64,000 bases of DNA. Origin: Saccharicrinis sp. GTDB lineage: Bacteria > Bacteroidota > Bacteroidia > Bacteroidales > Marinilabiliaceae. The DNA lies in assembly GCA_024635555.1 (NCBI GenBank), contig JAGXIO010000081.1, positions 17,516-81,515 on the forward strand, in the 5' to 3' direction. The notes below the pieces were generated by a model, which saw only the letters and a list, made by a program, of their open reading frames with translations, had not been told where the DNA came from and made no database searches. This document shows positions 1 to 64,000 of the stretch, in pieces (the stretch's first letter is position 1; every line of letters begins with the position of its first letter). The translations under genes were made by a program, and so were the position numbers.

Positions 1-525
1 TCCGTTATCAGTTCCGGCGTCGTAAGCAAACATATCTAAATTAACGGATGTTTTCCATTTACCTTCGGTATCTAGTAAATTATAGCCGTTAAGTGCAATT
101 ACCCAATCGGGGCTAGGTGCAATCATCGAAACTAAAGTTAGCAACGGAAAATCTTTGTTTACCTCCACGTTAGATATTAAAATATCTCCAGTAGCGCTTC
201 CTAGGTTAGGCCCATCGATGTATTTATCCGCTTCACCAGCAGCAACGGCCGTTGTTACTTCTCCATTAAAAACATCATTAGTTCCCGTTTCGGCTATATT
301 CTTTATTCCGGTGGTGGCCAAATTGCCAACTTGTAAAAATGCATTGGCCGTTTTATGCGTGGCTCCAACCAATTTTGACCAGTGCGCATTTGGGGGCACA
401 CTGTTGTGATCTTCGGCATTCCAAATACTTGTAAATGTAATGTCGTAATTGGCAATAGATTGTGAAACACAAGGCTTTATCGAAAAAATCACTAGCCATA
501 CAATCAAGAGTATCGTTTTATTCAT
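1..525 (-). CDS. Spondin-domain-like secreted protein (3' part outside window)
   Basis: Reverse-strand translation from ATG at 525 is open to the window edge: MNKTILLIVWLVIFSIKPCVSQSIANYDITFTSIWNAEDHNSVPPNAHWSKLVGATHKT...; signal peptide followed by spondin_N-like YDITFTSIWN...HWSKLVGATH. Not in the ORF track because it runs off the edge. Confidence 0.75.
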   Translation of the reverse strand, partial: MNKTILLIVWLVIFSIKPCVSQSIANYDITFTSIWNAEDHNSVPPNAHWSKLVGATHKTANAFLQVGNLATTGIKNIAETGTNDVFNGEVTTAVAAGEADKYIDGPNLGSATGDILISNVEVNKDFPLLTLVSMIAPSPDWVIALNGYNLLDTEGKWKTSVNLDMFAYDAGTDNG

Positions 526-646
526 AACAAATTATTTTAGTTGTATTCGTTTTATTTATATATGAAGGCTTACACTTACGGCAGCGCTTTCTTGGAACAT
601 TAAATTCCACATGCATTTAATATACTTCCACCTGCAAAACCTTAAA

Positions 647-1378
647 TCAATTAAACTCCTTTACTGGCTGAATCAATACTTCACGGGTAACGTCCATTAA
701 TTTACGCATATCGCCTTTGTATTTTTTGGTATCGATGCAAGGGCTAATGGTAAGACTAACTTTTCCGGGGCGGACGTTAACGGGACCTCCCCAATATATT
801 TTATGCGTATCCTTTATGGTCACCGGAAGAATCGGCAAACCAAGTTCTTCGGCTATTTTAAAGGCTCCGGTTTTAAATCGTTGTACCGTGTTGGAACCGC
901 TGCGTGTACCTTCGGGGAAGATGACCACCGATGTTCCTTGCGTGAGTTTTTGCTTGGCTAATTTGATTGATTCGTAAGCTGCTTTGGGCGAAGAGCGGTC
1001 GATAAAAATATGGCCTACCATAGCGCTTGCCGGGCCTATGCCAAAGGCGTGGCGCAGCTCTTTTTTCATCACCCACCTAAAATCGATGCCCAAAAACCCA
1101 TACAAGGCAAAAATATCATAGCCGCTCTGGTGGTTGGCCACAATAACGTAAGACTTTCCTTTTTCAATATTTTCTTTGCCATAAACCTTTACCCGCATGG
1201 GCGTAACAAAAGCTACGGTTTTGGCCCATACTACCCCGCTCATACTACCCAAACGTGGCGAAATTAAAACAGCCAATATTGCCGCACCCAATGAAAAAAC
1301 CACACTTGCAACGGCAAAAACCGGAATTACAACAATCCATTTATAGACTTGATAAAAAAGATTTCCAACAATCCTCAT
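647..1378 (-). CDS. plsC: 1-acyl-sn-glycerol-3-phosphate acyltransferase (PlsC family)
   Basis: NHQSGYD (NHxxxxD motif) and FPEGTRS motifs, N-terminal TM segment. Confidence 0.9.
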   Translation of the reverse strand: MRIVGNLFYQVYKWIVVIPVFAVASVVFSLGAAILAVLISPRLGSMSGVVWAKTVAFVTPMRVKVYGKENIEKGKSYVIVANHQSGYDIFALYGFLGIDFRWVMKKELRHAFGIGPASAMVGHIFIDRSSPKAAYESIKLAKQKLTQGTSVVIFPEGTRSGSNTVQRFKTGAFKIAEELGLPILPVTIKDTHKIYWGGPVNVRPGKVSLTISPCIDTKKYKGDMRKLMDVTREVLIQPVKEFN

Positions 1379-1517
1379 ATTATAAACTTATTTCCGGAAT
1401 AACTTGGACAAAATTACATAATAAGTTTGAAAATAAATTGAATACGAACAAAACATGCAAGAGTATTTGAAGAGATAAATATATTTGCAATATAAACGCA
1501 TATTAAACACCAGTATC

Positions 1518-2210
1518 ATGAAATTCCCCACAACCCTAATTTCCGGCAAACTAATACGACGCTACAAACGGTTTTTGGCAGATATTGAATTGGACGACGG
1601 TAAGGTGGTACTGGCACATTGCACCAATTCGGGCAGTATGAAGAGCTGCATAGAAGTGGGTGCACCTGTTTATCTTTCTCCGGCCAACGACCCTAAGCGT
1701 AAAACCAAGTTTACCTGGGAAATGATTTTCATCAACAACAGCTGGGTGGGTATTAATACGGGCATGCCCAACCTGCTTGTTTATGAGGCCGTGAGGGATG
1801 GCAAAATACCCGGATTGAACGAATATACACACGTGCAACGCGAAGTTACTTTTGGCGATAGTAGGTTTGATGTTTTTGCACAAAACAGCCATGAGCAATG
1901 CTTTATAGAGGTTAAAAACGTGACCATGAAAGTGGGCGACGAAGCTTTGTTTCCGGATGCTACAACCATAAGAGGACTAAAACATTTGCGTACCCTCATG
2001 GAAGTTAAAAAGGTGGGGATGCGAGCGGTGATGTTTTATGTGGTTCAACGACAGGACATCACTTCTTTTGGCCCAGCCAAAGATATTGACCCGGCTTATG
2101 CCGCAGCTCTGGAAGAAGCCATACGTAATGGGGTAGAAATTTTTGCTTATATGGCCGAGGTTAACCCCAATGGCATTGAGCTTACCAAAGAATTGCCACT
2201 TATACTTTAA
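1518..2210 (+). CDS. sfsA: SfsA family protein (DNA/RNA nuclease SfsA)
   Basis: KRYKRFLADIELDDGKVVLAHCTNSGSMKSC..., CFIEVKNVT, FPDATTIRGLKHL typical of SfsA; ATG at 1518 preferred over upstream start at 1485. Confidence 0.9.
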   Translation: MKFPTTLISGKLIRRYKRFLADIELDDGKVVLAHCTNSGSMKSCIEVGAPVYLSPANDPKRKTKFTWEMIFINNSWVGINTGMPNLLVYEAVRDGKIPGLNEYTHVQREVTFGDSRFDVFAQNSHEQCFIEVKNVTMKVGDEALFPDATTIRGLKHLRTLMEVKKVGMRAVMFYVVQRQDITSFGPAKDIDPAYAAALEEAIRNGVEIFAYMAEVNPNGIELTKELPLIL

Positions 2211-2349
2211 GAATTATGGTATCGTTTCAAAATTCAAAAAACATCCTACTTAATATGGGTTACAGGCGGTATTAGGATATTTTCAATAGCAATAAAAATA
2301 CACTGAAAAATGTGTTGTTATCATATTGCAAACAGTTATCCCGTTCAGG

Positions 2350-2664
2350 CTAAGCTGGCAGTTTTACACCCGTTCTCCTTATCTCAATTACAAAAGGATT
2401 TCCCGATTCAAAGTCGTCCAATGAAATTGGGTGTGGCTCAATCCTTGAATCAATTTTTGCAGCTAACATCATCAGTTGCACTTGAATATCAAATCGTTTA
2501 GAGTCCTCTAAATTTTTGAAAACTAATGCTAAATCAATATCACTATCATCTGTAGATGTACCTTTTGCATACGAGCCAAATAAATATACACTATCAATAT
2601 CTGAATACTCCTTTTTTAATAAATCAAGATATTGAATTATTGCTTTATTTTTAATTTCATCCAT
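2350..2664 (-). CDS. MNT-type nucleotidyltransferase domain protein (putative antitoxin partner)
   Basis: LFGSYAKGTSTDDSDIDLALVF = GSx10DxD nucleotidyltransferase motif; overlaps the upstream HEPN gene by 28 bp. Confidence 0.85.
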   Translation of the reverse strand: MDEIKNKAIIQYLDLLKKEYSDIDSVYLFGSYAKGTSTDDSDIDLALVFKNLEDSKRFDIQVQLMMLAAKIDSRIEPHPISLDDFESGNPFVIEIRRTGVKLPA

Positions 2665-3044
2665 AATCTCAAATCTTTTAAGTTTTCAATCCACTCAGAA
2701 GTATATTCAAATGTACAGCGGTGCTTAAAACTCATTTTGTAATCATCATAGCGTGCATTAATATTAAATGCCGTTATTGTAGCAAGTTGTTCCTTTATTC
2801 TCTCGGTCAAATCTAAATCTGATTTCTCTGCTAATCTCAATAAGTTATGGATAAAGGGTGGGTAGTCTGTTTTTATCTTTACAAAATTCGCTTTTAGTAA
2901 TTTTTCAATCATTAAATGACCAATGAATAAAGACCAATTAAAACGCTTGGATTTATACATGGCAATCATAGTTTCATAATCATCATCAGAACCCTCAATC
3001 CAGTATTTTATTAATTTTTCTTTGTCAAAATCCATGTTATCCAT
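2637..3044 (-). CDS. HEPN domain protein (putative toxin/partner of MNT)
   Basis: W-SLFIGHLMIEKLLKA and FIHNLLRLAEKS helical HEPN signature; paired with adjacent MNT gene. Confidence 0.8.
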   Translation of the reverse strand: MDNMDFDKEKLIKYWIEGSDDDYETMIAMYKSKRFNWSLFIGHLMIEKLLKANFVKIKTDYPPFIHNLLRLAEKSDLDLTERIKEQLATITAFNINARYDDYKMSFKHRCTFEYTSEWIENLKDLRLWMKLKIKQ

Positions 3045-3078
3045 ATGTTCAAAGATACAAATAAAACAATCAGATTAA

Positions 3079-5088
3079 TTACTCTTCTTCAAAACCCAGG
3101 TTAGCCGATATATTACGGTAACGTTCCGCTTCGTCCTTTTCGCCCATTTTATCGCATATCTGTGCCAAATAATAGTACGACTCGGCATGGTCGTCTTTTA
3201 AGTTTATTGCCTTTTTTAAATCCACATAGGCTCCATTATGATTTTTCATCATCAAACGCGTTCTTCCCCTGTTATAATAGACTTTAAAGGTACGCGGTTT
3301 CAATTTTCCAGCTAGGGAGTAATCCGCCTCGGCCTCTTCCAAATTGCCTGTTTCAACCTTTAGACCGGCACGTTTAAATAGGGCATCAAAAAAATCGGGA
3401 TTCAGCAATATGGCCTTATTTAGGTTGGCGATGGCGGCTTTTTTATCTTTGGCTTTTACCAGGCACTCATTGGCCATTAAAAAATACTCCCGTGCAAATT
3501 CGTCCAGCTGTTTATTTCTTTTCTTTTCGCGGCTTTCCAGTTCTTTTACCTTTTTACGTAATTTGGGTATTATCTGTAACTGCTTTGACATAAATCGCAA
3601 AACAACGGGTTTGAGCAAATCATTACGTTTGGCAATGGCCGATCCTAATTCATGCATGGCAAGTCCAAAATCATCTTTTTTAAAAGCTGTAAGTGCCTTT
3701 TTGTAACTATCGTCGGCACGTGCAGAGTCCAAACTATCTTTTATTTGCAATTTATTATTGGATCGGCGCGAAAAATCTACGCACTCCCGCCTAACAATCA
3801 CATCGCGCGGTGTTACCTGCGATTTCATGATTATGCCTTGCAACGAGCGGCAACGGCTAAGCGCAACATACAATTGCCCACCTGCAAAAGCACCACCGGT
3901 AAAATCTATCATCACCTTGTCGAAAGTTAAACCCTGGCTTTTGTGCACCGTAATGGCCCAAGCTAGTTTTAAAGGATATTGTTGATAGGAACCTATCTCA
4001 TCTTCGATAATCCTATTGTTTTTTTCATCGTATTTATATCGCACGTTACGCCATACCTCCTTCTTAACTAAGTACAAGTCCTCATTTTCCATGCGAATGA
4101 ATATGCCTTCTTCGTTAATTTCATCCACCCTGCCCAAGCTGCCATTAAACCATCTTCGTTCGGGCGAATCATTTTTAATAAACATCACCTGAGCATTCTC
4201 TTTTAAAACAAGCTGACGGGGTGTGGGCAAAGCCGATTCCGGAAAATCGCCCATTACCTCACCTTCAAAAGTAATTTCGTCCCCTTCCAATTCATCAAGC
4301 CTATGATCATTGATATAATCCACGGTATTTCTGCGGGTGGCAAGGGTTATAAAAAGTTCGTCTATGGGTGCATTGTAGGTGGGTGAATATCGTCGGTTAA
4401 TGGTTGATATATCTTCCTGTTTTAAGGCGTTTACCCTAATTCGATCCAATAGATTAATAAACTCAGAATTGCTTTGCCTATAAACTTTCTTCAGTTCAAT
4501 TTGCACAATGGGTAAATTGCGGAACACTCTGGCCGAAAAAAAGAAAGGCGTTTGGTAAAAGCGTTTTAATATACCCCACTCCTCCCCTTTTACCACGGGC
4601 TCAAGCTGAAAAACATCGCCCACCATTAACAATTGCTTACCCCCAAATGGAAGTTGCATGTTACCGGAGAACACGCGCAGAACCCTATCGATAAAATCGA
4701 GAATATCAACACGTAACATCGACACCTCGTCAATAATCAACAGTTCGAGCTCCTTGATTAGTTTTTGATGGTTTTTGCGATATTTTAAAAAATCGTAGAT
4801 ACGGCCATCCTTGGTGCTAAGGTCCGGGTCGTCGGGCAGCAAGGGACGGAAGGGGATTTTAAAAAAGGAGTGCATGGTTTGTCCACCAGCGTTAATGGCT
4901 GCGATACCTGTAGGGGCCACCACCACGTATTTTTTGTGTGTTTGGGTGCATATACACTTTAAAAAGGTACTTTTTCCGGTGCCTGCTTTTCCTGTTAAAA
5001 AAACAGAACGATTGGTATATTGAATCAGTTTAAGGGCATCCTGAAACTCATCGTTATCGGTATCTATATGTTGCAACCATTCGTCCAT
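3079..5088 (-). CDS. PIF1-like / RecD-like helicase with C-terminal TPR region
   Basis: Walker A GKAGTGKST, Walker B LLIIDEVSML, AWAITVHKSQGLTFDKV and YVALSRCRSLQGI helicase motifs; C-terminal ~200 aa reads as TPR repeats. Confidence 0.85.
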   Translation of the reverse strand: MDEWLQHIDTDNDEFQDALKLIQYTNRSVFLTGKAGTGKSTFLKCICTQTHKKYVVVAPTGIAAINAGGQTMHSFFKIPFRPLLPDDPDLSTKDGRIYDFLKYRKNHQKLIKELELLIIDEVSMLRVDILDFIDRVLRVFSGNMQLPFGGKQLLMVGDVFQLEPVVKGEEWGILKRFYQTPFFFSARVFRNLPIVQIELKKVYRQSNSEFINLLDRIRVNALKQEDISTINRRYSPTYNAPIDELFITLATRRNTVDYINDHRLDELEGDEITFEGEVMGDFPESALPTPRQLVLKENAQVMFIKNDSPERRWFNGSLGRVDEINEEGIFIRMENEDLYLVKKEVWRNVRYKYDEKNNRIIEDEIGSYQQYPLKLAWAITVHKSQGLTFDKVMIDFTGGAFAGGQLYVALSRCRSLQGIIMKSQVTPRDVIVRRECVDFSRRSNNKLQIKDSLDSARADDSYKKALTAFKKDDFGLAMHELGSAIAKRNDLLKPVVLRFMSKQLQIIPKLRKKVKELESREKKRNKQLDEFAREYFLMANECLVKAKDKKAAIANLNKAILLNPDFFDALFKRAGLKVETGNLEEAEADYSLAGKLKPRTFKVYYNRGRTRLMMKNHNGAYVDLKKAINLKDDHAESYYYLAQICDKMGEKDEAERYRNISANLGFEEE

Positions 5089-5139
5089 TTAATTTAATTA
5101 AGGTACTAGGTGTTAGAGGTTAGGGGTTATTAGAAGTTA

Positions 5140-5226
5140 GCTTATAACTATTAACTTTTAACTATTGGCTATTAGCCATCAGCTATCAGCTATTGGCCAT
5201 CAGCCATCAGCTATCAGCCATCAGCT
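5140..5226. repeat. Short degenerate tandem repeat (GCTATCAGC/CATCAGC units)
   Basis: Directly visible iterations of 'ctattggcc/atcagccatcagctatcag' between two genes. Confidence 0.75.
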
Positions 5227-7345
5227 ATTTCGTTTCATTCTCCTCTTTCAGCTCACGTTGCATTCCGTAGCGTTTTATAACGTTATAGGCTTTGTACATG
5301 CCCAGTTCGCCTGCCTTACTAAGATCCAAGGTGCCCAGCTCGTCCTGTTTAAGATAAATGCGGGTGAGGCCTCTATTAAAATATGCTTCGGCAAAAAACG
5401 GATTTAAGGCAATAGCCTTCTCAAAATAAACAATTGCACCTTCATAATCCTTGCGAATACATTGCAAAATACCCAGGTTATAATAGGCAAATTCGTATTC
5501 AGGATCTATCTCCAGCACCTTTTGCAGGTCGCGTTCTATCAGCTGATAATCCAAGCTCTGCTTTATAACTTCATCCCCACTGGGCGTTTTTCCCTTAATT
5601 ACCGCAGAAGTTAAAGGCTTAGATAACAAATTAGATGGAAGCTCCTCATCGTCGAAGGTCTGCATCATTTCTAACATTTTATATCGGATATAGGCCCGGT
5701 TGAAATAAGCAAAAAGGTGAATCTTTTTATCTTCTGTGTTTTCTATGATAAAATCATATTCGGCGATGGCACTGGTATAGTTGAGCACTACGCCGTATAA
5801 AATAGCGCGGATAAAACGTTGTTCATAGTCGTTTGGTGTTTGCTCCAACTGAGCACCTATTTCCTTAATGGTCGTAAAATACTCCAACGATTTAGATCCG
5901 TCGGTCTCCGCCTCTCTATTGGAGAATATGAGCGGCCTGCCAAACTTTTTGCGCTGGTTAAACTGCGTAACATCAGTTTTAAAATATCGGGTACGGTTAA
6001 TGAGTGAATCTACCGAGAAAAAAGTAAGACCATAGACCGTTTCTAAATCTATCACTATGTTTCGGTTTTGTATCTTACCTCTTAAATTATCAATTTCTTC
6101 AACCTCTGTTTCGTCGATACCAAAATCATCCAACACAGCAATTTTATCATGATTATTTATGTCGTCATCCTTTTCGCCTCGTGTTTTCTTGGGTTTGTCA
6201 CCGTCGTTGCCAGATTGCTTTTTATCGGGATTTCCCTCCCCCTTTTTCCGGCTGTCCTGCTCTAGTTTAAAAGCCATATTATAATCGCGTCCTGCCGCCA
6301 TATTATTGTTAATGCCACTATAGGCTTGCGAGCGAGCCATGTAGGCATCGGGATAATCTGGATAACGGTCAATTATCACATTTAAATCGGCAATGGCCTC
6401 GCGATATTGTCCTACCCTAATATAAAGCAACGAACGGTTAAAAAGGGTGAGCAAATCACTGGGATTTAGAGCCAACACTCTCGAAAAGTCGTCGATGGCA
6501 TTGTTCACATCGCCCACCTCCACACGCAGTATACCTCGATTGGCATAGGCCATGGTATTTTTGGGATCTAGCTCAATAACTTGGTCAAAATCGCTCATCG
6601 TCCCTACCAAGTTGTCCATTTGATAACGAATAACACCCCGCATCATATAATAACCGGCATCATTCCTGTTCAGTTCTATCGCTTCATTTATCCTGTCTAG
6701 TGCTTTATTAAAGTCGTTGGTTTCATAATAAATAATTGCACTGAACCTATAGGCATCAGCAACTAGGGGGTTCACCTCAATGGCTTCGTCCATATCCTTG
6801 ACCGCCCCAATCGTATCTTTAAGCTGAAGCTTTGAAATAGCCCTATTTATATAGGCTCCATATTGGGCATTGTCTATTTTCAGTACTTCGGTAAAGTCGT
6901 CAACACTTTTTTGGTATTCCTTGGTATTCATGTAAACCAATCCCCGGTTAAAAAATATTCCTTCCTCTTGCGGACTCAGCTCCAAACCTTTGGCATAATC
7001 GCCCAATGCCTCGTCGTAAGCTCCAAACTTGCTACGAATATCACCCCTAAAACGAAAAAAACTGGCTTGAAAAGGATTGATACTTATCGCTTTATCCATA
7101 TCCTTTTCGGCACCTTTTAAATCTTCCAGGCTATACTTGGCAAAAGCTCTGAAATAATATGGATCGGCCAGATAGGGTTTAACGCGTATTACCTTGTTAA
7201 AGTAGGAAATAGCTAGCACGTAATCTTCGTAATAGAACGCACTTCTACCGGTGATAAGAACTCTGTCCGTATCTATTTGAGCTTTGGTGTGAGAAGCCAC
7301 GCCCAGTAAAAAAAGGATATGAAGAAAATGAAAAACTTTTCGCAT
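5225..7345 (-). CDS. Secreted multi-TPR protein
   Basis: Many TPR units (e.g. AYYNLGILQCIRKDYEGAIVYFEKAIALNPFFAEAYFNRGL); signal peptide MRKVFHFLHILFLLGVASHTKAQ if ATG at 7345 is used (track start 7435). Confidence 0.85.
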   Translation of the reverse strand: MRKVFHFLHILFLLGVASHTKAQIDTDRVLITGRSAFYYEDYVLAISYFNKVIRVKPYLADPYYFRAFAKYSLEDLKGAEKDMDKAISINPFQASFFRFRGDIRSKFGAYDEALGDYAKGLELSPQEEGIFFNRGLVYMNTKEYQKSVDDFTEVLKIDNAQYGAYINRAISKLQLKDTIGAVKDMDEAIEVNPLVADAYRFSAIIYYETNDFNKALDRINEAIELNRNDAGYYMMRGVIRYQMDNLVGTMSDFDQVIELDPKNTMAYANRGILRVEVGDVNNAIDDFSRVLALNPSDLLTLFNRSLLYIRVGQYREAIADLNVIIDRYPDYPDAYMARSQAYSGINNNMAAGRDYNMAFKLEQDSRKKGEGNPDKKQSGNDGDKPKKTRGEKDDDINNHDKIAVLDDFGIDETEVEEIDNLRGKIQNRNIVIDLETVYGLTFFSVDSLINRTRYFKTDVTQFNQRKKFGRPLIFSNREAETDGSKSLEYFTTIKEIGAQLEQTPNDYEQRFIRAILYGVVLNYTSAIAEYDFIIENTEDKKIHLFAYFNRAYIRYKMLEMMQTFDDEELPSNLLSKPLTSAVIKGKTPSGDEVIKQSLDYQLIERDLQKVLEIDPEYEFAYYNLGILQCIRKDYEGAIVYFEKAIALNPFFAEAYFNRGLTRIYLKQDELGTLDLSKAGELGMYKAYNVIKRYGMQRELKEENETK

Positions 7346-7748
7346 AAAATATGTACTCGGCACCATGGATATCCACCCACCATTATAATTGAACAAATAT
7401 AACAAGTTTAGGGGATTCATCGAAAACTGTACCACACTTTTGGTAAAGATAATGTTAAAGCAGATATTATTTAAAGAATATTTTATCCACTAATTTCACC
7501 AATTTCACGAAAATCAATTTTGGTTGATTTTTAATTGTGATCATTCGAGTAATTTGTGGACTCTGTTTGTTTTGTTTAATTTTAAATGCGGTTGCCATCA
7601 CAATAGACCGTTAGATTTTAGATAATAGAAATTAGACTTATTTACAAGCGCTATATTATCAAGGGGTTAGCGAAAATCGCGTAACTCAGCAAAAACTCTA
7701 ACATTCAGATAGTTACAAAAATATAACGAAGTGTTGCATCATAGACGC

Positions 7749-8708
7749 TCATGAAAACACGATATTATCCGGGTTTATTTTTGTTTCCCCATTCCAGCGA
7801 TAGGCTGCCAAGGTGCCTCCGTTTGCCATACACGAATCGATGCAGCACACATTATCTCGTACCACCATATTATCTTTATCCATACAGTAATGACCAAAAA
7901 ACACCATGGGTTTCTTTTCGTCGTACCATTTATATGGAAACAATATTTGTTTGGGGATGGTGTATTCTGGCAAGGTAAATTTGTTTCCAAAGGCCAGTTC
8001 CAAAAAGGTTTTATTTTCGGCGGGCTCCCACCACTTCACTCTGAAGCTGCTTCTTCGGTTATTATTGGAATCTTTAATTATCAAATCTTTAGGAAGGTTA
8101 AACTCAATACCTTTGGTTGTTTTACCAATGGCATTGCCCAAAGGATGCGCCGAATCCACCATATATTTAAGCACATTTTTGGTAAACTTACCCTCATTAC
8201 GGTATTGCTCTATGATGCGCGCATAATCGTCGTTCCAATAGGCGTGAACCACCCTAAAGGCTCCAAAATCGAGATGTGTAGGTAACCTGCGCATCCATTT
8301 AAGATACATTTTCAGGAGTTTCTCCTCGCCACGAAACTCGTTTTTTACCTGCTCGGTCAGTTTCTTTGATGAGTCAGAGAGTTTTTTAAAGGGTTTTCCT
8401 TCTTTATTTTTGGTGAGATGATAAATAGCGTTCAGTTCATGATTGCCTAAAATGGCATGGGCGTAGTCATAAGTAACCATGCTCTTTACTATTTCGAGCA
8501 CGCGTCGCGAATTAGGTCCACGATCAATAAAATCGCCAACAAAAATAGCTTTCCGATGGGCATGCTTCCATATGCCATCTATCAATTGATAACCAAGCTT
8601 TAGCAGCAACTGTTCCAGCTCTATTGCACTGCCATGCACATCGCCTATTATGTCGTAAAAACAATGCTCTTGGATTATATTTTTTATATTGCCTTTTATC
8701 TGCTCCAA
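7749..8708 (-). CDS. Metallophosphoesterase (PrpE/PPP-like)
   Basis: DIIGDVHGS, FVGDFIDRGPNS, ILGNHELN metallophosphatase motifs. Confidence 0.88.
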   Translation of the reverse strand: MEQIKGNIKNIIQEHCFYDIIGDVHGSAIELEQLLLKLGYQLIDGIWKHAHRKAIFVGDFIDRGPNSRRVLEIVKSMVTYDYAHAILGNHELNAIYHLTKNKEGKPFKKLSDSSKKLTEQVKNEFRGEEKLLKMYLKWMRRLPTHLDFGAFRVVHAYWNDDYARIIEQYRNEGKFTKNVLKYMVDSAHPLGNAIGKTTKGIEFNLPKDLIIKDSNNNRRSSFRVKWWEPAENKTFLELAFGNKFTLPEYTIPKQILFPYKWYDEKKPMVFFGHYCMDKDNMVVRDNVCCIDSCMANGGTLAAYRWNGETKINPDNIVFS

Positions 8709-8774
8709 ATTTTAATATATTTGATTATTGATACAGGCCAAAAATAAAACATTTGGTTTACTTTAACTCAATTA

Positions 8775-9755
8775 ATGATGACAAAAATATTAAACTGGGG
8801 AATAATAGGTTGCGGCAACGTTACAGAAAAAAAAAGTGGACCAGCATTCAACAAAGTCAACAACGCTAAGTTAATGGCAGTTATGCGGCGCAACGGCGAT
8901 AAAGCTAAAGACTATGCACAACGCCATAAGGTACCTCATTATTATACCGATGCCAACCAGCTCATCAATTCACCCGAAGTAAATGCCATATATGTTGCGA
9001 CTCCCCCATCCACTCATGCCCAGTATGCTATAGCAGCTATGCGTGCCGGCAAACCAGTGTATGTAGAAAAACCCATGGCCGCCACCTATGCCCAATGCAT
9101 TGAAATGAACAAAGTGTCTGAAGAAACCGGTGTGCCCTTGTTTGTGGCATACTACAGGCGCACACTACCTGGCTTTTTAAAAGTAAAGGAACTTATCGAC
9201 GAAAAAGCAATAGGCGCCATACTATCGGCAAACATACGCCTAACCCGACCAGCAAACGATGACGAAAAAAACAATGCATGGCGCGTGGATCCATCAGTTG
9301 CAGGAGGAGGAATTTTTTATGATCTGGCATCACATCAACTCGACCTCATGGATTTTTTACTTGGCCCAATAACAGAAGCTTCAGGTTTTGCTGCCAATAA
9401 CAATGCATGGTACAATGCGGAGGACACGGTGGGTGCATGTTTTAAATTTGCTTGCGGAGCCATAGGTACAGGTATGTGGAGCTTTGTAACCCATAACGAG
9501 GGCGCCCACGACAGTATAGAAATCATTGGCACACAGGGTAGCTTAAAATTTAGTTGTTTTATACCAGACCCCATAGTGCTTTTAAAAGATAGCGGTTCAA
9601 CAGAATATCCTTATCTTAATCCGGAAAACATTCAGTACAACCTTATAAAACAAGTTTCCGAAAATATATTGGAAGGGAAAAAATGTTTCAGCGATGGCAT
9701 TTCGGCCGCAAGAACCAATAAAATAATGGAGCAAATAATACAAACCAAGCATTGA
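8775..9755 (+). CDS. Gfo/Idh/MocA family oxidoreductase
   Basis: GIIGCGNVTEKKSGPAF Rossmann motif, YVATPPSTHAQYA, GKPVYVEKPMA. Confidence 0.92.
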   Translation: MMTKILNWGIIGCGNVTEKKSGPAFNKVNNAKLMAVMRRNGDKAKDYAQRHKVPHYYTDANQLINSPEVNAIYVATPPSTHAQYAIAAMRAGKPVYVEKPMAATYAQCIEMNKVSEETGVPLFVAYYRRTLPGFLKVKELIDEKAIGAILSANIRLTRPANDDEKNNAWRVDPSVAGGGIFYDLASHQLDLMDFLLGPITEASGFAANNNAWYNAEDTVGACFKFACGAIGTGMWSFVTHNEGAHDSIEIIGTQGSLKFSCFIPDPIVLLKDSGSTEYPYLNPENIQYNLIKQVSENILEGKKCFSDGISAARTNKIMEQIIQTKH

Positions 9756-9766
9756 TTAAACTACCG

Positions 9767-12700
9767 ATGTATCTAATCAATAAATTATTTATAATCTTGA
9801 TATTAGTTTGCCTTCCTCGGGTAGCTTTAGCACAAATTGTTAACTACCATGGGGCACCTGACATCCAAAATTTCGATCCAAACATTGAAACGGGTGGCAA
9901 ATATATATGGGCTGTATGTCAGGATAAAAGGGGTGTGCTATTTTTTGGCGATGGAGAGGGAGTTATAGAATATGACGGAACCTCCTGGCGAAGACATCCA
10001 GTACCCAATAATTCGGCAGTAAAAAGTTTGGCCACAGATTCCACAGGAACTATATATGTTGGTGGAAATAATGATTTCGGATATTTGAAACCGGATTCTG
10101 TTGGTTCTTTAAAATATCATTCGTTAAATCACCTAGTACCGGGCAACACCCCTTTTTATCGTAGTGTTTGGGAAATTTTTATTACAGAACAAGGCGTATA
10201 TTATATTTGTCAGAATAAAATATTTAGGCTTGTAAGCGGCAATGTAGAAGTTATTGCGGTCGATTTGGAACCCGTTTGTGCAGCCTATGCCAACGGCACT
10301 ATTTATGTTGTTGACAAAACGATGGGTATGGTCACTATCGATGGCAACCAATTAACACCTTTGCCAAATTACAATGTTGAATATCTGCGAAAATATGGCT
10401 ATTTCTTTGTTAACCCTATCTCGGCTGATGAAGTGGTTATATCCTTTAGCAGAAGGGATCATATTTATAAATACAACACGTCCTCTCACAAATTAGACAC
10501 CATAGCACTACCCAAACAGACCGCACTGTTTTTACAAAACAACTTTGGATTCGATGTGCTATATTTAGACAATGGCACAATAGCTTTCAGCACCTCAATG
10601 TCTGGCATTGCCATTTTAAACACAAACTGGGAAATAATCAGCATCATTAACGAGGAGCGAAATTTAATATCTAACTCCATACACTCCTTATTTGCAGATA
10701 AAGATAAAAACCTTTGGGCACTCCATAAAAAAGGCATTTCACGCATTGACATTAGTTACCCAGCTCTATTTTATGGTAAACGGCAAGGAATTGAAGCCAA
10801 CGTAACAGCAACTGCGGTGCACAATGGAATTCAATATATAGGTACCGAGGATAAATGCTTTTACTTGCCACCATACCAATTAAGTTTGAAAGACGATAAC
10901 CATAAAGCTTTACAAATAAACAAACTCAATGATGCCCATCAGTTTCTTGATGTAAATGGGCACCTGCTCCTTTGCAACTGGATGTCTCTTTCTGAAATAA
11001 ATAAAAATATCGCACACCGCATATACAGCGAAAGGGAAAGAATTTATTGCGCTGCCTACGACCAACGTTATCCAAATAAAATAGCATTAGGACAAAATGA
11101 CAAAGTAGTGATTTGCACTTTTAAGGATAGCGGAATCAATAATCCTATTGAATTGATAAGCACGTTTAATATTGACGATAAACTCAGTCAAATCAGGTCC
11201 ATGGTTTTTGACAACGAAGGTAAGCTATGGCTCGCATCGTACAACGAAGGTATTACTTGTGTAAAATTTAATAGCGATGATTTAAAGGATTATACCATTC
11301 TCCGGTTTTCGGAAGATAATGGTCTCCCTAGGGAAATTCAGGAGGCATTCGTAAATAATTTTAATGGCAATATTAATATATTTACATCAAAGGGGGTATA
11401 CAAGCCCATATCGGCTAAAAACGGCCTTGGGGAACAATCTTTCCTATTTACCCACGACACTCGCTGGGGTAACACGTTTACCCGTGATTCGTGCGGAATA
11501 AAAATAGCCAGACAAATAAACAAGAACCAATTTTTTATCCTTAGTGATAAGATAGGCATATTAACATTTACCCAAGACTCAGCCGTACTTGAGTACAAAC
11601 CGTTTCTTAAACTTAAAAATATAAGTTCAGTTTCTATCACAGACAATAGATACATCAACTTTGGTGGACCAGGGTATTTAGGTGTATATGATACCTGGAG
11701 TAAAAAAGACGTTGATAAATCTTTTAATGTACTCATCCGAAAAGTAAGTATTTTGCCCAACGACTCGCTTTTATTCAACGGGTCTTATCTTGCTTCCGAT
11801 GGCAAAAGTGTGGTGCTTTCACAATCCAATGACTATATCCCAGTTTTAGACAAAAGGTTTAACTCCTTGAAATTTAATTTCAGCGCCAATTACCTCGAGT
11901 CGCCGCATCGAAACCAATATAGGTATATGATAGAGGGTTTTGATAAAGATTGGAGCAGCTGGTCAACTGAGCCATCTGCCACCTACACCAATATACCCTA
12001 TGGAACCTATACTTTTAAAGTTATGGGTAAAAATGTTTACGACATGCAAAGCCCAGTTAGCACTTATAAATTTAACATCATGCCCGCATGGTATCAAACC
12101 AAATGGGCATACCTACTGTATTTTTTAATAAGCGTATTATTTATCCTGCTTATTGCTAAGTTGTACAGTCGTAACTTAAGCCGACAAAATTTAAAACTAG
12201 AAAAATTGGTAAAAATTCGTACCATCGAACTACAGGACTCTGTGGATAAGTTAAAGGATACGCAATCGAGCCTTATGCAGCAGGAAAAAATGGCTTCGTT
12301 GGGTATTTTAACGGCAGGTGTGGCTCACGAAATCAACAACCCACTAAACTATATTCTAGGTGGATACACCGGATTGCAGGCATATTTTGAGGAAAAAAAA
12401 GAGCTGGATGAAGACATAGAGATACTTTTAAACAGCATAAAAACTGGCGTGGACAGGGCGGCAGAGATTGTTTCTGGGTTAAACCAGTTCAGCAGAACTA
12501 GAAAAAACCTCGACGAACAATGTGATATACATTCTATCCTGGACAACAGTATATTAATGATTCAACATTTATTGAATAACCGCATAGAACTAATAAAGAA
12601 TTTACACGCCGAATCATCCTTCGTTATGGGTAACGTTGGGCAGCTTCATCAGGTTTTTATCAATATTTTGATTAATGCCTGCCAAGCTATACCTAATTCG

Positions 12701-12958
12701 GGAACTATAAGGGTTACCACAGGAGTTAGAGGAGACCAAATAAAAATTATAATATTTGACAATGGTGTGGGTATCGAACAAAAAAATCTTGCAAAAATTA
12801 CGGATCCCTTTTTCACCACCAAAGAAGCGGGACAGGGAACTGGTTTAGGACTTTATATCAGTTATAAGATTGTGAAGGAACACAAAGGAAAATTGTCAAT
12901 TAGGTCGAAGCCGGGAGAAGGAACGCATGTTACTATTTCGCTTCCCGTTGCCAAATAA
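9767..12958 (+). CDS. Sensor histidine kinase with two-component-regulator beta-propeller and Y_Y_Y domain
   Basis: Signal peptide, propeller repeats (GNLWA/LWLASYNEGI), Y_Y_Y region (YRYMIEGFDKDWSSWSTEPSATYTNIPYGTYTFKV), TM, HisKA MASLGILTAGVAHEINNPLNYI, HATPase FDNGVGIEQKN...TGLGLYIS. ATG at 9767 preferred over track start 9752. Confidence 0.92.
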   Translation: MYLINKLFIILILVCLPRVALAQIVNYHGAPDIQNFDPNIETGGKYIWAVCQDKRGVLFFGDGEGVIEYDGTSWRRHPVPNNSAVKSLATDSTGTIYVGGNNDFGYLKPDSVGSLKYHSLNHLVPGNTPFYRSVWEIFITEQGVYYICQNKIFRLVSGNVEVIAVDLEPVCAAYANGTIYVVDKTMGMVTIDGNQLTPLPNYNVEYLRKYGYFFVNPISADEVVISFSRRDHIYKYNTSSHKLDTIALPKQTALFLQNNFGFDVLYLDNGTIAFSTSMSGIAILNTNWEIISIINEERNLISNSIHSLFADKDKNLWALHKKGISRIDISYPALFYGKRQGIEANVTATAVHNGIQYIGTEDKCFYLPPYQLSLKDDNHKALQINKLNDAHQFLDVNGHLLLCNWMSLSEINKNIAHRIYSERERIYCAAYDQRYPNKIALGQNDKVVICTFKDSGINNPIELISTFNIDDKLSQIRSMVFDNEGKLWLASYNEGITCVKFNSDDLKDYTILRFSEDNGLPREIQEAFVNNFNGNINIFTSKGVYKPISAKNGLGEQSFLFTHDTRWGNTFTRDSCGIKIARQINKNQFFILSDKIGILTFTQDSAVLEYKPFLKLKNISSVSITDNRYINFGGPGYLGVYDTWSKKDVDKSFNVLIRKVSILPNDSLLFNGSYLASDGKSVVLSQSNDYIPVLDKRFNSLKFNFSANYLESPHRNQYRYMIEGFDKDWSSWSTEPSATYTNIPYGTYTFKVMGKNVYDMQSPVSTYKFNIMPAWYQTKWAYLLYFLISVLFILLIAKLYSRNLSRQNLKLEKLVKIRTIELQDSVDKLKDTQSSLMQQEKMASLGILTAGVAHEINNPLNYILGGYTGLQAYFEEKKELDEDIEILLNSIKTGVDRAAEIVSGLNQFSRTRKNLDEQCDIHSILDNSILMIQHLLNNRIELIKNLHAESSFVMGNVGQLHQVFINILINACQAIPNSGTIRVTTGVRGDQIKIIIFDNGVGIEQKNLAKITDPFFTTKEAGQGTGLGLYISYKIVKEHKGKLSIRSKPGEGTHVTISLPVAK

Positions 12959-13039
12959 GGCGATACGTTAAGTTATATATTTAGTAGAGTTGACCTTTAA
13001 ATAAAGCCGTCCGTAATTTCAATCGATTGTTAGACTTTA

Positions 13040-13087
13040 CCTGCCAGCCTGCAAGCTGGGATAATAACTGCCGGCAGGCTGGCGGGG
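13040..13087. repeat. REP-like hairpin
   Basis: CCTGCCAGCCTGC ... GCAGGCTGGCGGGG near-perfect inverted repeat in an intergenic region. Confidence 0.7.
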
Positions 13088-13255
13088 ACATTAGACTAAT
13101 TTACAAGATGCTCTAATTTAATAGTTTAGCACACTTGAGCTGTTTTGTCAATCATTTTGTTATCACTGTCTTACGGAATGTAAACGAACAATTATAATGT
13201 TATTGCTACCCAAAATAGCAGTGCATACTTATTTTACCCCCAAACACTTACCCAT

Positions 13256-14479
13256 TTGAACGACATATTTATTTTTAACCCCACGGGAGAAATGGCTATA
13301 GCCAATGGATTGTTAAGCTATATGCCTCCCAAGTCGCTTATACAGTTCGAAAAAGATTTGGCTTTTCTCCCCTCCTTTTTTGCGATGGAAGGAGATATTG
13401 TAATTACCCCTGAACTCCCCAATTCCAGTTTTGTGGAGCAATGGCATAAGCTGGGACTTCCAATAATGCGCTATGCCGATACACTAAAAAACCTTGAAAA
13501 AGCCTATAAACATATCAAACCCTGGAGTTGGACACCGGCAATGCATCACAAAACAAAGCATTTGAAACAATACGGAAATACATCTTTTAAACAATCGCCC
13601 AATTTTACATGGCAACCAAGTAATAGATGTTTTTTCAGCCGCGAAACTACCAATACGGTTCAACGATATCTTTGTCAGGAAAACACAGATGAAAACTTTA
13701 TTGCCCTTGAAACACCAGCCCTGAGTTTTACCAGTTTGGACGAGTTTAATACCTGGTTTGCCCATCAAGATGCCGTCATCCTTAAAATGCCCTGGAGCTC
13801 CTCGGGCAGAGGTATTCATGTGATTGACCCATCTAAGGGACTCAATGCAAATTACCAATGGATACAAGGAGCAATAAAGCAACAAGGCTTTATTACCGCT
13901 GAACCTTTGCTGGACAAGGTATTTGATTTCTCCTTTCAATTCAATTTGAAACAGGACGGAGAGATAGTTTTTACGGGGATATCCTACTCCATAAACGATG
14001 ACAAACAGCACTTTATTGGTGGCAACATAAACTGGCCTCACCACAAGGACGAAATAAGTGAGTTTTTAAGTCCTACGTATATTAACTTGGCAGCCAAGCA
14101 ATTAATACAAGCGCTGCGTAAAGTTGAACCGCATCATCATTACGAAGGGCCTATTGGCATCGACGCTATTATTTATAAAAACCTTGACGGCTATTTAAAA
14201 ACACATCCATGTATAGATATCAATTGGCGATATAATATGGGCTTGGTAAATATTGCATTGCCCAAATTTGTGCATAGCCGTTCCTATGGCATGTGGAAAA
14301 TATCTTCCTTTTCCTTGGATGGATGGAACAACTTTATAAAACAGAACCAAACATCAAAACCCCTAATTATAGCTAATGGTAAAATAGTTAGCGGTTTTAT
14401 ACCTATAACGCCGCCAAGCTCACAAGCCAGATTTGGGGTTTGGATGGAAGTTTGGGAAAAACCGCTCATGCAGGCATAA
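13256..14479 (+). CDS. Conserved hypothetical protein with ATP-grasp-like features (TTG start)
   Basis: VILKMPWSSSGRGIHVID (ATP-grasp-like Gly-rich loop), GFITAEPLLDKVFDFSFQF, GPIGIDAIIY...PCIDINWRYNMG (metal-binding-like D/N). No family name recognised. Confidence 0.6.
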   Translation: MNDIFIFNPTGEMAIANGLLSYMPPKSLIQFEKDLAFLPSFFAMEGDIVITPELPNSSFVEQWHKLGLPIMRYADTLKNLEKAYKHIKPWSWTPAMHHKTKHLKQYGNTSFKQSPNFTWQPSNRCFFSRETTNTVQRYLCQENTDENFIALETPALSFTSLDEFNTWFAHQDAVILKMPWSSSGRGIHVIDPSKGLNANYQWIQGAIKQQGFITAEPLLDKVFDFSFQFNLKQDGEIVFTGISYSINDDKQHFIGGNINWPHHKDEISEFLSPTYINLAAKQLIQALRKVEPHHHYEGPIGIDAIIYKNLDGYLKTHPCIDINWRYNMGLVNIALPKFVHSRSYGMWKISSFSLDGWNNFIKQNQTSKPLIIANGKIVSGFIPITPPSSQARFGVWMEVWEKPLMQA

Positions 14480-14599
14480 TCGCAGTGTTAATAATTTGCA
14501 CATAGCAGCGTACAACAAATTTGTTTTTGAGGATACTGAACATTTGCTTTTTTTATTAAAATAACGCACTTTTACCAACCATTTTATAAAAGTAGAATA

Positions 14600-15349
14600 A
14601 TGACCGTTTCTATTATAACCGCCACCTACAACGCCGGCAACACATTGGAAAGTGCCATACTTTCGGTTATCAACCAAACCCATCCCCATATAGAATATAT
14701 CCTAATTGACGGCGGTTCAACCGACCAAACACTCACCATTGTCGAAACCTACAAACCTTTCATCCATCATTTTGTTTCGGAACCCGATAAAGGCATATAC
14801 GATGCCCTAAACAAAGGTATAAAAATGGCCACTGGCGATGTGATAGGTTTTTTACATGCCGACGACCTGTTGGATGATGACACCACGGTGCAAAATATAG
14901 TGGAGGAATTTGAAAGGACAAAGGCCGATGCCATCTATGGAGATTTGGAGTATGTGCAATTTCAAAATCCGGAAAAAGTAGTCCGATACTGGCAAAGCAA
15001 AGCCTATAAGCCTACACTGTTAAAGACAGGCTGGATGCCACCTCATCCTACCTTGTTTCTTAAAAGCTTTGTATTTAAAGAGATAGGTGGTTTTAAACTC
15101 AATTTTAAAATTGCTGCCGATTACGATTTTATTCTACGTTTTTTTTCGAACGGCACTTACTTTGCCGAATACGTTCCCATGGTAATAACCCGCATGAGGG
15201 TGGGTGGCACAAGTAATAAAAGCCTTAAAAATATCCTTATAAAATCGAAAGAAGACTTGCGGGCACTCAAACAAAATAAGGCTGGCAACGTATTATCCCT
15301 ACTTTGGAAAAATCTTTCTAAATTGCCTCAATTTTTAAAGCGTAATTAA
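14600..15349 (+). CDS. Glycosyltransferase family 2
   Basis: TVSIITATYNAGNTLESAILSVINQTHPHIEYILIDGGSTDQT and HADDLLDDD motifs. Confidence 0.93.
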   Translation: MTVSIITATYNAGNTLESAILSVINQTHPHIEYILIDGGSTDQTLTIVETYKPFIHHFVSEPDKGIYDALNKGIKMATGDVIGFLHADDLLDDDTTVQNIVEEFERTKADAIYGDLEYVQFQNPEKVVRYWQSKAYKPTLLKTGWMPPHPTLFLKSFVFKEIGGFKLNFKIAADYDFILRFFSNGTYFAEYVPMVITRMRVGGTSNKSLKNILIKSKEDLRALKQNKAGNVLSLLWKNLSKLPQFLKRN

Positions 15350-15359
15350 CATACCTATC

Positions 15360-16973
15360 ATGAAGCTATTCTGCGCCACAATAATTCTGATTTCGACCTT
15401 GCTACTTTTCGGTAATCCTATTTCTGCACAAAAAATAAGCTATTACAACAATCCGGATTTCAACCCCTTTGGAAGTGTGATTTACTGTCCCGGAACCAAC
15501 ATCCATACTTCGGTGCACTCCTATAACATGAAAAGCATTTATGCACTCACTAATGTGGATTCACTATTGTACGATGGATTAAAGGTGCCCGCAGGTAAGC
15601 TTAATTTTTGGCAAAGAATTTTTCATGATGATTTATTAAAATGGGAAGATAAGGACGTTAGCATAAAAATAAACCCGCTATTCGATTTTGGCGTGGGCAA
15701 AGAGCTGGAAGAAGGTAAAAGCACCTGGAATAATACGCGGGGCATTTTTATAGAGGGCACCTTGGGCAAACACTTTTATTTTTATACTGATTTTCTAGAA
15801 AACCAGTCGGCCTTCCCTAATTACATGGATGATTTTGTGCAGGAACGAAAAGTAGTTCCAGGCCAAGGGAAGAGCAAAACTTTTGGGCAAAACAACCATG
15901 ATTACGCACAATCCACCGGTTTTATATCCTTTAATCCTGCTAAGTGGTTCAATATTCAGCTGGGCAATGGCAAGCACTTTATAGGCGATGGATACCGTTC
16001 ATTACTCCTTTCTGATAATTCGTTCAGTTATCCTTATCTGAAATTCACTGCCGACTTTAACAAAGTACACTATCACGTGATGTGGGCTCAGCATCGTGAC
16101 TTAAATATAGACCCTGCATTGGAAAGTAACGATGCTCGATATCTGGAAAAATACTCCGCCTCGCATTATCTTACCGTAAATATAGGTCAACGCCTTTCGG
16201 TGGGTGCTTTTGAAAGTGTGGTGTGGGCCGCTCAAGACACCATGGGACAGCGAAATTTTGACCTGTCGTACCTCAATCCCATCATTTTCTTTCGACCCGT
16301 TGAATATTCGTTGGGCTCACCCGATAACATGACAATGGGCTTGAATGCCAAATATATTGTGGGTAACAACAGTGCTCTTTACGGTCAGTTTGTTATGGGC
16401 GAGTTTAAGTTTGACGAAGTATTTTCCGGCAACAAGTGGTGGGCCAACAAGCAAGGTTTTCAAATAGGTTTTAAGAGCTTTAATATGCTGGGCATTAACA
16501 AACTCGACTTCCTGACCGAATATAACCAGGTTAGACCTTACACCTACTCGCACCGCGAAACCATAACCAATTACGGACATTATAATCAGGAGCTGGCGCA
16601 TCCACTTGGAGCCAACTTCCGCGAAAGTGTTACCAAGATTAAATACCAGTACCGCCGTATTGTTTTTAATGGCGAGGTAATGGTGGCTATGTATGGCAAA
16701 GATTCCGATGACAACATTAGCTATGGCAAAAATATTTATCAAAACAACCAAAAACGTCCGGGTGATTATGGGCATACCATTGGCCAAGGACTCAAAACCA
16801 ATCTATTATATGCCGAAGGCAGCGTAAGTTATTTAATCAACCCCCGCAATAATTTTAATATTGCCGGCGGTATCCGCATCCGCAAAGAGCCGAACGACAT
16901 GGAAACCAAGAACACCCAACAAGTATGGTTTGCCATACGAACATCAATAAAAAGTATTTATACCGATTTTTAA
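15360..16973 (+). CDS. Outer-membrane beta-barrel-like protein (RemB/Wzi-like)
   Basis: Signal peptide; LGNGKHFIGDGYRSLLLSDNSFSYPYLKF and repeated aromatic beta-strand patterns; resembles the RemB/capsule-assembly barrel group. Confidence 0.55.
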   Translation: MKLFCATIILISTLLLFGNPISAQKISYYNNPDFNPFGSVIYCPGTNIHTSVHSYNMKSIYALTNVDSLLYDGLKVPAGKLNFWQRIFHDDLLKWEDKDVSIKINPLFDFGVGKELEEGKSTWNNTRGIFIEGTLGKHFYFYTDFLENQSAFPNYMDDFVQERKVVPGQGKSKTFGQNNHDYAQSTGFISFNPAKWFNIQLGNGKHFIGDGYRSLLLSDNSFSYPYLKFTADFNKVHYHVMWAQHRDLNIDPALESNDARYLEKYSASHYLTVNIGQRLSVGAFESVVWAAQDTMGQRNFDLSYLNPIIFFRPVEYSLGSPDNMTMGLNAKYIVGNNSALYGQFVMGEFKFDEVFSGNKWWANKQGFQIGFKSFNMLGINKLDFLTEYNQVRPYTYSHRETITNYGHYNQELAHPLGANFRESVTKIKYQYRRIVFNGEVMVAMYGKDSDDNISYGKNIYQNNQKRPGDYGHTIGQGLKTNLLYAEGSVSYLINPRNNFNIAGGIRIRKEPNDMETKNTQQVWFAIRTSIKSIYTDF

Positions 16974-17009
16974 GGGGGTCACTTGTAAATTTCATGCTGA
17001 ATCTGCCCA

Positions 17010-17216
17010 GCAAAGGGCTGAAAGCCCGTTCTGTAACAGCCTATGGCGTTTGCCATAGGTATTGCGTAAAGCGCAAACAAGGGCTGAAAGCCAGGCCTGT
17101 ATTGCATCTCCCCGTAGTGATAAATTACAGATCGGGCTTTCAGCCCTCAATTACATCCCATGCCTTACCTATGGCTGGCGCCATAGGTTGCAACAGGTTG
17201 CTCTTACAGAGCTTTG
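17010..17216. repeat. Multi-hairpin repeat, copy 1 (REP/BIME-like)
   Basis: GGGCTGAAAGCCC, CCTATGGCGTTTGCCATAGG, TTGCGTAAAGCGCAA, CCTATGGCTGGCGCCATAGG hairpins; near-identical copy at 17900-18105. Confidence 0.9.
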
Positions 17217-17235
17217 AGCTTTCAGCACCTATCTT

Positions 17236-17682
17236 CTAATCCCATACATATCTCTCATCATAATCAATCCCGTATTCCCTAAAAAACAATCTCATTTCAT
17301 CCTTAAATGTAGTTTTATCATGATGACTTGGTTGATTCTGAATATATCTTTTCACAACATCAACCTTTGAAGCACTAACCGAAAAAATACCATATCCTCG
17401 TTGCCAACTAAAACCATCGACCCCTTTTTCCTTTATGAGTTTAGAAGATGGGGTCTTTACGTTTGAAACTAAATCAGACATAGTGAGAGTTCGGGGAAGT
17501 GTGCATAAAATATGGACATGATCCGGATTAACATATAACTCAAAAGTAAATGATCCAATATTACTCAATACAGTAACAAAATACGCTTGTACCTCCATAC
17601 GGATATCCTCGGATATAAACGCTTCTGCATTCTTTGTCGAAAACACAACGTGAATGTAAACTTTGGCTAATGATTGCGACAT
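17236..17682 (-). mobile_element. IS200-like / REP-associated tyrosine (Y1, HuH) transposase
   Basis: MSQSLAKVYIHVVFSTKN..., HuH motif PDHVHIL, putative catalytic Tyr in VDVVKRYIQNQPSHH, C-terminus YGIDYDERYVWD. Confidence 0.92.
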
Positions 17683-17899
17683 AACATATAGTTTTAGAAA
17701 TTTTACATGCTCTTAAATTTACCGTTTTATATTATGTAACCCACAAATTGCGTAGTAAATCTTTAAAATACTTTATTAAGCCGAGTGCCTAAAAATCTTT
17801 ATTTCCCATCAAACGTTGGGTTGCAGCCTGGCAACCATAGGTAAAAGCTACCCGGCACAGGGCAGAAAGCTATCCCGTTATATTCGTCACCTGTAACAG

Positions 17900-18105
17900 G
17901 CAAAGGGCTGAAAGCCCGTTCTGTAACAGCCTATGGCGTTAGCCATAGGTATTGCGCGAAGCGCAAACAAGGGCTGAAAGCCAGGCCTGTATTGTATCTC
18001 TCCGTAGTGATAAATTACAGATCGGGCTTTCAGCCCTCAATTACACCCATGCCTTACCTATGGCTGGCGCCATAGGCTGCAACAGGTTGCTCTTACAGAG
18101 CTTTC
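17900..18105. repeat. Multi-hairpin repeat, copy 2 (REP/BIME-like)
   Basis: Same orientation and order of hairpins as 17010-17216, with only a few substitutions by eye. Confidence 0.9.
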
Positions 18106-18112
18106 ACACTGT

Positions 18113-19108
18113 TTAAATAATCTCCGCAATACCATCAACCCATAAATCGGAATCGTTGAGGCTTTCGACCAATTGAAGCTTCTGTCCTCCGTTTTTCATA
18201 AAATCTTCGTTATACTCCCATCCTATCTCCACTACGGTTTCGAGGCAATCGGTTACAAAGGCCGGCGAAACCACCAACACTTTTTTATTGCCTTTTTTTA
18301 CGAGCTCTTCCAAAATCACATCAGTAAAGGGCATTAACCAATTCTTATCCAATCGGCTTTGAAAGGAAACAGTATATTTTTCTTTAGCCAAACCTAATTC
18401 TTTGGCCAGCAATCTGGTGGTTTGGTAACAAGTGGCCTTATAGCAATTTTTACCATGTTCGGGCATCGCCACATGGCAAGTGCATTGCGGACTATTGATG
18501 CCCGGATGAATTTTATTGACCTGCCTATCGGGCAAGCCATGGTACGAAAATACCACATGATCGTAATTATCCACATCGTGCTTTTGAATATTGTGCACAA
18601 AAGCGTTTATAAAAGCAGGGTGGTTGTAAAATTGATCCACAAATTTTACATCTGGCTTTTTACTCCAACTTTTAAGTTCTTTGTTCACCTTATTAATGGT
18701 TGACAAAGTGGTTGATGTGGCATAATGCGGATAATGGGGCAACACAATCAGTTCATCGTAATTCTTTTCCTTTATTTCTGATAACACGCTCTTTACGGAT
18801 GGATTGCCATAACGCATGGCCGAATACACATCGTACTCTCCTTTGAATTTTTCATTCAGTTTTGCAACCAATCGTTCTTGATAAAACAAAAGTGGAGAAC
18901 CGTCCTTTGACCATAGCCGTTTGTAAAGACTGGTAGAATTGTTAAGTCGAAAAGGGATGATAATCCCGTTAACCAATATTTTCTGCCATAACCATGGAAT
19001 ATCAATCACGAGTCTATCATTCAAAAACTCAGTCAAGAATCTTCGTACAGCTTTTTTTTCTGGTTTATCAGGTGTGCCTATATTAATGATTAACAATGCT
19101 TTGCTCAT
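18113..19108 (-). CDS. hemH: Ferrochelatase
   Basis: LLIINIGTPDKPEKKAVRRFLTEFLND, VVFSYHGLPDRQ, CHVAMPEHGKNCYKATCYQTTRLLA, SFQSRLDKNWLMPFTD. Confidence 0.95.
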   Translation of the reverse strand: MSKALLIINIGTPDKPEKKAVRRFLTEFLNDRLVIDIPWLWQKILVNGIIIPFRLNNSTSLYKRLWSKDGSPLLFYQERLVAKLNEKFKGEYDVYSAMRYGNPSVKSVLSEIKEKNYDELIVLPHYPHYATSTTLSTINKVNKELKSWSKKPDVKFVDQFYNHPAFINAFVHNIQKHDVDNYDHVVFSYHGLPDRQVNKIHPGINSPQCTCHVAMPEHGKNCYKATCYQTTRLLAKELGLAKEKYTVSFQSRLDKNWLMPFTDVILEELVKKGNKKVLVVSPAFVTDCLETVVEIGWEYNEDFMKNGGQKLQLVESLNDSDLWVDGIAEII

Positions 19109-19230
19109 ATATTTTTAGATTATTACCTACCAGTTGGCAGGCTAGGATAATAGATTAGAGACAAGAAGATAATGGTATTGAAGGCTTATCTAATGGAATA
19201 CTAAATTTCAACTTACTTCTAACATCACCC

Positions 19231-20613
19231 CTACTCCTCATCTACCAATTTTTTAGCTAACTCCCAAGCCTGCTGAACTCTGTCGGCCATTCCGATACCG
19301 CCTTTAATATTTCCGGCAAGGTGCAGACCTTTGTACTCATTTTCGATGCTAGCAATAGCTACATACCGTTCCTTGGTGGAAATGTCGTATTGCGGAATGG
19401 CTTTGGGATATCGAAATACTTTAATCAAATCGGGTTTTTGGATGCATTGTAGGGTCAACTCTATTTCCTTTAACACTATCTGTTCAATTTCCTCATCCGT
19501 TTTAGTAATCATATGCGGTTTTTTTATCCCACCCACAAAAACCGACAATAAAGCTCCTTCCTTTGGACATCGTCCACTAAATAAAGCGCCGGGAAACAAT
19601 ATACCAAGAATATCCTTATTTTCGACACTTGGCACCAAGCCTCCAAAGGCATTTATATTTTTACCATTCCAATGCTTATATCCAACCACCACTTGCACCA
19701 CCTTGGCATAGGTAGTATCGGCCACGGGTTGCAACAAATTGCTGGGCAGCATTGGCAAAACATCCATAATACCCTCGCCCCCAAATGTTGTTATCACCTT
19801 ATCCGATTCTATATAAACTAGACCACCATCTTTGGTATTGAACACGGTTGAAAAACCAGCACCTTTCTGGGATACTTTAATCTGTTCACTTCCACAAAAA
19901 ACAGCATCCTTTGATATATTGTTTTCTAAGGCCGTAATCAAATTTTGCAGTCCTCCTTTAACCGAGAACACCTCACGACTTACCTTTTTTTGCAATTCTG
20001 ATTTGGGTTCTTTCCGCTTTTTAATGGTTCCCCTTATAAAGCTGCCATAGTTCTGCTCTAATAGGTACAGCTTGGGCAAGGCAAAACGGGTAATCAATTG
20101 GGTGGGATCACCAGCATAAATACCGGATATAAAAGGATCTACGGCATAATCCAGAAAGCTCTTTCCCATACGGCGTTTTACCATTTGTGCCAGTGTTTCA
20201 TCGGGATTCATACCTTTTTTGCGCCAGGGCTCGCCTAATAACCTAAATTTATCCCATAAACTAAACAATGGTGTTGCTACGGCAGACAAAAGCCCCGATG
20301 GAAGTGGCTCCCATTGTCCGTTTTTTAATATCCAACGCTCCTTAGCTACCGGATTGGGTGTAATCAACTCGCAATGCCCCTTTAAATCCTCGAACAACTG
20401 CACGATGCCCTCGGTACCAATGACACCTGTGTTGGGTCCCATTTCGTAAATAAAATCCTTTTCGTGTACCGTTTGTATGGCACCTCCTATTCTATCCGAC
20501 TTCTCTATTAGTGCTACTTTTTTACCCGCTTTTTCGAGATAAAAGGCCAGGGTAAGTCCCGTCAATCCGGCACCAATAACCACTACATCTACTTTTTTTA
20601 CCGTCATAATCAC
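19231..20613 (-). CDS. hemG: Protoporphyrinogen oxidase (FAD, HemG/HemY type)
   Basis: VVVIGAGLTGLTLAFYLEKAGKKVALIEKSDRIGG; C-terminal GLHLAGNIKGGIGMADRVQQAWELA. Confidence 0.93.
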   Translation of the reverse strand: MIMTVKKVDVVVIGAGLTGLTLAFYLEKAGKKVALIEKSDRIGGAIQTVHEKDFIYEMGPNTGVIGTEGIVQLFEDLKGHCELITPNPVAKERWILKNGQWEPLPSGLLSAVATPLFSLWDKFRLLGEPWRKKGMNPDETLAQMVKRRMGKSFLDYAVDPFISGIYAGDPTQLITRFALPKLYLLEQNYGSFIRGTIKKRKEPKSELQKKVSREVFSVKGGLQNLITALENNISKDAVFCGSEQIKVSQKGAGFSTVFNTKDGGLVYIESDKVITTFGGEGIMDVLPMLPSNLLQPVADTTYAKVVQVVVGYKHWNGKNINAFGGLVPSVENKDILGILFPGALFSGRCPKEGALLSVFVGGIKKPHMITKTDEEIEQIVLKEIELTLQCIQKPDLIKVFRYPKAIPQYDISTKERYVAIASIENEYKGLHLAGNIKGGIGMADRVQQAWELAKKLVDEE

Positions 20614-21989
20614 ATTGCGTTTGAATAACGTTTATTGCTACCGGCCAAAGCAGGATCAAACGAAGCCACAACATTACGAATAAACATGGTGCCCAGTTCG
20701 GTTATTTCCAGATGGTCGGGTGTAAAGTGAATCAACTCATCCTCCCTAAACTGTTTTAAAACTACCTCATCGTATGCTATCAACTTTTTAAGACTTAGAA
20801 CATCCATCGAAAAACTTTCGGCCACATTTTCCCAAGCGATAAATTTATTGCACATCAATTCGTTAATAACGGTGCGGATTATCTTTTGCTCATTTGTAAC
20901 CAACACCCCTTTTTCAACGGGCAACACCCTGTTATTTATGGATTCGATGTAGGCTTTCACACTCTTGGTGTTTTGCACATATCCGCCCGAAAGCTGACTT
21001 ATGGAGGAAACCCCTACGGCATAAACTTGCCCAGTAGTGCGTTTGGTGCAATACCCCTGAAAGTTACGGTGCAACTGGTGTTTGCTCAATGCTTGGCAAA
21101 GTTCATCCTCCGGCAGGGCATAATGATCGAGCCCAATGGAAACATAACCCGCTTTTAAAAGCAATTCGTAGGCCGCCAAAAACATATCCAACTTATCATC
21201 AGCCGATGGCAAACCTTTTTTATCCAGTATTTTTTGGTGTTCTTTAAACCAGGGCACATGCGCATAGGAAAAAGTGACCAATCTATCCGGTCGTATTTCA
21301 ATCGCTTTTTCGATGGATTTGCAAAAACTGCTGACCGTTTGGCCGGGCAGACCATAGATAAAATCCAGATTGACGGCAAACTTGCTATTGGCATTTTTTA
21401 CATAGCTCACCAAATCCCCCACAGGCAAGGCCGAAGGTTTTCGGTTCACATCTTTTAAAACATTTTCATCAAAATCCTGGATACCAAAACTAAAACGGTT
21501 AAATCCTGCATCAAAAAGCTCATCTAAATAAGTATACGTTAAATGAGCGGGGTTGCATTCAATGGCAATCTCGGCATCTTCGATTAGCTCAAAACTACTG
21601 AATAAAATATCGTTGATTTCTTTTAGGTAAGATGCTTTGATAGCATTGGGCGTACCTCCACCATAATGAATTTGCGATATTTTCCGTTTTGGGTCAATGA
21701 TGCTAACCATCAATGCTATTTCCTCTTTCACTGCGGCAACATATAGCCTAATCTCTTCGGCTCTTCCCATTTTTAAGGCATTGCAACCGCAGTAATGGCA
21801 TATTTGTGCACAAAAGGGTATATGCACGTAAAAGGCGATATTAGATGGCTCTTCTGTATTAGATTTTACCAAAAGAGTCCGAAAATCCTCCTCCTTAAAA
21901 TCGCTGGTAAAATGATTAGCCGGAGGATAACTGGTATATCGAGGTACCGGAACATTATATTTTTGAAGTAATTGTCTATCGATTTTCAT
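20610..21989 (-). CDS. hemN: Oxygen-independent coproporphyrinogen III oxidase
   Basis: VPRYTSYPPANHF, HIPFCAQICHYCGCN radical-SAM cluster, IHYGGGTPNAI. ATG at 21989 preferred. Confidence 0.95.
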   Translation of the reverse strand: MKIDRQLLQKYNVPVPRYTSYPPANHFTSDFKEEDFRTLLVKSNTEEPSNIAFYVHIPFCAQICHYCGCNALKMGRAEEIRLYVAAVKEEIALMVSIIDPKRKISQIHYGGGTPNAIKASYLKEINDILFSSFELIEDAEIAIECNPAHLTYTYLDELFDAGFNRFSFGIQDFDENVLKDVNRKPSALPVGDLVSYVKNANSKFAVNLDFIYGLPGQTVSSFCKSIEKAIEIRPDRLVTFSYAHVPWFKEHQKILDKKGLPSADDKLDMFLAAYELLLKAGYVSIGLDHYALPEDELCQALSKHQLHRNFQGYCTKRTTGQVYAVGVSSISQLSGGYVQNTKSVKAYIESINNRVLPVEKGVLVTNEQKIIRTVINELMCNKFIAWENVAESFSMDVLSLKKLIAYDEVVLKQFREDELIHFTPDHLEITELGTMFIRNVVASFDPALAGSNKRYSNAM

Positions 21990-22179
21990 TGTATGATTAT
22001 AGTATCTAGAATTTAGTATCAAGTATTTAACATCAAGATTATAACACAAAAACCTTTTTAGTTAAGCTTAAAAGATGGTTAAGACAAAATAAGCGTCAGG
22101 ATGTGATTTGAAAATCCGTCTAACCTATCATAGCAGTATAAAGTAACATCAACAACAATTGTTCAACATTTGTAATTCT

Positions 22180-23046
22180 CTACGATTTCTTTATAACCAA
22201 ATCCTGAAGTATGTCATCAATTGTAGCAAACTGGAAAGGATAGCCCAATTCCAACAATCTTCGGGGACGTACTTTTTGACCTTTGAGCAATGCATCAGCT
22301 CCTTCGCCAAGAATCATTTTAATAATAAAACTGTAGGCTCTTAAAATTACTGGTCTGTGAAGTTTTTTGCCCAATGTTTTCGAAAAAAATCGATTAGAAA
22401 TCGTTTCTGGTATCACAAGATTATATATCCCATTCGATTTTGGATTGTTTAAGATATACCAAATGGAGGAAAGAGCATCTTCAATATGGATACAAGGAAA
22501 TGGCTGTGTTCCGTCGCCCACAATGGTACCCAGTCCTAATTTAAAAGGTAAAATCATTTTACCTAGCGCTCCTTGTTTATTATCTAACACAATACCCAGC
22601 CGCACCACGGTAAGTTTTATGTTCGTTTGACGCAATGGAGCCAGCGCCGCTTCCCACTCCTTGCATACCGAAGCCAAAAAATCATTGCCCAGTCTGTCCG
22701 AAAATTCATCGTGCTCATAAACAGCATCGTAAATACCCACAGCCGAAGCCGACATCACAATCTTTGGTTTTTTTTCTACCACCAAAATAGCCTCAACCAG
22801 CTTTTTTGTGGTTTCCACCCTACTATCCCTGATTGTTTTTTTATAACTTTCTGTCCATCTGTTAAGTATAGGTGCACCTGCCAGATTAATAACCGTATGG
22901 GCTCCTTCCATCTTTTGAGCTATTACTTTCGCCTCTTTGTTAAAATCGGCTCTGGTAATATTAACCACCTCCATGTTATTCTGTTTAAAAAGGTGGCTTA
23001 GCCTCGAACCTAAAAATCCGGTACCTCCGGTTAAGCATATCTTCAT
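22180..23046 (-). CDS. TIGR01777-type NAD-dependent epimerase/SDR
   Basis: MKICLTGGTGFLGSRLSHLF, VINLAGAPILNRWTESYKK, SASAVGIYD. Confidence 0.9.
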   Translation of the reverse strand: MKICLTGGTGFLGSRLSHLFKQNNMEVVNITRADFNKEAKVIAQKMEGAHTVINLAGAPILNRWTESYKKTIRDSRVETTKKLVEAILVVEKKPKIVMSASAVGIYDAVYEHDEFSDRLGNDFLASVCKEWEAALAPLRQTNIKLTVVRLGIVLDNKQGALGKMILPFKLGLGTIVGDGTQPFPCIHIEDALSSIWYILNNPKSNGIYNLVIPETISNRFFSKTLGKKLHRPVILRAYSFIIKMILGEGADALLKGQKVRPRRLLELGYPFQFATIDDILQDLVIKKS

Positions 23047-23133
23047 ATCAAACTATGTTTTTTAAATTTAAACAATAGGTAAAATTAGTAAAATGCCAAC
23101 AGTATTTGGCCTTTCAGGTAAGAAGAATTACTT

Positions 23134-24435
23134 TTACTCTTCGCTCTTTTTTGTATTGAAAGATTCAAACCCCGAGCTAAGATGCAAATCACGCTGAGGA
23201 AAAGGTATTTTAATATGATGAGCGGCAAACTTATCATAGATGGTAAAACGTATATCGCTCCTCACCCGCTCTACCCAAAATGATTCCTCACTCCAAAAAA
23301 ACACGCTGAAATCCAGAGACGATTCTCCGAAATCGTTAAAATACACCATGGGCTGTGGTTGCTTTTGCACTTTTTCGTGCTCAAGAGCTGCCTCGATTAA
23401 AAGCTTTTCTACCAATCGCACATCGGAACCGTAGGCCACGCCAATGTTTACCTTAAAACGAGTTTTATGCTCGTTGTAAGTCCAATTGATTACATTTTTC
23501 CCCACAAAATTATTATTGGGTATAATGATGATGATACTGTCGCGATTTAATACTTTCGAAGTACGCAGTCCTATTTCTTGCACCTTACCCACAATACCGT
23601 TTTCGAGTTCAACCACATCGTTTACGCGAATGGTGCCTTCAAAAAGTATCATCAGTCCCGAAACAAAATCGTTGAACAAGGATTGCACTCCAAAACCCAA
23701 ACCTACAAATAAGGCGGCCGAACCGGCCAACAGCACGGTAACGCTGATACCCAAACTGCCAATAATGACCGTTATGGCAACTACCCAGGCAAAATATTTT
23801 ACTATCAGGAATACGGTATGTCCTTTTCCGGCATCGATACCTGTTCGGTAAATACGGCGATCGAAAAAAACCTCCAACACCATAATAGCGGCATGCACGG
23901 TGTAGGCGATAAACATCACCTGGAGTATTTTACCGATGGTAATTTGCACGCTTTGAATACTAAACAAGCTGATGGTAAAAAACTGAAAAGAATGGTCGGT
24001 AAAGCCAACCAGTCCGCGCATTAAAATCAAAAAAGCCAAAAAACTAACCCATCTACGGGCCACCTTGGTCATTTTTTGGGGTATAGAATTAATCCCTATG
24101 CTTTGGGTAAATGCCTTGGACAAAAAACGATTGATAATTATCAGTAAAGAAAATGTAAGGAAAAGAAAGGCTAATAAAAACCCTGAAATGGGAATGTTTT
24201 TGCCAATACGGAACAATTCAACATCAATGATTTCGAGCAGATTTATATCAAAAAGCCGCAAAGTAATATCTATAGAAACACCACCTATAACAAGAATAAC
24301 GATAAATGAAACTGCACGGACTACAAGTGATTTAACTCCCTCGGTAATTTTTTTACGCAATACAACGCTTCCCCAAATAACACCTGCATTCAGTAAAAGT
24401 ATAAGTAATATATAAAGGTTTGTTATAGGTTGCAT
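23134..24435 (-). CDS. Mechanosensitive ion channel (MscS family)
   Basis: GLGFGVQSLFNDFVSGLMILFEGTIRVNDVVEL and IIIPNNNFVGKNVINWT MscS signature; ATG at 24435 preferred over track start. Confidence 0.9.
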   Translation of the reverse strand: MQPITNLYILLILLLNAGVIWGSVVLRKKITEGVKSLVVRAVSFIVILVIGGVSIDITLRLFDINLLEIIDVELFRIGKNIPISGFLLAFLFLTFSLLIIINRFLSKAFTQSIGINSIPQKMTKVARRWVSFLAFLILMRGLVGFTDHSFQFFTISLFSIQSVQITIGKILQVMFIAYTVHAAIMVLEVFFDRRIYRTGIDAGKGHTVFLIVKYFAWVVAITVIIGSLGISVTVLLAGSAALFVGLGFGVQSLFNDFVSGLMILFEGTIRVNDVVELENGIVGKVQEIGLRTSKVLNRDSIIIIIPNNNFVGKNVINWTYNEHKTRFKVNIGVAYGSDVRLVEKLLIEAALEHEKVQKQPQPMVYFNDFGESSLDFSVFFWSEESFWVERVRSDIRFTIYDKFAAHHIKIPFPQRDLHLSSGFESFNTKKSEE

Positions 24436-24448
24436 ACGGCTTCTTGTT

Positions 24449-25216
24449 TTATTCTTTTTGCAAGAGTTCTTCCAATTCTTCTGGGGTAACGCCATGTTTT
24501 ATTTCACCGGCATGAAAGTAAGATATTTTTCCCGTTTCTTCTGAAACCACAATTGCCGATGCATCGGTGGCTTCTGTTATACCTAGTGCAGCCCTATGCC
24601 GTAGACCCAATTTTTTAGGCAAGTCGAAGCTTTGCGAAACGGGTAATATGCAACCTGCGGCTTTAATTTTGTTTTGTGCTACAATAACGGCTCCATCGTG
24701 TAAAGGGCTGTTTTTATAAAAAATATTTTCGAGCAAACGGCTCGATATTACACCATTAACCAATTCGCCTGTACGCACATAGTCTAATAATTCCGACTTT
24801 CTGGAGATAACAATGATAGCTCCTGTTTTGGTCTTAGCCAAATTTTGGCAGGTACGCACAATAGGCTTGTGATAAATATTCATTACTCCCGTTGATGGAC
24901 TCGAAAAAATGTTTTCGAAGGAAAAGCGGTTGGCAATGTTGTATTTAGTACCCAGCAAAAGAAAAAAGCGTCTTATTTCTTGCTGAAAAACCACTATCAA
25001 GGCAATCGCACCCACGTTAACAATATTATCGAGTATGGTGGCCGATAGCTCCATGTTCATCGACTTAATAAAAAGCCAAAATGCTATAAAAGCAAAGAGA
25101 CCGAAAAAGATGCTCTGAGCCACGGTACCTCTGATAAGCTTGTAAACCCTGTACATCAGATAGGCCACTAGGGTAATATCGATAAGATCGATGAAACGTA
25201 TATCTAAAAATGTCAT
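24449..25216 (-). CDS. cdaA: Diadenylate cyclase (c-di-AMP synthase)
   Basis: SPLHDGAVIV (DGA) and LGLRHRAALGITEATDASAIVVSEETG (RHR) DAC motifs after three TM segments. Confidence 0.95.
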   Translation of the reverse strand: MTFLDIRFIDLIDITLVAYLMYRVYKLIRGTVAQSIFFGLFAFIAFWLFIKSMNMELSATILDNIVNVGAIALIVVFQQEIRRFFLLLGTKYNIANRFSFENIFSSPSTGVMNIYHKPIVRTCQNLAKTKTGAIIVISRKSELLDYVRTGELVNGVISSRLLENIFYKNSPLHDGAVIVAQNKIKAAGCILPVSQSFDLPKKLGLRHRAALGITEATDASAIVVSEETGKISYFHAGEIKHGVTPEELEELLQKE

Positions 25217-25252
25217 ATTTTAATTTCCATTATTTAACTTCAAAGCTATTAT

Positions 25253-26119
25253 TTACACCACCAGAACTTTGCTAAATATACGAATACATTCCTTGGCTTC
25301 CTTTACATCGTGCACCCTTAAAATATTTGCGCCCCGCTCCAAAGCCATCATGTTTAGCGCTGTTGTTCCGGTTAATGCCTCTTCTGCTGTTGTGCCTAGC
25401 AATTTATAAATCATCGATTTACGCGAAATGCCAACTAGCATGGGCAGTTCCAGCAATTTCATTTCGTTAAGACGATTCATAAGCGTATAATTATGCTCCA
25501 GAGTTTTTCCAAAACCAAAGCCCGGATCTATGATTACATCGTGTACACCCATAAGGCTCAATTGCCTCTTTTTATCTGCAAGAAAATCAATTATTTCAAA
25601 CACCATATCGTTTTTATAGACAGGATTTTGCTGCATATTTTGGGGCGTACCTTTCATGTGCATAATGATGTAGGGCACATTGAGCTCCGCAATGGTAGCA
25701 AACATATTTTCATCCATCTCGCCTGCCGAAATATCATTAATTATATCCACCTCAAATTCGCGAACCGCCCGTTTGGCAATTTCTGCGCGAAAGGTATCTA
25801 CCGATAACAGGGCATCCGGCTTATCTTTCCTAACCAACTCTAAAACTTCGGCAAGCCTCTCCCACTCTTCCTCCATAGTTATGTGCTGCGCTCCAGGCCT
25901 CGACGAATATGCACCTATATCAATAATGTCAGCACCTTCGGAAAGCATTTGTTGCACTTTACTTAAAATCACTGTACCGTTATTGTATTTGCCCCCATCA
26001 TAAAACGAATCAGGTGTAACATTAAGTATCCCCATCACCCTAGGTTGGGTCATGTCAATGAGTTGTCCATTGCAATTGATGGTGGTGGGTTTATTTAAGT
26101 AGTTGTTGCTAGCGCTCAT
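25253..26119 (-). CDS. folP: Dihydropteroate synthase
   Basis: PRVMGILNVTPDSFYDGGKY, IIDIGAYSSRPGA, DPGFGFGKTLEHNYTLM. Confidence 0.96.
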   Translation of the reverse strand: MSASNNYLNKPTTINCNGQLIDMTQPRVMGILNVTPDSFYDGGKYNNGTVILSKVQQMLSEGADIIDIGAYSSRPGAQHITMEEEWERLAEVLELVRKDKPDALLSVDTFRAEIAKRAVREFEVDIINDISAGEMDENMFATIAELNVPYIIMHMKGTPQNMQQNPVYKNDMVFEIIDFLADKKRQLSLMGVHDVIIDPGFGFGKTLEHNYTLMNRLNEMKLLELPMLVGISRKSMIYKLLGTTAEEALTGTTALNMMALERGANILRVHDVKEAKECIRIFSKVLVV

Positions 26120-26318
26120 GTTTTATAATTCTCGACACGTAAAAGTAATACTATTTTAAACTCAACTATCCACAAACAGTTGTAAAAGTGAATATAGTTC
26201 GAGTAATACTATAGCTAAACCCAAATGTGTATTTGTGTAGCTGTGAATAAATCTATGAGAAAGCTGTATTTTCGTATACTTTTATAACTTTGTCGGTTAA
26301 ACGAAATATACCTATTCT

Positions 26319-26810
26319 GTGAAAAAACATATAGGAACAAAAGTAATTGTAATTTTAAGTTTTTTACTGATTGGTTTAAACTTAAATGCGATTGAACGAA
26401 GCCAGTTTTACTCGGTATTTTCCAGTGATTCATTGGAAGATGTAAACAACCTAATTATGCAGCTTGAAGGAGAGTCTGAAAATTCTACAACAAATGCATT
26501 TAAAGGAGCATTGTATATGCAGATGGCACCTCTTCTTTCTGATCCAAAATCAAAACTTGAGGCATTTAAAAAAGGCAAAATACTTTTGGAGAAAGAGATT
26601 GGAGATCAACCAAATAATATAGAGTATCGTTTTTTACGCTTTGCTGTGCAGGAACAATCACCGGTTTTTCTAAGATACAAAAATGAAATAAAAGAGGATA
26701 AGAATTTAATTATTACACATTTTTCAAAACTGGATTATTCCATTCAAAAACAAATAGTTAATTACACCAAAAAATCTAAGATTCTTCACAAAAAAGACCT
26801 AAAGCCTTAA
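26319..26810 (+). CDS. Secreted hypothetical protein, first gene of the dar-like operon (GTG start)
   Basis: Signal peptide MKKHIGTKVIVILSFLLIGLNLNA; abuts the DarA-like gene (stop at 26810, next ATG at 26811). Confidence 0.75.
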   Translation: MKKHIGTKVIVILSFLLIGLNLNAIERSQFYSVFSSDSLEDVNNLIMQLEGESENSTTNAFKGALYMQMAPLLSDPKSKLEAFKKGKILLEKEIGDQPNNIEYRFLRFAVQEQSPVFLRYKNEIKEDKNLIITHFSKLDYSIQKQIVNYTKKSKILHKKDLKP

Positions 26811-27722
26811 ATGAAAATACTGATTATTTCCTATTCACAGACCGGGCAGCTTAACGAATTAATAACAAACTGCACACATCGGATAGATCAAGCAGATATT
26901 GACAGAATTGAAATCAAACCAAAAAATGAATTTCCATTTCCATGGACATCTGAATCATTTTTTGATACCATGCCCGAATCTGTTCTTGAAACTAAAACAG
27001 AGCTTAACCCGATCAATTACAAACATGAAAAATATGATGTTATCATATTAGGATATCAACCTTGGTTTTTATCTCCATCCATTCCAACAAGTTCCTTACT
27101 TCAAGAGCAGAGTTTTTTAGACCGCGTAAAAGATACGCCGGTGATAACAATAATTGGCTCACGAAATATGTGGGTTAATGCACAAATTAGTGTAGACAAG
27201 CGCATTTCAGCAGCCGGAGGAAAAATTGTTGGAAATATTCCTTTTAACGACTCGCACAATAACTATATCAGTGCTTTTACAATTCTGCATTGGATGCTAA
27301 GTGGTAAGAAAACTAAAAAATGGGGGATTTTCCCAAAACCCGGTGTGAGCTCCAAGGATATTGAAGAAGCAAGCAGTTATACTGACGTTTTGAATACAGC
27401 CATTCAAAATAATGAGTTTCAAAACCTTCAGACAGAAATACTTAAACAAGGTAAAATAACTTTAAAAACAGGAATATGGTTTGTTGAGAATGCAGGTAGG
27501 CGCGTGTTTAAAATTTGGTCTATTTTAATTACCAAACTCGGTACAACTCCTAAAAAAAGAAAAATTTTACTTACCATTTACAAGTACTATTTGATTGTTG
27601 CTTTATTTTTTATCGCTCCAATAGTTGTAAGCATTTTCAAGCTGCTAATACTACCCTTTGTTTACAAGAGAATTAACAAAAGAAAATTCTATATTTGCAG
27701 TAATAAATTTGAAATGGAATGA
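26811..27722 (+). CDS. darA: Dialkylresorcinol condensing enzyme, DarA-like (flavodoxin-like)
   Basis: MKILIISYSQTGQLNELI flavodoxin-like start, LGYQPWFLSPSIPTSSLLQ, TIIGSRNMW; adjacent to a DarB-like KAS III. Confidence 0.82.
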   Translation: MKILIISYSQTGQLNELITNCTHRIDQADIDRIEIKPKNEFPFPWTSESFFDTMPESVLETKTELNPINYKHEKYDVIILGYQPWFLSPSIPTSSLLQEQSFLDRVKDTPVITIIGSRNMWVNAQISVDKRISAAGGKIVGNIPFNDSHNNYISAFTILHWMLSGKKTKKWGIFPKPGVSSKDIEEASSYTDVLNTAIQNNEFQNLQTEILKQGKITLKTGIWFVENAGRRVFKIWSILITKLGTTPKKRKILLTIYKYYLIVALFFIAPIVVSIFKLLILPFVYKRINKRKFYICSNKFEME

Positions 27723-28861
27723 CCAACGTTTTTATAACAAAAACATCTACTTTTTTACCTAATGAAGCTGTATCAAATAACGATATGGAAGGTTACTTAG
27801 GTTATATTAATGGGAGGCCTTCAAAATCAAAAGCAATTGTTTTGCGCAGCAATGGTATCGAACAAAGATATTATGCGCTTACTCCCGAGGGAATTCCTAC
27901 GCACACAAATGCCGAAATGGTATCGTTAGCGATTAAAAATCTTTTTGTTGCTAATCCCGAATCTATTTCAAGTGTTGATTTATTAACCTGTGGCACAACC
28001 ACTCCAGATCAATTACTGCCTTCTCATTCGATTATGGTTCATGGTTTATTGCCGGAGATTGGAGTAATTGAAGTAACATCAAATGCCGGTTCTTGTTGTT
28101 CAGGAATGCACGCGCTAAAATATGCATATATGTCGGTTAAAACCGGCGAAAAGCAAAATGCAGTGTGTGCTGGTTCCGAAAGAATTTCATCCATCATCAA
28201 ATCAGATACTTTTGAAGACGAAGGCAAACATATAGAAGCTCTTGAAGCTAACCCTTATGTCGCTTTCGAAAAAGACTTCTTACGGTGGATGTTATCTGAT
28301 GGTGCCGGAGCTTTTCAATTGCAAAACAAACCAAATACCGAAGGTATATCTTTACGTATCGAATGGATAGAGCTTGCGTCATTTGCAAATAAAAATGATT
28401 CTTGCATGTATATGGGAGCAGAAAAACAGAAGGATGGTTCTTTAAAGAGTTATCAGGATATTCCTCAAAAAGAACTACTTACAAAATCCATTTTAAGTAT
28501 AAAACAAGATGTGAAACTTTTAAGTGCTCAAATAGTAACTCAAGGTTTTTATTTGTTGAAGAGTTTTTTAGAGAAGCATAAAATTAAAGTAGATGAAATT
28601 GACTATCTACTTCCTCACATGTCTAGCTACTTTTTTAAAGATAAGATTTATAATATTTTAAAGGAGAATGGAATTGGAATACCTTATGAAAAGTGGTATA
28701 CTAATTTAAAGGAGAAAGGGAATATTGGTGCCGGGTCGATTTACATTATGCTTGATGGACTGGTGAATTCTGGTAAGCTTAAAAAAGGAGAGAAAATTCT
28801 TTTACTTGTTCCGGAAAGTGCTCGCTTTTCATACGCATATTGCTTGTTAACAGTCTGCTAA
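27719..28861 (+). CDS. darB: Beta-ketoacyl-ACP synthase III, DarB-like
   Basis: NAGSCCSGMHALKYA (Cys), YLLPHMSSYFF (His), EKGNIGAGSIY (Asn): intact C-H-N triad; ATGA overlap with DarA-like gene. Confidence 0.87.
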   Translation: MTNVFITKTSTFLPNEAVSNNDMEGYLGYINGRPSKSKAIVLRSNGIEQRYYALTPEGIPTHTNAEMVSLAIKNLFVANPESISSVDLLTCGTTTPDQLLPSHSIMVHGLLPEIGVIEVTSNAGSCCSGMHALKYAYMSVKTGEKQNAVCAGSERISSIIKSDTFEDEGKHIEALEANPYVAFEKDFLRWMLSDGAGAFQLQNKPNTEGISLRIEWIELASFANKNDSCMYMGAEKQKDGSLKSYQDIPQKELLTKSILSIKQDVKLLSAQIVTQGFYLLKSFLEKHKIKVDEIDYLLPHMSSYFFKDKIYNILKENGIGIPYEKWYTNLKEKGNIGAGSIYIMLDGLVNSGKLKKGEKILLLVPESARFSYAYCLLTVC

Positions 28862-28882
28862 AAATATCTAATCACTACTATC

Positions 28883-29281
28883 GTGAAAAAAGGGGAAATA
28901 CCGCAAGATAAATCTACACTTGAAAACTTTACGGATGAAGTAATCTATGCGAAGGGTGAGGATGGAAAATATGACACCGGTTTAAGCACCGGTTGGAGTG
29001 TAAAATCAGAAGCACTCGATTCTGCTTGGGAAGATATTAACGGCGAACTCGAAGAGGCGCGTAAGGATGTGATGAACGGAACCAAAAGTCCCATATTTTA
29101 TTTCATGAAAAAAGAACTGATGGATGAAGCCATATTAGCTAGTTACGTTGGGTTTATGAAATTTAGAGTGAAAAGGCATTTTAAACCAAGCGTGTTCAAA
29201 AGAATAAAGAATTCTACGCTTGAAAAATATGCGTCTGTTTTTAATATAAGCATTGACGAATTAAAACTTTTTAAAGGCTAA
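28883..29281 (+). CDS. Hypothetical protein of dar-like operon (GTG start)
   Basis: Continuous ORF with TAATG-type coupling to the next gene. Confidence 0.75.
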   Translation: MKKGEIPQDKSTLENFTDEVIYAKGEDGKYDTGLSTGWSVKSEALDSAWEDINGELEEARKDVMNGTKSPIFYFMKKELMDEAILASYVGFMKFRVKRHFKPSVFKRIKNSTLEKYASVFNISIDELKLFKG

Positions 29282-30294
29282 TGCAAAACCAATATACGCA
29301 TACTCAATCTGCACATTGTGAAAATGGCGTTATTACCAACCTCATCAAGTCACACGGCCAGGATTTTATGACTGAGCCTTTAGCCTTTGGTATGGGTTCC
29401 GGATTGTTTTACATACACTTACCGTTTATAAAAGTAAACGGCATTCCTGCATTTTCTTTTAGAACTATGCCTGGTCGAATTTTTAAACGCACGTGCAAAA
29501 GCCTTCATATTGATATTGCGTCTAAAAAATTCAGCAATCCTAGAGTTGCTCAGGAATATCTGGATAAGCTCTTACAACAAGATAAGCTGATAGGTTGTCA
29601 GGTTGGAGTATATAACCTGACTTACTTTCCTAAAGAATATAGATTCCATTTTAATGCGCATAACTTGATTGTTTATGGTAAAGAAAATGGAAATTACTTG
29701 GTGAGTGACCCAGTGATGGAGAACGTTACAACACTTTCAGAAGTAGAAATGAATACAGTCCGTTTCGCTAAAGGTGTATTTGCTCCCAAAGGTCATTTGT
29801 ATTACATCAATAAAATTGGTGATATTACTAAGGAGGATATTAAGACGGGAATAGCAAAAGGTATTAAGCGAAATGTGAGAGATATGTTGCATATACCCGG
29901 TCCTATTGCAGGTGTAAGTGGCATAAAATATACTGCAAGGAAAGTAAAAGGTTGGCGTGAGAAATTAGGGCCGCGCAGAGCCGGACAATATCTGGGTCAG
30001 ATCATACGCATGCAAGAAGAAATTGGCACTGGAGGTGGCGGTTTTCGATTTATGTATGCCGCATTCCTAGAACAAGCCGCTGGATACTTTGACAGTAAAG
30101 AACTTTTAGAAGTCTCTGATGAATTTACTAAAGCGGGTGATATGTGGAGACAAAGTGCTATGCTAATGGCAGGTGCATTGCGTGGACGTGCTTCGGAACA
30201 AAGTGATTACAATAACATGCATGATTTATTATATGATATTAGTGATGTAGAAAAAGAGGCTTTTAAACGCTTGTCTAAAATTAAATTAAAATAA
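29281..30294 (+). CDS. BtrH-N-terminal-domain-like protein (putative acyl transferase/peptidase-like)
   Basis: HCENGVITNLIKSHG N-terminal Cys motif, GFRFMYAAFLEQAAG C-terminal region. Confidence 0.75.
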   Translation: MQNQYTHTQSAHCENGVITNLIKSHGQDFMTEPLAFGMGSGLFYIHLPFIKVNGIPAFSFRTMPGRIFKRTCKSLHIDIASKKFSNPRVAQEYLDKLLQQDKLIGCQVGVYNLTYFPKEYRFHFNAHNLIVYGKENGNYLVSDPVMENVTTLSEVEMNTVRFAKGVFAPKGHLYYINKIGDITKEDIKTGIAKGIKRNVRDMLHIPGPIAGVSGIKYTARKVKGWREKLGPRRAGQYLGQIIRMQEEIGTGGGGFRFMYAAFLEQAAGYFDSKELLEVSDEFTKAGDMWRQSAMLMAGALRGRASEQSDYNNMHDLLYDISDVEKEAFKRLSKIKLK

Positions 30295-31029
30295 GTGAGT
30301 CAGGCTATCATTCAAATAGAAAATCTGAGTAAGCGCTATAAAGGTTCAAAGGATTATAGCTTACATGATGTTTCTCTCATAATTAATAAGGGAGAAAAAT
30401 TTGGTATTTTTGGACCCAACGGTGCCGGAAAAACTACTTTAATCTCTATCATCTGCAAACTCTTTTCCCAGACTTCAGGAAAAGTTCACAACTTTCCAAT
30501 CAAGGGTGAAGCTCTAAGCATAGGGTTTGTTCCTCAGGATCTTGCATTGCATGAGGAACTGACAGCATATCAAAATTTGGAATATTTTGGAGCGCTATAT
30601 AAACTCACTAAAAAGGAAGTTAAATTAAGATTGTTAAGTTTACTTGCGATGTTAGGATTATCAAACGTAGCACATAAAAAAGTAAAGACTTTTTCGGGTG
30701 GTATGAAACGCAGGCTTAATCTGGCCATTGGGATTATTCATGAACCCGATATTATATTTCTGGATGAACCGACGGTGGGCGTAGATATTCAGTCGAAAAA
30801 TGCCATCATGACCTTTTTAAATGAACTAAACCAAAAAGGCATGACCATTATATACACCTCGCACCACATGGAAGAAGCTGAAGAGTTTTGTACGAAGATT
30901 GCCATTTTGGATTACGGCAAATTGATAGCAAATGATACGCTACAAAACCTTTATGCAACGCATAAGGTATCAGGTTTGATGGAAATTATGATACTTTTAA
31001 CAGGAAAAGAGTACAGAGATAATGTATAG
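30295..31029 (+). CDS. ABC transporter ATP-binding protein
   Basis: Walker A GPNGAGKTT, signature FSGGMKRRLNLA, Walker B IIFLDEPTVGVD. Confidence 0.96.
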   Translation: MSQAIIQIENLSKRYKGSKDYSLHDVSLIINKGEKFGIFGPNGAGKTTLISIICKLFSQTSGKVHNFPIKGEALSIGFVPQDLALHEELTAYQNLEYFGALYKLTKKEVKLRLLSLLAMLGLSNVAHKKVKTFSGGMKRRLNLAIGIIHEPDIIFLDEPTVGVDIQSKNAIMTFLNELNQKGMTIIYTSHHMEEAEEFCTKIAILDYGKLIANDTLQNLYATHKVSGLMEIMILLTGKEYRDNV

Positions 31030-32293
31030 ACTACGGATATCCATAAAGAAAGAATTGATACTTCTTATTAATGATAAGGTTGGTTTGGCATTGATGTTTG
31101 GCTTACCTTTATTACTCGTATTTATCATTACCATTATTCAGGATTCAGCATTTAGGATTGTCAATAACAATCAAATTTCGATGTTGATTTCCAATCATGA
31201 CAATGGCGAATTAGGAGGTAAATTATCAAACATGCTATCGGAATCAGGTATGTTTTTAGTGGTTGAAAACAATACGATAGACTCCCTAGAATTGAAACAA
31301 AGAGTGGCAAAAAACGAAGCCTTAACGGGTATTTATATATCTGCTGATTTCTCAAAAATGCTCACTGATTTGTCAAATAATATCAGCATCCAAATGTTAA
31401 AAGACTTTGGGCTTGGAGATAAAGAAATTAAAGAGGCAAGTTTCCCTTCGATTATGTTTGTACACGACCCCGTATTACAGGAAAATTACTGCCAATCGAT
31501 TATGGGTATGATATATGCGCATATGGGTAGCATAGAGAGCTTTCGTATGATAGAGAGCATTTATGCTGAAATGGGGCAAGATACCGTACCTGATTACATC
31601 AAGCAAAACATTACCAAGAACCATATTTTAATAGAACGCACACCAGCTTCAAAAAACGAAAAAATGGTAACACCTAATGCCACTCAGCACAATGTGCCAG
31701 CTTGGACTGTATTTGCCATGTTTTTTATGGTGGTTTCATTGGGTACAAACATAGTAAAGGAACGTAATTCGGGCAGTTTCTTACGCATAAAAACAATGCC
31801 TTCAAGCTTCTCAATGATTCTCAGCAGCAAGCAAATTGTGTACATCGCAGTAGGCATCTTACAAGTTTTCTTAATTTTCAGTATGGGGGTATACGTATTT
31901 CCTCATATTAACCTACCGGAATTGTACTTGCCGCAGAATATGACCGGTATGTTTATAATTACACTATTAAGCGCAGTTACCGCAGTAAGCTATTCACTGA
32001 TGATTGGCGCTTTAGCCAAAACACAGGAACAAGCAAATGGCATAGGAGCTATTTCAATAATTATTTTAGCTGCTCTGGGTGGCGTATGGGTTCCCACATT
32101 TGTGATGCCCGAATATATGCAAATAATTAGTAAGTTTTCACCTTTACATTGGTGCATTGAAGGCTACTATATATTATTTTTAAAAAATGGAAATTGGCAC
32201 GACCTATTCCGAATTATACTAATTTTGGCTTCCTTCAGCCTTGCTTTTCAGCTGATAACCTATCTGAAATTTAAAATTGATAAAATTATTTAA
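31022..32293 (+). CDS. ABC-2 type transporter permease
   Basis: N-terminal TM, large extracytoplasmic loop, five C-terminal TM-like segments; overlaps the ATPase gene by 8 bp. Confidence 0.92.
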   Translation: MYRLRISIKKELILLINDKVGLALMFGLPLLLVFIITIIQDSAFRIVNNNQISMLISNHDNGELGGKLSNMLSESGMFLVVENNTIDSLELKQRVAKNEALTGIYISADFSKMLTDLSNNISIQMLKDFGLGDKEIKEASFPSIMFVHDPVLQENYCQSIMGMIYAHMGSIESFRMIESIYAEMGQDTVPDYIKQNITKNHILIERTPASKNEKMVTPNATQHNVPAWTVFAMFFMVVSLGTNIVKERNSGSFLRIKTMPSSFSMILSSKQIVYIAVGILQVFLIFSMGVYVFPHINLPELYLPQNMTGMFIITLLSAVTAVSYSLMIGALAKTQEQANGIGAISIIILAALGGVWVPTFVMPEYMQIISKFSPLHWCIEGYYILFLKNGNWHDLFRIILILASFSLAFQLITYLKFKIDKII

Positions 32294-32298
32294 GCACT

Positions 32299-32568
32299 AT
32301 GGAAATGGATAAAGAACAATTAAAAAAGGAATTGATAAATCACATTATTACTTACCTAAACTTATCAGATTATACACCGGAAGAGATTACTGCCGACATG
32401 CCTCTTTTTGGAGATGCCGGTTTGGAGCTTGACTCGATAGATTCACTTGAATTAATAGTGATGATGGAAAGAGAATATGGTGTTAAACTTACGAACCCTA
32501 CCGAAGGACGTAAAATTTTGATAGATGTAAACAGCATGGCTGATTTTATTATTGCTAACAAAAAATAA
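32299..32568 (+). CDS. Acyl carrier protein
   Basis: LELDSIDSLELIVMMEREYGV: phosphopantetheine-site DSxxxxEL motif. Confidence 0.93.
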   Translation: MEMDKEQLKKELINHIITYLNLSDYTPEEITADMPLFGDAGLELDSIDSLELIVMMEREYGVKLTNPTEGRKILIDVNSMADFIIANKK

Positions 32569-33759
32569 ATGGATATTTACGTTACAGGACTTGGCTGCAT
32601 TAGCCCTTTAGGTTTCAATGTAGAAGAAAATCATCTTCAACTAAAAACAGAAAGAGACGGCCTTGTAAAGTCTAAATATTTAGAATCTAAATATAAAAGC
32701 GAGAAATTCTTTGGGGAAGTAAAGATGGATACTTCATCCTTACTTCAAAAGGTAAATATTCCAAATAAAAAAGGGCTTACTCGTACCGATGCCCTAGCTT
32801 TTATTGCATTTGATGAAGCCATCCATCATGCAGGATTACTGAAGAAAGACATCAATGATTCTTCCACTGCATTTATATCGGCAAGTACAGTGGGGGGAAT
32901 GTGTTTAACGGATGAGCTATATAGAGATTCAAATTTACATGGAAAAAATTCGGAATACGCTCAATCTTATAACTGCGCAGCTCACACCCTTAGAATTACA
33001 AAAGAGTATCAATTAAAAGGCTTTACCAATACCATAAATACGGCATGTTCGTCTAGTGCAAATGCAATAATGATTGGTATGAAGCTAATCAGAACCGGGC
33101 GCGCAAAACGAGCTATTGTAGGCGGTGTGGATAGTCTGGCTAAATACACCGTAAATGGATTTAATGCACTGCAAATACTTACGGATAAAAAATGCACGCC
33201 ATTTGATGTGGCCAGAGAAGGATTAAATCTTGGCGAAGCTGCTGCCTATATTGTTTTGGAGGCAGAAGATGTGTGTATCGGCAAAACTAAATATGCTAAG
33301 ATATTAGGTGCAGGAAATACGAATGACGCTTATCATGCTTCTGCGATGAGTGAAACTGCAGATGGCGTAACAGCTTGTATTTTAGAAGCTATAGCTGATA
33401 GTAAAATATCAAAAGAAGCAATTAATTACATCAATGCGCATGGTACTGGAACACAAAATAACGACCAGGTTGAATTAACCGGGTTCCATAATGTATTTGC
33501 TAATATTCCACCATTCAGCTCAACAAAATCATATACAGGTCACACATTGGGAGCTGCCGGTTCGTTAGAAGCCGTTTATAGTATATTAAGCATAGTAAAT
33601 AACGAAATGTACCCGAGTTTACGCGTCACGAATGCAATTCCTGATTGTCATAAAATGCTTGTTATGCAATACACTAACGACATTGAAATCAATACCGTAC
33701 TCTCTAATTCTTATGGCTTTGGAGGAAACTGTACTTCACTTATATTTAGCGATATCTAA
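32569..33759 (+). CDS. Beta-ketoacyl-ACP synthase (KS-alpha-like, catalytic residues intact)
   Basis: INTACSSSANAIMIG (Cys), NAHGTGTQNND (His), KSYTGHTLGAAGS (His). Confidence 0.93.
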   Translation: MDIYVTGLGCISPLGFNVEENHLQLKTERDGLVKSKYLESKYKSEKFFGEVKMDTSSLLQKVNIPNKKGLTRTDALAFIAFDEAIHHAGLLKKDINDSSTAFISASTVGGMCLTDELYRDSNLHGKNSEYAQSYNCAAHTLRITKEYQLKGFTNTINTACSSSANAIMIGMKLIRTGRAKRAIVGGVDSLAKYTVNGFNALQILTDKKCTPFDVAREGLNLGEAAAYIVLEAEDVCIGKTKYAKILGAGNTNDAYHASAMSETADGVTACILEAIADSKISKEAINYINAHGTGTQNNDQVELTGFHNVFANIPPFSSTKSYTGHTLGAAGSLEAVYSILSIVNNEMYPSLRVTNAIPDCHKMLVMQYTNDIEINTVLSNSYGFGGNCTSLIFSDI

Positions 33760-34802
33760 TGTACGTAATTAAAACATCCAATATATCTCCCCAGAACACG
33801 CATAACGGTCAGTTTATGCAACAAACCATTTCTTATACTGGGAATAAATATTCGGCTATCGAACCTGATTACACTGCAATGATTCGTCCTGCTCAACTGC
33901 GCAGGATGGGAAAGTGTATTCGAATGGGAACAGGATCTGCTTTACCTATACTACAAGACGAAGATAAATTAGATGGTATCATTTTAGGTTCCAGCGAAGG
34001 AGGTTTGGAGGATTGTATTAAATTTTTAATCCAAATAGTTGACTACAACGAAGGCACGCTTACACCTACCAACTTTGTACAAAGCACACCCAATGCGCTG
34101 GCAGGTAACCTAGCCATTATGAGTAAGAATAAATCGTACAACACGACTCACGTTCACAGGGGTTTAGCATTTGAAAATGCCTTGTTAGATGCACTCCTTT
34201 TATTTGATGAACAAAAGGCAGAGACGCTCCTCGTAGGCAATGTAGACGAAATTTCAGAATATAATTTTAATATAGAAACAAAAGCCGATCAGTATAAGAA
34301 AGAAGAAATAAGTTCCGATGAATTATTAAACTCTCAAACCTCTGGAACTGTTTGTGGTGAAGGCTCTAGTATGTTTTTACTATCGAGCAAACCAACTAAT
34401 GCTGTTGCCCAAATTGTTGATGTAAGCCATATATGCTATCCACAAAAAGAAGAAATTATAGCGTTTACAAATACATTCCTTTCGAAAAATGGCTTAATAC
34501 CAGCAGATATTGACTCCGTAATAGTAGGTAGAAACGGAGACTGTAAAACAGACTTTTGGTACGATTTAGTGTGCGATGAAATGTTCAAAACTCAAAACCT
34601 GTATAGCTTTAAAAATTTAGTTGGTGAATATCCAACAGCCAGTGCTTTTGCCACCTACTTTGCCTGTAATCTTGTTGCCGGCAAAAAAGCCCCCAAAGCA
34701 TCCATAATTCATGAATGCACTGTCCCAAAAACCATCCTTATCTATAACCACTTTAAGGGAGAGCAGCACGGACTTATTTTGGTAAAACAATCCCAATTGT
34801 AG
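33759..34802 (+). CDS. KS-like protein lacking catalytic residues (chain-length-factor-like)
   Basis: Fold-level resemblance (GIILGSSEGGLED..., NFVQSTPNALAGNLAIM) but C-H-H positions read NTTHVHRG, GRNGDCKTD and VGEYPTAS. Confidence 0.78.
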   Translation: MYVIKTSNISPQNTHNGQFMQQTISYTGNKYSAIEPDYTAMIRPAQLRRMGKCIRMGTGSALPILQDEDKLDGIILGSSEGGLEDCIKFLIQIVDYNEGTLTPTNFVQSTPNALAGNLAIMSKNKSYNTTHVHRGLAFENALLDALLLFDEQKAETLLVGNVDEISEYNFNIETKADQYKKEEISSDELLNSQTSGTVCGEGSSMFLLSSKPTNAVAQIVDVSHICYPQKEEIIAFTNTFLSKNGLIPADIDSVIVGRNGDCKTDFWYDLVCDEMFKTQNLYSFKNLVGEYPTASAFATYFACNLVAGKKAPKASIIHECTVPKTILIYNHFKGEQHGLILVKQSQL

Positions 34803-34812
34803 CTCGTTTATT

Positions 34813-36036
34813 TTGATCAATTTTAATTTCGTGCGTTTGATGATAGACAAAAGAAACAGAAAGCAAATGAAAAACTGGATTAACAGAAGTCTCCTTTTTA
34901 TAGTTGTATTTGGTTTTATCGCCACGGGAGTTGATGGCCAAATTCAATTTAAGGAAAGTGCCTTTCTTCCTGCACCAACAGGCTTATATTCCATAGGAAC
35001 AACTGAGTTTTTTTTAAAGGATTCTTCCCAATTAAACTATGTTTCAAATAAAGAAGAGTACAAACGTCTGCACGTAAAAATATGGTATCCATCGGATAGT
35101 TTAATCGAAGATAGTTCCGTGTGCAACAATTATTTAGAAGGATATGATTTAAAAGAGATTTACAAAACATTTAAAAGCAAAGGAACTAGTTTTAATGACA
35201 TTCAAGAATTAGCCAAGCAAAAAACCAATTCAATTGAAGGTTTACCCGTATCGGCTACTAAATCAAAATATCCAATGCTAATATTCACCCCAGCATATAT
35301 GTTTGGTTGCAATGATATTTATTCATCAATAATAGAGAATTTAGCAAGTAATGGATATATTATTTGTTCTGTCACACATGTATTTGAGCAAATTTGTATT
35401 ATTGATACGGAATCTACTCATTTACAAAGAGCAAAAGTATCAAGACCTTACTTCCAATATTGGCTCGCACAGAAATTAGCTTCAAATAAAAAGAGTACAG
35501 AAGAATTAACACAATACTTTTTAGAACGTATGTCTCGTTTTGATGAAATTCTTGGAAAATGGCAGCAAAGCACATTGTATTTACTAAGTGTTCTGAAAAA
35601 TGAAACCTACAATAATAACTCTATTATAAATAAGATAGACTTTGAAAACATCGGTGCATTTGGCCACTCTTTCGGAGGGGCACTTTCAAATCAACTTTGT
35701 TTAAGTAATCCAAGTATAAAAGCATCCGTTAATATGGATTGCTTTCAATTTGGAGATATGATTAACACGGAAAGTTCTAAGCCTATCATGCTCATTGAAA
35801 GTGATTACATTAAAGAGTGGCAGATGGCTAATAGTGTGATTTATAGAAACATGAACCAACTATCATATCATAAGATAGCAAAAACAAAACATTTTGCATT
35901 TACTGATCTGGTTTTTTTTGATAAGATTATTACCAAAGAAATTATTGAAAACATGATTGGTGAAATGGATGGTAGAAATGCGATAGAAGAGACTAATGGC
36001 TTAATTCTGGATTTTTTTAATAAAAATTTATTTTAA
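34813..36036 (+). CDS. Secreted alpha/beta hydrolase (PAF-acetylhydrolase-like)
   Basis: Signal peptide; GAFGHSFGGALSNQL nucleophile elbow; KTKHFAFTDL catalytic His region. A start at or downstream of 34813 is possible. Confidence 0.8.
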   Translation: MINFNFVRLMIDKRNRKQMKNWINRSLLFIVVFGFIATGVDGQIQFKESAFLPAPTGLYSIGTTEFFLKDSSQLNYVSNKEEYKRLHVKIWYPSDSLIEDSSVCNNYLEGYDLKEIYKTFKSKGTSFNDIQELAKQKTNSIEGLPVSATKSKYPMLIFTPAYMFGCNDIYSSIIENLASNGYIICSVTHVFEQICIIDTESTHLQRAKVSRPYFQYWLAQKLASNKKSTEELTQYFLERMSRFDEILGKWQQSTLYLLSVLKNETYNNNSIINKIDFENIGAFGHSFGGALSNQLCLSNPSIKASVNMDCFQFGDMINTESSKPIMLIESDYIKEWQMANSVIYRNMNQLSYHKIAKTKHFAFTDLVFFDKIITKEIIENMIGEMDGRNAIEETNGLILDFFNKNLF

Positions 36037-37535
36037 CGATTAAACTTTAAACCTTCATTTTTACAAATAATCTGGGTCAAATGATTACCCATCATTACAA
36101 CATTACTCAAACCACCGGATATGCCTGCCCATTGTCCGGTCATGTAAAAGTTTGATAAACCATTAATCTGCCATAAAGTAGGTTTTCCAAAAGTTTTATG
36201 AGTTGCTTTCCAGCTTATTTGTCCACCAGTCCAGTTGTTGGTATAACGGATATATGTTGCAGGTGTGGCAACATCTATCATTTCAATATTTTCTTTAACA
36301 TTTCCATAACAATTATCTAAAGCCTCAATAATCTCATTTGCAATGCGCTCTTTTTCTTGCTTGTATTTCTGAATATCTGTTTTTCTTAAATTGACCCAAT
36401 ATTTCCAGTCTTTTGATTCGGGCATTAATGACAATAACGATTTTCCTTTAGGTGCAGATGAAGGATCGTCACAAAAATGGGTGGTTTCTAATACGTTTAA
36501 TTCCGTCATTGGGTCAATTCTGATTGGCTTATTTAATTCAAAATGCAGCTTATGCGGTTGATCCGAAAAATCTTTGTTTATTCCAACCGAAACATAGAGT
36601 GTTTTATCAATCGTTTCAAAAATATCCCCCTCATACCGCTCAATAATATTTGGGTCTTTGAATTTACCACCCAACATATCATAAACAGTAGAACGTCCAT
36701 CTGCTGCTGATACAATAAGGTTGGCATAGTGTTTCTCACCATTCTCTAACTCAATTCCTTTAACCACATTATTTTCGACAAGTATTTTAGCTGTTTTGGA
36801 GTTAAAATGAATGTTTCCTCCAGCAGCTTTGTATTTTTTTTCTATTAAACTGGAAATATGAACTGCTCCACCTTTAGGATATCCCATTTCCTTTTTATGT
36901 CGCCAAACCATGGTCATAATGGAATAAAATGATGGTGTTTCTCCAATAAAGGCAGTTTCAAAAGCACGTTTAAGATTTGGATTCTTAAACTTAGCTGCAA
37001 ATTCTTTATTTGATATTTTCACATACTTTAAAAGTGTATATAAATAGGGCATCATTAGGTAAGCTACTTTTAACTTATCCTTCATATTCATCAACTCGTA
37101 AGGCTTATCGACCGGTAAATTCAACTTCGAGAATTTTTTTATGAGACGAATTAGCTTTTTAATCTGCTTTTTATCTTCGGGAGCCTTACTTAATAGTTCG
37201 TTTTCTAATTGATTGACATTACTGTAAAAGGAAATTCGGTTTTTATTTATGTCTTCAACTACACAATGGGCATCGTGATAAATAAAATCGATGGATTTCA
37301 TATCTATTAAATCACTCCAAAACTGATAACTGCTATCCGTAGGCGATACGCCCATCATAAAATGAATACAACCATCTATCATGTAATCTTTTCGCTTCCA
37401 TGAAGTACAAAGCCCACCAGAACAAGCGTGCATTTCGAAAATTTCAGTATCGAATCCATTGTTTTGCAAATGGCAACCTGCCGACATTCCTGCTAATCCT
37501 CCACCTATGATGATGACTTTTTTATTTTTGGTCAT
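36033..37535 (-). CDS. FAD-dependent phytoene-desaturase/isomerase-like oxidoreductase
   Basis: KVIIIGGGLAGMSAGCHLQNNGFDTEIFEMHACSGGLCTSW; C-terminal FYMTGQWAGISGGLSNVVMMGNH. Convergent with the upstream operon, 4-bp 3' overlap. ATG at 37535 preferred. Confidence 0.87.
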   Translation of the reverse strand: MTKNKKVIIIGGGLAGMSAGCHLQNNGFDTEIFEMHACSGGLCTSWKRKDYMIDGCIHFMMGVSPTDSSYQFWSDLIDMKSIDFIYHDAHCVVEDINKNRISFYSNVNQLENELLSKAPEDKKQIKKLIRLIKKFSKLNLPVDKPYELMNMKDKLKVAYLMMPYLYTLLKYVKISNKEFAAKFKNPNLKRAFETAFIGETPSFYSIMTMVWRHKKEMGYPKGGAVHISSLIEKKYKAAGGNIHFNSKTAKILVENNVVKGIELENGEKHYANLIVSAADGRSTVYDMLGGKFKDPNIIERYEGDIFETIDKTLYVSVGINKDFSDQPHKLHFELNKPIRIDPMTELNVLETTHFCDDPSSAPKGKSLLSLMPESKDWKYWVNLRKTDIQKYKQEKERIANEIIEALDNCYGNVKENIEMIDVATPATYIRYTNNWTGGQISWKATHKTFGKPTLWQINGLSNFYMTGQWAGISGGLSNVVMMGNHLTQIICKNEGLKFNR

Positions 37536-37928
37536 TCTTCTTATTATTTCCCATAACATTTTCAAATAAAACGTAAAGGTTTTTTAAATACTTACTTATC
37601 GAGTCTGCACACATCCAAATCTGCGATTCAAACACAAATCTAATATTTTACACCAAACCGTCAAACAACAGATTTGGCGAAGCTTATTATTTTCAACCTC
37701 TCGTATCGCTAACCTTAGGTGTATTTTTTAAAGTTGCTAAGTATTGCCTGCCAACCTTCTCTGACCATTTGTTCAGCGCTTTCGCCTTTTCATTCATAAA
37801 TTATTGTTAGTCTAGCTTTGTCTCCAATATTCACTATTCTCTCAACTCTCCACTTTACGCTGTCTCATTTATTTACGTTTTTCGCTGTGTTCTTTTCGCT
37901 TTTTTATTTCCGCTGTTCGCTTTTACGC

Positions 37929-38138
37929 TTACACCTCCCCCTCCTTCTGTTTCTTCAACTCTTCGTGTAAAATTTCCTCCACATCATCGTAGCAGGCTCC
38001 GCAAATAGTGGCTGCACCTGTCTCATCCTGCACATCGTCCATATTTTTCAGTTTTAATTCATGGATGGCTTTTACAATATCTTGTTTTCTAAGCATCATA
38101 TGTTTGCATACAAAATCTCTATCTTCAAACTTGCTCAT
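37929..38138 (-). CDS. (2Fe-2S)-binding BFD-like small protein
   Basis: Cys pattern C...ATICGACYDDVEEIL typical of bacterioferritin-associated-ferredoxin-like domains. Confidence 0.75.
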   Translation of the reverse strand: MSKFEDRDFVCKHMMLRKQDIVKAIHELKLKNMDDVQDETGAATICGACYDDVEEILHEELKKQKEGEV

Positions 38139-38443
38139 TTCTTTAATTTTAAATTTGCTATTTATTAGTAAAATACGAGTTCACATTATGATATTCACTA
38201 CATACTCCTTACTCTGAATTATCTTAAATGAATTCGTAATTAAAACCAATCCCTAACAATTTGGTTCAACAGTTAAAGCATTCCATACAAAACGTTAAGG
38301 AAGAGTTAAATTATACTATTTACAGGATATTTAGTTATTACGTTAACATCTTTTAACGATTCAAAATTTTCCACTGGTCTTTAAAAAACTAATTTTGAAT
38401 CCATTGAAAACAGCTTTATTTAATTAACAATAATATAACACGC

Positions 38444-39439
38444 ATGGAGCAATCTGTTGATATTAGAGAGTTAAACGAGAGAATAAAAAGCGAGAGCTCG
38501 TTTGTTGATATGTTGACCATTGAAATGAACAAAGTGATCGTAGGCCAAAAACAATTGATTGAAGGTTTAATGATTGGTTTGTTGAGCGATGGCCACATTC
38601 TTTTAGAGGGCGTGCCCGGATTGGCAAAAACATTGGCCATTAATACACTGGCCACCATTATAGATGCCAAATTTAGCCGGATACAATTCACCCCGGATTT
38701 ATTACCTGCCGACCTTTTGGGAACGATGATCTACAGCCAAAAGAACGAAGAGTTCATCATTAAAAAAGGCCCCATCTTCACCAACTTTGTTTTGGCCGAC
38801 GAAATTAACCGTGCTCCGGCCAAAGTTCAGAGTGCTTTGTTAGAGGCCATGCAGGAGCGTCAAGTAACCATTGGCGATACCACCCATAAATTACAAGAGC
38901 CCTTTTTGGTAATGGCCACCCAAAACCCCATTGAACAGGAAGGAACCTATCCGCTACCCGAGGCGCAGGTGGATCGTTTTATGCTTAAAATAGTTATCGA
39001 CTATCCAAAAAAGGAAGAGGAGCAATTGATTATTCGTCATAACCTGGCACAAACGTTCCCTAAGGCATCTTGCATTTTAAAGCCCGAGGACATCATCCGA
39101 GCCCGCAAAGTGGTGAAAGACGTGTATATGGACGAGAAAATTGAGAAATATATCGTGGATATTGTTTTTGCCACACGTTTCCCATCGCAATATAAATTGG
39201 AGAAATACGAGGAGATGATTTCTTATGGTTGTTCGCCACGTGCCAGCATTAGCTTGTCGATGGCCGCTAAAGCTTACGCCTTTATCAAACGCAGGGGCTA
39301 TGTTATCCCTGAAGATGTGCGCGCCGTTTGTCACGATGTAATGCGACACAGGATTGGACTTTCGTACGAAGCCGAGGCCAATAACATTACTTCGGTAGAT
39401 GTGATAAACGACATATTAAACACGGTAGAAGTGCCTTAG
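38444..39439 (+). CDS. MoxR-family AAA ATPase
   Basis: LLEGVPGLAKT, VLADEINRAPAKVQSALLEAMQE, MATQNPIEQEGTYPLPEAQVDRF. Confidence 0.96.
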   Translation: MEQSVDIRELNERIKSESSFVDMLTIEMNKVIVGQKQLIEGLMIGLLSDGHILLEGVPGLAKTLAINTLATIIDAKFSRIQFTPDLLPADLLGTMIYSQKNEEFIIKKGPIFTNFVLADEINRAPAKVQSALLEAMQERQVTIGDTTHKLQEPFLVMATQNPIEQEGTYPLPEAQVDRFMLKIVIDYPKKEEEQLIIRHNLAQTFPKASCILKPEDIIRARKVVKDVYMDEKIEKYIVDIVFATRFPSQYKLEKYEEMISYGCSPRASISLSMAAKAYAFIKRRGYVIPEDVRAVCHDVMRHRIGLSYEAEANNITSVDVINDILNTVEVP

Positions 39440-39525
39440 AGTTTTGGGGCTAAGGGCAGGGAGCGGAGAGCGTGGAGCATGGGGCATGGGGCAAAGAGCC
39501 TGAACCTAAGGACTGCCAACTTTAC

Positions 39526-39581
39526 TGTTGACTGATAACTGTTGACTGATAACTGTTGACTGATAACTGTTGACTGATAAC
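39526..39581. repeat. 14-bp tandem repeat TGTTGACTGATAAC x4
   Basis: Four exact consecutive copies plus a partial, just upstream of the DUF58 gene. Confidence 0.95.
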
Positions 39582-39600
39582 TGATTACTACAAATAAACT

Positions 39601-40467
39601 ATGGATACAGCGGAGCTTATAAAAAATGTTCGGCGGATAGAAATAAAATCCCGAGGACTTTCAAATAATATATTTGCGGGCGAGTATCACTCGGCTTTTA
39701 AAGGCCGTGGCATGACCTTTAGCGAAGTGCGCGAGTATCAATATGGCGACGACATACGTAATATCGACTGGAACGTAACTGCCCGATTCAATCATCCTTA
39801 CATTAAAATATTTGAGGAAGAGCGGGAGCTCACCGTCATGTTACTCATTGATGTTTCGGGCTCGCGTGAATTTGGCACATCCTATAAATTCAAAAAAAAT
39901 ATCATTACGGAAATAGCTGCTGTGCTCTCGTTTTCGGCCATACAGAACAACGATAAAATTGGCGTTATCTTTTTTTCGGATAAGATAGAGAAGTTTATCA
40001 CCCCACAAAAAGGACGAAAACACATCTTGCACATTATCCGTCAGTTAATATCATTTCAGCCCGAAAATAAAACCACCAATATTGCCGAAGCGATACGATA
40101 CCTGACCAACGCCATTAAAAAGAGATGTACTGCTTTTGTTATTTCTGATTTTATGGACGACAATTTTGAAAACGCACTAAAAATTGCCAATCAAAAGCAC
40201 GATGTGGTGGCATTAAAAATTTACGACAAACGCGAAACTGAGATGCCCTCGGTTGGGCTGGTAAAATTGAAGGATGCCGAAACAGACCGTTATTCGTGGA
40301 TTGATACCTCGAATGCTAAAGTACGAGAGGCCTATGCCAAGTATTGGAGAGACAAGGATCAGAGCACACAAGCCATATTTCGCAAGTGCGGCATCGACAA
40401 TACCTCCATCCGCACAGACGAAGATTACGTAAAGTCGCTTATGTACCTATTTAAAAAACGAATGTAA
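39601..40467 (+). CDS. DUF58 domain-containing protein
   Basis: YHSAFKGRGMTFSEVREYQYGDDIRNIDWNVTARF DUF58 signature. Confidence 0.95.
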   Translation: MDTAELIKNVRRIEIKSRGLSNNIFAGEYHSAFKGRGMTFSEVREYQYGDDIRNIDWNVTARFNHPYIKIFEEERELTVMLLIDVSGSREFGTSYKFKKNIITEIAAVLSFSAIQNNDKIGVIFFSDKIEKFITPQKGRKHILHIIRQLISFQPENKTTNIAEAIRYLTNAIKKRCTAFVISDFMDDNFENALKIANQKHDVVALKIYDKRETEMPSVGLVKLKDAETDRYSWIDTSNAKVREAYAKYWRDKDQSTQAIFRKCGIDNTSIRTDEDYVKSLMYLFKKRM

Positions 40468-41504
40468 TGAACGGTTTTGTAACCATAAATACGATAAAAC
40501 GTTTTATCATAAAAATCAGCGTGTTGGCCATGCTCCTACTCACGGTGGGCTATACAGCCAAAGCCCAGCAGGTAAATGTTACCGCCACGCTCGATAGTGC
40601 CATGATTTTTATTGGAGGACAAATAGACTTAAAGCTTGAAGTAAGCCAACCGGAAGGATTAATTCTTAATTTTCCGATCTTTACGGATACCATCACCAAA
40701 AACATTGAGATTGTTGAAAAGGGTGAGGTGGACACTGCTAAAATAGACAACAACCGCCTTGTACTTACTCAACTCTATCGCATTACATCCTTCGATAGTG
40801 GCTTGCATTACATCCCACCCATCCAACTGGAGATTATCCAACAGGATGCAAGGAACATTGCGGCCTCTAACGAGTTAAGCCTGATGGTAATAAATCCTTT
40901 TGAAGAGGTAGATCCCGAAAAAGGAGTTATGGACATCAAAAAACCTATTGATGCACCTTTTAAGATTAGCGAGGTATTGGGTTTTATCTATCTATATGGA
41001 GGCATTGCACTGGCTTTGGGATTACTGATTTGGCTTTTCCTATACCTGCGAAAAAATCGTACCGATAGCATATTGTCGTTTATCAAACCAAAACCTATTG
41101 AACCAGCCCACGTGATAGCACTGCGTGAGCTGGATAAAATTAAGGCATCCAAACTTTGGGAACACAACAGAGTTAAGGAGTTTTACACACAGGTAACTGA
41201 TACCATCCGTAACTATATAGAGCACCGTTACAACCAGCCGGCTATGGAGCAAACATCGCAAGAAATATTCGATTCGCTGCGCACCTTGGATATCGGTCCC
41301 AAATCCATGGAACAACTCAGGCAGGTCCTTCAGCTAGCCGACTTGGTAAAGTTTGCTAAGTTTAATCCCTTGCCCGACGAAAACGGGATAAGCCTTATAA
41401 ATGCCTACTTCTTTGTAAATCAAACAAAAAAAGAAGAAGTGAAATCGTTGGAGGAAGAAAAAGAAAATATGCTGGCCAAAGAAGCTGACATAGATAAGAT
41501 TTAA
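40467..41504 (+). CDS. Bat-operon-associated membrane protein (DUF4381/BatD-like)
   Basis: Signal peptide, beta-rich extracytoplasmic region, one TM, C-terminal helical domain; position in Bat operon. Confidence 0.75.
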   Translation: MNGFVTINTIKRFIIKISVLAMLLLTVGYTAKAQQVNVTATLDSAMIFIGGQIDLKLEVSQPEGLILNFPIFTDTITKNIEIVEKGEVDTAKIDNNRLVLTQLYRITSFDSGLHYIPPIQLEIIQQDARNIAASNELSLMVINPFEEVDPEKGVMDIKKPIDAPFKISEVLGFIYLYGGIALALGLLIWLFLYLRKNRTDSILSFIKPKPIEPAHVIALRELDKIKASKLWEHNRVKEFYTQVTDTIRNYIEHRYNQPAMEQTSQEIFDSLRTLDIGPKSMEQLRQVLQLADLVKFAKFNPLPDENGISLINAYFFVNQTKKEEVKSLEEEKENMLAKEADIDKI

Positions 41505-41645
41505 GGGAGAACTTCCTGCAATGCTGCGGAACAAGATAGGCTCGTTAAAATGGATATAAAAATCAGATAAGCAACAATCGTCTATTATCTATTAGTCTAT
41601 TATCTATTATCTATTATCTAATTTTAAACAGAAGATTATTAAACA

Positions 41646-42638
41646 ATGAACGATATAAGCTTTTTACACCCAAATTACCTTTACCTTGCATTGATAGTGG
41701 TGCCGATGGTTGCCTGGTATATTTGGAAACATAAAAATGCACAGGCCTCCTTGCAGATATCATCCCTCAAAGGTTTTGATGCAGCACCTGTTAGCTGGAA
41801 GGTTTATCTGAGGCATTTACCCATTGCATTAAGGTCGCTGGCCATATTGTTTCTTGTGCTTGTGCTTGCTCGGCCTCAATCGTCCAACAGTTCGCGCGAC
41901 GTGGTTACCGAGGGTATCGATATTATGATGGCTATGGATATCTCCTCGAGTATGGAGGCCCTGGATTTTACACCCAACAGACTGGAAGCGGCCAAAGAAG
42001 TAGCTATCCAATTTATGTCGGCTCGCGAAAACGATAAAATTGGGATTGTAATTTTTGCCGGAGAAAGCTTTACCCAATGCCCACTTACCACCGACAAAAA
42101 AGTACTGGTAAATATGATGGCCAATATAACCACCCACATGGTGGAGGATGGCACCGCTATTGGACTGGGACTGGCCACATCCGTGAGCCGCATCAAGGAC
42201 AGCGATGCCAAATCAAAAGTAATAATTCTACTGACCGACGGGGTGAACAACGGCGGCGAAGTGGCTCCGCTTACAGCAGCTGAAATAGCAAAAACATTTG
42301 GTGTAAGGGTTTATACCATTGGAGTGGGAACTGAAGGTGTAGCGCAAAGACCAATTCAGACACCCTATGGAACCCGGCTTGTAGAAGAAGAGGTGAGGAT
42401 AGACGAAGATATGATGAAGGAAATATCCAAAATAACCGATGGGAGATACTTTAGGGCAACGGATAAAAACAGCCTTAAAAAAATATATGAGGAGATTGAC
42501 CAACTGGAAAAAACAAAAATAGAAGTAAAAGAATATACTAAACGATCGGAAGAATATGTGCTGTGGGCTATTTTGGCTGCAGTATGTGTGTTGATGGAAG
42601 CGTTTTTGAGAAGCACCGTTTTGCGCAATCTGCCCTAA
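41646..42638 (+). CDS. batA: VWA domain protein, BatA
   Basis: IMMAMDISSSMEALDFTPNRLEAAK (MIDAS), TDGVNNGGEV. Confidence 0.92.
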   Translation: MNDISFLHPNYLYLALIVVPMVAWYIWKHKNAQASLQISSLKGFDAAPVSWKVYLRHLPIALRSLAILFLVLVLARPQSSNSSRDVVTEGIDIMMAMDISSSMEALDFTPNRLEAAKEVAIQFMSARENDKIGIVIFAGESFTQCPLTTDKKVLVNMMANITTHMVEDGTAIGLGLATSVSRIKDSDAKSKVIILLTDGVNNGGEVAPLTAAEIAKTFGVRVYTIGVGTEGVAQRPIQTPYGTRLVEEEVRIDEDMMKEISKITDGRYFRATDKNSLKKIYEEIDQLEKTKIEVKEYTKRSEEYVLWAILAAVCVLMEAFLRSTVLRNLP

Positions 42639-42791
42639 GGCATAAAATTTGGCAACTGTAAAAATATTAAAACTTTTATCTATGTATTGATAATATCGTT
42701 TTTAAAAAAGAGTTTAATGTCTAATTACCTAACAGCCTAACGATCTATTAATCTAACGATCTATTATCTAATAGTCTAATTAAAACATACC

Positions 42792-43832
42792 ATGTTTAGA
42801 TTTGAACACCCCGATTTTTTATACTTGCTAATCCTTGTTCCGGTGTTGGCTTTTGCCAGTCTTTTGATTGGGCAAAGGCAAAAGCGGGCCTTGGAACGTT
42901 TTGGCAACCCCGAGCTTTTACAACCACTAATGCCTAGTGCTTCGGTGGTGCGCCCGATTATAAAGTTTTACCTGATGTTGCTGGCTTTTATAGCCATCAT
43001 ATTTACCTTAGCTGGACCACAGTTTGGCACAAAGCTCGAAACAGTAAAGCGTAAGGGAATTGAAATAATGATTGCATTGGATGTGAGCAACAGCATGAAC
43101 GCGCAGGATATTGAGCCCAGCAGGCTCGACAGAGCCAAGAGAGCTATTTATCAATTGGTCGATAAACTGAAGAATGATAAGGTTGGCCTGATTGTGTTTG
43201 CTGGTGAGGCTTATACTCAGCTACCTATAACCACAGATTATCCCTCGGCAAAAATGTTTATCTCGTCCATAAATACCGACATAGTACCTACACAAGGTAC
43301 GGCTATTGGGGCAGCCATCCGACGAAGCATGAGTTCTTTTAGTCCGCAGGAAGACGTTAACCGAGCCATTGTAGTGATAACTGATGGCGAAAACCACGAA
43401 GACGATGCCATAGGTGCTGCCAAAGCTGCGGCTGAGAAGGGTATAAAAGTATATACAGTGGGCATGGGTCTACCCAAGGGTGCTCCTATCCCAATTGCCG
43501 GAGGCGATAAAAATAACTTTATGAAAGATAGAGAGGGCAACGTAGTCATCTCAAAACTCAATGAGGCCATGCTAGCCGACATTGCCAAGGCCGGTGATGC
43601 CGAATTTATTGCCGCCAACAACATACGTAAGGGGATGAACGATTTGGTAGATTACCTCTCTAAATTGGAAAAAACAGAGATGGAAGCCAAAATTTATTCC
43701 GACTACGAAAATCAGTTTCAGTATATCGCTTGGATAGCGCTGATACTTTTACTGATAGATTTTATGGTATTAGACCGCAAAAACAAATACCTACGCAAAA
43801 TTAAACTGTTTGAAGAGGAGGAGAAAAAATGA
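42792..43832 (+). CDS. batB: VWA domain protein, BatB
   Basis: MIALDVSNSMNAQDIEPSRLDRAK (MIDAS), VITDGENHEDDA. Confidence 0.92.
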   Translation: MFRFEHPDFLYLLILVPVLAFASLLIGQRQKRALERFGNPELLQPLMPSASVVRPIIKFYLMLLAFIAIIFTLAGPQFGTKLETVKRKGIEIMIALDVSNSMNAQDIEPSRLDRAKRAIYQLVDKLKNDKVGLIVFAGEAYTQLPITTDYPSAKMFISSINTDIVPTQGTAIGAAIRRSMSSFSPQEDVNRAIVVITDGENHEDDAIGAAKAAAEKGIKVYTVGMGLPKGAPIPIAGGDKNNFMKDREGNVVISKLNEAMLADIAKAGDAEFIAANNIRKGMNDLVDYLSKLEKTEMEAKIYSDYENQFQYIAWIALILLLIDFMVLDRKNKYLRKIKLFEEEEKK

Positions 43833-44737
43833 GAAGCTTATTAAGCATCCTAATGATATTAATTGCTGCACAGGCGTTTGGCCAAAAAGAGCGCAAACAT
43901 ATACGCAGCGGTAACGACCAATATAACGATGGGAAATTTATTGAGTCGGAGATAGAATACAAAAAGGCGTTGGAAAAACTTAAAGAAGGTAAATCGTCGT
44001 ATGAGGCGGAGTTTAACCTGGGCGATGCCTATTTTAAACAGGAAAAGTACGAAGAAGCATTTAATCAGTTCAAAAGTATCAACCAGGAAAACCTGACCAA
44101 AGAGCAAAAAGCTGAGTTATGGCATAATATTGGCAATACCCATCTGGCCAAAAAAGAAATAGACCAAGCCATTGATGCCTACAAGCAGGCATTAAGGAAC
44201 AACCCATTAGACAACGAAACACGTTACAACCTGATTGCGGCCATGAAAATGAAGGAGCAACAGGATCAAAATAAAGAACAGAATAAGGACCAAAATAAAG
44301 ATCAAAATAAGGATCAAGATCAACAGAATCAGGATCAACAGAATCAGGACAGCGACGGCGACGGCATACCTGACAACAAGGAAAAAGAAGACAACAAAGG
44401 CAACAAGAGCGAGCAAGAGGACACCGATAAAGATGGTACGCCCGATTACCAGGACAAAGACTCGGACAACGACGGCATACCCGACAAGCAAGAAGCTGGC
44501 GAAAATCCAAACCAGCCCAAAGATAGCGATGGCGACGGCATTCCTGACTACCGTGACACCGACTCGAACAACGATGGTAAACCCGATAGTCCCGAACAGC
44601 AGCCTCAAGAAGACCAAATTTCGAAAGAAGCTGCCCAAAGGATTCTTAATGCACTAGACCAAGATGAACAAGAGCTGCAGGACGAAAAAAGAAAAATTCA
44701 GGGGGCTCCTACCAAAAACATCGATAAAAACTGGTAA
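43829..44737 (+). CDS. batC: TPR protein BatC with TSP3-like acidic repeat tail
   Basis: TPR units followed by Q/N/D/K-rich linker and DSDGDGIPDxx-type repeats; overlaps BatB stop. Confidence 0.88.
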   Translation: MRSLLSILMILIAAQAFGQKERKHIRSGNDQYNDGKFIESEIEYKKALEKLKEGKSSYEAEFNLGDAYFKQEKYEEAFNQFKSINQENLTKEQKAELWHNIGNTHLAKKEIDQAIDAYKQALRNNPLDNETRYNLIAAMKMKEQQDQNKEQNKDQNKDQNKDQDQQNQDQQNQDSDGDGIPDNKEKEDNKGNKSEQEDTDKDGTPDYQDKDSDNDGIPDKQEAGENPNQPKDSDGDGIPDYRDTDSNNDGKPDSPEQQPQEDQISKEAAQRILNALDQDEQELQDEKRKIQGAPTKNIDKNW

Positions 44738-44771
44738 ATATGCTATTTTTGCGAAGAATTACAATGATAAG

Positions 44772-46622
44772 ATGATGTACAAACTAAAAAATATACTATT
44801 CTTAGTTCTTTTGTTTACCTCAATAGGTAACGTAAGTGCGCAGGATATCCAGTTTACGGCTCAGGCCAAACAAGCTGTGTTATCAGGAGAAAAATTTCAG
44901 CTGGTCTATTCTCTCAACGAGGAAGGTAGTGATTTACGATTGCCCCCATTATCCGACTTTACCGTTTTAATGGGACCCAGTGTAATGACCAGCTCCAGCA
45001 CACAAATTATTAACGGAACTATAACACGTAGCAAGCAGTATTCGTACACCTATATTTTGCTATCCGACAACCCGGGGACATACAGTATTGAGCCTGCCCA
45101 AATAACCGTTGACGGTCGAAAATATTCGAGTAACAAACTGACCATAGAGGTGGTGAAGTCTGCCGGAGCAGCAACATCACCAAAACAACGTCAGCAACAG
45201 CAAGAAAGCTCCACAAACGACGATCCTTCTTTTTCGAAGGATGATCTTTTCATTAAGGTTACTAACAACAAGAGTAGCATATACCTAGGCGAACCACTTG
45301 TTTTGACCACTAAAATTTACACCGTTATCGATTTGGACAATGTATCGGACATCAAACATCCCGATTTTCGAAACTTTATAGTACAAGAGGTAGCGGATGC
45401 CAGTAACATTGAATGGGCCTACGAGGTTGTAAACAATAAACAATACCGAGTGGGCACCTTCGAAAAAAAGGTTTTGTATGCCCAAAGCACAGGTGTTCAG
45501 ACTATTGAGCCAACCGAAATAGAGTTTTTAATAAAGCAGCGCGTACGTCGCAGATCCACAAGTATTTTTGATGACTTCTTTGACAATAACTTTCGGGTAG
45601 TAAAAAAAAGAGTTAAATCTGATCCCATTCAAGTAACGGTAAAATCCTATCCAGCAGGCCAACCAGCTTCTTTTTCGGGCGCCGTAGGTCAATTGGACAT
45701 GAAGGTGTCTACCTCAGCTAATACGGTAAAAGTTAACGATGGAATTACCATAAAAGTAGTTATATCAGGCACTGGAAACCACAAACTGATGTCGTCGCCC
45801 AAGTTTAATTTCCCTAGCGATTTTGACCTTTTTGATCCCACAACAAATAATAGCTTTCAGAATACCACTGCCGGAATGAAAGGCAGCAAGACTTTTGAGT
45901 ATTTGGTTATACCCCGTTTCCCTGGTAAATATACCATCGATCCACTCCTATTTTCGTATTTCGATTATACAACACAAAGCTTTAAAACAATAAGTTCGCA
46001 ACCCATAAATATTGAGGTGGAGAAAAATGGTGATGGTCAGGAATATGCTCCCGGAACGTACAGTCCATCGGGTGTTAACCGCGAAGATGTTAGGTTTATA
46101 GGCAAGGACATACGTTTTATAAAAACCGGCAACCCACACCTTAAACCTAAAGGAACATTTTTGTTTGGCTCTATGCTGTTTTACTTGGGCTATTTTGTAC
46201 CCTTGCTGCTGTTGGCCATTGCATTTATTTTATATCGAAAACGAATACACGAAAATGCGAATGTACTGCAAACAAAAAACAAAAGAGCCAGCAAGATGGC
46301 TCAAAAACGTTTGAAAAAATCCTCAACTTATTTAAAAGCCAAGGATCACCAAGCCTTTTACGACGAGGTACTGAAAGCACTTTATACCTATTTGAGCGAC
46401 AAGCTATATTTACCCGTTAGCGAATTGAATAAGGATAAAATTAGCTTGCTAATAGCCGAAAGAGGTGCAGAAGACGAGGTACGTGAAGAGCTGATTTCGA
46501 TACTTGATACTTGCGAATTCGCCAGATACTCGCCGGGTGCGGATGCATCCGAGCAAATGGACAAACTGTACCAACGAGCGCTGGCTAATATCAGCAAGTT
46601 GGATAGTCAAATTAAAAAATAA
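44772..46622 (+). CDS. batD: BatD family protein
   Basis: MMYKLKNILFLVLLFTSIGNVSAQ signal peptide, beta-sandwich repeats, C-terminal TM and helical domain; ATG at 44772 preferred over track start 44664. Confidence 0.9.
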   Translation: MMYKLKNILFLVLLFTSIGNVSAQDIQFTAQAKQAVLSGEKFQLVYSLNEEGSDLRLPPLSDFTVLMGPSVMTSSSTQIINGTITRSKQYSYTYILLSDNPGTYSIEPAQITVDGRKYSSNKLTIEVVKSAGAATSPKQRQQQQESSTNDDPSFSKDDLFIKVTNNKSSIYLGEPLVLTTKIYTVIDLDNVSDIKHPDFRNFIVQEVADASNIEWAYEVVNNKQYRVGTFEKKVLYAQSTGVQTIEPTEIEFLIKQRVRRRSTSIFDDFFDNNFRVVKKRVKSDPIQVTVKSYPAGQPASFSGAVGQLDMKVSTSANTVKVNDGITIKVVISGTGNHKLMSSPKFNFPSDFDLFDPTTNNSFQNTTAGMKGSKTFEYLVIPRFPGKYTIDPLLFSYFDYTTQSFKTISSQPINIEVEKNGDGQEYAPGTYSPSGVNREDVRFIGKDIRFIKTGNPHLKPKGTFLFGSMLFYLGYFVPLLLLAIAFILYRKRIHENANVLQTKNKRASKMAQKRLKKSSTYLKAKDHQAFYDEVLKALYTYLSDKLYLPVSELNKDKISLLIAERGAEDEVREELISILDTCEFARYSPGADASEQMDKLYQRALANISKLDSQIKK

Positions 46623-46710
46623 AATAAATATGACACACCCTTTATTATTGGGAAATAACGTTCAGTTTAAATTAATAAACACATAAGAGAATGATTAAAA
46701 AGAAAAAAAC

Positions 46711-46810
46711 TCGTCCCACGCCATAGGCTATGGTCTTTACGCTAAAGCTTTAGCAACAGCGTACCGACGGCTGTCTGCGTCTCAGTGCCTCTTCCGCATA
46801 AGCGGAACAA
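46711..46810. repeat. REP-like hairpin cluster
   Basis: CCATAGGCTATGG, GCTAAAGCTTTAGC (perfect palindrome), TTCCGCATAAGCGGAA inverted repeats between batD and batE. Confidence 0.75.
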
Positions 46811-46813
46811 GTT

Positions 46814-47620
46814 GTGTTCGTAGTCTCTTATCTTTTGTCTAATAATCTCTTGTCTAATTATATTGAGATGAAAAAAATAATTCTATATATTCTTATCCTA
46901 GTACCCTTTACTTCGTCCTATGCCCAGGATGATAACAGGTATCAAAATGCCAACACCCTGTTTACGGAGGGGAAATATAACGAAGCCATTTCGGCCTATT
47001 CCGATATACTTAAAACCGGGGTCGAGAGTGCCGAGGTATATTACAATTTGGGTAACGCCTATTATAAATCGGGTCAGCTACCCCAGGCCATTCTTAATTT
47101 CGAGAGGGCACTTTTGCTTGCTCCGCACGATAAAGATATTAGGTACAACCTGGAGATGAGCAACATGCAGATAACCGACAAAATAGAAACGGTTGGGGAA
47201 TTTTTCTTGGTTTCGTGGTTCAATGATTTTAAAAATAAAACCAAATCCGATACCTGGGCACTTATCTCCATTGCTGCATTTGCTATTGCTGTACTTAGCT
47301 TTGGCACATTTCTATTTTCACGAGGAAGGAATTTAAAACAAGCTTCATTTGGCGCAGCCATCATTTTAATTGTGCTTGCCATAGTAGCTTTTAATTTTTC
47401 AGCAGCTCAAAAAAACCGGCTTACGCAGCGCAACAGTGCCATTGTTTTTGAGCCCTCGGTAAGCGTTAAAAGCTCACCCTCATCGGGCGGCACCGACCTT
47501 TTTATTTTACACGAGGGAACCAAGGTAAACATATTGGAAAAACTGGGCGAATGGAACAGAGTAGATATACGCGACGGCAGTGAAGGCTGGATTCCTGCAT
47601 CGACCATAGAAGTGATTTGA
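46814..47620 (+). CDS. batE: TPR + SH3 domain protein, BatE
   Basis: Two TPR units, TM segments, C-terminal bacterial SH3 (LHEGTKVNILEKLGEWNRVDIRDGSEGWIPASTIEVI). Likely start is ATG at 46868. Confidence 0.88.
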   Translation: MFVVSYLLSNNLLSNYIEMKKIILYILILVPFTSSYAQDDNRYQNANTLFTEGKYNEAISAYSDILKTGVESAEVYYNLGNAYYKSGQLPQAILNFERALLLAPHDKDIRYNLEMSNMQITDKIETVGEFFLVSWFNDFKNKTKSDTWALISIAAFAIAVLSFGTFLFSRGRNLKQASFGAAIILIVLAIVAFNFSAAQKNRLTQRNSAIVFEPSVSVKSSPSSGGTDLFILHEGTKVNILEKLGEWNRVDIRDGSEGWIPASTIEVI

Positions 47621-47645
47621 TTACATGATTAGTTAAAAACGCAAA

Positions 47646-47679
47646 GCCCAATTCATTCCTGAATTGGGCATTTTTTTTT
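47646..47679 (+). terminator. Rho-independent terminator
   Basis: GCCCAATTCattcctGAATTGGGC followed by ATTTTTTTTT, downstream of batE. Confidence 0.92.
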
Positions 47680-47756
47680 GCACATGTTGCTAAAACTATT
47701 AAAATATTCGCCTTAACCAAAGCTAGAATGAAACCGATAATAACTCACCTTCATTC

Positions 47757-48080
47757 TTAATCACAGCTTTCACTATCGCTAATTTCAAATACTTTGTCTA
47801 ATTTCATTAAGGTAAGCAAACTCATCACATCTTTTTGAATACAGCACATAGCAAACGCCGTATCGTTTTGTCTCGCCGTTTTTAAGGCAGATATTAAAAC
47901 CCCAAACCCCGTACTATCAATAAACTTGATATTGGAGAGATTTAGCATCACCTTGCTTTTGCTGCCGGATATAATTTTTGTTAATGCACGTTTTACATCA
48001 TCCGCTACTGCAGCCGTTAGTCTGTCCGATTCTTTAATAACGGCAACTAACATTCCATCATTCAATCTTGTTTCAACCAT
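47757..48080 (-). CDS. STAS domain protein (anti-sigma factor antagonist-like)
   Basis: SKVMLNLSNIKFIDSTGFGVLISALKTAR STAS phospho-Ser region. Confidence 0.92.
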   Translation of the reverse strand: MVETRLNDGMLVAVIKESDRLTAAVADDVKRALTKIISGSKSKVMLNLSNIKFIDSTGFGVLISALKTARQNDTAFAMCCIQKDVMSLLTLMKLDKVFEISDSESCD

Positions 48081-48095
48081 AAGAGTATGTAAGGT

Positions 48096-48575
48096 TTAAT
48101 AGGTACTTATTTCAATATTTAGTTCTCCAACAGCACTTTCGCAATGGGAATTAAACTTATCAATCAGGTTTTGCAAATTTTCTTTATTCGCATTCTCCAA
48201 AATCCATTTAATTCTGTCTTTGGGATAACTTTCGAGGTTTTGAATCAGTTTGGTCAGCTCTTCGTTCTGCTTTTCATTCTTATCTTTCTTCTCCGATAAT
48301 TCAATAATCCTGAACTGCTTGGCCAATAATTCCATATTCTTAAGATCAACACTACCTAGCTCTTCCATTCCCATGGACATCACGGATGATTTTGCTTTAT
48401 GCGCAATAGCAGCCACTTTTACCCAATCATTACGTAACATGCTTTCTTCAAAACCGTCGGTAAACTCAGGTATCTGTTCTATAAAAATTTCAATCAATTC
48501 TTTAATGATATCTTTGTCTCCTTCAGCAATTCCCTCAAGATAAGATAAATTTATAAACTTATGCTCCCCTTCCAT
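48096..48575 (-). CDS. Hpt domain protein
   Basis: DKDIIKELIEIFIEQIPEFTDGFEESM...VAAIAHKAKSSVMSMGMEEL: HxxKSS phospho-His motif. Confidence 0.9.
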   Translation of the reverse strand: MEGEHKFINLSYLEGIAEGDKDIIKELIEIFIEQIPEFTDGFEESMLRNDWVKVAAIAHKAKSSVMSMGMEELGSVDLKNMELLAKQFRIIELSEKKDKNEKQNEELTKLIQNLESYPKDRIKWILENANKENLQNLIDKFNSHCESAVGELNIEISTY

Positions 48576-48841
48576 AAGGCGTGGTCTTTATTTAAAAATA
48601 TGACAAATTTATTCTTTTTTATCAAAAGAACATAAAACTTCAGCTTATAAATTCTATCTATGCCTTAAAGATATACAATCTAAAAAAATATCGAACACAA
48701 TATGTTATTTTTTGAATCATATAAATCCCAAAAAGAGAATAATTATCATAAAAGGACTTGTGACAATTGCATACATTTGCATCAGCTGATAAAGTTTAAA
48801 TATAGGTTAATAAAACAAATATAACTAACAAACATACAACC

Positions 48842-49942
48842 ATGAAAAAAACTGCATTTTACGCTATCCATAACAAGCTTAATGCTAAAATGGTTCCTTT
48901 TGCGGGCTACGAAATGCCCATAGAATACACGGGCATTACAAATGAACACCTTCAAGTTCGTAATTCCGTTGGGGTTTTTGATGTTTCGCACATGGGAGAG
49001 TTTTGGGTAAAAGGGCCCAATGCCCTCCAGTTTATTCAAAAAGTGAGTTCCAACGATGCCTCCACTCTTTCTGTTGGACAAGCGCAATATGCCTGTTTCC
49101 CTAACGGTAAGGGAGGTATAGTAGATGATTTTTTGGTTTATAAATACCAAGAGGAGAAGTATCTGCTGGTTGTAAACGCTGCCAACATGCAGAAAGATTG
49201 GGACTGGTGCAATAAAAACAATACCATGGGAGCCGAACTTGAGAATGCCTCCGAAACTATTTCGCAACTGGCCATCCAAGGGCCCAAAGCCATTGAAACC
49301 CTCCAAAAACTTACCGACATTAACCTTTCCGAAATACCATATTATAGTTTCACCACCGGAAAAATAGCTGGGGCGGACGAAGTGATTATATCAAACACAG
49401 GATATACCGGTGCCGGCGGTTTTGAATTATATATGTACAATAAGGATGCTGTGCAAATTTGGAATACCATATTTGAAGCGGGTGCCGAATTTGGAATACA
49501 AGCTGTTGGCCTAGGTGCACGGGATACCTTGCGTTTAGAAATGGGCTTTTGCCTCTATGGCAACGACATTGACGACACCACATCTCCCATTGAAGCAGGA
49601 TTGGGATGGATAACAAAATTTGCCGACAACAAACCTTTTATCGACAGGGAAATACTGCAAGCTCAAAAAACCGAAGGAGTTAACCAACGTTTAAAAGGCT
49701 TTAAAATGATTGATCGTGGCATCCCACGCCATGGATATGAAATTGTTGATGCCGATAATAACATCATTGGCAAAGTAACATCTGGAACGCAATCACCAGT
49801 GTTAAAAACTGGAATAGGTATGGGATATGTAAAAACAGCTTATGCCAAGTTAGGTTCTGAAATTTATATTAAAGTACGAAACAAAAACCTGAAAGCTGAA
49901 ATTGTAAAAACACCTTTTGTAAACCCAGCCGATTTTAAATGA
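48842..49942 (+). CDS. gcvT: Aminomethyltransferase (glycine cleavage T protein)
   Basis: [58 protein letters not shown]. Confidence 0.96.
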
Positions 49943-50059
49943 TAAAAATCATTAAATAGTAAGAATATTCCCTATTTAGATTCCATATTTTTCTATTTTT
50001 GCGAACAATTAGTAATAGTCTCAAATTGACTAGTAAGTAAATATAAATATATTCAACCT

Positions 50060-51130
50060 ATGAAAAAACACAATTTCTCTGCCGGACCATCTATTTTACC
50101 GGAATTTACCATCAAAAATACCGCAGAAGCAGTCATCAATTTTGCCGGAACAGGTTTATCCGTTATGGAGGTATCGCACCGTTCCAAAGAGTTTATTGCA
50201 GTAATGGATCAGGCTCTTGCTCTTTTTAAAGAACTATTGGACGTACCTGCTGGATACCAGGTGGTGTTTGTAGGTGGTGGTGCCAGCCTGCAGTTTTGTA
50301 TGGCTCCCTACAACCTTTTAAAAACCAAAGCTGGTTATTTAAATACCGGTGTATGGGCTACCAAAGCGCAAAAAGAGGCGAAGTTGTTTGGTGAAGTTAT
50401 CGAAGTAGCTTCTTCTAAAGACAAAAACTACAATTATATACCAAAAGGCTTTGCTGTACCTTCGGATTTAGATTATCTGCACATCACCAGCAACAATACC
50501 ATTTATGGAACCGAGATAAAAACTGACCTCGACCTTGGCGTGCGTTTAGTGGCCGATATGTCGTCCGATATTTTCTCGCGTCCTATTGACATCTCTAAAT
50601 ATGACCTTATTTATGGTGGAGCACAAAAAAATCTTGCTCCCGCTGGTCTTGCCTTTGCCATTGTAAAAGAAGATGCATTGGGAAAAATGGATAGAGCTAT
50701 ACCAAGCATGTTAGATTACCGCACCCATGTTACCGGTGAATCTATGTTCAACACACCTCCCGTTTTGCCTATTTATTCAGCTTTACAAACACTAATATGG
50801 CTTAAGGATAATGGTGGAATTAAGGCTATGAACAAAAAGAATATTGAAAAAGCAACGCTACTATACGATGAGATAGACAGCAATAAATTTTTCAAAGCAA
50901 CTGTTGAAAGCGCTGAGGACAGATCCATTATGAATGTTTGTTTTGTAATGAATGATGGGTACGAAGAGCTTGAAAAAGACTTTATGGCTTTAGCAGTAGC
51001 CAAAGGTTGCGAAGGAGTTAAAGGTCACCGCTCAGTAGGTGGATTTAGAGCCTCTATTTACAATGCATTGCCTAAAGAAAGTGTTCAAGCATTGGTTGAT
51101 GCCATGAAGGAATTTGCCACAAAGCATTAG
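50060..51130 (+). CDS. serC: Phosphoserine aminotransferase
   Basis: [43 protein letters not shown]-Lys motif. Confidence 0.96.
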
Positions 51131-51156
51131 AAATTAAAAATCTAACATAAATTAAA

Positions 51157-52074
51157 ATGACAAAAGTACTTGTTGCCACAGAAAAGCCATTTGCCAAGGC
51201 TGCCGTGGATCAAATAAAAACAATAATTGAAAAAGCAGGATTCGATTTTGCTTTGCTAGAAAAACATACCGACAAAGCCGACTTTTTAGCTGCTGCTAAA
51301 GATGCTACGGCAATGATTGTGCGTTCGGATGATGTTAGTTCGGAAGTTGTGCAAGCAGCCAAAGCACTTAAAATAGTAGTAAGGGCAGGTGCCGGTTACG
51401 ACAACCTGGACTTAGAAGCTTGTAGCGCCAACGATGTTGTGGCTATGAATACACCCGGACAAAACTCTAATGCTGTTGCCGAACTGGTTTTTGGAATGTT
51501 GATTTCGATGGCTCGTAATGCCTTTAACGGAGCTGACGGAACTGAACTAAGAGGCAAAAAACTTGGTATACACGCCTATGGAAATGTAGGTTTGTATGTG
51601 GCTAAAATTGCCAAAGGTATCGGTATGGAAGTGTATGCCTTCGACCCGTTTGTTAGTGCTGAGGCGATAAAAGCCGACGGTGTTATACCGGTTGAATCGG
51701 TTGAGGAGCTTTACTCCACTTGTCAGTATGTTTCGTTGCATATACCTGCAAACGACAAAACAAAGAATTCCATCAACTACAATCTGCTTAATAAAATGCC
51801 TAAAGGTGCGGTATTGGTTAATACGGCCCGTAAAGAGGTTATCCATGAAGCCGATATGATTAAGTTGATGCAAGATAGAGCTGATTTTGCTTATATCTCG
51901 GATATTGCACCTGATAATAAAGCTGATTTTACTCCCTTTACTGGAAGGTATTTTTTCACGCCTAAAAAGATGGGTGCACAAACTGCCGAAGCCAACATTA
52001 ACGCAGGTGTAGCAGCAGCCAATCAAATTGTGGATTATCTTAAAAACGGAAACACCAAATATAAGGTGAATTAA
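51157..52074 (+). CDS. serA: D-3-phosphoglycerate dehydrogenase-like 2-hydroxyacid dehydrogenase
   Basis: VRAGAGYDNLD, GIHAYGNVGLYVAKIAKGIGMEVYAFDPF, VNTARKEVI; adjacent to serC. Confidence 0.9.
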   Translation: MTKVLVATEKPFAKAAVDQIKTIIEKAGFDFALLEKHTDKADFLAAAKDATAMIVRSDDVSSEVVQAAKALKIVVRAGAGYDNLDLEACSANDVVAMNTPGQNSNAVAELVFGMLISMARNAFNGADGTELRGKKLGIHAYGNVGLYVAKIAKGIGMEVYAFDPFVSAEAIKADGVIPVESVEELYSTCQYVSLHIPANDKTKNSINYNLLNKMPKGAVLVNTARKEVIHEADMIKLMQDRADFAYISDIAPDNKADFTPFTGRYFFTPKKMGAQTAEANINAGVAAANQIVDYLKNGNTKYKVN

Positions 52075-52128
52075 TATTTTTGATTTGACACCTTAAATAC
52101 ACGGCAACAAGCCGATGCATATACAAAA

Positions 52129-52171
52129 AACAATGGGCGGCATATAAAAATGTCCGCCCATTGTTTTTTTT
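52129..52171 (+). terminator. Rho-independent terminator
   Basis: AACAATGGGCGG ... CCGCCCATTGTT followed by TTTTTT. Confidence 0.93.
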
Positions 52172-52227
52172 GTTTAAATTAAACAGGCTAAATGCGGCTA
52201 AAGCCATTAGTTGCTGCACATTCATAA

Positions 52228-52247
52228 CCGTTGGCTAAAGCCAACGG
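52228..52247. repeat. REP-like hairpin CCGTTGGCTAAAGCCAACGG
   Basis: Inverted repeat CCGTTGGCT-AA-AGCCAACGG. Confidence 0.75.
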
Positions 52248-52378
52248 CAATGAAAAAAATAACATGCACTAAATTAAATTCTTTGAGATTCGGACAGCAC
52301 AACTCTAAATCTCCCCTAATCACATAAACCTTAACATTACCTACAACCCATACTTGCTGAGTAGTTACCAGTAAAAAT

Positions 52379-53773
52379 TTACAAGTTCCCAATCATCTTA
52401 CCCGGATCAACCCATTTATCGAACTCTTCGGCAGTGAGATACCCCAATGCCAAGGCGGCCTGTTTTAGGGTTGTGCCTTCTTTGTGGGCTTTTTTAGCTA
52501 TGGCAGCTGATTTATCATAGCCAATGTGCGTATTGAGAGCTGTTACCAACATCAGGGAATTATCCAAATGCATTTTAATACGCGCATGATTGGGCTCTAT
52601 GCCAACTGCACAATTGTCGTTAAAGGCTGTACAAGCATCACCCAACAATTCGGCACTTTGCAAAAAATTGTAAATCATCATGGGCTTAAAAACGTTAAGC
52701 TCAAAATGTCCGTTGGAACCGCCCACCGTAATGGCCACATCATTACCCATCACCTGCGCACAAACCATGGTCAGTGCTTCGGCCTGAGTAGGATTTACCT
52801 TGCCGGGCATGATGGAGGACCCGGGTTCGTTTTCGGGGATAAATATCTCGCCAATGCCCGACCTTGGCCCTGAAGCCAATAAACGGATATCATTGCCTAT
52901 TTTCATAAGGCTAACAGCTATTTGCTTTAATGCCCCATGACTTTCTACGATGGCATCGTGCGCAGCAAGCGATTCAAATTTATTTTGCGCCGTTACAAAG
53001 GGTAAGCCTGTAAATTGTGCAATGTATTTGGCCACTGTCACATCATAGTCCTTGGGCGCATTCAGTCCGGTGCCTACGGCTGTTCCGCCCAAAGCCAACT
53101 GAGATAAATGAGCAAGAGTAGCTTTCAGTGCTTTGAGCCCATAAGCCAACTGATAGGCATAGCCCGAAAATTCTTGCCCCAGAGTCAGCGGTGTGGCATC
53201 CATCAGGTGGGTACGACCAATCTTAACCACTTCCATCATTTCTTCCGACTTGGCACTGAGTGTTTGCCTCAACTTTTCGATACCGGGAATGGTTTTTTCC
53301 ATCAGCATTTTATAGGCAGCAATATGCATGGCCGTAGGAAAAGTATCATTGGACGATTGCGATTTATTCACATCATCGTTGGGATGGATGGGCATTTCAC
53401 CTTGCCCCAGTTTACCACCATTGAGCACATGCGAGCGGTTGGCCACCACCTCGTTACAATTCATGTTTGATTGTGTTCCACTGCCTGTTTGCCATATGAC
53501 CAAAGGAAACTCATCGTTCAGTTTACCTTCGATTATTTCGTCACAAACACCCGAAATTGAATCGCGCTTTTCTACCGATAAAACTTTGTGTTCGTGATTG
53601 GCAAAAGCGGCCGACTTTTTAAGATAACCAAAAGCCTGTATGATCTCCTTTGGCATCGAAGCCACCGGACCTATGGGAAAGTTGATGAGTGAACGCTGCG
53701 TTTGCGCGCCCCAATATTTATTAGTAGGCACCTTTACCTCCCCCATGGTATCCTTTTCTATTCTGAAACTCAT
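52379..53773 (-). CDS. fumC: Class II fumarate hydratase
   Basis: [58 protein letters not shown]. Confidence 0.97.
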
Positions 53774-53878
53774 AATGGATAATTTTAATAGCGTGAATTG
53801 TAGCTATTAATATAATACATGCAAGGAGGAAAAGCAAAAAAACTGGATCTCGTTTTATCTGATATATAATTTCATTAG

Positions 53879-54232
53879 TGTCCGGTAAACTTTTTTTAAT
53901 TCACTATCAAACGTAATGTTTTGATAGTGTTGAGATATTTTCATTAGGTTAGGGCTTACTTCCGCCTCAGAAAATTTCCGTTAAAAAAATCAGACGGATT
54001 GGCGTCAAAAAATTCGGGCTGTTTGAGCGTAGCGAGTTCCTGAATTTTAGACAAGTAGTCTTATTTTTAGCCCCGAAATAAGTTTTTGTTGCTTTTTATT
54101 CAAAAAAAGCTTACAAAACTATAATCGGGATGCAGCGGCGGCCTTTTTTGCTTACTTTTTGGGGCTGTAGCCAAAAAGTAAGAGTCCGTGCGGCTTGAGC
54201 ACTAAGTTAAGATGCAAATGTTTCACCGGACA
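53879..54232. mobile_element. MITE-like non-coding element with TGTCCGGT terminal inverted repeats
   Basis: Left end TGTCCGGTAAAC; right end GTTTCACCGGACA (reverse complement TGTCCGGTGAAAC); no ORF in the track within it; internal hairpin at 54151-54182. Confidence 0.55.
54151..54182. repeat. Perfect 12-bp-arm hairpin CTTACTTTTTGG-ggctgtag-CCAAAAAGTAAG
   Basis: Read directly. Confidence 0.9.
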
Positions 54233-54396
54233 ATAGTGATATAATTTAATAGCTTTGTAGTATTAACGTTTAGAAATCTAAAGTGTTAAAACCATCCTAT
54301 AAAATGCGTTTTGATAGGATGGTTTCCCAAATCAATAATTATTTTATATAATACTGATATATTACCATTAAAAACCTCATCAAAATAACTGTAAAA

Positions 54397-54747
54397 ATGA
54401 AATCTATAAACAATAAAGGAAAAGCATTTTGTATATCCTCCGAGTTGCCAATCACAAATTTAGGTGGAGGCATAAGTCGCCAAATATTATCGCACGATGA
54501 CCAAATAATGATGGTAAAAGTGATGTTCGAAAAAGACGCCGTTGGTTATCAACACAACCATCCGCACCGTCAGGTTTCTTACGTAGCTTCAGGTGAGTTT
54601 GAAGTAACCATAGATGACGTAAAAAAAGTATTAAAAAAAGGAGATGCTTTTTATGCCGCACCTCATCTAAACCACGGTGTCTTATGCACCCAGTCCGGTA
54701 CACTTATCGACATTTTTAATCCCACACGCCTGGATTTTTTAGAATAG
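54397..54747 (+). CDS. Cupin domain protein
   Basis: DAVGYQHNHPHRQVSYVASGEFEVTIDDVKKVLKKGDAFYAAPHLNHGV cupin motifs. Confidence 0.93.
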   Translation: MKSINNKGKAFCISSELPITNLGGGISRQILSHDDQIMMVKVMFEKDAVGYQHNHPHRQVSYVASGEFEVTIDDVKKVLKKGDAFYAAPHLNHGVLCTQSGTLIDIFNPTRLDFLE

Positions 54748-54914
54748 GGGAAATAAAGAGTTTTCTAGCAGGCTCTAGTTAATACCAAACCTTTAAAAGC
54801 AACTTAACGCTGCCATTATCAACACACCCAATCCAAATTGTAAATCATTAGTTTATTTGAAATAGAAACACCAACTTTATACAAATGATAGTTTGTAATT
54901 AAAGTCAGGTTATT

Positions 54915-55415
54915 ATGAGCAGAGGATTTACAAAGGAGGATGATCAGGAAGAAATTCCTATTGTACCACCAAGAGCCGATTTACCCAAGGGTGCAACTAA
55001 TTATGTTACCCAGGTGGGTATGGAAGCTTTACTGGAAGAGAAAAATGCGCTTCAAACAGAAATAAACCTATTGGGCCATTCCAAGGAAAATGAACACCGC
55101 ATCACACAAAATCATATTCATGCCAAACTACTGTTGTTGAACAATAGAATTTCGGATGCAAAAATAGTTGACCTAAACGATCAGCCTCACGATCAAATCA
55201 TGTTTGGAGCCAAGGTAACATTAAGGATCGGCAACGAACCTAAACTGCAAACCTATCAGATTGTAGGTGTGGATGAGGCAGATTTTAAAAAAGGAAAAAT
55301 CTCCTTTGTTTCGCCCGTGGCCAAAATACTGCTCAATAAAAAAGTGGGCGACAAAGCCATTTTAAAACTGCCCACTGGCGAAAGAGTTTTTGAAGTGGTG
55401 GAGATTGGGTATTGA
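54915..55415 (+). CDS. GreA/GreB-family transcription elongation factor
   Basis: C-terminal YQIVGVDEADFKKGKISFVSPVAKILLNKKVGDKAILKLPTGERVFEVVEI Gre domain. Confidence 0.9.
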   Translation: MSRGFTKEDDQEEIPIVPPRADLPKGATNYVTQVGMEALLEEKNALQTEINLLGHSKENEHRITQNHIHAKLLLLNNRISDAKIVDLNDQPHDQIMFGAKVTLRIGNEPKLQTYQIVGVDEADFKKGKISFVSPVAKILLNKKVGDKAILKLPTGERVFEVVEIGY

Positions 55416-55860
55416 TAGTGATTAAGAAATCGTAAACGGTACAAAAAACAGAGAAAGCATTACACGAATTCGGCAACAAAATCAGTCAGGTTTGTTTTGA
55501 GCAAATAGCAGACCGCAAGGCTATATTAGATAAATAAAAAAGCCCGCCATTGCAGCAAATGGCAATGACGGACGAAGGCCGACAGAGGGAAGGGGGCAAC
55601 TGAAAGTTCACTTTGAGTACCCTATTTGAGAGAAACTACTTTTGTATATGGCAGATTAATAAAGGAATTTATTAAATTGGTTAATTGTGTCGTCATCCAA
55701 CATTGCATGATTTAGACCACTGAAATGCGGGTTAAAAAAACTTAACATTGGACAAGGCCCTAATAGCAATACTGAAACAGAAGCAAAACAACAAATTAAA
55801 TCTTTACAAAAATGAGGAAAAAACAAGCATTCTGGCTTACACATTAATCACTACATTTTC

Positions 55861-57108
55861 ATGATAAACTATTTTGACGTGATTGTTATAGGAGCGGGTC
55901 CAGCAGGATTATTGGCAGCAGGCAGAGCAGCAGAGTTGGGTGGCAAGGTACTGGTGCTAGAAAAAATGAAGCAGGAAGGACGTAAGCTGCTTATTACAGG
56001 TAAAGGACGATGTAATATCACAAATAATGCCCCAATCAGTGAATTTATAAAACATGTATACCCTGACGGGCGTTTTCTGCGCCCCGCTTTTTCTTGTTTT
56101 TTTTCAAAGGATATTATTGAACTTCTTAAAACGCATGGTGTTGAAGCTGAATTGAAGAGTGATGGTCGTTATTTTCCGGTCAGCAATCGATCTACAGATG
56201 TATTAAAGGCATTGTTACTATGGTTAAAGAGTTGTAGTGTAGAGATACGATGCGGTTTTAGAGTTGAAGAGTTGATAATTGAAGACAAAACCATAAAAGG
56301 CGTTCAAGCTAACGGGCAAAAATTACTGAGTAATCATGTCGTTATGGCAACAGGAGGGAACTCATATCCTGCAACCGGATCGAATGGCGAAGGATATGAA
56401 CTGGCGCGACATGCAGGACATTCTGTTGTAAAGGTGAGACCGGCTCTAGTAGGCCTTGAGACTGAGGGCGATGTGGCTCAAAAACTGCAAGGTCTAAACC
56501 TGAAAGATGTTAAGGCAATGGTATGGGTGAATGGCAGGAAAAAAGCAGAGGCCTTTGGAGAGATGATTTTTACCCATTTTGGTCTGTCGGGACCTATTAT
56601 ACTGACTTTAAGCAGAGCAGTTGTTAGTGAATTACAGAATAAAAACAAGGTTGAAGTAGTAATTGACCTAGAGCCTACGCTTGATGACCAAAAGCTAGAT
56701 AACAGACTAATATCCGATCTTAATGCGCATGGAAACAAAAAGGTTATTAATGTTTTTCGACTCTGGCTACCAGCAAGTATGATTCCGGTATATGTTGACC
56801 TTCTGAATATTAATACTGAAAAGGAATGTAATCAGGTTTCATCAAAAGAGCGGAAACAAATTCTCCATCTTCTAAAAAACCTTTCATTTCAAATAACAAA
56901 TCATCGCTCTTTTAAAGAAGCCATAATAACATCCGGTGGCATAAGCACCAATGAAATATCCCAAAAGACAATGGAGTCTAAAATTACAAAAGGACTTTAT
57001 TTTGCAGGTGAAATGATTGACCTTGATGCTGAAACAGGCGGATACAATCTGCAAATTGCCTATTCAACCGGTTGGCTGGCAGGCGACTCATGCATGAAAA
57101 AATCCTAA
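55861..57108 (+). CDS. HI0933-like NAD(P)/FAD-dependent oxidoreductase
   Basis: DVIVIGAGPAGLLAAGRAAELGGKVLVLEKMKQEGRKLLITGKGRCNITNNAP; C-terminal GLYFAGEMIDLDAETGGYNLQIAYSTGWLAG. Confidence 0.93.
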   Translation: MINYFDVIVIGAGPAGLLAAGRAAELGGKVLVLEKMKQEGRKLLITGKGRCNITNNAPISEFIKHVYPDGRFLRPAFSCFFSKDIIELLKTHGVEAELKSDGRYFPVSNRSTDVLKALLLWLKSCSVEIRCGFRVEELIIEDKTIKGVQANGQKLLSNHVVMATGGNSYPATGSNGEGYELARHAGHSVVKVRPALVGLETEGDVAQKLQGLNLKDVKAMVWVNGRKKAEAFGEMIFTHFGLSGPIILTLSRAVVSELQNKNKVEVVIDLEPTLDDQKLDNRLISDLNAHGNKKVINVFRLWLPASMIPVYVDLLNINTEKECNQVSSKERKQILHLLKNLSFQITNHRSFKEAIITSGGISTNEISQKTMESKITKGLYFAGEMIDLDAETGGYNLQIAYSTGWLAGDSCMKKS

Positions 57109-57313
57109 AGGGATTTAAAATGAATATATAAACTTAGTGGTACATACCGATAGGGACTGTTAAAGGCGGTTCTATCTGTTTTTTTTTAGCGGAGTTTCTC
57201 CGCGCTCTGTTGCAGAAGCTTTCCGCGAGCGCAATAGCCTCTCTGCGGAGGCGCTAGCGTAGGAGCCCGTAGCCAGACATACCACAAAGCACAAAATTGA
57301 AATGATATAAATG

Positions 57314-57352
57314 AAAAAGCCCGCCATAGCCGTAAACTGCTATGGCGGGCGA
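57314..57352 (-). terminator. Rho-independent terminator downstream of tRNA-Ser
   Basis: Reverse strand: GCCCGCCATAGCagtttacgGCTATGGCGGGC followed by TTTTTC. Confidence 0.85.
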
Positions 57353-57354
57353 AG

Positions 57355-57442
<88 letters not shown>

Positions 57443-57621
57443 TATTGTTTGGGTTGTATACAACCCCTGTGCAAACTGAACGTTTTTCAATTGCGATGAC
57501 AAAAATAGAATTTAATTTCACAATTACCCTCCCATACACGAAAAAAATTAGCGGAATGTACCGAATGTGCTGGTATCCAATAGGCATTTTTTTATCTTTG
57601 CCTTGCACAAAAAATACTTCT

Positions 57622-58500
57622 ATGAGAGTTATCAAGGTTTTTATATTATCAAGCATACTATTCGCAACGCTATATAGCTGTAGTCCTTTAAAAAAATTGG
57701 AAAGTTCCGAAACCGCTGCATTGGCTAGCTATGCCAATCAAAATTATCAGCAGGCATATTCCCAATTGCTGGCAGTTATAAATAACTACAAAACTGCCAA
57801 TCAAAAAGTTCCTTACCCGGTTTATTTAAAAACAGCACATTCGGCTTCCAAGTTGGATAATGCCTCGTCGGCTATTCAATATTATGCCGAGGCTTTGGAT
57901 GATTCTGTTACGGTGGATGCTGTAAAAGACTATTTGCTAAATATGAATAAGTTGGGAAACACAGCACAAACCAACGCTGCCTTAAATAAATACAGCGATT
58001 TTTTAAACAACAATGGCCAAAGGGAGTATTTGGTGAACCAACAGTTTTCGCAAGCTTTACTGACAAACGACGATAGCGCTATCGCAGAACTATATCCTCA
58101 ATTAAAATCAACAAGCGAAGAGCAAAGTATGGCGTATCTAAAAGCACTGGAAAACACCGACAAAAACAAGGAAGCACTTTCGTTTGTTAATAAATTACTT
58201 GACGAAAACCCATCCTATCTTGAAGCCAAAGAATGGAAGGCGGTGTATTATTACAACAAGGCCGAAGACCAATACCAGAGCCTTATGGACGCTTATAACA
58301 AGGATAAAAACTATACCACCTACGTTTATTTAAAACGAGATTTAAAGAAAGTAACAGAAGACTTTAAGATATCCAGGGAGCTATTTGAGGAGTTAAGAAA
58401 AGAGAATCTCGAAGAGACAAAATATATCAAGTACCTAAAAAATATTTATCTGCGACTGGAGATGAAACGTGAAGCCGCAGCAATGGAGGCTTTGCAGTGA
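57622..58500 (+). CDS. TPR-like lipoprotein
   Basis: Lipobox MRVIKVFILSSILFATLYSC; helical repeat content. ATG at 57622 preferred over track start 57445, which overlaps the tRNA region. Confidence 0.8.
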   Translation: MRVIKVFILSSILFATLYSCSPLKKLESSETAALASYANQNYQQAYSQLLAVINNYKTANQKVPYPVYLKTAHSASKLDNASSAIQYYAEALDDSVTVDAVKDYLLNMNKLGNTAQTNAALNKYSDFLNNNGQREYLVNQQFSQALLTNDDSAIAELYPQLKSTSEEQSMAYLKALENTDKNKEALSFVNKLLDENPSYLEAKEWKAVYYYNKAEDQYQSLMDAYNKDKNYTTYVYLKRDLKKVTEDFKISRELFEELRKENLEETKYIKYLKNIYLRLEMKREAAAMEALQ

Positions 58501-58530
58501 ACAGTTAGCAGTTAGCAGTGAACAGTTAGC

Positions 58531-58612
58531 AGTTGGATTGAAACAGCCTGTCCCGAACTCGATTCGGGAACATCCCGTCACCTTAATTTATATTATTTTT
58601 TGAAGGGAAATT
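58531..58612. repeat. Dispersed modular hairpin repeat, copy A
   Basis: AAACAGCCTGTCCCGAACTCGATTCGGGAACATCCCGTCACCTTAATTT...; same family as 60621-60858. Confidence 0.85.
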
Positions 58613-58702
58613 AGTGAGCAGCAAAAAGTGAGCAGTTGGTAAGCCCCACGCTCCCTGCTCCCTGCCCTAAGCGCAATAAAAACAACAATTAATATTTGAG
58701 AA

Positions 58703-59650
58703 ATGAGCAAAGCAATTGTACAGAACGATTTCAATTTCCCAAAGCAAAAGGGACATTACGTAGGCAAGGTACGCGATGTATATAATATTAACGACGAATA
58801 TTTGGTCATGGTGGTGTCCGACCGTATTTCGGCCTTCGATGTGGTATTGCCCAAAGGGATCCCCTTTAAGGGGCAGGTATTAAATCAGATAGCAGAAAAG
58901 TTTTTGGATGCCACATCCGACATTGTGCCTAACTGGAAAATTGCCACACCCGATCCAATGGTAACCGTTGGTCATATGTGCGAACCTTTTAAGGTGGAGA
59001 TGGTTATTCGTGGTTACCTTACCGGACATGCATGGAGAGAATACAAAGCTGGCAAAAGAAGCTTGTGCGGCATACCGATGCCGGAGGCGATGGTTGAGAA
59101 CCAAAAATTTGAAAACCCCATCCTCACCCCCACTACCAAAGCTGATGTAGGTCACGACGAAGATATTTCGCGTGAGGATATTTTGTCGCAAGGCCTTGTT
59201 TCGGAAAGCGATTACGTGATGCTCGAAAAATATACCAGGGAGCTGTTTCAACGGGGAACCGAAATAGCCGCTGAGAAAGGACTGATATTGGTAGATACCA
59301 AATATGAGTTTGGTAAAAAGGACGGCACGATTTATCTGATCGATGAAATACACACTCCCGATTCGTCGCGATATTTTTATAGCAAAGGATACAGTGAGCG
59401 CTTGGAAAAAGGTGAAGCCCAAAAACAGCTCTCAAAAGAGTTTGTGCGGCAGTGGCTTATCGAAAATGGTTTTCAGGGAAAAGACGGACAGCAGATACCC
59501 GAAATGACTCCCGAATATGTCAGTAGCGTTTCGGAGCGTTACATTGAACTGTACGAACAAATAACAGGCGACACCTTTAAAAGAGCCGAAGGCCAGGACG
59601 TAGCCGAGCGCATCCAAAAAAATGTAAACAATTATTTAAGCCAATTATAG
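58703..59650 (+). CDS. purC: Phosphoribosylaminoimidazolesuccinocarboxamide synthase
   Basis: [53 protein letters not shown]-like [21 protein letters not shown]. Confidence 0.96.
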
Positions 59651-59725
59651 CCGTTAACGTTTAGCCAAATAATTTATAAATAGTTCCTAAAATCAACTAT
59701 TTAATAAATCAATTGTAATATTAAA

Positions 59726-59759
59726 GGACGTTCCGATTATATCAGAGCGTCCTTTTTTT
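59726..59759 (+). terminator. Rho-independent terminator
   Basis: GGACGTTCcgattatatcAGAGCGTCC followed by TTTTTTT, downstream of purC. Confidence 0.85.
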
Positions 59760-59847
59760 AATAAGCCAAGAAACAGCAGTAAGTATTATCTATTAGTCTA
59801 TGATCTAACGATCTAACGACCTAATAATCTAACGACCTAATATCTAG

Positions 59848-60612
59848 ATGAAAATAACTTTTTTAGGTACAGGAACTTCGCAAGGGGTGCCCGTTATAGC
59901 TTGTCAATGCGAGGTATGCCAATCAACGGATCCGCGCGACAAAAGGCTACGCTCTTCGGTATTAATCGAAGTGGGAGACCTGAACATAATTATAGATCCT
60001 GGTCCCGATTTTAGGCAGCAGATGCTCACCTACGACGTGCGTAGCCTCAACGCCATACTCATCACCCATGAGCACAAGGATCATATTGCGGGGCTCGACG
60101 ATGTGAGGGCTTTTAATTGGATTACCAAAAAACCAGTTGACGTATTTGCCGAAGAGCGTGTGTTGCGGGCTGTAAAAAATGAGTTTGCCTATGCCTTCGC
60201 CGAGCACCCCTACCCCGGTGTTCCCAAAATAAATTTAAACGCTATCGACGAGCATGCTTTTAAAATAGGCCAAACCGAGATAATCCCAATCAGAGGAATG
60301 CACATGAATCTGCCTGTGCTGGGATTTAGGATAGGCAATTTTAGCTATCTCACCGATTTTAATTATATATCCGATGAATCCCTGAGTAAAGTCCGGGGAT
60401 CGGAAGTGGTGGTGCTGAATGGTGTGCGAAAAGAACCCCACATATCCCATTATTCATTAGGCGAAGCGGTGGAAGTAATCCAAAAAATAAATCCTACCCA
60501 AGGATATATTACGCACATCTCGCATCAGCTGGGCCGCTATGCCATCGAAAACCCCATGCTGCCACCTAATATTCAACTATCCTACGATGGACTGGTGGTG
60601 GAGCACAGTTAA
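59848..60612 (+). CDS. MBL-fold metallo-hydrolase (PhnP-like)
   Basis: FLGTGTSQGVPVIACQCEVCQS, LITHEHKDHIAGLDD, THISHQLG. Confidence 0.94.
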   Translation: MKITFLGTGTSQGVPVIACQCEVCQSTDPRDKRLRSSVLIEVGDLNIIIDPGPDFRQQMLTYDVRSLNAILITHEHKDHIAGLDDVRAFNWITKKPVDVFAEERVLRAVKNEFAYAFAEHPYPGVPKINLNAIDEHAFKIGQTEIIPIRGMHMNLPVLGFRIGNFSYLTDFNYISDESLSKVRGSEVVVLNGVRKEPHISHYSLGEAVEVIQKINPTQGYITHISHQLGRYAIENPMLPPNIQLSYDGLVVEHS

Positions 60613-60620
60613 TCAGCGAT

Positions 60621-60858
60621 CAGTTGGAGTGAAACGACATCCCGTCACCTTAATTTCATTTATTCTTTGACGGGAAATCAGTTAGTAGTTTGGAGTGAAA
60701 CAGCCTGTCCCGAACTCGATTCGGGAACATCCCGTCACATTAATCAAGTTTATTTTTTGACGGGAAATCAGTGATCAGTAATCAGTTGGAGTGAAACAGC
60801 CTGTCCCGAAGTCGATTCGGGAACATCCCGTCACATTAATCTTGCTTATTTTTGACAG
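60621..60858. repeat. Three consecutive copies of the modular hairpin repeat
   Basis: Copies at ~60621-60679 (lacks inner TCCCGAACTCGATTCGGGA hairpin), ~60689-60771 and ~60783-60858. Confidence 0.88.
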
Positions 60859-60949
60859 AAAAACGGCATATCCAATAATCCCTGCTGAGACAGGCAGGTA
60901 ACAGGGGTGAGTTGCGTAACAAACTTACCCTGGAAGGGTAAAACATGAA

Positions 60950-60972
60950 TAACCCCGGGTTTAAACCCGGGG
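60950..60972. repeat. REP-like hairpin CCCCGGGTTTAAACCCGGGG
   Basis: Perfect palindrome read directly (approximate coordinates). Confidence 0.8.
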
Positions 60973-61041
60973 AAATAAGGTCATGCAAATCCGACGCATC
61001 ACAGTTCTCGTTATATATGTACAACAACTTTGCGTCGGAAC

Positions 61042-61478
61042 ATGGCACATAACATCGAGATTCAATCAGAGAGGTTTGAGGTTCAATTAATGAGATACAA
61101 GAATCGATAAACGATGTTCACGAGTCAATTAATGAGGTACAAGAATCGATAAACGAGGTTCACGATTCAATTATTGAGGTACGAGAGTCAATTATTGAGG
61201 TTCACGATTCAATCAGAGAGGTTCGCGAATCAATTATTGAGGTTCAAGAATCGATAAACGAGGTTCACGAGTCAATTAATGAGGTACGAGAATCGATAAA
61301 CGAGGTTCACGAGTCAAACAATGAGGTTCGAGAATCGATTAATAAGGTTCGCGAATCAATAAACGAGGTTCAAGTGCTTTTTTTCGCCTCTGCAGAGTGT
61401 TTTGTGAGGCCGGGAGCTGCTTTGAAATGTTATTGCGAAGTATTTGAAGGTGTTAAACACACTTCGGAACCACTATAG
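61042..61478 (+). pseudogene. Heptad-repeat (coiled-coil) reading frame, apparently frameshifted near its 5' end
   Basis: ATG at 61042 reads MAHNIEIQSERFEVQ...; a 14-nt partial unit (61078-61091) shifts frame; then 13 units of 21 nt (61092-61364) encode E(V/I)(H/Q/R)(E/D)SI(N/I/R), followed by ...VLFFASAECFVRPGAALKCYCEVFEGVKHTSEPL* ending at 61478. Confidence 0.55.
61092..61364. repeat. 21-bp tandem repeat array, 13 full units
   Basis: Units such as gaggttcacgagtcaattaat and gaggtacaagaatcgataaac counted directly. Confidence 0.97.
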
Positions 61479-61626
61479 AGCCGTCCAACTCATTTTTTTT
61501 GTTAAACATTCGTTACATTTGGCACATTGCATCATGTAACTATTTAACTTTTAGAGGTAGATAGTTAGTTGCATAATTTCAATTATAAAGTTTCTCAACA
61601 ATCATAAATTTCATAATAATACTAAG

Positions 61627-61742
61627 TTGGGCTAAAGCCCAATGGGAACTCAATGAAGTACCCCGGGATAAATCCCGGGGCTAGTGAGGGATGTTCAAAA
61701 TAAAGCACCTTTTTATAATTAGGCACGGCCTTCATGCCGTGC
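61627..61742. repeat. REP-like hairpin cluster
   Basis: TTGGGCTAAAGCCCAA (61627-61642), CCCCGGGATAAATCCCGGGG (61661-61680), GCACGGCcttcatGCCGTGC (61723-61742). Confidence 0.85.
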
Positions 61743-61944
61743 AACATTACGTAGCATAAATCGGTTTCCTGCCCGACGCAGGCGGGTAACCGAAACATAA
61801 ATTTCGGGTATCTCTTTTATTGATTAAGGTTTTTTGTAAGCAATTACAATTAACTATATATCTTTGAAATCTTATAACTGGAACTAATGGAGCCACACGA
61901 AGTGCGCCCATTAATTCGACATACAAAAAAAACATAAACACTAT

Positions 61945-63705
61945 ATGCATAACGTAAAAGAAGCAGCCAATTTTATTTGGGCAATTGCTGACTTATTAAG
62001 AGGAGATTACAAACAAAGCGACTACGGTAAAGTGATACTACCATTAACCGTTTTAAGGCGATTAGATTGCGTATTGAAAAAGACCAAACCTGATGTGCTC
62101 AAAAAGTTTACTCAGGTAGAATCAATGAACATCCAGAATATTGATCCTATCTTAAATAAGGTTGCAGGTTACAATTTTAATAACCGTAGTCTTTACGATT
62201 TCGATAAATTAGTTGCCGATCCAAATGACATAGCATCCAACTTACGGAACTATATCAACGGTTTTTCTGAAGAGGCAAGAGAAATAATTGAACAGTTTGA
62301 TTTTGATAATCAGATTACCAAACTGGACGACAATAACCTTTTGTTTATGGTGTTGAAACGTTTTCAGGAAGTGGACTTACACCCCGAGACGGTTTCATCT
62401 ATGGAGATGGGCTATATGTTTGAAGAGTTGATTCGTAAGTTTTCGGAAATATCCAACGAGACCGCAGGGGAACACTTTACGCCACGTGAGGTAATCCGTT
62501 TAATGGTGAATGTGCTGTTTATGAACGATCGCGAAATACTTACACGAAAAGGCATTGTTAAAACCATATTTGATTGCTGTAGTGGCACGGGTGGTATGTT
62601 ATCTGTGGCCGAAGAATACCTACACGAATTAAATCCTGATGCTCGACTAGAGGTGTTTGGACAGGAACTGAATCCGGAATCATATGCTATATGTAAATCG
62701 GATATGTTAATCAAAGGCCAGAACCCTGCCAATATTGCCAAAGGTAACAGTTTAATCAATAAAGATGTGGATAAGCAAAAGGGTGACCAGTTTGTAAACC
62801 ACAAATTTGATTACCTGATTACCAACCCTCCTTTTGGGGTAAAGTGGCAGAAGGTTGCTAAAGCAGTTGAAGAGGAACACAACGAATTGGGACATGGTGG
62901 ACGTTTTGGCGCAGGACTTCCAGCCAAAAGTGATGGTTCATTCCTATTTTTGATGAACCTGATGAGCAAAATGAAACCCGAAGGTTCGCGTTTGGCCATT
63001 GTTTTTAATGGTTCACCCCTATTCTCCGGCTCACCAAGTGCAAATAAAAATGAATCTTCAATACGCCAATGGATTATCGAAAATGACCTATTGGAAGCGG
63101 TTATCGCATTGCCCAACCAATTATTCTACAATACAGGCATCAGTACTTATATATGGATTATCAGCAATAAGAAACCTATTGAACGCCAAGGTAAGGTCCA
63201 GCTGATTAATGCGGTTGAATTCTTTAAGAAAATGAGCAAATCGTTGGGTGACAAACGAAACGAACTAAGCGAGGAGCACATCAAAAACATTACCCAAATA
63301 TATGGTGATTTTGCAGCGGGTGATTACTGCAAGATTTTTAACAATAGCGATTTTGGCTATTCTAAGGTAACGGTTGAACGACCATTAATGAAAGATGGTA
63401 AAATTGTTGGCGATAAAAATGGTAATCCTAAACCGGATCCTGCCTTGCGCGATACCGAGAATATACCACTCAAAGAAGATATTGAAGCCTACATAAAACG
63501 TGAAGTACTGCCACATGTGCCCAAGCTGCCCAACGGCAAGGCAGGTGCATGGGTGGATGAAAAGAAAACCAATGTGGGCTATGAAATCAACTTTACCAAG
63601 TATTTCTACCAGTACAAGCCATTACGCTCCTTGGATGAAATACGTGCCGATATTATGGCGCTGGAATCGGAAACGGAAGGTTTAATTAAAAAGGTGATTA
63701 ATTAG
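61945..63705 (+). CDS. hsdM: Type I restriction-modification system DNA methyltransferase subunit
   Basis: FIWAIADLLRGDYKQSDYGKVILPLTVLRRLD, FDCCSGTGGMLSVAEEYL, FDYLITNPPFGVKW (NPPF). Confidence 0.96.
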   Translation: MHNVKEAANFIWAIADLLRGDYKQSDYGKVILPLTVLRRLDCVLKKTKPDVLKKFTQVESMNIQNIDPILNKVAGYNFNNRSLYDFDKLVADPNDIASNLRNYINGFSEEAREIIEQFDFDNQITKLDDNNLLFMVLKRFQEVDLHPETVSSMEMGYMFEELIRKFSEISNETAGEHFTPREVIRLMVNVLFMNDREILTRKGIVKTIFDCCSGTGGMLSVAEEYLHELNPDARLEVFGQELNPESYAICKSDMLIKGQNPANIAKGNSLINKDVDKQKGDQFVNHKFDYLITNPPFGVKWQKVAKAVEEEHNELGHGGRFGAGLPAKSDGSFLFLMNLMSKMKPEGSRLAIVFNGSPLFSGSPSANKNESSIRQWIIENDLLEAVIALPNQLFYNTGISTYIWIISNKKPIERQGKVQLINAVEFFKKMSKSLGDKRNELSEEHIKNITQIYGDFAAGDYCKIFNNSDFGYSKVTVERPLMKDGKIVGDKNGNPKPDPALRDTENIPLKEDIEAYIKREVLPHVPKLPNGKAGAWVDEKKTNVGYEINFTKYFYQYKPLRSLDEIRADIMALESETEGLIKKVIN

Positions 63706-63733
63706 AGCGACACGGAAAAAAAATAATAGAAAG

Positions 63734-63880
63734 ATGGATTATCTCATTTTAGTTTATACATTTGCATTGGTTTGTGTTAACAAAGTTAACAACAGTACAG
63801 ATAATTCGTCGAATTTTAAGATAATATACCTCTCAGGCTTGCCATTGGCAGCACACTTGGGGGGTTTTTTCATTTTATAG
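63734..63880 (+). CDS. Possible 48-aa small membrane-type ORF between hsdM and Abi-like gene
   Basis: MDYLILVYTFALVCVNKVNNSTDNSSNFKIIYLSGLPLAAHLGGFFIL*; short, unsupported by family. Confidence 0.25.
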   Translation: MDYLILVYTFALVCVNKVNNSTDNSSNFKIIYLSGLPLAAHLGGFFIL

Positions 63881-63888
63881 CTTGAACG

Positions 63889-64000
63889 ATGAAGTACAAA
63901 AAACTACCCCTTTCTTTTCAACAACAAGTTAATCTTCTGAAAAACCGAGGACTCAGCATACCTGATGAGCCAAGAGCCATTCAATACCTAAGTAATATTA
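63889..64000 (+). CDS. Abi family (Abi_2-like) protein, N-terminus only (runs off the window)
   Basis: MKYKKLPLSFQQQVNLLKNRGLSIPDEPRAIQYLSNI... matches the PLSFxxQxxLLxxRGLxIxDExxAxxYLxxI start of Abi_2 proteins. Confidence 0.72.
   Translation, partial: MKYKKLPLSFQQQVNLLKNRGLSIPDEPRAIQYLSNI

Follow-up and report, generated by a model that had tools for sequence, protein, structure and literature searches.

The window, a stretch of 64,000 nucleotides from a draft genome of Saccharicrinis sp., harbours eleven open reading frames (ORFs) on the + strand, spanning 26319-36036, and then a convergent ORF on the - strand at 36033-37565. An ATG start of the convergent ORF would lie at 37535, the coordinate given in an earlier annotation made from the letters of the window only (the sequence-only reading). 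The ORF coordinates agree with that reading in the eleven same-strand genes, in their stop/start overlaps, and in the convergent gene; the same flanking genes were also recognized, namely folP and cdaA at one end and the MoxR/DUF58 Bat genes at the other. The ORFs are listed below, with the evidence for each in brackets.

26319..26810, + strand: secreted protein directly upstream of darA (conserved position in this dar lineage)
26811..27722, + strand: DarA-like protein, resorcinol-forming partner of DarB (homology, adjoins darB)
27719..28861, + strand: DarB, dialkylresorcinol ketosynthase/cyclase (NF053539)
28883..29281, + strand: DarG, flexirubin biosynthesis protein (NF053545)
29281..30294, + strand: DarH, BtrH-related acyltransferase (NF053550)
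30295..31029, + strand: ABC transporter ATPase (PF00005, conserved position)
31022..32293, + strand: ABC-2 permease (PF12698, PF01061)
32299..32568, + strand: acyl carrier protein (ACP) with a DSID serine (PF00550)
32569..33759, + strand: ketosynthase (KS) with active-site motifs (PF00109/PF02801)
33759..34802, + strand: chain-length-factor-like (CLF-like) KS without active-site motifs (PF13723)
34813..36036, + strand: secreted alpha/beta hydrolase of the PAF-AH family (PF03403, 75 bits)
36033..37565, - strand: CrtI-like FAD oxidoreductase (67% identical homologue beside flxY in locus L073)

DarB scored 598.3 bits against the model cut-off of 550, and its Cys126-His300-Asn335 triad, described as intact in the sequence-only reading, is invariant across 84 aligned DarBs. 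DarG matched its flexirubin equivalog model at 179.1 bits (cut-off 170) and DarH its acyltransferase model at 459.6 bits (cut-off 300). No Pfam or NCBIfam model matched DarA in the profile searches, and a plasmid search returned only hypothetical proteins of Streptomyces at 26% identity. Homologues with 32-75% identity adjoin darB in the compared loci, and phmmer detected DarA homologues in 70 loci; the name DarA is thus assigned by homology and synteny rather than by a curated model, and it is on these terms that a DarA/DarB pair with an intact DarB triad is present. The secreted protein at 26319..26810 lacks a Pfam match; 30-44% identical homologues lie beside darA in many loci (19 by phmmer). 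The place of the ABC ATPase in the gene order is likewise kept across the compared loci. Elsewhere in the genome, a second BtrH/DarH-like protein (G000:C12:2676-3611) scores 184 bits, below the DarH cut-off, and lies on a contig other than that of darB.

The ACP, KS, and CLF-like KS of the operon are 44%, 42%, and 37% identical, respectively, to the corresponding flx proteins, which this genome carries on a different contig, C90. In the CLF-like protein, a search for KS active-site motifs found none, and PF13723 is its only Pfam match, in keeping with its earlier description as a dead KS. No homologue of the secreted hydrolase was found in the compared neighbourhoods, and judged by gene order it stands outside the conserved block, which comprises ten genes in the order sec-darA-darB-darG-darH-ABC-permease-ACP-KS-CLF. 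The convergent FAD oxidoreductase scored below every CrtI/CrtD cut-off (best 101.7 bits against 586.9; crtI_fam 93.5 against 238.1), and a role as a carotenoid desaturase (CrtI) was rejected on these scores; since its homologue in L073 adjoins flxY, it is probably an accessory to the flx set.

The aryl-polyene genes were reported missing from the window by the sequence-only reading, and among the flx proteins tested the only counterparts found there were the dar ACP/KS/CLF paralogues and one weak oxidoreductase match. A Pfam search of the window's own genome gave a single aromatic-lyase match, located on C90 together with paralogues of the operon's KS, and counterparts of the ammonia lyase, FabG/FabZ-like, and aryl-CoA ligase genes named in that reading were all read on this contig. 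The aryl-polyene genes cover about 28 kb and include a FlxA-type tyrosine ammonia-lyase (C90:1635-3188; NF053541, 820.8 bits against a cut-off of 700) and a FlxY-type acyl-CoA ligase (4-coumarate CoA ligase; L032:7213-8505; NF053551, 691 bits against 520), while a FlxJ-like methyltransferase falls just below its cut-off (519.7 against 560). The gene order is ammonia-lyase, ketoreductase, KS, ACP, LpxL-like acyltransferase, methyltransferase, FabZ-like dehydratase, secreted protein, thioesterase, KS, short KS-like protein, ACP, KS, CLF, polysaccharide deacetylase, LolA-like protein, lipoprotein, second dehydratase-like protein, glycosyltransferase, MMPL exporter (with acyltransferase and methyltransferase parts joined to it in frame), two FAD oxidoreductases, C45 acyltransferase-like protein, two small secreted proteins, acyl-CoA ligase, and another acyltransferase-like protein, with the ketoreductase, LolA, and glycosyltransferase named from sequence reading and synteny, not from models. 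The polyene extension and export genes (KS/CLF, ketoreductase, dehydratase, ACP, LolA, and MMPL) have homologues in other flexirubin loci. As read from the ORFs, a phosphatidylserine decarboxylase gene borders the cluster at one end, and genes of the cytochrome/ferredoxin type border it at the other. Both dar and flx are bounded by unrelated genes, and the contig that carries dar continues for about 44 kb and 26 kb beyond the operon; dar and flx are therefore separate loci, on different contigs of the draft genome.

A contig scan of genomes yielded 80 darB loci. In 39 of these a FlxA-type lyase was encoded within about 10 kb (the fetched stretch), and all 20 genomes tested among the remainder encoded one elsewhere (52-80% identity, with histidine-lyase-like paralogues well apart at 32-38%). 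Comparison of gene order with flexirubin loci showed the same ten-gene block directly followed by flxA and a ketoreductase in Geofilum rhodophaeum (L038) and in two MAGs, one from Prolixibacteraceae (L040) and one from Marinilabiliaceae (L041). A further group of loci (L054, L056, L058, L060, L063, L079, L080, L091, L092, and L095, and also L042) has darB, darG, and darH together, with no darA, ABC, or ACP/KS genes nearby; a search of these stretches with a DarA profile was negative, in L063 the ORF that precedes darB resembles trigger factor, and every genome searched in this group has FlxA. In two loci, L114 and L052, the dar genes are on contigs labelled Deltaproteobacteria and Beijerinckiaceae, which reflects either transfer or mis-binned contigs.

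A divided arrangement has been described before. The darB/darA genes of Chitinophaga pinensis (Cpin_6850/6851) are located away from its flxA-flxY genes (Cpin_1853-1877), and its pigment has been characterised (PMC3992019). Like the window genome, this species has dar and flx at two separate genomic places, and the shared content extends to FlxA, FlxY, ketosynthases, a reductase, dehydratases, a deacetylase, LolA, a glycosyltransferase, and an exporter. The window differs from C. pinensis in the hydrolase and convergent CrtI-like gene that neighbour dar, and its DarB and the DarB of Chitinophaga skermanii are of different dar lineages. In Azoarcus sp. BH72, the arcuflavin dar cluster azo0283-0293 is also apart from the polyene clusters, with nearly the same order of DarA, DarB, hypothetical, BtrH-like, ABC ATPase, permease, ACP, KS, and hypothetical; darF and darI are the positional equivalents of the ABC ATPase and ABC-2 permease of the window (PMC3949708). 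Unlike in the window, two PilT/prevent-host-death genes intervene in the Azoarcus cluster, and a XanB2-type chorismatase replaces the tyrosine ammonia-lyase of the window genome. Single-locus clusters of the Flavobacterium type (e.g. L064 and L104) encode the same Dar and Flx proteins, but with dar and flx interleaved at one locus.

Full-length DarB was detected in 4 of 41 relatives: the window genome, G002, G008, and G024. All four have FlxA (57-100% identity) and DarH, and they are exactly the relatives in which DarH exceeds its cut-off; DarH thus tracks the resorcinol half, a distribution that fits, without proving, a role in joining the polyene and resorcinol halves. Seven other relatives (G010, G012, G016, G021, G023, G025, and G027) have a FlxA-type lyase (52-79%) in the absence of DarB and DarH, and possibly make tyrosine-derived aryl polyenes that carry no resorcinol.

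With very high probability, the operon is a dar operon and belongs to a flexirubin-type pigment pathway, identified here at the gene level, that is divided between two loci. It corresponds to the half that supplies the resorcinol in the well-known pathway to the orange flexirubin pigments, and the split layout has been published. Gene content and family membership are the results presented here, and the chemistry is that established for homologues. By analogy with these, DarB and DarA would condense and aromatise two fatty-acid intermediates to a 2,5-dialkylresorcinol, while FlxA would deaminate tyrosine to 4-coumarate for activation by FlxY. ACPs, together with KS/CLF, the ketoreductase, and dehydratases, would extend the activated 4-coumarate, and the product would then be methylated, with LolA and MMPL serving its export. 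DarH, the candidate ester-forming enzyme, would most likely link the polyene acid to the resorcinol, taking the acyl group from an ACP, and transport proteins would carry the pigment to the outer membrane. A role of the dar ACP/KS/CLF set in this pathway is likewise inferred. The two separable loci offer a clean case for testing the so far unassigned ester-forming step, with DarH as candidate, and the role of the second ACP/KS/CLF set.

The sequence-only reading had left two interpretations side by side, one half of a split flexirubin cluster or a resorcinol lipid of a possibly new class. The former is supported at the level of genes: FlxA and FlxY are both on C90, as are the aryl-polyene genes whose presence elsewhere in the genome, together with a flexirubin pigment, was to make this an ordinary split cluster. 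According to the latter, the operon would work independently of C90 with an ACP, KS, and CLF of its own, and its product would be of a new class, either a free resorcinol lipid or a non-pigment ester. That dar possesses these genes and a private hydrolase, and is physically apart from the flx genes, agrees with such a product, but the ten-gene block is joined to flxA and a ketoreductase in other Bacteroidota and the split is published, so a new lipid class is not supported; FlxA is moreover present in every darB genome tested, and DarG matches a flexirubin equivalog model. We consider this interpretation very improbable, and a new class of resorcinol lipid was rejected because the genome contains the flx half. 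An ordinary split flexirubin pathway is thereby not mistaken for a new lipid class.

It is also conceivable that C90 directs a resorcinol-free aryl polyene and dar a free dialkylresorcinol lipid or signal, and that the two products are never joined. The seven relatives with FlxA in the absence of DarB imply that polyene clusters of the tyrosine ammonia-lyase type can stand alone, and free dialkylresorcinols are signals in some other bacteria. Joined dar/flx loci in many Bacteroidota argue against separate products, as does the flexirubin ester, which was shown in C. pinensis despite the same split (PMC3992019), and there is only a slight chance that the products remain apart. The split flexirubin-type pathway is the reading we retain.

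A quick DarB tree pairs the window sequence with L036 and places it in a clade of 20 rows (SH-aLRT 99), among them rows from Marinilabiliaceae, Prolixibacteraceae, Dyadobacter, and Crocinitomicaceae; the DarBs of two congeners, G002 and G008, are not in this clade. FlxA of these congeners is 81-82% identical to FlxA of C90, and their DarB only 51-53% identical to that of the window. On these comparisons, the dar operon of the window is of a different lineage from those of the two congeners. The quick tree and the FlxA and DarB identities suggest that the dar cassette may have been replaced or transferred, and loss of paralogues is a possible alternative source of the difference. A further reading, at somewhat less than even odds, is that the dar genes form an exchangeable cassette, so that resorcinol tails may be swapped while the polyene half is kept; DarH would then be the unassigned ester-forming enzyme.
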